From Rhodospirillaceae bacterium (GTDB lineage Bacteria; Pseudomonadota; Alphaproteobacteria; UBA828), in the NCBI GenBank assembly GCA_002717225.1, contig PBDG01000074.1:1-40683 (forward strand): a DNA stretch of 40,683 nt, given 5' to 3'. Below are positions 1 to 40,683 of this stretch, piece by piece. The translations under genes were made by a program, and so were the position numbers. Within the stretch, counting starts at the first letter, position 1; the number at the start of each line of letters is the position of its first letter. The notes under the pieces were generated by a model, which did not search any database, had not been told where the DNA came from, and saw nothing but the letters and a program-made list of their open reading frames with translations.

Positions 1-45
1 GGCCCCGACACTGTCGGCTCCGGTATACCCGTAGTCACGATGTAA
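1..45 (+). CDS. Possible 3' end of an upstream CDS (…GPDTVGSGIPVVTM*), truncated by the window edge
   Basis: Frame 1 is open from base 1 to TAA at 43-45 and is followed by hairpins and a terminator; too short to identify. Confidence 0.25.
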   Translation, partial: GPDTVGSGIPVVTM

Positions 46-47
46 GC

Positions 48-71
48 CCTGTGGCGCTTCGGCGTCACAGG
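48..71 (+). other. UUCG-capped hairpin
   Basis: cctgtggcgc-ttcg-gcgtcacagg: 10-bp stem (one G-U) with a TTCG tetraloop, just after the stop at 45. Confidence 0.55.
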
Positions 72-77
72 ACCGGG

Positions 78-117
78 CACGCCCGGCCGGAGAAATCCGG
101 CCGGGCGTGTTGCTTTA
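78..117 (+). terminator. Rho-independent terminator
   Basis: Perfect 13-bp inverted repeat cacgcccggccgg/ccggccgggcgtg with 6-nt loop agaaat, followed by ttgcttt. Confidence 0.75.
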
Positions 118-220
118 CACCGAAAAAATTACTTACCTGTCACGAATAATCGTCGTATGACGTAAGAAAAACCCAAGAGATGTCCAACTCAATGGCTTTA
201 CTAATATTGAATGGATTCGA

Positions 221-1234
221 ATGAACTCACCGGCCCTCAGCATCACGAATCTGACTAAAACATTCCCACAACGTGCAGGACACGACGGATTTCTGGGATC
301 TATCCGAGGCCTACTGCCATCCAAGGCTGATGGGTTCATAGCCGTAAAAAACATTAGCTTCGAAATAGGCGCTGGCGAAATCGTGGGATTACTTGGACCC
401 AACGGCGCCGGAAAATCAACCACCGTCAAAATGCTAACCGGAATTCTTCATCCAACGGCAGGCCAGATTCGAATCCATGGACTTGACCCGATCAAAGATC
501 GCACGGCAAATGCACGCCAAATGGGTGTGATCTTCGGTCAACGCACACAGTTGTGGTGGGACCTTCCTGTAATCGACTCACTCGACATGCTGCGCCGAAT
601 CTATGACGTTCCAGAGAAAACCTACCGTCAAAATCTCGACAGATTTCGACATGTGCTCGAACTCGACGAATTCCTCAATGTACCGGTACGCCGTCTTAGC
701 CTCGGCCAACGAGTACGTAGTGATCTTGCTGCAGCGCTACTGCATGATCCACGGGTGATCTATCTTGACGAGCCTACCGTCGGTGTCGATATAAGCGCCC
801 GACAACGAATTCGTGACTTTATCAGAACGCTGAATCGTGAGGCTGGGGTCACGATCGTTTTAACGACCCACGAGATGGCTGACGTTGAACGACTGTGTGA
901 ACGTATAGTCGTCATCGATCGTGGGCAATTGCACTACGACGGCAGCCTGGAAGTACTCCGACAGCGATTGGGGTCAAACCGAGAGCTTGTTATCGACCTG
1001 CACGAACCAAATCGAGTTCTCGACCTACCAGAGGGTGCCACTGTGATCAGAACCGCGGAAACACGCACGTGGATTGAGTTTGAACGTCATCGTCTGACCG
1101 CGCCACAGCTCATCGCGCACATTCAATCGCAAACGGATGTTGCGGATCTGAGCGTACGCGAGCCTGAAATTGAGCAGGTCATTCACCGTTTATACGAAGA
1201 AGCTCAATCAGACGAACCAAACCCTGTACATTAG
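221..1234 (+). CDS. ABC-2 type transporter ATP-binding protein
   Basis: Walker A GPNGAGKST, signature LSLGQR, Walker B VIYLDEPTVGVD, FGQRTQLWWDLPVIDS region. Confidence 0.9.
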   Translation: MNSPALSITNLTKTFPQRAGHDGFLGSIRGLLPSKADGFIAVKNISFEIGAGEIVGLLGPNGAGKSTTVKMLTGILHPTAGQIRIHGLDPIKDRTANARQMGVIFGQRTQLWWDLPVIDSLDMLRRIYDVPEKTYRQNLDRFRHVLELDEFLNVPVRRLSLGQRVRSDLAAALLHDPRVIYLDEPTVGVDISARQRIRDFIRTLNREAGVTIVLTTHEMADVERLCERIVVIDRGQLHYDGSLEVLRQRLGSNRELVIDLHEPNRVLDLPEGATVIRTAETRTWIEFERHRLTAPQLIAHIQSQTDVADLSVREPEIEQVIHRLYEEAQSDEPNPVH

Positions 1235-1261
1235 ACCGTCGTCCGTTCCTACCGGTTTTCG

Positions 1262-2086
1262 CTACTGGGAATTGATCCTCCAAGCCTTCCGGGCCGTGTC
1301 ACTGAATATCCATTGACGATCTTCATCACTAAGAAAAGGGAGGTTCCACGCAGATTCGAAGGCTTCTCGATACGTTGCCCGTGACAAACACACGGGCCAA
1401 TCAGTTCCCCACATTACCCGTTCGGCTCCAAAAACCCGATAGACACGTTCGATCAACGAATGAGCCGACCTGTAGGGATATCTCTCACCAGTGCCACACG
1501 GATATCCCGACAGCTTTACATAGACATTAGGATAATCGGCAAGCCGTAAAAGGTTTTCAATCGATGACGGTTCCGAGTAATCCGGGCTTCCTAGATGGTC
1601 AATAACGATCGTCACGTCCGGATGACGACATGCCATTCGGGCGGCCTGAGGTAGTTGATTCCACGAAATCAATAGTCCAATTGTGGCGCCCGTGGATGCC
1701 GCAGCTGTCCAGAGCGGATCTTGGTCTTCGCCGTCCAGCCACCGATCCTGATCAGTATTTGGAGCAAGCCGAATACCACGATATCCAGGCCACTGCATAA
1801 GCTCACGAAGCCGATCAGAAGCCCCAGATGCAAGCGGATCCACACGACCGGCAACTACGAAACGATCTGGAAACTCAGTCGCAGCCTTTGCCAAGTAGCT
1901 GTTGTCCCACAGGTAATATCTGGGCTGAATCAGGACGGTCCAGCGAACACCGCCTGCTTCATCCTGCGCCTTGAACAACTCCGATGGTCGAGCCTCAATG
2001 TCAGGCTGCGTATCCGAATCCGGATGCCGACCATAGCGCTGATGCCCGATAGTCCAGATATGCACATGCGACTCAACGAGATCCAT
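1262..2086 (-). CDS. Amidohydrolase family 2 (TIM-barrel metal-dependent hydrolase)
   Basis: N-terminal ESHVHIW, IDHLGSPDY, and MWGTDWPV motifs typical of PF04909. Confidence 0.85.
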   Translation of the reverse strand: MDLVESHVHIWTIGHQRYGRHPDSDTQPDIEARPSELFKAQDEAGGVRWTVLIQPRYYLWDNSYLAKAATEFPDRFVVAGRVDPLASGASDRLRELMQWPGYRGIRLAPNTDQDRWLDGEDQDPLWTAAASTGATIGLLISWNQLPQAARMACRHPDVTIVIDHLGSPDYSEPSSIENLLRLADYPNVYVKLSGYPCGTGERYPYRSAHSLIERVYRVFGAERVMWGTDWPVCLSRATYREAFESAWNLPFLSDEDRQWIFSDTARKAWRINSQ

Positions 2087-2181
2087 AAGCTAGTTACCTG
2101 AAAGACGACCACTCCCCATCATGCCAGCGAACTGCAGGATCGTCCGCCGTGTACTAAAGACCCATGGCCACGAGCCGTGAA

Positions 2182-3507
2182 TCACAGGAGCAAGTACGGT
2201 TGTTCGATAAGTTCCCGAATTCGAGCCAAGAATCGAGCCGCAGGAGCACCATCAAGTACCCGATGGTCAAACGTCAGACTAAGTGTCATTGAAAGCCGGG
2301 CAATTACCTGTCCGTCGTCAGCCACTGCTTTCTCTCGCAAGGCTCCCACTCCTAAGATGGCCGATTCCGGAGGATTGAGAACAGGTGTAAATGCGTCAAC
2401 CCCATAGGTTCCCAGGTTCGTGATTGTGAACGTCCCACCGGTAATGTCGTCTAGACCCAACCCGTCGGATCTCGCCCGGGTCACCAACGAACGAATATCG
2501 TTGGCAATCTCTACCAACGACTTACGATCGGCATGCTTCACATTTGCTACAACAAGATCTGTGCCAGCCTCCATCGCTAATCCAACATGCACGACGTCGT
2601 GGAGATGGATCTCTTCACCAACAATGCTGGCATTCACCCGAGTATGTTCACGCAGCGCCTGGGCACAGATCCGGACCAGGATGTCGTTGTAACTGATCCG
2701 GAACCCCAGTGTCGCCTCATGACGGGAGGCTAACTCAGTGCGGAGATCATGGAAGCGACGGGCATCAGCTTCGGCGACCAAAGTAACCTGAGCACTCTGC
2801 TGCAAACTCTGCTGCATTCGGTCAGCAATAACACCACGCACGCCGGCCAGCGGAATCACACTGCCCGCTGGGAGCTCTGGTACCGCGACCGGAGCCACAG
2901 TCGGATTAGTGGACGGCGCGACTGCTGCTGGAGCTTTCGAGACGTTAACCACGTCCTGTTCAATTATTCGGCCCCCAGGACCAGTCCCGACGACCGTCGC
3001 AAGATCAACCCCCAGATCCCGAGCCACACGTTTAGCTAACGGCGAGGCCTTGACTCGCGCCCCAACCTTCGGCACCTGCACAACTTGAGCTGTAGCCGGC
3101 ACTACTGACGCCTGAGGAGCTGTCACAACCGGAGCCTCAGCAACCGTCGTGGAAGCCTGCATAGCCGGAGCTTCAACCGGAACCCGGGGTGCCGGGACAG
3201 CAGGCTCAGTCTCCGTCGTCTGACCACCACCTGCTGGGGGATCCGGATCCTCCGTTGGAGCCGTTTCACCATCTTCAAGGACCCAAGCCAGTAGCCCCTG
3301 AACCTTCACCGCATCACCACTTTGGGCAACAACACCACCTAATAATCCGTCGGCAGGAGCTTCTACCCGTGCATTGATCTTGTCAGTTTCGAATTCAAGA
3401 ATTTCCTGACCTTTGCTGATTGTTTCACCCTCATCAACAAGCCACTCACTCACAACACCTTCTTCCATCGTCATGCCCATCAACGGCATTCGAATAGGTG
3501 TGGCCAT
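2182..3507 (-). CDS. 2-oxoacid dehydrogenase E2 (dihydrolipoyl acyltransferase)
   Basis: Lipoyl domain with ETDK, E3-binding domain (ASPLAKRVARDLGVDL), catalytic DHRVLDG; Ala/Pro-rich linker. Confidence 0.93.
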   Translation of the reverse strand: MATPIRMPLMGMTMEEGVVSEWLVDEGETISKGQEILEFETDKINARVEAPADGLLGGVVAQSGDAVKVQGLLAWVLEDGETAPTEDPDPPAGGGQTTETEPAVPAPRVPVEAPAMQASTTVAEAPVVTAPQASVVPATAQVVQVPKVGARVKASPLAKRVARDLGVDLATVVGTGPGGRIIEQDVVNVSKAPAAVAPSTNPTVAPVAVPELPAGSVIPLAGVRGVIADRMQQSLQQSAQVTLVAEADARRFHDLRTELASRHEATLGFRISYNDILVRICAQALREHTRVNASIVGEEIHLHDVVHVGLAMEAGTDLVVANVKHADRKSLVEIANDIRSLVTRARSDGLGLDDITGGTFTITNLGTYGVDAFTPVLNPPESAILGVGALREKAVADDGQVIARLSMTLSLTFDHRVLDGAPAARFLARIRELIEQPYLLL

Positions 3508-3524
3508 AGGTTTAAACAGCTAGC

Positions 3525-4535
3525 CTAGCGGACGCCCTGAAGCGACTCGCGAATGGCCGCCGCTACCTTTTCGGCATCGGGGAAAGAACCCTGTTCCAGT
3601 GGTTCCGAGAATGGCACAGGCGCATGGGCAGCACCAACACGTAACACCGGAGCATCCAAATCGTCGAAGGCAAGTTCTTGAATCTGTGAGGCAATTTCCG
3701 CACCAAACCCACCAAACCGCACAGCCTCATATAACACCACAGCACGATGCGTCTTACGCACTGATCGAAGGATCGCATCAGTATCCAGTGGATAGAGTGA
3801 CCGAACATCTACAACTTCAACGCTGATGCCTTCGGCGGCAAGTTGTTCGGCCGCTTCAAGCGCGTAGTGAACCTGCCGGGCATATGTGATCACACTTACG
3901 TCGGTACCCTCACGTTTAACGTCAGCCACACCAATAGGAACCAGGTATTCCTCTTCTGGCACATGACCGCGCATGGCATAGAGCGCCTTATGCTCGAACG
4001 ACACCACGACGTTATCCTCGCGTATAGCCGATTTGAGTAGACCCTTAGCGTCGTAGGGTGTGGAGGCAGTTATCACCTTGAGTCCCGGCACATGAACAAA
4101 CCACGCCTCAAGGCTCTGGGTATGCTGAGCGGCGTTTCCCGTACCCGCACCAAAAGGTGCCCTATAGGTCAACGGGAGTCGCGCCTTCCCCCCAAACATG
4201 TATCGATTCTTGGCCGCCTGATTAACGATCTGATCCATCGCGATACCCATGAAATCACTGTACATGAACTCCGCAATCGGCCGGCTTCCGGTAAGTGCCG
4301 CCCCAATACCGAGCCCAGCAATAGCAGCCTCAGCAATCGGTGTGTCAACAATCCGATCAGGACCGTACTTCTCGAGAAGCCCAGCTGACACCGCGTACGA
4401 CCCACCCCACACGCCAATCTCTTCTCCAACCAAAAACACCGTGGGATCACGTTGCATTTCTTCGTCGATAGCTTCTCGAAGAGCCTCGCTCATAAAGATT
4501 TCGCGGGTTGCACCGTTAGACATTGTGTTTGCCAT
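3525..4535 (-). CDS. Pyruvate/2-oxoacid dehydrogenase E1 component, beta subunit
   Basis: VFLVGEEIGVWGG, RIVDTPIAEAAIAGLGIGAA, RPIAEFMYSDF; sits between E2 and E1alpha. Confidence 0.93.
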   Translation of the reverse strand: MANTMSNGATREIFMSEALREAIDEEMQRDPTVFLVGEEIGVWGGSYAVSAGLLEKYGPDRIVDTPIAEAAIAGLGIGAALTGSRPIAEFMYSDFMGIAMDQIVNQAAKNRYMFGGKARLPLTYRAPFGAGTGNAAQHTQSLEAWFVHVPGLKVITASTPYDAKGLLKSAIREDNVVVSFEHKALYAMRGHVPEEEYLVPIGVADVKREGTDVSVITYARQVHYALEAAEQLAAEGISVEVVDVRSLYPLDTDAILRSVRKTHRAVVLYEAVRFGGFGAEIASQIQELAFDDLDAPVLRVGAAHAPVPFSEPLEQGSFPDAEKVAAAIRESLQGVR

Positions 4536-4540
4536 GGGAA

Positions 4541-5620
4541 TTACTCCGCGTACACATCACGCTCGATAGCATCGAGCGTTGGCCACGGACTAGCTTCTGC
4601 AAACGAAACTGCATTCTCAATCTCCCGCTCTATGTCTGCGTCAATCGCATCAAATTCCTTGGCCGTCATGCGCTTGGCAGACGACACAGCCGTTCGAAAA
4701 CGTTCGATAGGATCGCGAGCGACCCACTCAGCAATTTCTTCCTTTGTACGATAGTTCTTCTGATCAAGGACCGTATGGCCCTTGTGGCGGTACGTGAGGG
4801 ATTCGATGAGCGTTGGACCCTCACCGTTGCGCGCTCGATCCGCCGCTTCTTTCACCGTTTCATAGACTTCGAACACATCATTACCGTCGATCTTTGGACT
4901 TGGAATCGAGTATGCAGGACCCCGAGCACTGATCGGGGCAGCGTTCGCAAATTCATTATGGGTCGCCATCCCATATTGATTGTTTTCGCAAAGAAAGATC
5001 ACGGGGAGTTTCATGGTAGCCGCCACGTTCACCCCTTCATGGAAGGCGCCAGTCGGCCCGGCGCCATCGCCGAAGAAGCTAATTGTGACCTGCCCATCCT
5101 GACGCAGTTTCGATCCAAGGGCTGCACCGGTAGCAATCGGTATACCAGCCCCAACAATGCCATTAGCGCCCAGGTTGCCAAGTTCAAGATCCGCAATATG
5201 CATCGAGCCGCCCTTACCACCGCTATACCCTGTCGTGCGACCAAACAGCTCCGCCATCATCTTGTCCATTCGGGCACCCTTGGCAATGCAGTGACCATGG
5301 CCCCGATGAGTGCTCGTGATGAAATCCCCGTCCTCCAACGCCGCACAGGCTCCGGTCGCTGTCGCCTCTTCCCCAATATAGAAATGGAGCGCCCCACGCA
5401 TCTTGGCAGCTTTGAAAGCCTCTTCAGCAGTTTCCTCAAATCGACGGATACGCCGCATGGTTTGATAGATCCATCGAACCTGACCGTCATCCATCGACTT
5501 CAATGTGGTATTCACCGTCGCAGTTGGACGAGCACGTGACTTTGTTGCCTTGGCACGAGCCTTGGAAGCCTTTCCTGTCTTACTAGAGGCACGAGCCACA
5601 GCTCGCCTTCTTGCGGCCAC
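4541..5620 (-). CDS. Pyruvate/2-oxoacid dehydrogenase E1 component, alpha subunit, with Lys/Arg/Ala-rich N-terminal extension
   Basis: GGKGGSMHI, ThDP motif FGDGAGPTGAFHEG…NNQYGMAT; GTG start preceded by GGAGG with 6-nt spacing. Confidence 0.93.
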   Translation of the reverse strand: MAARRRAVARASSKTGKASKARAKATKSRARPTATVNTTLKSMDDGQVRWIYQTMRRIRRFEETAEEAFKAAKMRGALHFYIGEEATATGACAALEDGDFITSTHRGHGHCIAKGARMDKMMAELFGRTTGYSGGKGGSMHIADLELGNLGANGIVGAGIPIATGAALGSKLRQDGQVTISFFGDGAGPTGAFHEGVNVAATMKLPVIFLCENNQYGMATHNEFANAAPISARGPAYSIPSPKIDGNDVFEVYETVKEAADRARNGEGPTLIESLTYRHKGHTVLDQKNYRTKEEIAEWVARDPIERFRTAVSSAKRMTAKEFDAIDADIEREIENAVSFAEASPWPTLDAIERDVYAE

Positions 5621-5755
5621 AATATGCCTCCGTTAATTCGACTTAGACGCCATCGTCAGGCGACGTTACTAGTGATGTTTTACAAACCACCGAGCGGCGG
5701 GAGTATATCGCACACGGGCTCTAGACCCCGTAACTTAAGCCATATTCGTGACGAA

Positions 5756-8407
5756 CTAGCGAACAACCAGGTTAATCAACCGCCCCTGACGGTAAAAAAC
5801 CTTATGCACCTCGAGGCCTTGGAGATGAGCCTGTACCCGTGGACTGGCGAGTGCCAGTCTCCTCGCCTGCATCTCGTCGATCGCAGTAGAGGCCTCGATT
5901 CGCTCCCGGACCTTTCCATTGACCTGGACCACCAGCGTGAAAGTCTCGTCAGCCGCCACATTCGCATCCCATGCGGGCCATTCCTGCTCGTGCACGCTGC
6001 GGGTGTGCCCTAACCGCTCCCAAAGCTCCTCTGCCATAAAAACCGCGCTAGGGGCCAGCAAAATGAGAAAGGTTTCCAACGCCTCTTGCCACGCCTTTGA
6101 TGTTCGAATGTCCTCATCGTCAATCTCGATAAGAAAATTCGTGAATTCCATAAGGGCCGCCACCATCGTGTTGAACTTCAAAGCATCAATGTCCTCGCCC
6201 ACACGGCGAACCAACTGATGGAGACGGCGTCGTAACTTGACCTCAACATCCGTGGACATGTCTTGTCGCCGCTCGCTCTCCCTGACGGTCTGGCCGAGCA
6301 CAAGATTCCAGACACGACCCAGCCACCGTGACACTCCGGCCAGTCCTTGTTCACTCCATGGCAACGTGCGATCAAATGGACCCATAAATAGCGTGTACAC
6401 CCGTAATGCATCACCGCCAACCGTTGCCGCAACCTCATCGGGAGTAACAACGTTGCGCCACGACTTGGACATCTTGGTAGCCCGAAACTCAACGAGGCTC
6501 ACCCCTTCACGATCGCTCCGGGCACCGGTCAAATCAAATTTCGCATCGAGGGGGTAGTGGCGATACGACTGAGCGGCGCCTGGTGCGTCATAAGCATCAA
6601 CGCCCTCAGTTGCGATCACACGTGCACTACCTTGACTGTCCACTTGAAGATCAGACTCAATAGTCCACCCTGGCTGGGCTAGAAGCATCCCTTGGTGCCG
6701 AAGCTTCCGGAAGGGCTCCTCGAGCTCGAGAACGCCCGCATCCCGTAACGCCTTGGTCCAGAACCTGGCGTACAACAGGTGCATGACCCGGTGCTCACCA
6801 CCGCCAACATAAAGATCGACCGGCATCCACCGGCGCACCGCTTCAGGATCAAACGGCCGTCCATCTTCATGCGGACTACAGAACCTGAGGAAGTACCAGC
6901 TTGAGCATGCAAACCCTCCCAGGGTGTCCGTTTCACGACGAGCAGGACCATTGCAACTCGGACAGGCCGTTTGCACCCAATCCTCCGCAGCTTCAAGCGG
7001 AGATTTACCACGGAGCTCCTGAACATCAAATTGATCTACCCGCGGCAGAACGACCGGAAGTTCGGCTTCCGGAATAGGCACCGCACCGCAATCGTCACAG
7101 TGGACGATTGGAATTGGTGTGCCCCAATATCGTTGTCGTGATATGAGCCAGTCACGCAGTCGATAATTGACTGCGAAATCACCAGTCCCACGATCCTTCA
7201 GCCACTGGGTCACAGCGCTAGAAGCGTCGTCAACACCTAATCCGTCGAATTCGCCAGAGTTAACTAGCGACCCTTCGCCCAGGTATGCCTCATCAAACGG
7301 CATTCCATCCCAATCTGGCGGCGCAACGACCGGCCGAATCTCGATGCCAAACTTCGACGCGAACGCAAAATCTCGTTCGTCGTGAGCAGGCACGGCCATG
7401 ATGGCTCCAGACCCGTACGACATCAGAACGTAATCGGCAATCCAGATGGGCAGAGCCTCGCCGTTCACAGGATTAATCGCGTAGCCGCCGGTAAAAACAC
7501 CGGTCTTGTCCGGATCAAGCGCCACCCGGTCAAGTTCAGATTTACGAGCAGCGGCATCCACGTAATCCCGAACCTCGACAGCATGACTGTCAGTTGTGAT
7601 CCTGGAAACCAAGGGATGCTCAGGCGCCAAAACCATAAACGTAGCCCCAAACAACGTGTCGGGACGCGTCGTAAACACGCTGATCACATCTCCATCATCC
7701 GTCGTAAAGCAGATGTCAGCTCCATCGCTTCGACCTATCCAATTGACCTGCGCTCGAACGGTCTCCTCCGGCCAGTCCAGATCATCTAGACCGTCAATTA
7801 GCTCGTCGGCATAGTCCGTAATCTTGAAAAACCACTGCGTGAGCTCACGGCGGGTAATGTCTGCATGACCACGCCAATCAGTCCCATCAGCATTAACCTC
7901 TTCATTCGCAAGGGCCCCACACACCGGACACCACCACTGAAGCCCGGTGGACCGATACGCAAGGCCTTGCTCGTACAACTTGAGAAAAACCCACTGCGTC
8001 CACCGATAATAATCAGGATGGCTGGAATTAATTTCCCGATCCCAGTCATACGATGTCCCAGCCAAATCAAGCTGTCGACGATAATTTGCAGTCCATTCCG
8101 TGGTCAGATCCTCAGGATGACGGCCGGTTTCAATCGCTGCGTTTTCGGTCGGCAAACCAAAAGCATCCCAGCCCATCGGACGCAACACGTCGTATCCCCG
8201 CATCCGCATCACCCTAGCCACAACATCTGATGGGATGTAATTACGAAGATGACCCACACTAATCCCATCACCCGAGGGGTATGGGAAAAAATCCAGACAG
8301 TAGAACGTAGGACGGTCGGACGGATCTGGCGTTCGATACATCCCTTGTGTTGCCCAGCGACGACGCCACTTGGTGTCCATCGCCACGGGATTGAATTCAG
8401 TCGTCAT
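5756..8407 (-). CDS. leuS: Leucyl-tRNA synthetase
   Basis: HIGH-like FPYPSGDGISVGHLRNYIPSD, KMSKSWRNVVTPDE, CP1 editing domain; start chosen at the internal MTTEFNP (ORF extends to 8428). Confidence 0.95.
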   Translation of the reverse strand: MTTEFNPVAMDTKWRRRWATQGMYRTPDPSDRPTFYCLDFFPYPSGDGISVGHLRNYIPSDVVARVMRMRGYDVLRPMGWDAFGLPTENAAIETGRHPEDLTTEWTANYRRQLDLAGTSYDWDREINSSHPDYYRWTQWVFLKLYEQGLAYRSTGLQWWCPVCGALANEEVNADGTDWRGHADITRRELTQWFFKITDYADELIDGLDDLDWPEETVRAQVNWIGRSDGADICFTTDDGDVISVFTTRPDTLFGATFMVLAPEHPLVSRITTDSHAVEVRDYVDAAARKSELDRVALDPDKTGVFTGGYAINPVNGEALPIWIADYVLMSYGSGAIMAVPAHDERDFAFASKFGIEIRPVVAPPDWDGMPFDEAYLGEGSLVNSGEFDGLGVDDASSAVTQWLKDRGTGDFAVNYRLRDWLISRQRYWGTPIPIVHCDDCGAVPIPEAELPVVLPRVDQFDVQELRGKSPLEAAEDWVQTACPSCNGPARRETDTLGGFACSSWYFLRFCSPHEDGRPFDPEAVRRWMPVDLYVGGGEHRVMHLLYARFWTKALRDAGVLELEEPFRKLRHQGMLLAQPGWTIESDLQVDSQGSARVIATEGVDAYDAPGAAQSYRHYPLDAKFDLTGARSDREGVSLVEFRATKMSKSWRNVVTPDEVAATVGGDALRVYTLFMGPFDRTLPWSEQGLAGVSRWLGRVWNLVLGQTVRESERRQDMSTDVEVKLRRRLHQLVRRVGEDIDALKFNTMVAALMEFTNFLIEIDDEDIRTSKAWQEALETFLILLAPSAVFMAEELWERLGHTRSVHEQEWPAWDANVAADETFTLVVQVNGKVRERIEASTAIDEMQARRLALASPRVQAHLQGLEVHKVFYRQGRLINLVVR

Positions 8408-8478
8408 AGCGTCTTGCCGTAATGCCACATATGGTTGACCTGTCTCATCATTCTAGAATTCTTGATCCAACAACGGTC

Positions 8479-9228
8479 TCAGCACGTGAAGACCGTTCCA
8501 CGCACATAATCAGCCTCAGGCGACGCAAGAAAGCTAAGGACACGGGCCACGCCAGATGGATCGAAAAGCTCGGCTTGCTTACGCCTGATAGTTGCCTCAT
8601 CTGTTCCAACACTCCGACCAACATCCTCCACATTCTTGTTTTTTAGTGGGGTCGCGATGCTCCCGGGCGCAACAGTATTAACCCGAATTGAACGTCCCTG
8701 AAGCCGATTTTGCAACACGAGACCGAGACCATGCACGGCGCCTTTACTCGCGCCATAGGCATACGAGGAACTCCCGCCAGTGACACCCGCCCCCGACGCA
8801 AGCAACAAAACCACACCATGCCCCGATGTTCCCATCGCCCGTATTGCATGTTTCGCGCACAGGAATGAGCCGCGGGCATTGACATCGAGAACCCGATCAA
8901 ACGTCTCAACATCAAGATCCTCAACCCCAATGGCAGCACCCTCCAAAATGCCGGCACACGCGATAAGGACGTCCAAACGACCGAAAGCACGAGTTGTTCG
9001 GTCCATTAACTCGTGGACGGCAGACTCATTCGCAACATCACACTCCACAAACATTGCGGAGTATCCTGCTCTCGACAGGTCGGCCGCTAACTCTGTTCCC
9101 TTGTCTGTCGCCACATCTGCTACGACTACATGCGCGGCGCGTTTTGCACATAGTTCGGCGGTAGCTCGACCAATCCCAGAAGCTCCACCAGTGACAACGA
9201 TCACACGTCCCTCAAGACCCAAGGACAT
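8479..9228 (-). CDS. Short-chain dehydrogenase/reductase (SDR)
   Basis: TGGASGIG nucleotide-binding motif, SYAYGASKGAVHGL catalytic YxxxK. Confidence 0.92.
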   Translation of the reverse strand: MSLGLEGRVIVVTGGASGIGRATAELCAKRAAHVVVADVATDKGTELAADLSRAGYSAMFVECDVANESAVHELMDRTTRAFGRLDVLIACAGILEGAAIGVEDLDVETFDRVLDVNARGSFLCAKHAIRAMGTSGHGVVLLLASGAGVTGGSSSYAYGASKGAVHGLGLVLQNRLQGRSIRVNTVAPGSIATPLKNKNVEDVGRSVGTDEATIRRKQAELFDPSGVARVLSFLASPEADYVRGTVFTC

Positions 9229-10088
9229 TAGGGCTCATCCCAGGTGAGACCAGCGTCAGACATCGCAGCATCAATATTCCGCTTGGCCGCAGGAATTTGT
9301 TCTGGTGGCAAATGCTCAATCAACACGCAAGTGTCAGGCGCAGCCTCGTTCAGCGCGGTCAATCCTGCCACGTGATCAACAAGCCCTTCACCAATTGGAA
9401 CTTCACTGATATGGAGAACCAACGGACTGTCCACGATGTAGTCCTTCCAGTGAGCTGCGACAACTCGACCACTGGTCGCGTCAAGCAAGCGGTCTATAAG
9501 AGCTTGAGGCGTCCATGCGTCCCAGATACTTCCCACGAAGTTGACCGGATCAAAATTCATCCCGAGAGACTTAGCCGGTACCCGACGAAGCACTTCAGAA
9601 ACCCGCGACGGCCGATCGAGAACGGAAAGCACGTGCCCTTCGAGAGCCAGAATGACGCCTTCCGCATCAGCAGCGACGGCTACCGCAGTCAGGCTAGAAA
9701 TCACCCGTTCAAATACAGGCTCTCTTTGGTGTTCCGGATGGGGGGCCCAGCTACCTGCTGGATTAAGACTGCCAGGTCGTACGTAGAGCGTATGAGCTTC
9801 GAGTAGACGAGCTGCTTGCATGTGCCGTTTTAAACCTTCAATCCCCGCGGCACGGACTTTCTCATCATGGTCCACAAGCGACGGGTAAAGCCCGTTAGCC
9901 TGAGCGACGGCCACACCCTCACCGTGGAGCATGGCGCGGATTCTCTGGAATTCTTCAGGTTGATATTGATCCGGCTCGCCTAGTTGCACGGTCGTCCCAG
10001 TAAAGCCAAGTGCACGCAACTCGCGAATGTCACCAAGGGTGATCTTTCCTAGATCGCTTGGCAATAAGCCAACAACCCCACTCTGCAT
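9228..10088 (-). CDS. Sugar phosphate isomerase/epimerase-like TIM barrel (AP endonuclease 2 family)
   Basis: Overall pattern including ILALEGHV, LGMNFDPVNFVG, VAAHWKDY; start abuts the SDR stop. Confidence 0.8.
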   Translation of the reverse strand: MQSGVVGLLPSDLGKITLGDIRELRALGFTGTTVQLGEPDQYQPEEFQRIRAMLHGEGVAVAQANGLYPSLVDHDEKVRAAGIEGLKRHMQAARLLEAHTLYVRPGSLNPAGSWAPHPEHQREPVFERVISSLTAVAVAADAEGVILALEGHVLSVLDRPSRVSEVLRRVPAKSLGMNFDPVNFVGSIWDAWTPQALIDRLLDATSGRVVAAHWKDYIVDSPLVLHISEVPIGEGLVDHVAGLTALNEAAPDTCVLIEHLPPEQIPAAKRNIDAAMSDAGLTWDEP

Positions 10089-10194
10089 ACTTTTCCTTCG
10101 TCACGGAGTAACAGAAACCGCAGCGTACACGGTCTTCCCATGCCGCCGGTTCACACGCTGATCCGAAAGCGTGGAGCACAGCGTCTTCCTGCGT

Positions 10195-11541
10195 TTACAC
10201 CCGAGATTCCTCGTCGCGATCCGCCAATACCTGCTCCGGATCGATAGTCCACAATCCTTGATTCCAAATCATGACGCCGAGCACGACCAGCACACTTAGC
10301 ACGCCACCCATCACCATCGCGACCGGCGTCCCCACCGTCTCGGCAACTACAGCCATTGGCAATAGTCCCAGGGGGGTCAATCCCCAGCTCAGCATCCAGA
10401 TTGACAGCACGCGGCCCCGTAATTGATCTGGCACTAACAGTTGAATGATGGACTGATTTGTCGCCATGTATACCGCCTGGAAAAACCCGGAAATAAACAG
10501 GACAAGTCCAGAAACCATTAAGGATCGAGTAAACGCCAGCACAATTACAAGCGCACCAAAGGTAAAAGCGGACATGAGAACAACCGGACCTTTATAGCGA
10601 TGCTTGGCGTATGTCACCACCATTAACGAACCAATGACCGCACCCACCCCCAAGGCACCCATGAGCAACCCGAGATCTTCAGGCCCCGCCCCCAAATCTT
10701 GTTTCACAAAGGCTGGTAGAAGCATGATCATGGGCATGCTGAACAGGGCAGGGGACATCCCAAGCAGCATTAGTGCAAGCATTATCGGGGTCCTGAACAC
10801 GTATCCAAACCCCTCACGCAAAGCCCCGAGAGTCGAACCACGGGCACGTGGATGATCATCACCACCCTTGACCGTCAGAAGGTTCAATGTGCTCCAAACA
10901 TAGCCACCCACCTGAGCAAAATATGTGCCGGCAATGCCAATAATCCCGATAAGAAATCCGGCCAGCGTCGGACCAACGACCCGGGACGCATTCATAGTTG
11001 TGTTTGTTAACGCGACGGCATTGCTTATGACATCGCGCGGCACCAAATCTGATACCAGCGCATTTCGAGCCGGCACACTCAACGCGAACGACGCTCCAAT
11101 CGTGATGCCGGCAAGTGCAAGATGCCAGACCTCAATCACATCGATCGCGACCAGGATCCCAACGGCCAGCCCTGATCCACCCATAAGTACTTGTGCTCCC
11201 AGTAACAATCGGATGCGGTTAAAGCGGTCAGCAAGCACCCCACCAAACGGCGAGAGGATCAGCATGGGGATGGATCGAAAGAACGCCAGCAAACCGAGTA
11301 CAAAGGGCGAGTCCGTTAGTTGGACTACCAGCCAACCCTGAGCGATTGACTGCATCCAAAAAGACATCGTGGTACCCAAATTGGCCCGCCACAAGCGACT
11401 AAAATCCCGGTGGGCAAACGCCGGAACAAAACGATCCCGGAATCGATCCTGGGACGATTTGTACTCGCTCACCGTACGGAGTGCCCGACCAAAGGCATGC
11501 AGGAAAAACTCGGTGTTACCAACACATAGCAACTTCGACAA
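10195..11541 (-). CDS. MFS transporter (MFS_3/EntS-like)
   Basis: Multiple hydrophobic segments; FSRLWRANLGTTMSFWMQSIAQGWLVVQLTDSPF…GGVLADRFNR. Confidence 0.88.
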   Translation of the reverse strand: MSKLLCVGNTEFFLHAFGRALRTVSEYKSSQDRFRDRFVPAFAHRDFSRLWRANLGTTMSFWMQSIAQGWLVVQLTDSPFVLGLLAFFRSIPMLILSPFGGVLADRFNRIRLLLGAQVLMGGSGLAVGILVAIDVIEVWHLALAGITIGASFALSVPARNALVSDLVPRDVISNAVALTNTTMNASRVVGPTLAGFLIGIIGIAGTYFAQVGGYVWSTLNLLTVKGGDDHPRARGSTLGALREGFGYVFRTPIMLALMLLGMSPALFSMPMIMLLPAFVKQDLGAGPEDLGLLMGALGVGAVIGSLMVVTYAKHRYKGPVVLMSAFTFGALVIVLAFTRSLMVSGLVLFISGFFQAVYMATNQSIIQLLVPDQLRGRVLSIWMLSWGLTPLGLLPMAVVAETVGTPVAMVMGGVLSVLVVLGVMIWNQGLWTIDPEQVLADRDEESRV

Positions 11542-11608
11542 ACACTACTGAACACGATTGGCGCAAATTGAGGGCTCAGTAGAACCATGTCGGAATTCGT
11601 TCTCCTCG

Positions 11609-12613
11609 CTATAGCAAGGACATTACTCGATATCCGTTTGAATGCCTACGAACCGCATCGAAGATCGAAACCACCCGCATCGCTTCATCAGCAGAGACCG
11701 TCATGAGACGGCCAGTACCTATCGATTCGACAAATTCGTCGAGTTCCTCACGCCACGGATCCGCTTCCGGAACGGAAATGTCACGAGATTCTCCGGATGC
11801 CGTAACCGTAATATGGCCGGCTCCGTCGGCATACGCGATTGACCCGTTTCGGCAAAGCACATTGCGTCCGGCCTGAGCCTGACCAGAAAATCCACGTCGA
11901 TAAGTAATCGTTGCCAAACCCCTATCTTCGAACCTCAGGGTTACGTGGACAGCACATCGATCAAAAACATCTCCGTCCGGTTCCATCCACGTTCCAGCTG
12001 AAACTTCCACAATCGGCCCACGGGCATATATCACCTGAAGCCCAAGTATCACCGCATATACGACGGGATGTCCGCTTATCCGTTGATCAAAACCAGGGCG
12101 ACGACCGCGGCGCGCATCATTTGAAGGCTGTACCACCGCATGGTCATGCACAGGACCACCAAGCGCAGCGATCTGTTCTCGAATCAAACACTGGGCGGGT
12201 CGAATTACGCTGGTATGCCCAACCCGTATTACCAACCCATTCTCATTCGCCACCGCAAGTAAACGTGAGCCATCCCGAGGACTCATCGCCAATGGAGATT
12301 CGGTGAACAGATGTTTCCCAGCGCTTAGGACAGCCATCCCCATCTCGGCACGGGTATCTGGATGCGTCGTCAGCACCACCGCGTCCACATCCGGCCTTCC
12401 AACGGTAGCTCTCCAATCCGATGTGTACTCAACGCCATGTCGTGCTGCAAGTTCTGTACCCGTCTTCTCGTTTCGCGCCGCAACTGCCACCAAACTCGTA
12501 TGCGCGCTATTGGCCAGTCGTTCGGCCCTCACGCCAGCCATCTGGCCACTACCCACAATCGCAACACGTACATGACCCGCAACGTCTTTATCCACGAGCA
12601 GCGCCCTTTCCAA
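11609..12613 (-). CDS. Gfo/Idh/MocA family oxidoreductase
   Basis: RVAIVGSGQMAGVRAERLANS, VLTTHPDTRAEMGMAVLSAGKHLFTESPLA. Confidence 0.88.
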   Translation of the reverse strand: MERALLVDKDVAGHVRVAIVGSGQMAGVRAERLANSAHTSLVAVAARNEKTGTELAARHGVEYTSDWRATVGRPDVDAVVLTTHPDTRAEMGMAVLSAGKHLFTESPLAMSPRDGSRLLAVANENGLVIRVGHTSVIRPAQCLIREQIAALGGPVHDHAVVQPSNDARRGRRPGFDQRISGHPVVYAVILGLQVIYARGPIVEVSAGTWMEPDGDVFDRCAVHVTLRFEDRGLATITYRRGFSGQAQAGRNVLCRNGSIAYADGAGHITVTASGESRDISVPEADPWREELDEFVESIGTGRLMTVSADEAMRVVSIFDAVRRHSNGYRVMSLL

Positions 12614-12752
12614 GGCTTAATCGAGCCCATTGAGTGATCAAAATTACTTCGGCTGGCTCCGACACGTCATTAATAACAATCTCAACATGTCCAAAAAGCC
12701 AGCCCACGTGTCATCATGCCGGGCGCAACACAGCGGTCGAAAAAGAGTAAGC

Positions 12753-13805
12753 ATGACTGACGGCACACTCGGCATTGGCATCGTAGGTGCAGGTGACATC
12801 GTACGTTCCCGACACATGCCGAACCTTGAAGAAGTCCCTGATGTCTCCGTCGTCGCTGTAGCGAATCGCCGCCGTTCCACAGCTGAGGCCTTTGCCAGTG
12901 AATTCAACGTCCCCAACATCTTTGATGACTGGCTGGAAGTCGTCCGACACCCTGAAGTCGATATCGTATGGATTGGAACCACGCCCTACCTGCATGCACC
13001 GATCTCCGTAGCAGCCCTAGAAGCCGGAAAACATGTGTTTTGCCAAGCTCGAATGGCACGAAATCTTGCCGAGGCTCGGACCATGCGAGCTGCCGCTGCA
13101 GCGCACCCGCATCTGGTCGCGGCCATCTGTCCTCCGGGCCACGGAGTTCACGGGGACCGTACGATGCGTCGGCTGCTTGGGGTCGATCGTTTCATCGGCA
13201 CCTTGCGCCAAGCTCGTATGACCTCCTTTACCGGCGTTGCCGTTGAGAACGAGGACTTGCATTGGCGACAAGATTTCGACATTAGCGGACACAACGTCAT
13301 GAACGTCGGGATCATGGTCGAAGTTCTGCAGCGATGGCTTGGGCCAGAACGAACAGTGCAAGCCATGACGCACGTCCACATCAAAGAACGACGAGATCCT
13401 GAAACACGAGCGTTTCGACCAGTACGCGTACCTGACTCGTTTACGGCAATTGGTGAATTGGCGTCCGGTGCCGACTACGTCTATCAATGGTCAGGCTTAG
13501 CCCATCACGATCCGGCGTCTGAACTCTGGCTCTATGGCGACCAAGGCACGCTGGTGTACGACCTCGATACCGACTCGATCCTCGGAGCCACCATAGACGA
13601 CGCCGAACTCGAACCAATCGAGATCCCTTCAGACGAAATTTACGATCCGAATGTAGAGGCGGATTTCATTGCCGCTGTCCGGGATGGCAGCGGGAACACC
13701 GGCCTAGCTCCAAGTTTCGACCGTGCCTACCAATACATGGAGTTTCTCGAAGCAGCCGCGCGATCCTCTCGTGATGGCCGTCGAGTTGGCATCCCGCTGG
13801 ACTAA
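12753..13805 (+). CDS. Gfo/Idh/MocA family oxidoreductase
   Basis: GIGIVGAGDIVRSRHMPNL, TPYLHAPISVAALEAGKHVFCQ; start at the internal ATG 12753 fits the family N-terminus better than 12630. Confidence 0.88.
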   Translation: MTDGTLGIGIVGAGDIVRSRHMPNLEEVPDVSVVAVANRRRSTAEAFASEFNVPNIFDDWLEVVRHPEVDIVWIGTTPYLHAPISVAALEAGKHVFCQARMARNLAEARTMRAAAAAHPHLVAAICPPGHGVHGDRTMRRLLGVDRFIGTLRQARMTSFTGVAVENEDLHWRQDFDISGHNVMNVGIMVEVLQRWLGPERTVQAMTHVHIKERRDPETRAFRPVRVPDSFTAIGELASGADYVYQWSGLAHHDPASELWLYGDQGTLVYDLDTDSILGATIDDAELEPIEIPSDEIYDPNVEADFIAAVRDGSGNTGLAPSFDRAYQYMEFLEAAARSSRDGRRVGIPLD

Positions 13806-13826
13806 ACCCCAGGCCACACTCCCCAC

Positions 13827-16286
13827 ATGATCTTCCACAGACGCCGCCAATACTTCCCTGATTGTCCCACTGTTCCGTGGCGAATCGTATGTGTCGTGAT
13901 GATTGCGCTTGTTGCCATGTTGGGAACATCTGCGTCAAGTGCCCACGCCGAGAACGGTGAGGTGGCAATCAATGCTGGAGCATTCTTCCCAACCACGATT
14001 GATGGAAACGAAGATCTCGGCTTTTCAGTGACCGATGACCGAAACATCCGCCTGTGGAGCGCATGGCAAGCATTAGGAGGTCAACAAACACTAGGCGCCC
14101 CTCTTTCTCGTCGATTCATCATGGACGGACTGGTTTCTCAAGTCTTTGAACGAGGCGTTCTGCGGTGGCATCCCCACGGATCGGCCTCCATCGCCAACGC
14201 CTTCGACGACCTGGCAGCTCGTGGGCACAACCCGCTCCTGCTCAACCAGTTCGGGGTGCCGCAGTCAGCTAACTGGGCCGAGGATGACGGGGACGATTGG
14301 CCAGGCATCCAGACTCGCCACATGGCCTTACTCACAGGCTCAGAACCATGGCGCATGGCCTTACGAACGGCGTATCGCGCAGCCAACGGACCTCTGGATA
14401 GTGAGGCCGCCGCAATCAACCTCTATGGCCTGCCTATGGCGGTTGAGCCAACGACTGCCGGGTACGTACTCCGTGCTCAACGAGCCGCCTGGGTCATTGA
14501 CCCCGACCACTCGTCTGTCGCGGTCCCTATTGATCTCGCCACGGTGCTGACCACAACAGGATCGATCCCGAGCTTCGCCAGAGTTCCTCACCGGGCCGAC
14601 GAACGACCGCACCTACCGCCCCGAACACCAACAAGCGCAGTCCACTTTTTCGACTGGTGGCGCGATGCGAACCTCCCATCCGAATTTTTTACCCACAGCC
14701 TCAACTGGGACCGTATCGGTATTCATCCGTCGCAAATCGGAACGCCTGCGTATTACGACGCTAACTTCCGACTCATTCGTGACCTTGGCGTGGACGGTGT
14801 GTTTTGGGAATGGTACGAGGGGGCAAACCTCAAGCCCACGACGACAATTATCAACTCGCTGCGTCGTCACGGCCTCAAAATAGGACTGTTTTATGACTGG
14901 GAATTGTTGCACGCCGGGGGGCAGGCGGTGCTCAGCGACCGCGCCTATATCGCCGCCAACGAAGCCAGTCTCAGCAAGATCGTCGACGAAACGATTGCGT
15001 TCTACTCGGATATTCCACGCGACCTGTGGCTGACTGATGCTGAGGGACGGCTGCCAGTCGCGGTCTACGCCTACGGATTCCCACAACGCATGACCGACAT
15101 CGCGTCATGGACCTGGTTTTTCACCGAACTCCCGCGAAGGGTTGAAGCGGCGCTGTCCGCCGATGTGATTTTTGACTGGTCCGTCGCCTACCTGCCGCCA
15201 TCCCAGGTTCAAGAATTTGCGTTCGAGCGATGGCCCGAAACGTATGCACCTTTCAACTTTGTTGTCGACCTGCCCCAATCGCAGTTTGGACACCACATCG
15301 TCACCTGGAATTACATTTTCGATAACCGAGGCGTCGCTGCCCGAGATGGATTGCCACGTGTAATTCGCGATGACAATCGCTATCTTCAAGAAACGGATTG
15401 GCTGGCTCGCCATACGCAGCCAAGTTTGATCTTCATCTACAGTTGGAATGAGTTCTGGGAAGGGTCTCACCTTTTCCCTGACGATACCTATGAGTGGCGA
15501 CGATACAACCTGGCCCAAGCCCAGCTGAAAGCACTGAGAAGCTCCGTTGTGGACGATCTTCCACGAACCGTAGTGATTACAGACTCCGCGGTGGCATTTC
15601 CCGACGGAACCAATGGACTCCTTGAAAACCAGCGCACGCTTGTCCGTAACTTTCTACGTCGCTACGTACCCCAAGCAAATTTGATTACCGCAAATCAAGT
15701 CACGATGGCTACTCTCGAAAAAACCGACATGATCGTCAGTCTCACGACCGACCGTCGTGTTGATGCGCTTTTTCAACAATTGCCCGCACGAATACAGATC
15801 GTCTATTGGAACGCCAACGACCTGACAACCGAATTTGCTCGACGTTTTGTACAGGAAGTGGATGCAGAACGACCTCTGGGCCGGTTTGAGGTTCAAGATT
15901 CGAAAGATCAGGCCACTGGGCACTCGATGTTTGCCGAGGGCGACGTGTGGCTCGTCACCCCGAATCCCGACGCCATCGCCAATCTTTACTTTGATGTCAA
16001 TGGGACCAGCTATCCGCTAATCATAAAGTCCGACAACGATCAGTGGATCAACATCTACGGCCCAACCGAAATCGCCCTCCAAACCGCGTTTGAGACGGTG
16101 TACGGGCGAGCGCTTGAACCCGCAATCACGTTCGCACTGGGTGGAAATATCCAACGTCTGGAAGTGTATCCAGATGGCCGTGTGATCCAGAACACATTCA
16201 GTGCGCCGTCCGTATTCCGACATGAGCCGCTGGCCATTCCCACGTTCGAACCCGCAACACCTGCCGATCTTCCAACCACTCGGTGA
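13827..16286 (+). CDS. Secreted GH99-like/glycosyl hydrolase-type protein with LGFP-like N-terminal segment and uncharacterised C-terminal domain
   Basis: N-terminal hydrophobic signal (IVCVVMIALVAMLGTSASSAHA), WSAWQALGGQQTLGAPLS, IYSWNEFWEGSHLFPDDTY motif. Confidence 0.7.
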   Translation: MIFHRRRQYFPDCPTVPWRIVCVVMIALVAMLGTSASSAHAENGEVAINAGAFFPTTIDGNEDLGFSVTDDRNIRLWSAWQALGGQQTLGAPLSRRFIMDGLVSQVFERGVLRWHPHGSASIANAFDDLAARGHNPLLLNQFGVPQSANWAEDDGDDWPGIQTRHMALLTGSEPWRMALRTAYRAANGPLDSEAAAINLYGLPMAVEPTTAGYVLRAQRAAWVIDPDHSSVAVPIDLATVLTTTGSIPSFARVPHRADERPHLPPRTPTSAVHFFDWWRDANLPSEFFTHSLNWDRIGIHPSQIGTPAYYDANFRLIRDLGVDGVFWEWYEGANLKPTTTIINSLRRHGLKIGLFYDWELLHAGGQAVLSDRAYIAANEASLSKIVDETIAFYSDIPRDLWLTDAEGRLPVAVYAYGFPQRMTDIASWTWFFTELPRRVEAALSADVIFDWSVAYLPPSQVQEFAFERWPETYAPFNFVVDLPQSQFGHHIVTWNYIFDNRGVAARDGLPRVIRDDNRYLQETDWLARHTQPSLIFIYSWNEFWEGSHLFPDDTYEWRRYNLAQAQLKALRSSVVDDLPRTVVITDSAVAFPDGTNGLLENQRTLVRNFLRRYVPQANLITANQVTMATLEKTDMIVSLTTDRRVDALFQQLPARIQIVYWNANDLTTEFARRFVQEVDAERPLGRFEVQDSKDQATGHSMFAEGDVWLVTPNPDAIANLYFDVNGTSYPLIIKSDNDQWINIYGPTEIALQTAFETVYGRALEPAITFALGGNIQRLEVYPDGRVIQNTFSAPSVFRHEPLAIPTFEPATPADLPTTR

Positions 16287-17536
16287 CTGACCGGCGGCCG
16301 ATGCCGGAAACCCCGAACTCAACGTCCGATACATCACACCGGTTAGGTGTCCTGCGTCATCGCAACTTCGCATTGTTCTGGTTCAGTCTCGTGTTCTCAC
16401 ACAGCGGGACATGGATGCAGCTCACCGTCGTGGGTTGGCTTGTTTTTGATATGACAAATTCCCCGGCTTGGCTTGGTGTAGTGGGCGCCTCACGTGCAGC
16501 TCCAATGATTGTTCTACCGTTCTTTGGCGGAGTCATCGCAGACCGTATGGATCGACGCCTGCTGCTCTGGATCACACAGAGTGGGCAAGCCCTTTTGGGT
16601 CTGACTCTTGCCCTGCTCGTGGCAACGGACCTGGTTTTGGTTTGGCACATCATCGTGGTGATGTTCCTCGGCGCAATTATTGAAGCCGTGGATCAACCAA
16701 CCCGCCAAGCAATTGTCCCGTTACTAGTGCCCCGCATTGACCTTCGTAAAGCCATCGCGCTCCACGCCGTTGTCTTTTCTGGTGGTGCTCTCGTCGGGCC
16801 AGCCGTAGCAGGACTGTTGGCCCCTGCGGTTGGGCTTGCGACGGTGCTGTTCATCAACGTGGCCAGCTTTGTGCCCGTATTTATCGCTCTCCCCCTTCTC
16901 CATCTGCCTCGATTTGAACCACGACAACACGAACCCGTACTAACGTCCGTCAAAGACGGTCTGCACTTCGCGTTTACCCGTGAATTAATCGTTGTTGTAA
17001 TCCTCGTGTCGGCTGTCGGCAGCCTGTTCGGACGTTCGTACCAACTGCTGGCACCGGTGTTCGCCCGAGAAGTGCTCCTAACGGACATTACGGGGCTTGG
17101 CTGGCTTGCATCAGCTCCGGGTCTCGGGGCTGTGCTTGGAGCGTTTGCCATCGCGAGTGCACGTTGGCTCCCGGCCAACGGAAGACTTACCGGTTTCTCG
17201 GTCGCCGGATATCTCCTCGCTCTCGTGGGATTTGCGATCTCTAACAACTTTGGTCTTTCGGTGCTGCTGCTGGTCTTAGTCGGACTGCTTAACACGGTGT
17301 TTTCTGCCGCCGTACGAACCATGCTCCAACTCGAAGCCCCAGAGCAGTATTACGGTCGCGTGATGAGCCTCAATACCATTACGTTTATCGGCCTAGCACC
17401 TCTGGGCTCCTTGATCATCGGGGCCATCGCGGAATTGGCTGGCATCCAACTCGCAACCCTCATCGGGGCTACTGTCGTAGCAATCGTTTTTTCCTTTGCG
17501 TGGTTGACCCAACCCGCCCTCCGAAATGCGTCTTAA
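16283..17536 (+). CDS. MFS transporter (MFS_3-like)
   Basis: LGVLRHRNFALFWFSLVFSHSGTWMQLTVVGWLVFDMTNSPAWLG; GTGA 4-nt overlap with the upstream stop suggests coupling. Confidence 0.88.
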   Translation: MTDRRPMPETPNSTSDTSHRLGVLRHRNFALFWFSLVFSHSGTWMQLTVVGWLVFDMTNSPAWLGVVGASRAAPMIVLPFFGGVIADRMDRRLLLWITQSGQALLGLTLALLVATDLVLVWHIIVVMFLGAIIEAVDQPTRQAIVPLLVPRIDLRKAIALHAVVFSGGALVGPAVAGLLAPAVGLATVLFINVASFVPVFIALPLLHLPRFEPRQHEPVLTSVKDGLHFAFTRELIVVVILVSAVGSLFGRSYQLLAPVFAREVLLTDITGLGWLASAPGLGAVLGAFAIASARWLPANGRLTGFSVAGYLLALVGFAISNNFGLSVLLLVLVGLLNTVFSAAVRTMLQLEAPEQYYGRVMSLNTITFIGLAPLGSLIIGAIAELAGIQLATLIGATVVAIVFSFAWLTQPALRNAS

Positions 17537-17554
17537 TATCTAACGTCCGCACAA

Positions 17555-17567
17555 CGTAGAATCTACG
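17555..17567. promoter_or_regulatory. Perfect palindrome abutting the start codon of the LacI-type sensor gene
   Basis: cgtaga-a-tctacg, 1 nt before ATG 17569. Confidence 0.35.
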
Positions 17568-17568
17568 C

Positions 17569-18396
17569 ATGGCAAAAATCGGTGTGTTCTATGGAGATGG
17601 TTTTGATCCTGGGGCATATACGCTTGCGCTTTTTCATGCCCAAGTGGCCGTCGCACATACGGCTCATACCATCGGTCTGTATACCTTCAGACCCGATGAC
17701 CTGAAAACTGCGTCGATGCAGGCTCCAGAGGTTGACGGGCTACTGACATTCGGACCGAGCTCGACAGACATCGAATTCCTGAAGACTCACGATCGACCAT
17801 CCCTCGTATGCGAGCGCGTAGTTCCAGGCTGCGCATACGTGGCACCAGACAATTACGATATGGGTCGCACAGCGGCTACCCACCTTCTTGATCTTGGGCA
17901 CAAACGACTTTCGGTGGCCCTTCCTGGTGATCCCAACACACTGGATGCGTATCACGGTACTCGCTTTGTCGGATTCCGAGAGACTGCCGCCGCCGCCGGA
18001 CAACCAATTACCGATGACGACATTTTCTTTGGGGCCAAAGAAGCAACGACCGGAACAGCGGTCGCCGAAACTCTGTTGGCGCGAGGAGATCTCCCCGATG
18101 CCATCTACGTCCAAAATCTTCCTATGGCCCTTGCGGCGTTCCAGACATTGACCGCTGCTGGTGTTTCAATTCCAAACGACATCTCGTTTGTCGGCACCAC
18201 GTTTACGCAACTCAATGCTCCAATGGCAACAACACACACCATCCCTCCAATGACCACTGTGACGTTTCAGAAAGAAGAAATGGGCCGGATGGGCGTCGAG
18301 TATCTATGTGAAGCTGCTGCAAATCCTGCGGTGAGCCCTATTGAAGTACTACTTCCCGGGATCTTGATAGGTGGAGAGTCCACGGCCGAAGCATAG
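17569..18396 (+). CDS. LacI-type periplasmic-binding-like sensor domain protein lacking the N-terminal HTH
   Basis: DNYDMGRTAATHLLDLGHKRLSVALPGDPNT…RFVGFRETAAAAG…ISFVGTTF matches the Peripla_BP_3/LacI core; the protein starts at the first beta strand. Confidence 0.75.
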   Translation: MAKIGVFYGDGFDPGAYTLALFHAQVAVAHTAHTIGLYTFRPDDLKTASMQAPEVDGLLTFGPSSTDIEFLKTHDRPSLVCERVVPGCAYVAPDNYDMGRTAATHLLDLGHKRLSVALPGDPNTLDAYHGTRFVGFRETAAAAGQPITDDDIFFGAKEATTGTAVAETLLARGDLPDAIYVQNLPMALAAFQTLTAAGVSIPNDISFVGTTFTQLNAPMATTHTIPPMTTVTFQKEEMGRMGVEYLCEAAANPAVSPIEVLLPGILIGGESTAEA

Positions 18397-18608
18397 TCGT
18401 CACCTAAATTTACTTCCTGGAAACTAGTATCTATCAAAAGGTCCGTAACTAATTCCTCTTCGCATCGGACTACTGTGAAACGGCTCCGGGGTCACCGACT
18501 ACGTTTCCCTAACGAAAGAACTACAACGCCCTGTATATCGCAGGAATCAAAAAACATTCCGTTGGCCCACACCATTGGCGTGAAGAATTTGAACTTGCAA
18601 CGTACCCG

Positions 18609-20783
18609 CTAATCAGTAGGATCGCGCTGGAGAACAGGGCGACGTAGCGATTGGGGCGCAGGTTCACCAACAAAACCCTCTTGCTCAAGCCGATGCGCAA
18701 GCTTCAGCGCCAAGGAACGTCCACAGCGAAGCTCTCGCGAGAGCATATCTGGTGTAATGCTGTCATACCGCATTACGAGTTCGGTCGCTTCAATAAACAT
18801 TTCGTCTTCATCGTTCTCCGATTCAGTCACTTCTCTGAGTTCGTTCGGTGCTACAAGCATCGGATCGCCCTGCTCACGCCAGTGACCAACAACATTCCGA
18901 ATCTCGTCATCGCTTACAAAAACACCTTGGACACGCTGCGATTTTCCACCCTCAGGCGGCAGATACAGCATGTCCCCACGCCCAATGAGGCGCTCAGCAC
19001 CTGCCGCGTCCAGAACAGTCCGAGAATCTGCCTGGCTGCTAACCATAAAAGAAATCCGTGTAGGGAAATTAGCTTTAATCAAACCGGTAATCACATCGAC
19101 CGAAGGACGTTGCGTCGATATCACCAAGTGAATACCAGTTGCACGGGCCATTTGGGCAAGACGTGCAAGCAACCGTTCGACATCACCAGGGGCCGTCATC
19201 ATGAGGTCAGCGAGTTCATCAATGACTACAACCGTGTATGGCAACGGACCATCCGTTCCAGGCAACGGATCCTTGTTGTAGGCCACGACGTTTCGGACTC
19301 CAGTCTTATTGAACAATCGATATCGCCGGGCCATCTCGTTGCTTACCCACGTCAAAACGTTCACAACCTCGTTAACGTCTGTGATAACCGGCATTCGTAG
19401 ATGCGGCACGCCTTCGAAGGCCACTAGCTCAACCATTTTGGGATCTATCAAAATAAGCTGGAGCTCTTCCGGAGTCTTAGTGAACATCAGCCCGGTAATC
19501 AGCGACGTCAGGCAAACCGATTTTCCCGCGCCGGTAGCTCCGGCAATAAGCACGTGCGGCATTCGCGTCAAATCAACGACGCGCACCTGTCCCGCTACAT
19601 CTTGACCGAGTGCAATCTTTATCTCGGCATCCGAGGCTACCCAAGCCTCACTCTCCATTACCTGACGTAACGTCACCGTTGCAGGATCTGTATTTGGTGT
19701 CTCAAGACCTACGTATGGTTGGCCAGGCACCGGCGCCTCGATACGTACACTTCGTGCCGCCAATTTCAGCGCCAGGTCGTTTGCAAGAGTCGTGATCCGT
19801 GCAACCTTTACCCCAGGACCGGGCTGAAGAAGATACTGAGTTACGACTGGCCCAGGAACAGCCTCAGCAACCGTCACCTGTACGTTGAAAGACGCTAACG
19901 TCTCTTCAATTGTTGCAGCCTTCGCCACAATTTCCTGTTCCGAAACCTCTGACGCGTCTTCAGAAATCTCAAGCAAATCAATTTGGGGGAGATTCCAGCG
20001 ACCATCTTTCGGGGGAGGAGGCACCTCGGCTAATACGCGTTCAGCTGTCCGGATAAGAGGCTTCTGATCCCATGACGTATCTTCATCAGCATCAGAAACC
20101 TCCTCCACGACGTCCACAGTAGCGACTTCTTCATCTATAACGACGTCGGCAGATTGTTCAGTTTTTCCATTCGGTGTAAAAAATGGTCGAGCCCGAAAGT
20201 TTGCAGCAACGATTACTCCTCTGATCCACGATAGGCTTGCGCGGACACCCACAATGATGAACCGTCCAGGCCACTGAATGGCTGCAAGCCCCCACGGAGA
20301 TGCAGTTAGTCCGTACGCCAAGGCCAAGACGGCCGACACGCTTAGCACGATGTATCCAGCAAGATCGCCGGCACTCGCACGTATAGCTCTAGCCATCATG
20401 CCGCCAACAAATCCACCGGCGGATGACAGGCCCTGCTCAGTCGAAGCTGCTGCCAGATCCACCATTGCGGATAACGCAGCCAGAAATACACAAGCAGCGA
20501 TGAGATGAGTCACATCGATATTAGGCCGTCGTCGAGCACCACCAATTGCGAGAGCACCACCAATAAATACACCAGCAACCGGGGCCAATATGCCTGCTCG
20601 ACCAAGAACGAACGCTACGGCTTGAGCTGCACCTGTAAACACGGGGGTATCACTAGCGAAGTAACCCACGAATGCGAGAACAGCAAGCCCGCTAATGAAT
20701 ACTCCACAAAGGCCCACTAATCCCCAGCGATCAGACCGCACTGAATTTGCCTGCGGTCGTCCATCCTTTCGGTTTTCGGCCAC
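18609..20783 (-). CDS. ftsK: DNA translocase FtsK/SpoIIIE
   Basis: N-terminal TM segments, Walker A GATGAGKSV, VVVIDELADLMM, C-terminal winged helix (gamma) SRELRCGRSLALKLAHRLEQEGFVG. Confidence 0.95.
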   Translation of the reverse strand: MAENRKDGRPQANSVRSDRWGLVGLCGVFISGLAVLAFVGYFASDTPVFTGAAQAVAFVLGRAGILAPVAGVFIGGALAIGGARRRPNIDVTHLIAACVFLAALSAMVDLAAASTEQGLSSAGGFVGGMMARAIRASAGDLAGYIVLSVSAVLALAYGLTASPWGLAAIQWPGRFIIVGVRASLSWIRGVIVAANFRARPFFTPNGKTEQSADVVIDEEVATVDVVEEVSDADEDTSWDQKPLIRTAERVLAEVPPPPKDGRWNLPQIDLLEISEDASEVSEQEIVAKAATIEETLASFNVQVTVAEAVPGPVVTQYLLQPGPGVKVARITTLANDLALKLAARSVRIEAPVPGQPYVGLETPNTDPATVTLRQVMESEAWVASDAEIKIALGQDVAGQVRVVDLTRMPHVLIAGATGAGKSVCLTSLITGLMFTKTPEELQLILIDPKMVELVAFEGVPHLRMPVITDVNEVVNVLTWVSNEMARRYRLFNKTGVRNVVAYNKDPLPGTDGPLPYTVVVIDELADLMMTAPGDVERLLARLAQMARATGIHLVISTQRPSVDVITGLIKANFPTRISFMVSSQADSRTVLDAAGAERLIGRGDMLYLPPEGGKSQRVQGVFVSDDEIRNVVGHWREQGDPMLVAPNELREVTESENDEDEMFIEATELVMRYDSITPDMLSRELRCGRSLALKLAHRLEQEGFVGEPAPQSLRRPVLQRDPTD

Positions 20784-20823
20784 GGGAGGCCCTCCTCGGC
20801 CCGAGCTAACGCTCGCGCCGCTC

Positions 20824-22497
20824 TTAAACCTCGGTAACGATCGGTAAAATCACCGGTCGTCGCCGGGTTTCCCGGTAAAGCTGCCTCCCAAGCACCTTCC
20901 GGATCTTGTCTTGTAAATATTCGGGGTCCGGATCCGGATGATCACCCTGCTCGATAGCCGAACGAACAGCATTTCGAACACGATCCAGCAAGGCATCAGC
21001 CTCCGGAGGGTAAACGAACCCTCGGAAGATGATATCCGGCTCGGCCAAACACTTTCCACTATGACGGTCCACATTAACAACTGCCACAACCACACCGTCT
21101 TCTGAAAGATGTCGCCGATCGCGAAGGGTTACATCACCACCACCGCTTACGGTTAATCCGTCGACAAACACATTGCTGACATCGGTCGAATCAACAACAT
21201 CAATACCGTCCGCGGTGAGGTGGACAACGGAACCTGACTCTGCAACCAAGATGTTTTCTTCGTCTACCCCCACCTGAACCGCAAGCCGTCGATGTTCCTC
21301 GAGATGCCGAAACTCGCCGTGCACCGGCATAAAGAACTTGGGTTGTAATGTCGACAACATGTACTTGAGATCTTCCTGGCTACCATGACCAGAGACGTGA
21401 ACCGGAAGCAGTCGCTCATACAACACCCGAGCTCCCTGACGACCCAACCGATCAATTGTCTTGTTCACAGCCTCCTCATTCCCGGGAATGGCAGTGGCTG
21501 ACACAATCACCGTGTCGTCAGGAATGATGTCTATAAAGCGATGATCTCGGTTTGCAATCCGGACGAGCGCCGACCGAGGTTCCCCTTGTGAACCAGTACA
21601 AATAACCACCATTTCCTCAGCCGGAAAGTCTCCTAGATCACTAGAGTCAACTATCAGATCATTTTCTGGTAGATGCAGGTAACCGAGCTCACTGGCGACC
21701 CGAACATTGCGTTCCATGCTGCGTCCGACAAAGCAGACACGACGGCCAAATTCATGCGCCGCATCTACAACCTGTTGAACGCGAGAAATAAGTGAGGAAA
21801 AAGTGGCAACGATAATCCGCCCTGGAGCAACCTCAAATATCCGAGCAAATGTGTCCGCAATTTGCGCCTCCGACGGTGTATGACCCGGATGATCTGCATA
21901 AGTGCTATCCGACATCAGGAGCAGAACCCCATCCGAGCCAAGACGCCCCAACGTCTGAAAGTCGGGCGGAATCCCGTCAACCGGAGTGTGATCAAGCTTA
22001 AAGTCACCCGTGTGAACAATGGTTCCAATCGGCGTATGCACCGCGATGCCCATCGCATCCGGAATGCTGTGACAGACGTGGAACCACTCGCACCTGAACG
22101 CCCCAAGCGTTACCGATTCCCGAGCAGCCACGGTCTGTAACCGAGCCTTCTCTTCAAGACCAGCCTCCTCAATTTTCACCCCAACAAGACCCATTGTGAG
22201 ACGCGACCCGAAAACCGGTACATCAAACTCACGCAGCGCGTATGGCAGCGCTCCAATATGGTCCTCGTGGCCATGCGTAATCACAAATGCCCGAAGCTTG
22301 TGGCGAATCTCGCGCAAATACGAGAAGTTCGGTAGCACCAGATCAACGCCAAACATGTCGGCGTCAGGAAACGTGATTCCACAATCCAGAACGATCGCAT
22401 CGTCACCATATTCGATGACGGTACAGTTCTTTCCAATCTCTCCTATACCCCCAATAGACACAATTCGCACTGTGTCTGAGGTCATCGCATGGGCCAC
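20824..22497 (-). CDS. rnj: Ribonuclease J
   Basis: IGGIGEIGKNCTVIEYG, HGHEDHIGALPY, GDFKLDHTPVDG, HVSGHGSQEDLKYML, PVHGEFRHL. Confidence 0.95.
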   Translation of the reverse strand: MAHAMTSDTVRIVSIGGIGEIGKNCTVIEYGDDAIVLDCGITFPDADMFGVDLVLPNFSYLREIRHKLRAFVITHGHEDHIGALPYALREFDVPVFGSRLTMGLVGVKIEEAGLEEKARLQTVAARESVTLGAFRCEWFHVCHSIPDAMGIAVHTPIGTIVHTGDFKLDHTPVDGIPPDFQTLGRLGSDGVLLLMSDSTYADHPGHTPSEAQIADTFARIFEVAPGRIIVATFSSLISRVQQVVDAAHEFGRRVCFVGRSMERNVRVASELGYLHLPENDLIVDSSDLGDFPAEEMVVICTGSQGEPRSALVRIANRDHRFIDIIPDDTVIVSATAIPGNEEAVNKTIDRLGRQGARVLYERLLPVHVSGHGSQEDLKYMLSTLQPKFFMPVHGEFRHLEEHRRLAVQVGVDEENILVAESGSVVHLTADGIDVVDSTDVSNVFVDGLTVSGGGDVTLRDRRHLSEDGVVVAVVNVDRHSGKCLAEPDIIFRGFVYPPEADALLDRVRNAVRSAIEQGDHPDPDPEYLQDKIRKVLGRQLYRETRRRPVILPIVTEV

Positions 22498-22520
22498 TAG
22501 CGCATCCTTCCTTTCGACGC

Positions 22521-23147
22521 CTACGAAAACAACGACAATTGGCGGGTCGAAGGAGGCGTCGGCGGATCGGCCTCAGCCGATGAAGCATCAGCTAACAGTT
22601 TGGGGATCATCTGAAAATCCTCGGCAAGCACATCTCGGAGTTTGAACTGACGAAGGGCAGCCGCCGGGTGATACACCGGCAGAAACGTCCGTCCGTGGAG
22701 CCGTCGGGCTACACCACGCGCCCGAGAAATTCGAGCCTCAGGAAAGAACGCATTCAGCGCGTATCGTCCGAGTAGCACAATAAGACGAGACTGAATTAAC
22801 GCGAGCTGTTGCTCCAAATATGGGAAACATGCCGTAGCTTCTTCAGGTTCCGGGTCCCGATTGTTCGGCGGCCGACATTTAAGCAGATTGGCAATAAACA
22901 CGTCACTACGACGCATCTCAATTGCCGTAATCATTTCATCTAACAACTTGCCGGCCTGCCCCACAAACGGACGGCCTTGCTGGTCTTCATGAAAACCTGG
23001 ACCCTCACCAACAAGTACCACCCGAGCGTTTGCCGACCCCTCGCCAGGAACAGCGTTAGTACGTCCAACGTGAAGATCGCACCGATCGCAAATTTTGACA
23101 GCCGAGGACAGACTCTCCAGATCCGGGAATACTGGAAGATCGTTCAC
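22521..23147 (-). CDS. Type IV (family 4) uracil-DNA glycosylase, Fe-S type
   Basis: CDRCDLHVGRTNAVPGEG, GEGPGFHEDQQGRPFVGQAG, LKCRPPNNRDP, VYHPAAAL. Confidence 0.92.
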   Translation of the reverse strand: MNDLPVFPDLESLSSAVKICDRCDLHVGRTNAVPGEGSANARVVLVGEGPGFHEDQQGRPFVGQAGKLLDEMITAIEMRRSDVFIANLLKCRPPNNRDPEPEEATACFPYLEQQLALIQSRLIVLLGRYALNAFFPEARISRARGVARRLHGRTFLPVYHPAAALRQFKLRDVLAEDFQMIPKLLADASSAEADPPTPPSTRQLSLFS

Positions 23148-23150
23148 GCG

Positions 23151-24068
23151 CTATGCACGGACATCCGCGGCCTGAAGAAATGGATCCAGCTCGTAGGAAT
23201 CAAGCACCTGCCGTAAGCCGTCCTGCATCGTCGCCGGGAGTTCGATAAGCGGCGATCTTGGAACGCCAACAGAAAATCCACTCATGGTCAGCGCAGCCTT
23301 CACAGCAATAGGATTGGCCCACCCTGCTGGAAAGAGCGCACGAGCGATCGGTAAGAGCCGGAGATGCTGCCGGCGTGCCGCCTCGAAATCACCGTCAACA
23401 AACGAGTCAATCATTCGTCGGGTCTCAGTGCTCACCACGTGGGACTGCACACTGATAACACCAACACCTCCAAGAGCCAAGATCAGAAATGTATCGCTGT
23501 CGTTGCCGCTATATATCTGAAAACCTTCCTCCGCAGTTCGAGCAATTTCTCCAATCTGGTCGAAATCAGCACTCGCTTCCTTAACACCAATGATGTTCTC
23601 AACCGCACTAAGTCGAGCCACCGTATCGGCTGTCATGTTGAGGCTTGTGCGAGCAGGCACGTTATACAGAATATTCGGAAGCGGGGTAGCGGCCGCAATC
23701 TCTTTGAAGTGGGCCACAAGACCGTCCTGCGGAGGCTTGTTGTAGTACGGCGTCACCTGCAACAAGCCATGTACACCAATCTCGGCCGCCTCACGCGATA
23801 GGTGAACACTTTCAGCCGTGTGATTTCCCCCGGTGCCCGCGATCACACATGCACGATCCCCAACAGCAGCAAGCGCCTCGCGATAGAGCTGAAAACGCTC
23901 CTTTTCGCTGAGCGTAGGAGACTCTCCGGTCGTCCCGGTAACGACAATCGAATCATTACCAGCATCAACCAACCCTTCAACGAGACGTCCAAAAGTCTCG
24001 TAATCAACAGACCCTTGTTTATCAAACGGCGTAACCACTGCAGTGATGAGCCGGCCAAACGTCAGCAT
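23151..24068 (-). CDS. dapA: 4-hydroxy-tetrahydrodipicolinate synthase
   Basis: GRLITAVVTPF, GTTGESPTLS, VTPYYNKPPQDGLVAHF, YNVPARTSLN, GVKEAS; internal start at 24068 preferred over 24191. Confidence 0.93.
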   Translation of the reverse strand: MLTFGRLITAVVTPFDKQGSVDYETFGRLVEGLVDAGNDSIVVTGTTGESPTLSEKERFQLYREALAAVGDRACVIAGTGGNHTAESVHLSREAAEIGVHGLLQVTPYYNKPPQDGLVAHFKEIAAATPLPNILYNVPARTSLNMTADTVARLSAVENIIGVKEASADFDQIGEIARTAEEGFQIYSGNDSDTFLILALGGVGVISVQSHVVSTETRRMIDSFVDGDFEAARRQHLRLLPIARALFPAGWANPIAVKAALTMSGFSVGVPRSPLIELPATMQDGLRQVLDSYELDPFLQAADVRA

Positions 24069-24353
24069 GCAATTCCCACCATCCCCGACCGACTTTTGCA
24101 GCCGTGGCATCCGTTCTTGATAACCAAAATTGTACCTGTGCTCAGAACATAGGATGGGATCTTCTGTAAAAGAAGCCCCACCTACACACATCTAACCATT
24201 TTTCGTCGCGCAAAATAGTGAACCCAGCGGCGCCACTCGATAATCGTCACGTCTATCTGCTTGCTACCAAAAGAAACGCCACCATATACGAAATGTCCGA
24301 GCCAGCCTCACGATGCGAGTTGGCAATAAATAAACGCCGGACTCTACGGAGGG

Positions 24354-25376
24354 TTACCGCAACCCCTGGTCAATCATTGACTCCACTATTTGAATAGAGT
24401 TAGTAGCAGCACCTTTTCGGAGATTGTCGGAAACCACCCAAAAGACGATTCCATTTGGATGAGACATATCAGCCCGAATCCGACCAACCCAAGTAGTGTC
24501 ATTTCCTGCCGCCGTGCTCGGCATCGGATATTGCTCGCCTGCTAGATCATCGACCACACACACGCCGGCGGTCCCTTCTAAGATTGATCGGGCACGTTCA
24601 ACCGAAAACGGCGTTTCGAATTCAGCATGCACCGCGGCCGCATGAGCACGGAAGACCGGCACACGAACACAGGTCGCGGACACCGCCAGATCTGGCAAAT
24701 GCATGATCTTTCGGGTCTCCGCCGAGACTTTCCACTCCTCTTTGGAGTATCCATCATCCCGTGGGTCATCAATGGAAGGAATCAGATTCGAGGCAATCTG
24801 GTGCGGGAAAACATCAGTATTTACCGGGACTGATTCACCACGACCCATGGCTTGTGTCTGAATTCCGAGTTCGTCCATCGCAAGACCTCCGGCGCCAGAC
24901 ACCGACTGGTATGTATCAGCAATCAGTCGACACAGCGGAATCTCGTCATGGAGCGGAGCAAGCGCCTGCACAATAGGGGTCGTTGAACAATTTGGAATAG
25001 CAACAATCCCCTCGTGGGAAGCAAGATCTTCCGCATTAACCTCCGGAACGACAAGCGGAACATCGTCGTCATATCGAAACGCCGAACTATCGTCAATCGC
25101 GATCGCTCCGGCCGACGCAACCTTTGGTGCAACTTCCCGGCTGATGGCCCCTGAGGCCGAGATCAGAACAAAGTCAAGTCCTGATAGCGCGTCCTCACTG
25201 AGCACATCCACCGAGTGCTTTTCATCATTAAACTCGAGTTGTCGTCCTTTACTTCGAGAAGATGCCCAGAGACGCAACTCGCCAACCGGAAAGCCACGCT
25301 CTTCCATCACCGATAGGAACTCCCGCCCTACCGCACCTGTCGCACCAACAACGCCTATCCCGTATTTTCGACTCAC
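24354..25376 (-). CDS. asd: Aspartate-semialdehyde dehydrogenase
   Basis: GVVGATGAVGREFLSVMEERGFPV, IPNCSTTPIVQALAPL, YQSVSGAGG. Confidence 0.95.
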   Translation of the reverse strand: MSRKYGIGVVGATGAVGREFLSVMEERGFPVGELRLWASSRSKGRQLEFNDEKHSVDVLSEDALSGLDFVLISASGAISREVAPKVASAGAIAIDDSSAFRYDDDVPLVVPEVNAEDLASHEGIVAIPNCSTTPIVQALAPLHDEIPLCRLIADTYQSVSGAGGLAMDELGIQTQAMGRGESVPVNTDVFPHQIASNLIPSIDDPRDDGYSKEEWKVSAETRKIMHLPDLAVSATCVRVPVFRAHAAAVHAEFETPFSVERARSILEGTAGVCVVDDLAGEQYPMPSTAAGNDTTWVGRIRADMSHPNGIVFWVVSDNLRKGAATNSIQIVESMIDQGLR

Positions 25377-26164
25377 TCTTCAATGTCCTGATCAAATAGT
25401 AGATGCTCCAGACCAATTACTAGTCGCTCCTGCTCACGTACACGACGGGCTGCGAGCAATACTCCTGGCATAAATGACTCACGGCTAGTCGAATCGTGTC
25501 GAATGGTGAGAGTTTGGCCAAGCGCACCAAAAATCACCTCTTGATGAGCCACGAATCCTGGCAACCTCACACTGTGCACTCGCACACCATCGTGCGCACC
25601 ACCTCGAACCCCTTCAAGGGTAAATTTTTCCGTCGGTGCGTCGATGGCCGGACGTCCCGCACGCGCCTGTACAATCAGCTCGGCGGTCCGAGCCGCCGTA
25701 CCAGAGGGAGCATCAATCTTCTGGTCGTGATGCAGTTCAATGAGCTCCACATGGTCGAGATGCGGGGCAGCTAAACGGGCCATTTCCATCATGAGCACCG
25801 CACCAATTGCAAAGTTCGGAGCAACAAACGCACCGACATTCGAAGTTTCTGACGCTGCACGAATCGCGACAACCTGAGCGTCAGACATTCCCGTCGTACC
25901 AATAACTGGCGATACGCCTGACTCGATTGCGATAAGCGCATTTCTTGCCGCTGCATCGGCCACGGTGAAATCAATTGAAACATCCGGGTTGGCCATCTCA
26001 ATCGCGTCCGACGTGTCAGTAAACCACGGAATATCCTGATCGCTTGATGCGTAATCCACCCCAGCTACCACTACCATGTCAGGAGCAGCAGTAACGGCAT
26101 CCACGACGGCCTGGCCCATTCGGCCAGCCGCCCCAAACACAGCAATCTTAAGCAGCGACGCCAT
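25373..26164 (-). CDS. dapB: 4-hydroxy-tetrahydrodipicolinate reductase
   Basis: KIAVFGAAGRMGQAVVDAV, ELHHDQKIDAPSGTA; 4-nt overlap with asd. Confidence 0.95.
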   Translation of the reverse strand: MASLLKIAVFGAAGRMGQAVVDAVTAAPDMVVVAGVDYASSDQDIPWFTDTSDAIEMANPDVSIDFTVADAAARNALIAIESGVSPVIGTTGMSDAQVVAIRAASETSNVGAFVAPNFAIGAVLMMEMARLAAPHLDHVELIELHHDQKIDAPSGTAARTAELIVQARAGRPAIDAPTEKFTLEGVRGGAHDGVRVHSVRLPGFVAHQEVIFGALGQTLTIRHDSTSRESFMPGVLLAARRVREQERLVIGLEHLLFDQDIEE

Positions 26165-26178
26165 CCCAAGAACCTAAC

Positions 26179-28404
26179 CTAATAGTCTCGGCGTCCACGA
26201 CCACCACGACCGCCGTTTCTACCTCTATCGTCACGTCTGCCACCACGTCCCTCACGTCGAGGTCCACCACGACCACCACGCGGCGGAGCCGGCGTAGCAG
26301 ATGCACGTGTTTCTTCAACTGAAAGACCTTGTAGCACGGCACGTCGTGAAAGGTTGACACGACCCTGATCATCAGTCTCGATCACCATCACCATGATGTC
26401 GTCACCGATGTTCACGACGTCTTCAATCATGTTTGGCGGTTCCTCTGCAATTTCATGGCGCGGAACCAATCCTTCACGGCCAGGCAAGAACTCGACCATC
26501 ACACCGAAACCAAAAATTCGAGTGACTTTACCGAGCATGGTCCGTCCCGCATCAACCTCACCAGTCATATCTTTGATCATCTGAAGAGCCTGATCAGAAC
26601 CATCCCGTGACGGTGCCCCGACCATGATCGTCCCGTCTTCCTCGATATCAATGGAAGCTCCTGTGTCAGCCTCAAGCCGGCGGATCGTCCGACCGCCAGG
26701 GCCAATGATGGCTCCAATCTTTTCAGGATCAATCTGCGTCTTAACAATTTTAGGTGCGAACTCGCCGACATCACTCCGTGGCTCTGAGATCGCACCGTTC
26801 ATCACTTCAAGAATCTTGATCCGGGCATCCCGGCCACGACGAATTGCCGTCTCCACAATCTCTGCCGTTAAATGCTTAACCTTAATGTCAAGCTGGATTG
26901 CAGTGATTCCGCGTTCCGTGCCCGCCACCTTGAAATCCATATCGCCGAAGTGATCTTCAGCACCCTGAATATCTGTCAGAACCTTCACCGAACCATCATC
27001 GGCCGTGACCAAACCTATGGATATTCCTGCCACCGGCGACCTTAACGGCACACCTGCATCAAGCAGCGCCAGCGAGCTCCCACAGACAGATCCCTGGGAA
27101 GTTGATCCGTTAGAGGAAAGAACCTCGGAAACCACACGAATTGCGTAGGGAAACTCCTCCTGTGGCGGGACCACGGGCAACAAGGCCCGCTCGGCAAGTG
27201 CTCCGTGACCAGTTTCACGTCGACGGGGCCCTCCAAGACGACGAGCTTCACCCGACGCAAATGGAGGCATGTTGTAGTGATGCATATATCGCTTCGGCCC
27301 AACGAGTTCCTCAAGATCACTCAAACCAATTTTTTGCTCATCGCGCATTGTTCCAAGCGTCACGACAGAAAGCACCTGCGTCTCTCCACGCTGAAAAAGA
27401 CCCGTACCATGGACACGGGGCAACACCCCCACTTCAGCCGACAGCGAACGGATTTCGTCTTCTGCACGACCGTCAGGTCGCACGTTGTCAATGACGATCG
27501 CACGCCGTGCATATGCACCTTCCAAGTCATGCATAGCTACACCGACGTCGCCGGCTTCGTATTGCTCCGCAAAGACTTCAACAGCCTCATCCTGAATTGA
27601 ATGCATCCGTTCACTACGTTCAGACCGATCGGTAACACGCATGGCCTCAGCAATTGCGTCTCCAAATCGCTCCTCTATGGCTGGAGCTATCGCAGGATCT
27701 GGAAGTTCCATAATCGCCTCACGAGGTTCAGGCTTGACCAAATCGCGGAGCTCAAGCTGTAGATCGATAGCTGCCTGCAGTTGCTCTTGGCCCCAGGTAA
27801 TAGCTTGAATCATCTTGTCATCATCTATCTCGCTGGCTCCGGCCTCGAGCATCACCACACCATCGCGAGTACCCGCAACCACCAAATCAAGATCACCCTC
27901 TGCGTTTTCCTGAATCGTCGGATTGAGGGAAAACTCTCCATCTGCTAACCCCACACGAACCGCAGCCACAGGACCTTCAAACGGAATTCCAGAAATCATC
28001 AGCGCTGCCGACGCAGCAATTGTTCCAATGACATCGGTTTCTACAGCATGGTCATGAGCGAGCACTGTGAGAATGATCTGAACCTCACTACGCATACCCT
28101 CTGGGAACAAGGGCCGAAGTGGCCGATCGGTTAATCGGGACGCCAGAATCCCCGCAAGCGGCGGTCGTCCTTCCCGGCGAAACACAGAGCCTGGAATCTT
28201 CCCAATGGAATAACTCCGCTCCTCGTAATCAACCGATAACGGAAAAAAATCGAGACCTTCTCTAAATGGCTTGGACATGACAACCGTGCCAAGCACTACC
28301 GCATCACCGTAGGAAACCACCACTGCGCCGTGCGCTTGTGGAGCTAGCCGACCGGTCTCAAACGTGAGACGCCGACCCCCAAACTGGGTTTCAATCTTAT
28401 GCAT
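26179..28404 (-). CDS. pnp: Polyribonucleotide nucleotidyltransferase (PNPase), with RGG-rich C-terminal tail
   Basis: Two RNase PH domains, KH (IGAIIGPGGRTIRRLEADTGASIDIEEDG), S1 domain; start MHKIETQFGG at 28404 has a GAGGAG SD 7 nt upstream. Confidence 0.95.
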   Translation of the reverse strand: MHKIETQFGGRRLTFETGRLAPQAHGAVVVSYGDAVVLGTVVMSKPFREGLDFFPLSVDYEERSYSIGKIPGSVFRREGRPPLAGILASRLTDRPLRPLFPEGMRSEVQIILTVLAHDHAVETDVIGTIAASAALMISGIPFEGPVAAVRVGLADGEFSLNPTIQENAEGDLDLVVAGTRDGVVMLEAGASEIDDDKMIQAITWGQEQLQAAIDLQLELRDLVKPEPREAIMELPDPAIAPAIEERFGDAIAEAMRVTDRSERSERMHSIQDEAVEVFAEQYEAGDVGVAMHDLEGAYARRAIVIDNVRPDGRAEDEIRSLSAEVGVLPRVHGTGLFQRGETQVLSVVTLGTMRDEQKIGLSDLEELVGPKRYMHHYNMPPFASGEARRLGGPRRRETGHGALAERALLPVVPPQEEFPYAIRVVSEVLSSNGSTSQGSVCGSSLALLDAGVPLRSPVAGISIGLVTADDGSVKVLTDIQGAEDHFGDMDFKVAGTERGITAIQLDIKVKHLTAEIVETAIRRGRDARIKILEVMNGAISEPRSDVGEFAPKIVKTQIDPEKIGAIIGPGGRTIRRLEADTGASIDIEEDGTIMVGAPSRDGSDQALQMIKDMTGEVDAGRTMLGKVTRIFGFGVMVEFLPGREGLVPRHEIAEEPPNMIEDVVNIGDDIMVMVIETDDQGRVNLSRRAVLQGLSVEETRASATPAPPRGGRGGPRREGRGGRRDDRGRNGGRGGRGRRDY

Positions 28405-28429
28405 ATCACAACTCCTCATCCTCAGGGAC

Positions 28430-28484
28430 AAAGAGCGAAGAAGCGAGCCCGCAACACGGTTGCGCCCTCGGTTCTTGGCTCTTT
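28430..28484 (-). promoter_or_regulatory. Long imperfect hairpin in the pnp leader (candidate RNase III/PNPase autoregulation element)
   Basis: Stem of 7+5+4+6 bp separated by small mismatches: aaagagc/gctcttt, aagaa/ttctt, cgag/ctcg, cgcaac/gttgcg, 3-nt loop. Confidence 0.6.
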
Positions 28485-28503
28485 CTTAGGTCCCCACAAT
28501 CAA

Positions 28504-28563
28504 GTGCCGAAGCAACTAAAAATTAATTGTTGCTGTTCAAGAATTGTGATTCCGCTTCGGCAC
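28504..28563 (-). promoter_or_regulatory. 10-bp perfect inverted repeat between rpsO and pnp
   Basis: gtgccgaagc (28504-28513) and gcttcggcac (28554-28563), 40-nt AT-rich loop. Confidence 0.55.
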
Positions 28564-28640
28564 GAATCGCCAATTCATTTAATTGTGTCGTTCGATCCCA
28601 ACTCGACACATTCATCCAAACTTTCCCACGAAAACTTACG

Positions 28641-28913
28641 CTAACGACGCGCCCGAATCTCAAGCTTTGTAATAACCTCTCGATACCGGTCTGGATCTTT
28701 ACGCTGAAGGTACTTGAGTAATCGACGCCTACGTCCAACCATTCTGAGTAATCCGTAACGAGAATGCTTGTCACCTGTCCGAACCTTGAGGTGTTCCGTA
28801 AGCTCATCAATTCGAGCACTCAACAATGCAATTTGGACTGGAACCGATCCCGTATCAGCTTGATGTTGTCTAAGACCGTCAACAAACTCGCGCTTGGGAG
28901 AAACAACTGGCAT
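28641..28913 (-). CDS. rpsO: 30S ribosomal protein S15
   Basis: VQIALLSARIDELTEHLKVRTGDKHSRYGLLRMVGRRRRLLKYLQRKDPDRYREVITKLEIR; GAGG SD upstream. Confidence 0.96.
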   Translation of the reverse strand: MPVVSPKREFVDGLRQHQADTGSVPVQIALLSARIDELTEHLKVRTGDKHSRYGLLRMVGRRRRLLKYLQRKDPDRYREVITKLEIRARR

Positions 28914-28976
28914 TCAAACGAACCTCATGCCACGACTAAACCAATTAATCGAGCGAATGTATGTATGTAATGTGGA

Positions 28977-29020
28977 GAAGCTTCAAACAAGCTTCTTTGC
29001 TTGCGCTACAGATTGTAGCG
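28977..29020. promoter_or_regulatory. Two adjacent small hairpins in the rpsO/DUF3105 divergent intergenic region
   Basis: gaagctt-caaac-aagcttc (28977-28995) and cgctac-agatt-gtagcg (29004-29020), both perfect stems. Confidence 0.35.
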
Positions 29021-29169
29021 TAGCTCGACCTACTTTTGGACCTGTAGGAACCAGCGACGAGATATCTCCCGCTTCCCTTGAGCAACAACCACACATAGAA
29101 CAGTTCAAACCTCAAGCCCAACCGAAAAGCTTCTCTATACTTCTACCATCTCACTGGAAGGAAAGTTAG

Positions 29170-29841
29170 ATGGCATCGCGTCGTCGTCGTCGTAACCGCA
29201 GCGCAAGCAAACAGCCTAGTCAACCCAATAGTTCGTCTGCTTCCTCGTCAAAGCCATCAAAAAAAGACCGCGCCAACAAAGAAAATAAAGACTCGGGTCG
29301 ATCACGTCGCGGGGGCCTCGGTCGGGGATTCTGGTTGTACATGGCGGCAATGATGGCGGTGCTGATGCCACTGAACTTCATATGTATGAACCAAGCAAAC
29401 CCTCCGGCTCCTGGAGAATCAACCAACCTCCAAACCTCCACCGTCCTCGCATCAATCAACGAGCCCCATGAACCGTATGCCACCGATCCGCCCACATCTG
29501 GCCCTCACGTAAACGAAACTGCAGCACCGGGGTTCCGAACCGGAACATTACCGGATGAAATTCAGGTCGCAAACCTAGAAATCGGATTCGTAATCGTTCA
29601 CTTCAACCCAGCCATTGCTGCTCTGACCGATGAAATGCGAAGGCTAGCAGCCGAATTTGAAGGCCACGAACTAATTGTTCAGCCGGATAGGGACCTTCCT
29701 GAAAACACGCCGGTTGTCATGACCGCATGTGGACGAATCGAACGACTTGAAAGCTATGACAAGGGACGTGCTTACAGCTTCATCAGAAACTACGCCAACC
29801 TTGACCAGTGTCCTTCGTCGACAGCTAGCCCTACCCAATAG
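29170..29841 (+). CDS. DUF3105 domain protein, membrane-anchored
   Basis: Basic Ser-rich N-terminus, one TM segment, YATDPPTSGPHVNETAAPGFRTG…LIVQPDRDLP motifs; GGAAGG SD. Confidence 0.8.
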   Translation: MASRRRRRNRSASKQPSQPNSSSASSSKPSKKDRANKENKDSGRSRRGGLGRGFWLYMAAMMAVLMPLNFICMNQANPPAPGESTNLQTSTVLASINEPHEPYATDPPTSGPHVNETAAPGFRTGTLPDEIQVANLEIGFVIVHFNPAIAALTDEMRRLAAEFEGHELIVQPDRDLPENTPVVMTACGRIERLESYDKGRAYSFIRNYANLDQCPSSTASPTQ

Positions 29842-32800
29842 ATTCGAAACGAACCTTTACAGGCCCTAACAAACCGGAGACCAGAGCTTCTGGTTCAATA
29901 TTGTCCTCATGCCAGTACCGATGCCAAGGATCTCCCATGCGGGTTTCGTCACGCTTCCACCGCATCTCGTTGGCGAGCAGGTTGCTCACACGCACGCTCA
30001 ACGAATTCGTTCCCTTCTGCACGTACTGAGATATGTCGAACTCATAAGGTGCCCAAAGACGTGCACCAACCCGACGATTATTCACAAACACCTCTGCCGT
30101 ATGACGTACATCGCCAAGTTCCAAGATCACACGCGAGTCAGCTTGCCCGGCAGTCAAATCGAAGTTCCGCTCGTATATCCCTGTCCCTGAATACCAGCCA
30201 TAACCAAGCTCAGCCCAAGGCTTGAGCGCGACAGAGACGGAACGTGCATATAGATCAAGCGGGCCAAGAATCCCACTTGAACGATCCACTGCGACGATCT
30301 CCACACTGAGTAGCTTCCCTGTGGTTATGTTGTAAATGCCTTCAATGTCAGCTTGGCGTTCACGAACGTCTACGAACACCTTGTAGTCTCCCTTGATCTT
30401 GGGAATACCAATTCCCACACAACCGACCGGAAGCCGTTGCCGATACATCAAAGTCCGGGGGAAATCTGTTTGGTCACCCTTCAGTGGCATATGGCCCCAA
30501 GGCTGGATTGGTGGGCGGCCTCGCTCCCATGTAACAAGAGGCGTGTCCCGATCATACGAACGCTCCGACCACACTTCAGTCGGAATAGCTGCAACATCCC
30601 ATGTGGCGTCTGAAACAAGCACAACGGAATCTCCGGAGCGCAAATCAATCTGAGACTCCAGAAGCATTGATATAGGCGAGTCAGACGTGCACTCCACGTC
30701 GACAACAATAGTGTTCTCGCCGAGCTTTAAGTACGGCATTAGATTGAATGTGACAGGAGTTGCCCACTCCTCGGACTTTCCGACCTGAATGTTGTTCATA
30801 TAGACAGTGGCAACATCCACCGCAGAAAATGAAACCATTGCCTTGATCGGAGGTTCATTAACTTCAACTGACCGAGTAAATCTCAGACGTTTATGTTGAT
30901 CACTCGAACGATCAACAGCCCACCCACCATGTTTTCGGACACCAGTAATCCATTTCCCTCGCCAGTTTCCGACTATGTCAGCTCCAGCACGGACCAGCCA
31001 TGTCTCACGCCAATCCGCATCGTCGTAGGACGGATCTCTCAGTTGCTCAAGCCGACCATGACCCAAAGCAAAACTCTCTGTGCGCAGAACTGGCAACTCA
31101 AACTGCTTCACAGACCCTTGACCAACGGGGGTCCCATCAGCAAGTGCAAAGGTCCAATCCGTTTTGAATTCAGTCCTCTTTGGTCTCTTGCGACTGCCCT
31201 CACGCTTCACACGAGTAGCCTTGGCTGATGCATCAAAAACCACCAAACGTGCAGCATGTGGCGGCAGCTCAAGATCAAACTTCCGTTTCCCACGCGATCC
31301 TGCAAGTGGCAACGGAACAATCTCTGCGGTTTCTGGATTCCATACCTCAGCACCACCAGGCGCACCACTCGTAATTGAGACTTTTGCATTCTCGTTTGAG
31401 CGATTTACGACTATTTGTACCGCAGCCCCGTCAACCTGACGCTCCACAGCGAACACATCATGACTACCTTCCACTGTGATTTTCGGCGCGACAATCGCTA
31501 CGATGCTTTCGATCGCTTCCTGAAGGTTTTCACTGACCTCATAAGCTCGCCCCTTACCGATCTTTACGCCGGCGGAGGAACTCACATTCTTACCAAAAAC
31601 GTCTGTTGCTGTTCGAGAAATACCACGATCTTTGGCGCCAGCTTCACTACTACCAGACGGACGCTCACCAACGGCAACAATCACACCCCCAGAGCGAGCT
31701 AATGCGGCAATACGACGCATTGCCGACCGACCAATAACCGGCGTGGGGGGCAAGACGAGAGTGTCCACAGCCACATCACCTTGCTTCAATACCCCATTTT
31801 CAAGACGGGATTCCCCCAAAAATCTTTCGTCAAGCACATGGACATCGACGCTATTGTCAAGAAGACCATCAATGAGTCCCTCATAGATCTCGGCAATCTC
31901 ACGGGCCCGACCATTCGGCCGTCCATCGGCGGTATTAGCAGCAATACTCGTCCATGGATACAAAACTCCAACAGAAGTCGACGCCTTTGATTGACTGACG
32001 ATTGAGGACAACCGGGTCACATAGTCAACTAGTTCCCCGAAATGAGGCCAATAGGGATTTTGGTGCGAAAGACTAGGCGGCCAATCATCTGCCGCATCCG
32101 CAGAACCCATTGAATAGAAAAATCCCCGAAACACTTGAAACCCAATCCCGTACGCTGCAAGCAAATTGGCACCGTGACGAAGCTCGTTTGGGGTAACGCC
32201 CCATCCTGCACCACCGAAGGCCTCAGCTAAACTTCGATCAACCCCGTTAAGCGCCGCGACTGACACTGCCGGTTTGACTTCGGCCGCCTGTACCGTTCGC
32301 GGACGATCAAGCCGGAATCCATGGTGGTCAGTGCCAGGAATAGATAGGTGCCGGATCGTCCGAAAGTAATCGCCCTGACGTGCCGGATGGGCAGCGACAT
32401 GCTCCTCTGTATAGCCTGTCCACTCCAAGCCACGCCGTTTACACCAGGAACTTATTTGTTCGAACCATGCCTCTTCGTACAGAGCACTAACTGTTGCATA
32501 GAAATCACATCGAACCTTGCTTGTTTCGTCACCACCACGGAGTACTAAGAGCGGTAACACTCCAAGAAGGTCGTATCCGTGATCTTTCTTAAACCGTGCG
32601 GGTAATGTGTCGGTCCAGGGCAGCGGCTCGGCAGCAATATGTGGTTCATGGGAAAAAATCCCGGGGATTTCAGAACCAAACCCGGATTTATGACGGGCCT
32701 CGTACGCATTGTAGGTAGCCGCTAGAAAAGCTTTCACCGTCTGGGGTCGCAGGTAGTCAATATGATGATCAAGCTTGAGTACCGAGAAACAAATTAGTCG

Positions 32801-33385
32801 CCATTCCCCTTCGGGGCACGACCATGTGTTCGGCCTCGTGACATTTTCAAACGTCGATGGATCCAAGTCCCCATTCTTATCAAGACGCGCAGCGACTTGA
32901 ACTACCGGATCACCGGCCGGGAACCGGCCTTCCAGTGCAATTTGCTGTGGCCCCTCAAGCTTATGAATCTTGCGAACCAGTGTTTTCGCACGATGTTCTG
33001 GACCTGCCGACAAAACGGCAGAGATGGTCTGCCCATTTCGATCATCTGTAGATCCAGCAGAACCACTAGGCGAGCCATATTCATCACAAATCCACGTCGT
33101 GAGACCAGCGGATTGACCTTTACGAACGGCGTAGTCCACCGCGTCCCACCAGCGATCACCAAAATACGGCGTCTGCAGGCTCTCACGTGCTTGCATCGCG
33201 ACACCTGCAAGACCGTGTCCAGCAAACTCTGTGAGCTGGCGGCCTAACTCGGCCTCATGAAGATGGCCATTCCAATTCCACATGGCCACAGGTGCATACT
33301 TGCGATCCACCTTGGTGAAGGCAGAACGTAATCGATCAAGCGCAGCGCTCACAGAGAACTCCATTTCTGAATCTGATGCGGCCAC
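29831..33385 (-). CDS. Large glycoside hydrolase, GH106/alpha-L-rhamnosidase-like with GH2-type sugar-binding domains
   Basis: YAPVAMWNWNGHLHEAELGRQLTEFAGHGLAGVAMQARESLQTPYFGDRWWDAVDYAV…ICDEYGSPSGSAGS; C-terminal HTAEVFVNNRRVGARLWAPYEFDISQYVQKGTNSLSVRVSN. Confidence 0.7.
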   Translation of the reverse strand: MAASDSEMEFSVSAALDRLRSAFTKVDRKYAPVAMWNWNGHLHEAELGRQLTEFAGHGLAGVAMQARESLQTPYFGDRWWDAVDYAVRKGQSAGLTTWICDEYGSPSGSAGSTDDRNGQTISAVLSAGPEHRAKTLVRKIHKLEGPQQIALEGRFPAGDPVVQVAARLDKNGDLDPSTFENVTRPNTWSCPEGEWRLICFSVLKLDHHIDYLRPQTVKAFLAATYNAYEARHKSGFGSEIPGIFSHEPHIAAEPLPWTDTLPARFKKDHGYDLLGVLPLLVLRGGDETSKVRCDFYATVSALYEEAWFEQISSWCKRRGLEWTGYTEEHVAAHPARQGDYFRTIRHLSIPGTDHHGFRLDRPRTVQAAEVKPAVSVAALNGVDRSLAEAFGGAGWGVTPNELRHGANLLAAYGIGFQVFRGFFYSMGSADAADDWPPSLSHQNPYWPHFGELVDYVTRLSSIVSQSKASTSVGVLYPWTSIAANTADGRPNGRAREIAEIYEGLIDGLLDNSVDVHVLDERFLGESRLENGVLKQGDVAVDTLVLPPTPVIGRSAMRRIAALARSGGVIVAVGERPSGSSEAGAKDRGISRTATDVFGKNVSSSAGVKIGKGRAYEVSENLQEAIESIVAIVAPKITVEGSHDVFAVERQVDGAAVQIVVNRSNENAKVSITSGAPGGAEVWNPETAEIVPLPLAGSRGKRKFDLELPPHAARLVVFDASAKATRVKREGSRKRPKRTEFKTDWTFALADGTPVGQGSVKQFELPVLRTESFALGHGRLEQLRDPSYDDADWRETWLVRAGADIVGNWRGKWITGVRKHGGWAVDRSSDQHKRLRFTRSVEVNEPPIKAMVSFSAVDVATVYMNNIQVGKSEEWATPVTFNLMPYLKLGENTIVVDVECTSDSPISMLLESQIDLRSGDSVVLVSDATWDVAAIPTEVWSERSYDRDTPLVTWERGRPPIQPWGHMPLKGDQTDFPRTLMYRQRLPVGCVGIGIPKIKGDYKVFVDVRERQADIEGIYNITTGKLLSVEIVAVDRSSGILGPLDLYARSVSVALKPWAELGYGWYSGTGIYERNFDLTAGQADSRVILELGDVRHTAEVFVNNRRVGARLWAPYEFDISQYVQKGTNSLSVRVSNLLANEMRWKRDETRMGDPWHRYWHEDNIEPEALVSGLLGPVKVRFESIG

Positions 33386-33462
33386 CTATGCTGTATCGAC
33401 GCGTGGCACACAGCGACGTCTGTTTTAAGGTTAGGAATCAATGCCTGTCGGATCAGTGACTC

Positions 33463-33479
33463 GCGCCAAAAACTGGCGC
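33463..33479. promoter_or_regulatory. Short inverted repeat in a divergent intergenic region
   Basis: gcgcca-aaaac-tggcgc perfect 6-bp arms between the divergently transcribed GH106-like and SirB1-like genes. Confidence 0.3.
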
Positions 33480-33636
33480 TTCTATTACTAATTATAAAGA
33501 ACACCTGCAAAAGACACCAAATTGCTAAACATAATTCCAGTCTGCGAACCTGTTTTTGCAGCTTCATGAGCATGTACGAACGAACGAGAACAGCCGTAAT
33601 TCTTCCGTTAGATCCTCAAACCTGGTCACAGGTCAT

Positions 33637-34506
33637 ATGCCCATCAGCAGCGAATCAGTGTTGTTGACGGACCGAGAATTAATCGCGTTAATCGATCTCT
33701 TGGCCGATGATGATTCCTCGATTCGTGAGCGCGTCACCGCACAACTTATCGAGGCCGGTCCACGTGCACTCTTGATGCTGGGCACAACGGATTACGTAGG
33801 AACTCATGCCGAACGAGTTCAGGTGGCGCTTTGCAAAGTTCAGCAAGCTCAAGTTCTAACTCGTCTCAAGTCGTTCGGCCAAGAAGCTCCAAACACCTCT
33901 GTAGAAGATGGAGCGCTCCTCCTTGCAGAATTAATGCATCCTAATCTGGACCGTGCTGGTACATATGAAACTATCGAAACATTGGCCGAAGCCGCCCCTC
34001 GATCGATAGGAGGAAAAAACCGGACTGCCGGCCTAAAAACGCTGGCCACATATATGTATGAGGAGTGCGGTTTCGACGGTAACCACAGCGACTATGACAA
34101 TCCAGCAAACAGCCTCCTGAACCAAGTGCTTGTACGGCGAGTCGGTCTACCAATTTCGCTCGCTGTTGTATATCTCGCTGTATGTGCCCGACTTCACGTT
34201 CCCCTCGAGGGCGTCGGATTGCCTTTCCACTTCGTACTACGCCTACCGGGAGCCGGGTCGCAGGCTTATCTGGATCCATTCAACCAAGCCCGGCTGCTCA
34301 ATGAAAATGACTGCCGTGATCTGGTTCGAGCCCACGGATATGAGATAACACATAACCAATTCCGCGCGGTTAGTTCACTGGAAATCACGGCACGAATCGC
34401 ACGCAACCTTCTCCTGAGTTATCAAAAACGAGGTGACACAGAAGACGAAAATCTCATGCGACTTGCACACAAGAAGATTCAACCGGGCACCGAATTGGTC
34501 GGATAG
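33637..34506 (+). CDS. SirB1/transglutaminase-like family protein
   Basis: YDNPANSLLNQVLVRRVGLPISLAVVYLAVCARLHVPLEGVGLPFHFVLRLPG…YLDPFN; start ATG 33637 preferred over the upstream TTG. Confidence 0.82.
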   Translation: MPISSESVLLTDRELIALIDLLADDDSSIRERVTAQLIEAGPRALLMLGTTDYVGTHAERVQVALCKVQQAQVLTRLKSFGQEAPNTSVEDGALLLAELMHPNLDRAGTYETIETLAEAAPRSIGGKNRTAGLKTLATYMYEECGFDGNHSDYDNPANSLLNQVLVRRVGLPISLAVVYLAVCARLHVPLEGVGLPFHFVLRLPGAGSQAYLDPFNQARLLNENDCRDLVRAHGYEITHNQFRAVSSLEITARIARNLLLSYQKRGDTEDENLMRLAHKKIQPGTELVG

Positions 34507-34517
34507 CGATATCAAGC

Positions 34518-35273
34518 ATGGCCACCGGTCCTACCTCGTTCCACCTCTGGCAACTCAGTCATATCGACACAGCACGAATTTACAGCGCACTGGATGTCGG
34601 CTGTGGGGCGGGTAATCTGACACACGCCCTCCGAGCGCTAATGCCATCCAGCGCTCTTATTACCGCGCTCGATGTGCAACGAACCTCGGCCGTCGCGACC
34701 TACAAACGATTGGCTGTCGACGTCATAGTGGCGAACATGGAATCACTCCCAGTCGCTTCCACCCAATACGAGCTTGTAACCGCAGGACACGTTCTCCCAT
34801 CGGCCACTAACATCAGGATCGCCATCACCGAAATGCATCGAGTGCTCGCCGAGGGGGGCTTGCTTATGGCTAGCGCCGACAGCAAAACATCAGGTCTCCG
34901 CCTGCTCGAATGGCACGCTGAAGCCTGTCGACGGGCCGGACACACGATGCAAGCATCTCGGGCTCTGGGCCCCTCCCTGCGCGACCAGTTCACGCTTGAA
35001 AGCGGCCACGTCGAACTTGCCCGGACGTTTTCGAATGTCACGGTGCACACTCGCGATACCGAACTCCATTTTCCCTCCGCGGAGTCACTACTAGACTTAT
35101 ATGAGCAGGGGCTTCACCTACGCGGTGCCCTACCCACAACAGATCGCGAAAAGATTTCAACCTTGGCTCTCGAGCTCAAACCTCACATGCTGGATATTGC
35201 GACAAGCCACGCCAACCATGATGGTGGCATACGTATCCCGCGCCGCTCCGGTTGTCTGGTCGCCGAGAAATGA
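34518..35273 (+). CDS. SAM-dependent class I methyltransferase
   Basis: LDVGCGAGNLTHAL motif I, MHRVLAEGGLLMAS. Confidence 0.8.
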   Translation: MATGPTSFHLWQLSHIDTARIYSALDVGCGAGNLTHALRALMPSSALITALDVQRTSAVATYKRLAVDVIVANMESLPVASTQYELVTAGHVLPSATNIRIAITEMHRVLAEGGLLMASADSKTSGLRLLEWHAEACRRAGHTMQASRALGPSLRDQFTLESGHVELARTFSNVTVHTRDTELHFPSAESLLDLYEQGLHLRGALPTTDREKISTLALELKPHMLDIATSHANHDGGIRIPRRSGCLVAEK

Positions 35274-35294
35274 GCTCAGGCAACAGGTGTCTAA

Positions 35295-36677
35295 ATGACC
35301 GTGCGTAATAACACATTACGACTAGCCCGCAGCACCCAATGGTGCGTGCTGATCGCTATCTTCACGATTATTTGGACTGCCTGTGGCACAAGTGAAGCCC
35401 AAGTAAAACAACCGCCAGCACTATCAGAAAGTTCTACCGAAGCTGAGCGAGAGCACGAACTCACGGTCGCCTGTTTGACCGGCGGCGGGATATGGAGTCG
35501 TGACGGATGTCGAAGACCACCCGAGAACGCTCCGCATGCTCCAGCGGCCCCGACAGCGGCCCCGACAGCGGCCCCGACAGCAGCTCCGACGGCGGCCCCA
35601 ACATCCGCCCTGTCGTCAACAAAGCGTCTCAACCCTTCCATCAGCCCCTCGAATGGCTGCGGAGGCATCATCCATCAGGAACCGCACCTGCTTACGGAGG
35701 AGGATTTCAGTCGCGACGTGATCGACTGCCTCGTCGAAATGACCAAGAGCGATGAGCCAATCCACATCATTCACGGCCCATCACTCGATCCTGACATTGT
35801 CAGAGAAGTCCGGAAGGCCTGGCAGGTGGGAACCTCGGTGCTTGGGGCCTGGGGGCCACTCGTAGTAACCCTCGTCCAAATGAATGATCCGGATGCTGCC
35901 ACCATTGCGGCGGAGGACTGTGCGAAACGCCGAAGCCTCAAGGCACATGTGCTAGAAGGTCCAAATGCCTGTGAAACGGAGAAAACCGCCTATTTCAATA
36001 CGTTTACCGAATGCTGTGGGGCAACCCACGACCCGCCGGAACCACTTGCACCAATCAGGGCACAATTCATGACATTTGCCTCGGTCGACCAGATGTTCAA
36101 GGAAGGCAAAGGTGATGTGGCAAAGGTCTTCCTCCACGAATATATACATGTCTTCCAAAACGGAAGCCTCGTACACACACATCAACTACGTCACCCTGAA
36201 GGAGACGGCGAGGATTCCATTGATAAATATGGATTTGGTCCGGTGTGGATCGAAGAAGCAGCCGCCGAATACTTCGGACAACGATTTGCCACTGAGCACG
36301 GATTTTGGGGGAAGCCCCAGCTACGATCAGCCTTTACAGAAGCTTTACGTGCAGCCAGACGGGTTCGAGCAGAGTGGGGCCTGAGCTTGCGTGACGTGGA
36401 GACACGCACCGGGCAACGCCTGGTGAACGAAAAATGTGATTGCGGAGGGGCGCTGTACTACGAGACCGGAATCGTCGCGACGTCATGGCTGGTCAACCGT
36501 GTCGGATCTGAAAAAATGCTGCGGTACTACACATTAGTGCCATACAAGACATGGCAAGACGTGTTCAAGGATGTGTTTGGCTTGTCGCTTGAGGCTTTCT
36601 ACACCGAATTTGATCAGTGGCTCGACCGCCCCTTCGAGCAACAACTGGAATCCATGATGGAATCCCTGTCCAAATAG
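35295..36677 (+). CDS. Putative lipoprotein with gluzincin-type (peptidase MA-like) metallopeptidase motif
   Basis: N-terminal signal with Cys (IFTIIWTACG), FLHEYIHVFQ (HExxH) at 36135-36149, downstream WIEEAAAEYFGQRF. Confidence 0.65.
   Translation: MTVRNNTLRLARSTQWCVLIAIFTIIWTACGTSEAQVKQPPALSESSTEAEREHELTVACLTGGGIWSRDGCRRPPENAPHAPAAPTAAPTAAPTAAPTAAPTSALSSTKRLNPSISPSNGCGGIIHQEPHLLTEEDFSRDVIDCLVEMTKSDEPIHIIHGPSLDPDIVREVRKAWQVGTSVLGAWGPLVVTLVQMNDPDAATIAAEDCAKRRSLKAHVLEGPNACETEKTAYFNTFTECCGATHDPPEPLAPIRAQFMTFASVDQMFKEGKGDVAKVFLHEYIHVFQNGSLVHTHQLRHPEGDGEDSIDKYGFGPVWIEEAAAEYFGQRFATEHGFWGKPQLRSAFTEALRAARRVRAEWGLSLRDVETRTGQRLVNEKCDCGGALYYETGIVATSWLVNRVGSEKMLRYYTLVPYKTWQDVFKDVFGLSLEAFYTEFDQWLDRPFEQQLESMMESLSK
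35544..35603 (+). repeat. 12-bp in-frame tandem repeat (AAPT)x5
   Basis: gcggccccgaca x3 then two variant copies; encodes the linker after the lipoprotein N-terminus. Confidence 0.9.
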
Positions 36678-36883
36678 AGTCCAGACACCGGTAGGGCCCA
36701 CTGCTCAAGACAGGCCTCCCTGATCTTATTCAGGCTGGTCCTAGTCTTCTTGTTTGTAGGAACAAGATAGGCACGCAGTTGGACCGCTGCAGATTGCTCG
36801 ACACGGACAAGCGGTTTACGCTACTCCCGAGGTGTCGTGGGTTTTTCCAATAAGTAGATAGGCCACATACACCTAGGAGCGTA

Positions 36884-39800
36884 ATGAACGTATCTCATGG
36901 TCATCGTCGAGTAAGCACGCTTACCTGTGCAATTACGATCGCCGTCGCGCTATTGGTGGGATGCGGATCGGAGGCCGAACCCGAGCCGTCAGCAACCCCA
37001 TCGCGAACCGAGGTCGCGGCCGCAGAGGTGCCCAAGTCGCCACCACCAATACCCACACCCACTGCCACCGAAAAAATCGCCCCGACGGCAAAAACTCCCA
37101 CGCAAACAACTGTGACTCCAGCTACCACGGCCGCACCAAAAATCACACCCACGGCCGTGCCAACACCAGAACCAACCCCACTACCGGCGTCTGAGGCCGA
37201 TGTCTTAGCAGGCACGATTGAGGTGCAAAGAGGAGGCAATGGCCAGTGGCAGCCAGTCGAGAGTGGGGTCATGCTGTGGCCCGGAGACGCAATTCGGACA
37301 AGTCCTGACGGCCAAGCCGGACTGTCCTTTGCGGACGGATCAGAGGTTGTTCTGCAGGGCTCTACCACTTTGATGCTCGATCGTTTCTTCTTGCGCACGC
37401 AGGCCGAGCAAGTTATCGAACGGTTCGGAAGAATGGTGCTTTTCGCTGGAAGCTTGGCCTTTAACGTAAAACCCTTCCCTAACGTGCCTTCTCCCTGGGA
37501 ATTCGTCACGGGTTCTGAAATTATTGGAATCACTGGAACCTCCGGTGTCATGGCCGTCGGCCAAAAAGACTCCATGGCCGACCTGCCAGAGAATGTCCGG
37601 AAATTGATTGCGGCTGGCGACGGACAAGCAGCTCTAGCTGCAGCCAAGGCAGCCGGCTTAGAAATTCCCGCTGGCGTCGAAGCGGCCCTCGCCCGTGGCG
37701 ATCAAGCGGGAGCTGCCGCGGCTGCAGGAGCCGCCAACCAAAAACTCGAGACGAAACGCGACCTGCCAGCAGGAATGCAAGCAGCGCTGGACTCCCAAGA
37801 CTTTGCCGGAGCCGAGGCAATTGCTCGGGCGGCTAACTTTGAGATCCCTGCTGAGTTACAGGCAGCAATAAGCCAAGGACGGTCGGGAAAACAAGGTGCT
37901 CAGGCCGCTGGCGATCGACCTGAAGTCCCAGCAGCAGTGCAGGCTGCTCTTGATGCCGGAGACTTCGAAGCAGTCCAAGCCGCAGTTTCAGCGACTGGGT
38001 TTACCCCTCCAGCTGATCTTCAAAAGGCTATTGACGACGGTCGTGGCGCAGTAGCGCAAGGTCGCCAGCAGGGACAGGACCAACCTGAGCTCCCGGCTGC
38101 GGTCAAAGCTGCACTTGAAGCTGGCGATCTGAATGGAGCCAAGCAAGCGGCATCGAACGCCGGATTCACACTCCCAGCAGAAATCCAAGCGTCAATTGAA
38201 CAAAACGCGTCAGCCCAACGGGCCGCCGGCGTCGCTGCAGAGCCGATGCCGGCAGCAGTCAAAGCAGCTCTAGACGCCGGGGATGTGGCAGCCGCCCAAA
38301 ACGCGGCTGCGGCAGCCGGGTACACCATGCCGCCAGATGTGCAAGGAGCTGTTGATAAAGGCTTCGAAGCCCGAAAAGTTATTGACGCTCAGATAGAAGA
38401 TGGCGCTCTTAAGGTTAAGCCCGAGCTACCGGCTGATATTCAAGCGGCTCTAGACTCAGGCAACGTAAGCCTCGCGCGAGATCTCGCCGGGAAATCAGGC
38501 GCTTCACTTCCACCGAATTTCTCAGAGGCTCTCGACGCAGCGGACAACGCCCGGACCAAGGCAGCAAGCAGTTCGGTCGCTTCCGATACCACGAGCCACG
38601 AATTGACCTTTGCACTTGTTGAAGGTTCGGCGGTGCTTACAGAAATAGTGGCAGCCAAGCCCGGCACAGCCGCCGACGGCAACGCCGAAGATGCGGCAGC
38701 TGGCATTCGAGTGGCTGAAGTTCCAGCCGGTGTCAGCCTTGTACTCCCCACCTTAAAACCCCCCGACAAGCTTGACGCAGTAATCGCAACCATCGCTGCT
38801 GACGGTCAGGGACAGGATGCAGTAGCTGAAGTCGCCGAAAGTTCCGACGCCGCTGCTTCCGACGGAAAAGCTGCCGACAAATTGAAGGGGATCGTCGCCC
38901 GTGACAGTGACGGAGACGGTGCAGTCGATCAGTTCGCCGTGTCATTTGATCAAAAGAGCAATCAAGCTAGCTCCGGTACAGATGGAGCTGCCGTCGACGT
39001 AGAGAAAGCACCCGCAAACACAGCACCTGGCGAACAGAAACTTCCACCAACCGCCTGGGGAGTGCTAGGCGCTGCAACAGTCGCTGCACAGCAGGCATTG
39101 CCCCCAGCCAACGGCGAACCAACAACCAATACTGATGGCGCTCCGTTGGCTGCCGCTGACGGAGCCCCGACCACGGATGCCGAAGGCGCCCCGGTAGCCG
39201 CAGGTCAATTACTTGAACAGGTGAAGCTCGCCAACATGGTCCGAATGGTGATCTCCGATGAGGGCGCCAGAAAAGAACTAGTCGCATCAGGAAACATGGA
39301 ACGCTCGCTCCAAACAGCGCTAGTCAACATCAGCGAAAAGGACACTTCACGATCCTCCCTAAGCCTAATGGCTCGAGCCGGAGGGTTTCAGGTTGAGTCC
39401 AAGCCATCCACAAGAGACGGTCAGCCAGGTCAGAGTGGTGAAGCGGCCCCACCAGGTAATGAGGTGGCTTTCTCGGTTCCAAAACTTGATATGGGCACCC
39501 CTCCACCGACCGACGCCAAGAATACTGACGAGAAAGGCCCTGGTGCACCTCGTGACATCAAACTGTTCACTGCCCCACTGCCCCCCGCAGAAGCTGAGGG
39601 CCAACCCCCACGTCCAGAAGCTGAGGGCCAACCCCCACGTCCAGAAGCTGAGGGCCAACCCCCACGTCCAGATGGTGAAGGCCAACCCCCACGTCCAGAT
39701 GGTGAAGGCCAACCCCCACGTCCAGGTGGCGAGGGCCAACCCCCGCGTCCAGGTGGCGAGGGCCAACCCCCGCGTCCAGATGGTGAGGGCCAACCCCCGC

Positions 39801-40683
39801 GTCCAGGTGGCGAGGGCCAACCCCCGCGTCCAGATGGTGAGGGCCAACCCCCGCGTCCAGATGGCGAGGGCCAACCCCCAAACGCCCCCGGGGTGTCCGC
39901 TGAAGAAGCTGCCTCTAAACAGGGGCAGCCAATGCTCCAACAATGGCTACGCTCACTAAAGACTAAGGAACCTATGCAGGTACGGCACGCCACTGCCGAC
40001 CAGCTAACGGCAGTGGTAGGAGGCGATCTCCCACCTGAAGCTGATGGTGGCCCTCCACCTGAAAGCGACGGAAAAGGTCCTCCTCCCGCATTCGGATTTA
40101 CCGTGCGAAACGCTTCAAAGGCTGTCACCGACGTCTTGCTTCCCCCACCAGGTGGTGAGGGCCAACAACCGCCGCCAGGTGGCGAGGGCCAGCCCCCACG
40201 ACCAGATGGCGAGGGCCAGCCCCCACGACCAGGTGGTGAGGGCCAGCCCCCACGACCAGGTGGTGAGGGCCAACAACCGCCGCCAGGTGGCGAGGGCCAG
40301 CCCCCACGACCAGATGGCGAGGGCCAGCCCCCGCGTCCAGGTGGTGAGGGCCAGCCCCCGCGTCCAGGTGGTGAGGGCCAACCCCCACGTCCAGATGGCG
40401 AGGGCCAACAACCGCCGCCAGGTGGCGAAGGCCAAAGCCAGTTAACTGCCTTTAATGCATTATTCCGTCGGCTCGACGAACAGCGGGCTGAGCGCCTGCC
40501 GCCACTAGATAACCAGAACCAACCTCCGCCGCCAGGTGGCGAGGGCCAACCTCCGCCGCCAGGTGGTGAGGGCCAACAACCGCCGCCAGGTGGTGAGGGC
40601 CAACAACCGCCGCCAGGTGGCGAAGGCCAGCCCCCACGACCAGATGGCGAGGGCCAGCCCCCACGACCAGGTGGTGAGGGCCA
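36884..40683 (+). CDS. Partial giant mosaic lipoprotein: lipobox, PT-rich linker, FecR-like domain, Ala-rich repeats, Pro/Gly nonapeptide arrays; no stop within the window
   Basis: Continuous open frame from ATG 36884 to the window end; lipobox LLVG-C (Cys codon 36962-36964); missing from the ORF track because it lacks a stop in the window. Confidence 0.88.
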   Translation, partial: MNVSHGHRRVSTLTCAITIAVALLVGCGSEAEPEPSATPSRTEVAAAEVPKSPPPIPTPTATEKIAPTAKTPTQTTVTPATTAAPKITPTAVPTPEPTPLPASEADVLAGTIEVQRGGNGQWQPVESGVMLWPGDAIRTSPDGQAGLSFADGSEVVLQGSTTLMLDRFFLRTQAEQVIERFGRMVLFAGSLAFNVKPFPNVPSPWEFVTGSEIIGITGTSGVMAVGQKDSMADLPENVRKLIAAGDGQAALAAAKAAGLEIPAGVEAALARGDQAGAAAAAGAANQKLETKRDLPAGMQAALDSQDFAGAEAIARAANFEIPAELQAAISQGRSGKQGAQAAGDRPEVPAAVQAALDAGDFEAVQAAVSATGFTPPADLQKAIDDGRGAVAQGRQQGQDQPELPAAVKAALEAGDLNGAKQAASNAGFTLPAEIQASIEQNASAQRAAGVAAEPMPAAVKAALDAGDVAAAQNAAAAAGYTMPPDVQGAVDKGFEARKVIDAQIEDGALKVKPELPADIQAALDSGNVSLARDLAGKSGASLPPNFSEALDAADNARTKAASSSVASDTTSHELTFALVEGSAVLTEIVAAKPGTAADGNAEDAAAGIRVAEVPAGVSLVLPTLKPPDKLDAVIATIAADGQGQDAVAEVAESSDAAASDGKAADKLKGIVARDSDGDGAVDQFAVSFDQKSNQASSGTDGAAVDVEKAPANTAPGEQKLPPTAWGVLGAATVAAQQALPPANGEPTTNTDGAPLAAADGAPTTDAEGAPVAAGQLLEQVKLANMVRMVISDEGARKELVASGNMERSLQTALVNISEKDTSRSSLSLMARAGGFQVESKPSTRDGQPGQSGEAAPPGNEVAFSVPKLDMGTPPPTDAKNTDEKGPGAPRDIKLFTAPLPPAEAEGQPPRPEAEGQPPRPEAEGQPPRPDGEGQPPRPDGEGQPPRPGGEGQPPRPGGEGQPPRPDGEGQPPRPGGEGQPPRPDGEGQPPRPDGEGQPPNAPGVSAEEAASKQGQPMLQQWLRSLKTKEPMQVRHATADQLTAVVGGDLPPEADGGPPPESDGKGPPPAFGFTVRNASKAVTDVLLPPPGGEGQQPPPGGEGQPPRPDGEGQPPRPGGEGQPPRPGGEGQQPPPGGEGQPPRPDGEGQPPRPGGEGQPPRPGGEGQPPRPDGEGQQPPPGGEGQSQLTAFNALFRRLDEQRAERLPPLDNQNQPPPPGGEGQPPPPGGEGQQPPPGGEGQQPPPGGEGQPPRPDGEGQPPRPGGEG
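37202..37558 (+). other. FecR-like domain within the 36884 CDS
   Basis: VLAGTIEVQRGGNGQWQPVESGVMLWPGDAIRTSPDGQAGLSFADGSEVVLQGSTTLML…GSEIIGITGTSGVMAV. Confidence 0.75.
37583..38566 (+). repeat. Six diverged tandem protein repeats of 52-60 aa (each roughly two ~27-aa halves)
   Basis: Units start at 37583, 37763, 37925, 38090, 38246, 38426; consensus xPAxVQAALDAGDxxxAxxAAxxAGFxxPAxxQAAIxxG. Confidence 0.8.
39590..39886 (+). repeat. 27-bp minisatellite block 1, 11 units, encoding (EA/DG/GG)EGQPPRP
   Basis: Exact 27-nt spacing from 39590 to 39860; in frame with the 36884 CDS. Confidence 0.95.
40151..40438 (+). repeat. 27-bp minisatellite block 2, 10 full units plus a partial one
   Basis: Units at 40151 to 40421 every 27 nt; QQPPP and QPPRP variants alternate. 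Confidence 0.95.
40508..40683 (+). repeat. 27-bp minisatellite block 3, degenerate first unit then 5 full units and a partial one cut by the window edge
   Basis: Units at 40508 (DNQNQPPPP), 40535, 40562, 40589, 40616, 40643, 40670. Confidence 0.93.

Follow-up and report, generated by a model that had tools for sequence, protein, structure and literature searches.

A long FecR-domain lipoprotein with alanine-rich repeats and nonapeptide arrays, a candidate surface stalk or scaffold of a Chloroflexota bacterium

FecR domains are usually read as parts of iron regulation. FecR-type sigma-factor regulators are recognised by an N-terminal cytoplasmic anti-sigma region with a transmembrane helix and by partner genes for a sigma factor and a TonB-dependent receptor. 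A different setting is given by Lsa33 (LIC11834) of Leptospira, a putative FecR-domain lipoprotein that is reported to bind laminin and plasminogen (PMC3444417). The gene described here encodes a protein that shares the FecR domain PF04773 with these proteins and lies at the end of a 40,683-bp contig (G000:C60), the whole of which is referred to below as the window.

The gene is an open frame on the forward strand (36884-40681) of 1266 codons from an ATG, preceded at a distance of 5 nt by AGGAG. It is truncated by the contig end within the third of its repeat arrays, and the contig therefore encodes the first 1,266 residues, with the C-terminus and the downstream genes located beyond the contig end. 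The claim of the first-pass annotation that a frame of at least 1266 codons runs to the window edge was confirmed, as no stop codon occurs. Its remark that the gene had been missed by the ORF track is correct for the default list, but is explained merely by the open 3' end, since ORFs running off the contig end are unlisted by default, while a listing with open ends includes this frame. A gene caller that requires a stop codon skips a repeat-rich gene cut in this way. Judged by the codon usage of the other genes of the window, the gene frame is the best of the three forward frames in every segment tested. Inside the arrays the fit of the reverse frames is not clearly poorer, so that the coding case there depends on the start codon region and on a forward frame that is nowhere interrupted. 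The features of the product and the adjacent upstream gene are listed in Table 1.

Table 1. Positions of the gene's features and of the neighbouring lipobox gene in the window.
Feature	Positions	Strand	Residues	Basis or remark
Lipobox protein, 460 aa	35295..36677	+		same strand, upstream; Ala-Pro-Thr repeat linker, HEYIH motif
Signal peptide with lipobox LLVG|C	36884..36964	+	1-27	lipidation site C27; read directly
Pro/Thr-rich linker	36965..37189	+	28-102	composition, 25% P
FecR domain	37190..37567	+	103-228	PF04773 and wider FecR profile
Six Ala-rich repeats, 51-60 aa each	37583..38581	+	234-566	self-alignment, alignment A3, AF2
Unmatched region	38582..39577	+	567-898	no family match
DSDGDGAVD loop	38903-38929	+	674-682	within unmatched region
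Nonapeptide array 1	39578..39883	+	899-1000	27-bp repeat, TRF; UBA6622 agrees to 39752
Unique segment U1	39884..40138	+	1001-1085	
Nonapeptide array 2	40139..40435	+	1086-1184	TRF, unit list
Unique segment U2	40436..40510	+	1185-1209	
Nonapeptide array 3, cut by contig end	40511..40681	+	1210-1266	TRF, unit list

The assignment of the contig to a host had to be revised. The bin in which it is found carries an rpoB of alphaproteobacterial type with 88% identity to same-genus genomes, whereas the LeuRS encoded in the window, even over its best-matching part, shows only 43-50% identity to the LeuRS of genomes related to the bin. The contig is 100% identical to contig DJHK01000017.1 of Chloroflexi bacterium UBA6622 over a stretch of 10,869 bp that ends at window position 39752 and comprises 8 kb 5' of the gene and its initial 2.9 kb. 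This identity, together with a divergent LeuRS in an alphaproteobacterial bin, marks the contig as a mis-binned Chloroflexota contaminant, and by these sequence comparisons the host is an uncultured Chloroflexota bacterium of the same species as UBA6622. The complete identity suggests the same population, perhaps even the same sample, and because of this possible shared sample UBA6622 confirms the gene by another assembly, whose reads need not be independent. As the bin belongs to another phylum, looking for relatives only in its surroundings would miss the right ones. Searches of the bin's family and order with the protein gave no relative.

All N-terminal features named in the first-pass annotation were recovered. 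The lipobox LLVGC occupies residues 23-27, of which LVGC (residues 24-27, read by eye) agrees with the lipoprotein pattern [LVI][ASTVI][GAS]C, and C27 is the only cysteine after position 15. The Pro/Thr-rich linker follows directly, and similar lipoprotein linkers are present in genomes of the class of UBA6622. For the FecR domain, PF04773 scores 20.4 bits with the whole protein, which is under the cut-off of 24, and 24.5 bits with the domain cut out, which is over it; with a broader FecR profile, derived from ten retrieved FecR proteins, the score is 72 bits. The Pfam scan of the protein gave no match besides FecR. A FecR domain split by the Ala-rich repeats was considered and found no support, as joining the residues up to 227 with those from 570 onward raised the score from 24.5 to 25.9 bits only, and other arbitrary join points scored equally well or better.

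The six Ala-rich repeats and the DxDxDGxxD loop had likewise been read correctly. The best self-alignment of the repeats scores 134 at spacings of 52-60, compared with a mean of 36.6 (sd 7.5) and a maximum of 70 in 300 shuffles subjected to the same test. The first-pass annotation had proposed structure prediction of the segment between the FecR domain and the arrays. For residues 95-701, AF2 without an alignment performed poorly (mean pLDDT 48.6), but in its model three-helix units recur in the Ala-rich region with a pLDDT of about 55-80, and a single unit modelled with the other five as alignment again forms three helices (mean pLDDT 74.5). A structure search of the PDB with both models yielded no meaningful match (best E 0.07 and 3.2), sequence searches found no known match for the repeat fold, and no ORF in any of the fetched loci matched a profile of the six repeats. 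Degenerate DGAP/EGAP copies, few in number, are also present in the adjoining unmatched region.

The arrays are 27-bp tandem repeats with TRF scores of 446 and 403. Three arrays of EGQPPRP(D/G)G had been claimed; their number is correct, but array 3 consists mostly of EGQQPPPGG/EGQPPPPGG. The 25 strict units comprise nine EGQPPRPDG, eight EGQPPRPGG, five EGQQPPPGG, two EGQPPRPEA and one EGQPPPPGG, and are encoded by 15 DNA versions. Pairwise differences between units fall at codon position 3 in 871 cases, at position 2 in 414 and never at position 1, and 587 of the 1019 codon differences between unit pairs are silent. Such variation fits a translated repeat that would be maintained at the protein level, with the restriction that recently duplicated units are not independent. 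The encoded arrays are hydrophilic, rich in proline and glycine and free of aromatic residues. Both the contig's own assembly and UBA6622 were scanned for the rest of the gene, and the array occurs on no other contig of either.

In the class to which UBA6622 belongs, a FecR domain is present in 32 of the 41 genomes. Most of the proteins carrying it are about 410-500 aa long, and about a dozen frames reach 700-1215 aa; the long ones that were read combine FecR with extended Pro/Thr-rich or other low-complexity stretches and varied other parts. The apparent isolation of the gene thus does not hold for its FecR domain, which is common in the host class and in several cases located on Pro/Thr-rich proteins of 700-1215 residues. 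It is closest to class proteins, with 32.7 bits for L081 and 26.8 bits for its own paralogue, an ordinary second FecR protein of UBA6622 (L144, 430 aa) of a type found across the class. Many class genomes contain a FecR protein of 413-441 aa with an N-terminal transmembrane segment and a conserved C-terminal domain (L104-L146). When the whole protein was used as query against the 41 class genomes, matches outside UBA6622 lay mainly over the Pro/Thr linker or the FecR domain and no whole-protein orthologue was found. UBA6622 was the sole match in a scan of GTDB, and viral contigs and plasmid collections gave none. For the Ala-rich repeats and array segments no relative was detectable in Pfam, NCBIfam, PHROGs, the PDB, the 41 class genomes or the GTDB scan, and a literature search on FecR-domain proteins in Chloroflexi returned no paper combining both terms. 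The full domain combination, which the first-pass annotation did not recognise, was found nowhere else in these searches, and the combination of Ala-rich repeats with arrays appears to be lineage-specific.

On the same strand just upstream of the gene lie a transglutaminase-like gene, a methyltransferase gene and the lipobox gene of Table 1, which is possibly co-expressed with the FecR gene. The product of the latter is zinc-peptidase-like in its HEYIH motif and matches Peptidase_M61 weakly (15.7 bits against a cut-off of 22), with no Pfam family over its cut-off and no NCBIfam match. Other genes of the window have housekeeping functions (PNPase, DapB, DapA, Asd, RNase J, FtsK, LeuRS and an E1/E2 dehydrogenase complex) or are related to sugars. 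An 819-aa secreted-looking protein without a Pfam or NCBIfam match is encoded at 13827-16286 (+), adjoining genes for an oxidoreductase and an MFS transporter. Among the window genes scanned, which represent the gene's upstream side, there is neither an ECF sigma factor nor a TonB-dependent receptor, and the earlier statement that no sigma factor, transmembrane anti-sigma region or TonB receptor is nearby holds for the window.

The commonness of FecR in the class and its long Pro/Thr-rich carriers indicate that the FecR part is an ordinary stand-alone extracytoplasmic module for this class, as far as sequence comparison can tell. From the architecture we consider it rather probable that the product is an extracellular scaffold, or a stalk resembling an adhesin, that is anchored in the membrane and spans the wall. 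The adhesion reported for the FecR-domain lipoprotein Lsa33 speaks for this reading, although the match to the Lsa33 model is weak. In such a protein the lipid at C27 would hold the chain on the outer face of the membrane, the Pro/Thr linker would span the wall, and the FecR domain would be a small beta module close to it, followed by the Ala-rich repeats as a row of small three-helix modules. The disordered arrays would act as long flexible spacers, bearing outward a C-terminal part encoded beyond the contig end. The arrays probably grow and shrink through 27-bp duplications, and the length of the protein may consequently differ between strains. That the Ala-rich repeats represent a new three-helix family and, with expandable EGQPPRPDG arrays and a C-terminal domain, make up a new kind of wall-spanning and possibly length-variable surface protein in this Chloroflexota lineage is a doubtful proposition. 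Neither a sorting signal nor a known adhesive domain was seen in the protein, and for the Ala-rich repeats and unique segments there is no relative from which a function could be borrowed. A structural, adhesive or scaffold role on the surface, as proposed in the first-pass annotation, is nevertheless still the best reading of a gene that has proved less isolated than it seemed, whereas a role as sigma-factor regulator found no support.

A regulator of the latter kind that had acquired further domains and relayed iron or some other cue through the membrane would account for the FecR domain, which is genuine. It is highly improbable, as a lipobox stands in place of the cytoplasmic anti-sigma region and transmembrane helix and the upstream side of the window lacks the partner genes. 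In addition, Chloroflexota are generally regarded as monoderm, which argues against it as well. Another reading, which we consider rather unlikely, makes the product a stand-alone envelope protein that binds wall glycans, sugars or ions through its FecR domain and repeats and whose arrays form a hydrated, matrix-like brush and no tip-bearing stalk. The hydrophilic, aromatic-free composition of the arrays suits this explanation, as do the class-wide proteins that couple FecR with other extracellular segments and the single DxDxDGxxD loop, which could bind calcium, but Pfam detects no carbohydrate-binding or matrix domain.

The arrays might also have arisen during assembly, through collapse, expansion or chimerism of repeats, so that the real protein would end or differ soon after array 1. 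Two assemblies break within arrays, that of UBA6622 within array 1, and only one assembly shows arrays 2 and 3. We regard an artefact as improbable, however, because the frame stays open across all arrays and both unique segments, the differences between units are mainly silent, and the second assembly is concordant up to 39752. In the bin's own family, a 576-aa FecR frame with a short-period EGPEGEFGP array (L050, minus strand) is cut at a contig edge, an assembly break of the same kind.

The FecR domain of the protein is of a kind frequent among its relatives, and no relative is known for the remainder.

Compared with the FecR-type sigma-factor regulators, the protein is lipid-anchored, its N-terminus carries neither anti-sigma region nor transmembrane helix, and its FecR domain precedes about 1,040 residues made up of unrelated repeats. 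Lsa33 is likewise a putative lipoprotein with a FecR domain, but it is far shorter, and repeats or arrays are not among the features reported for it in the part of the publication consulted (PMC3444417). The NCBIfam model of Lsa33 (NF047849, 310 aa) matches residues 110-195 only and, at 15.7 bits, stays far under its cut-off of 420, which places the protein outside that family. The alphaproteobacterial FecR-RTX giants (L039-L045) resemble it in their great length and FecR domain; they come from the bin's organism and its relatives, no lipobox was seen in them, and their C-terminal repeats are of the glycine/aspartate RTX type. They were rejected as relatives, being alphaproteobacterial and unrelated beyond the FecR domain. 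In that family, FecR occurs on RTX-type proteins of about 870-2020 aa (L039-L045, L007), three of them in tandem in L043. A further comparison is with the large FecR proteins of the host class (L134-L140, L145; 719-1215 aa). Those read seem to start with a transmembrane or signal segment, with no lipobox, and differ in their C-terminal parts; they contain neither the Ala-rich repeats, by profile search, nor EGQPPRPDG arrays, by reading. Like the present protein, they carry FecR on an extracytoplasmic protein with mostly Pro/Thr-rich low-complexity stretches, and in this Chloroflexota class FecR is thus widely used as a stand-alone extracytoplasmic module, in some cases on very long proteins.
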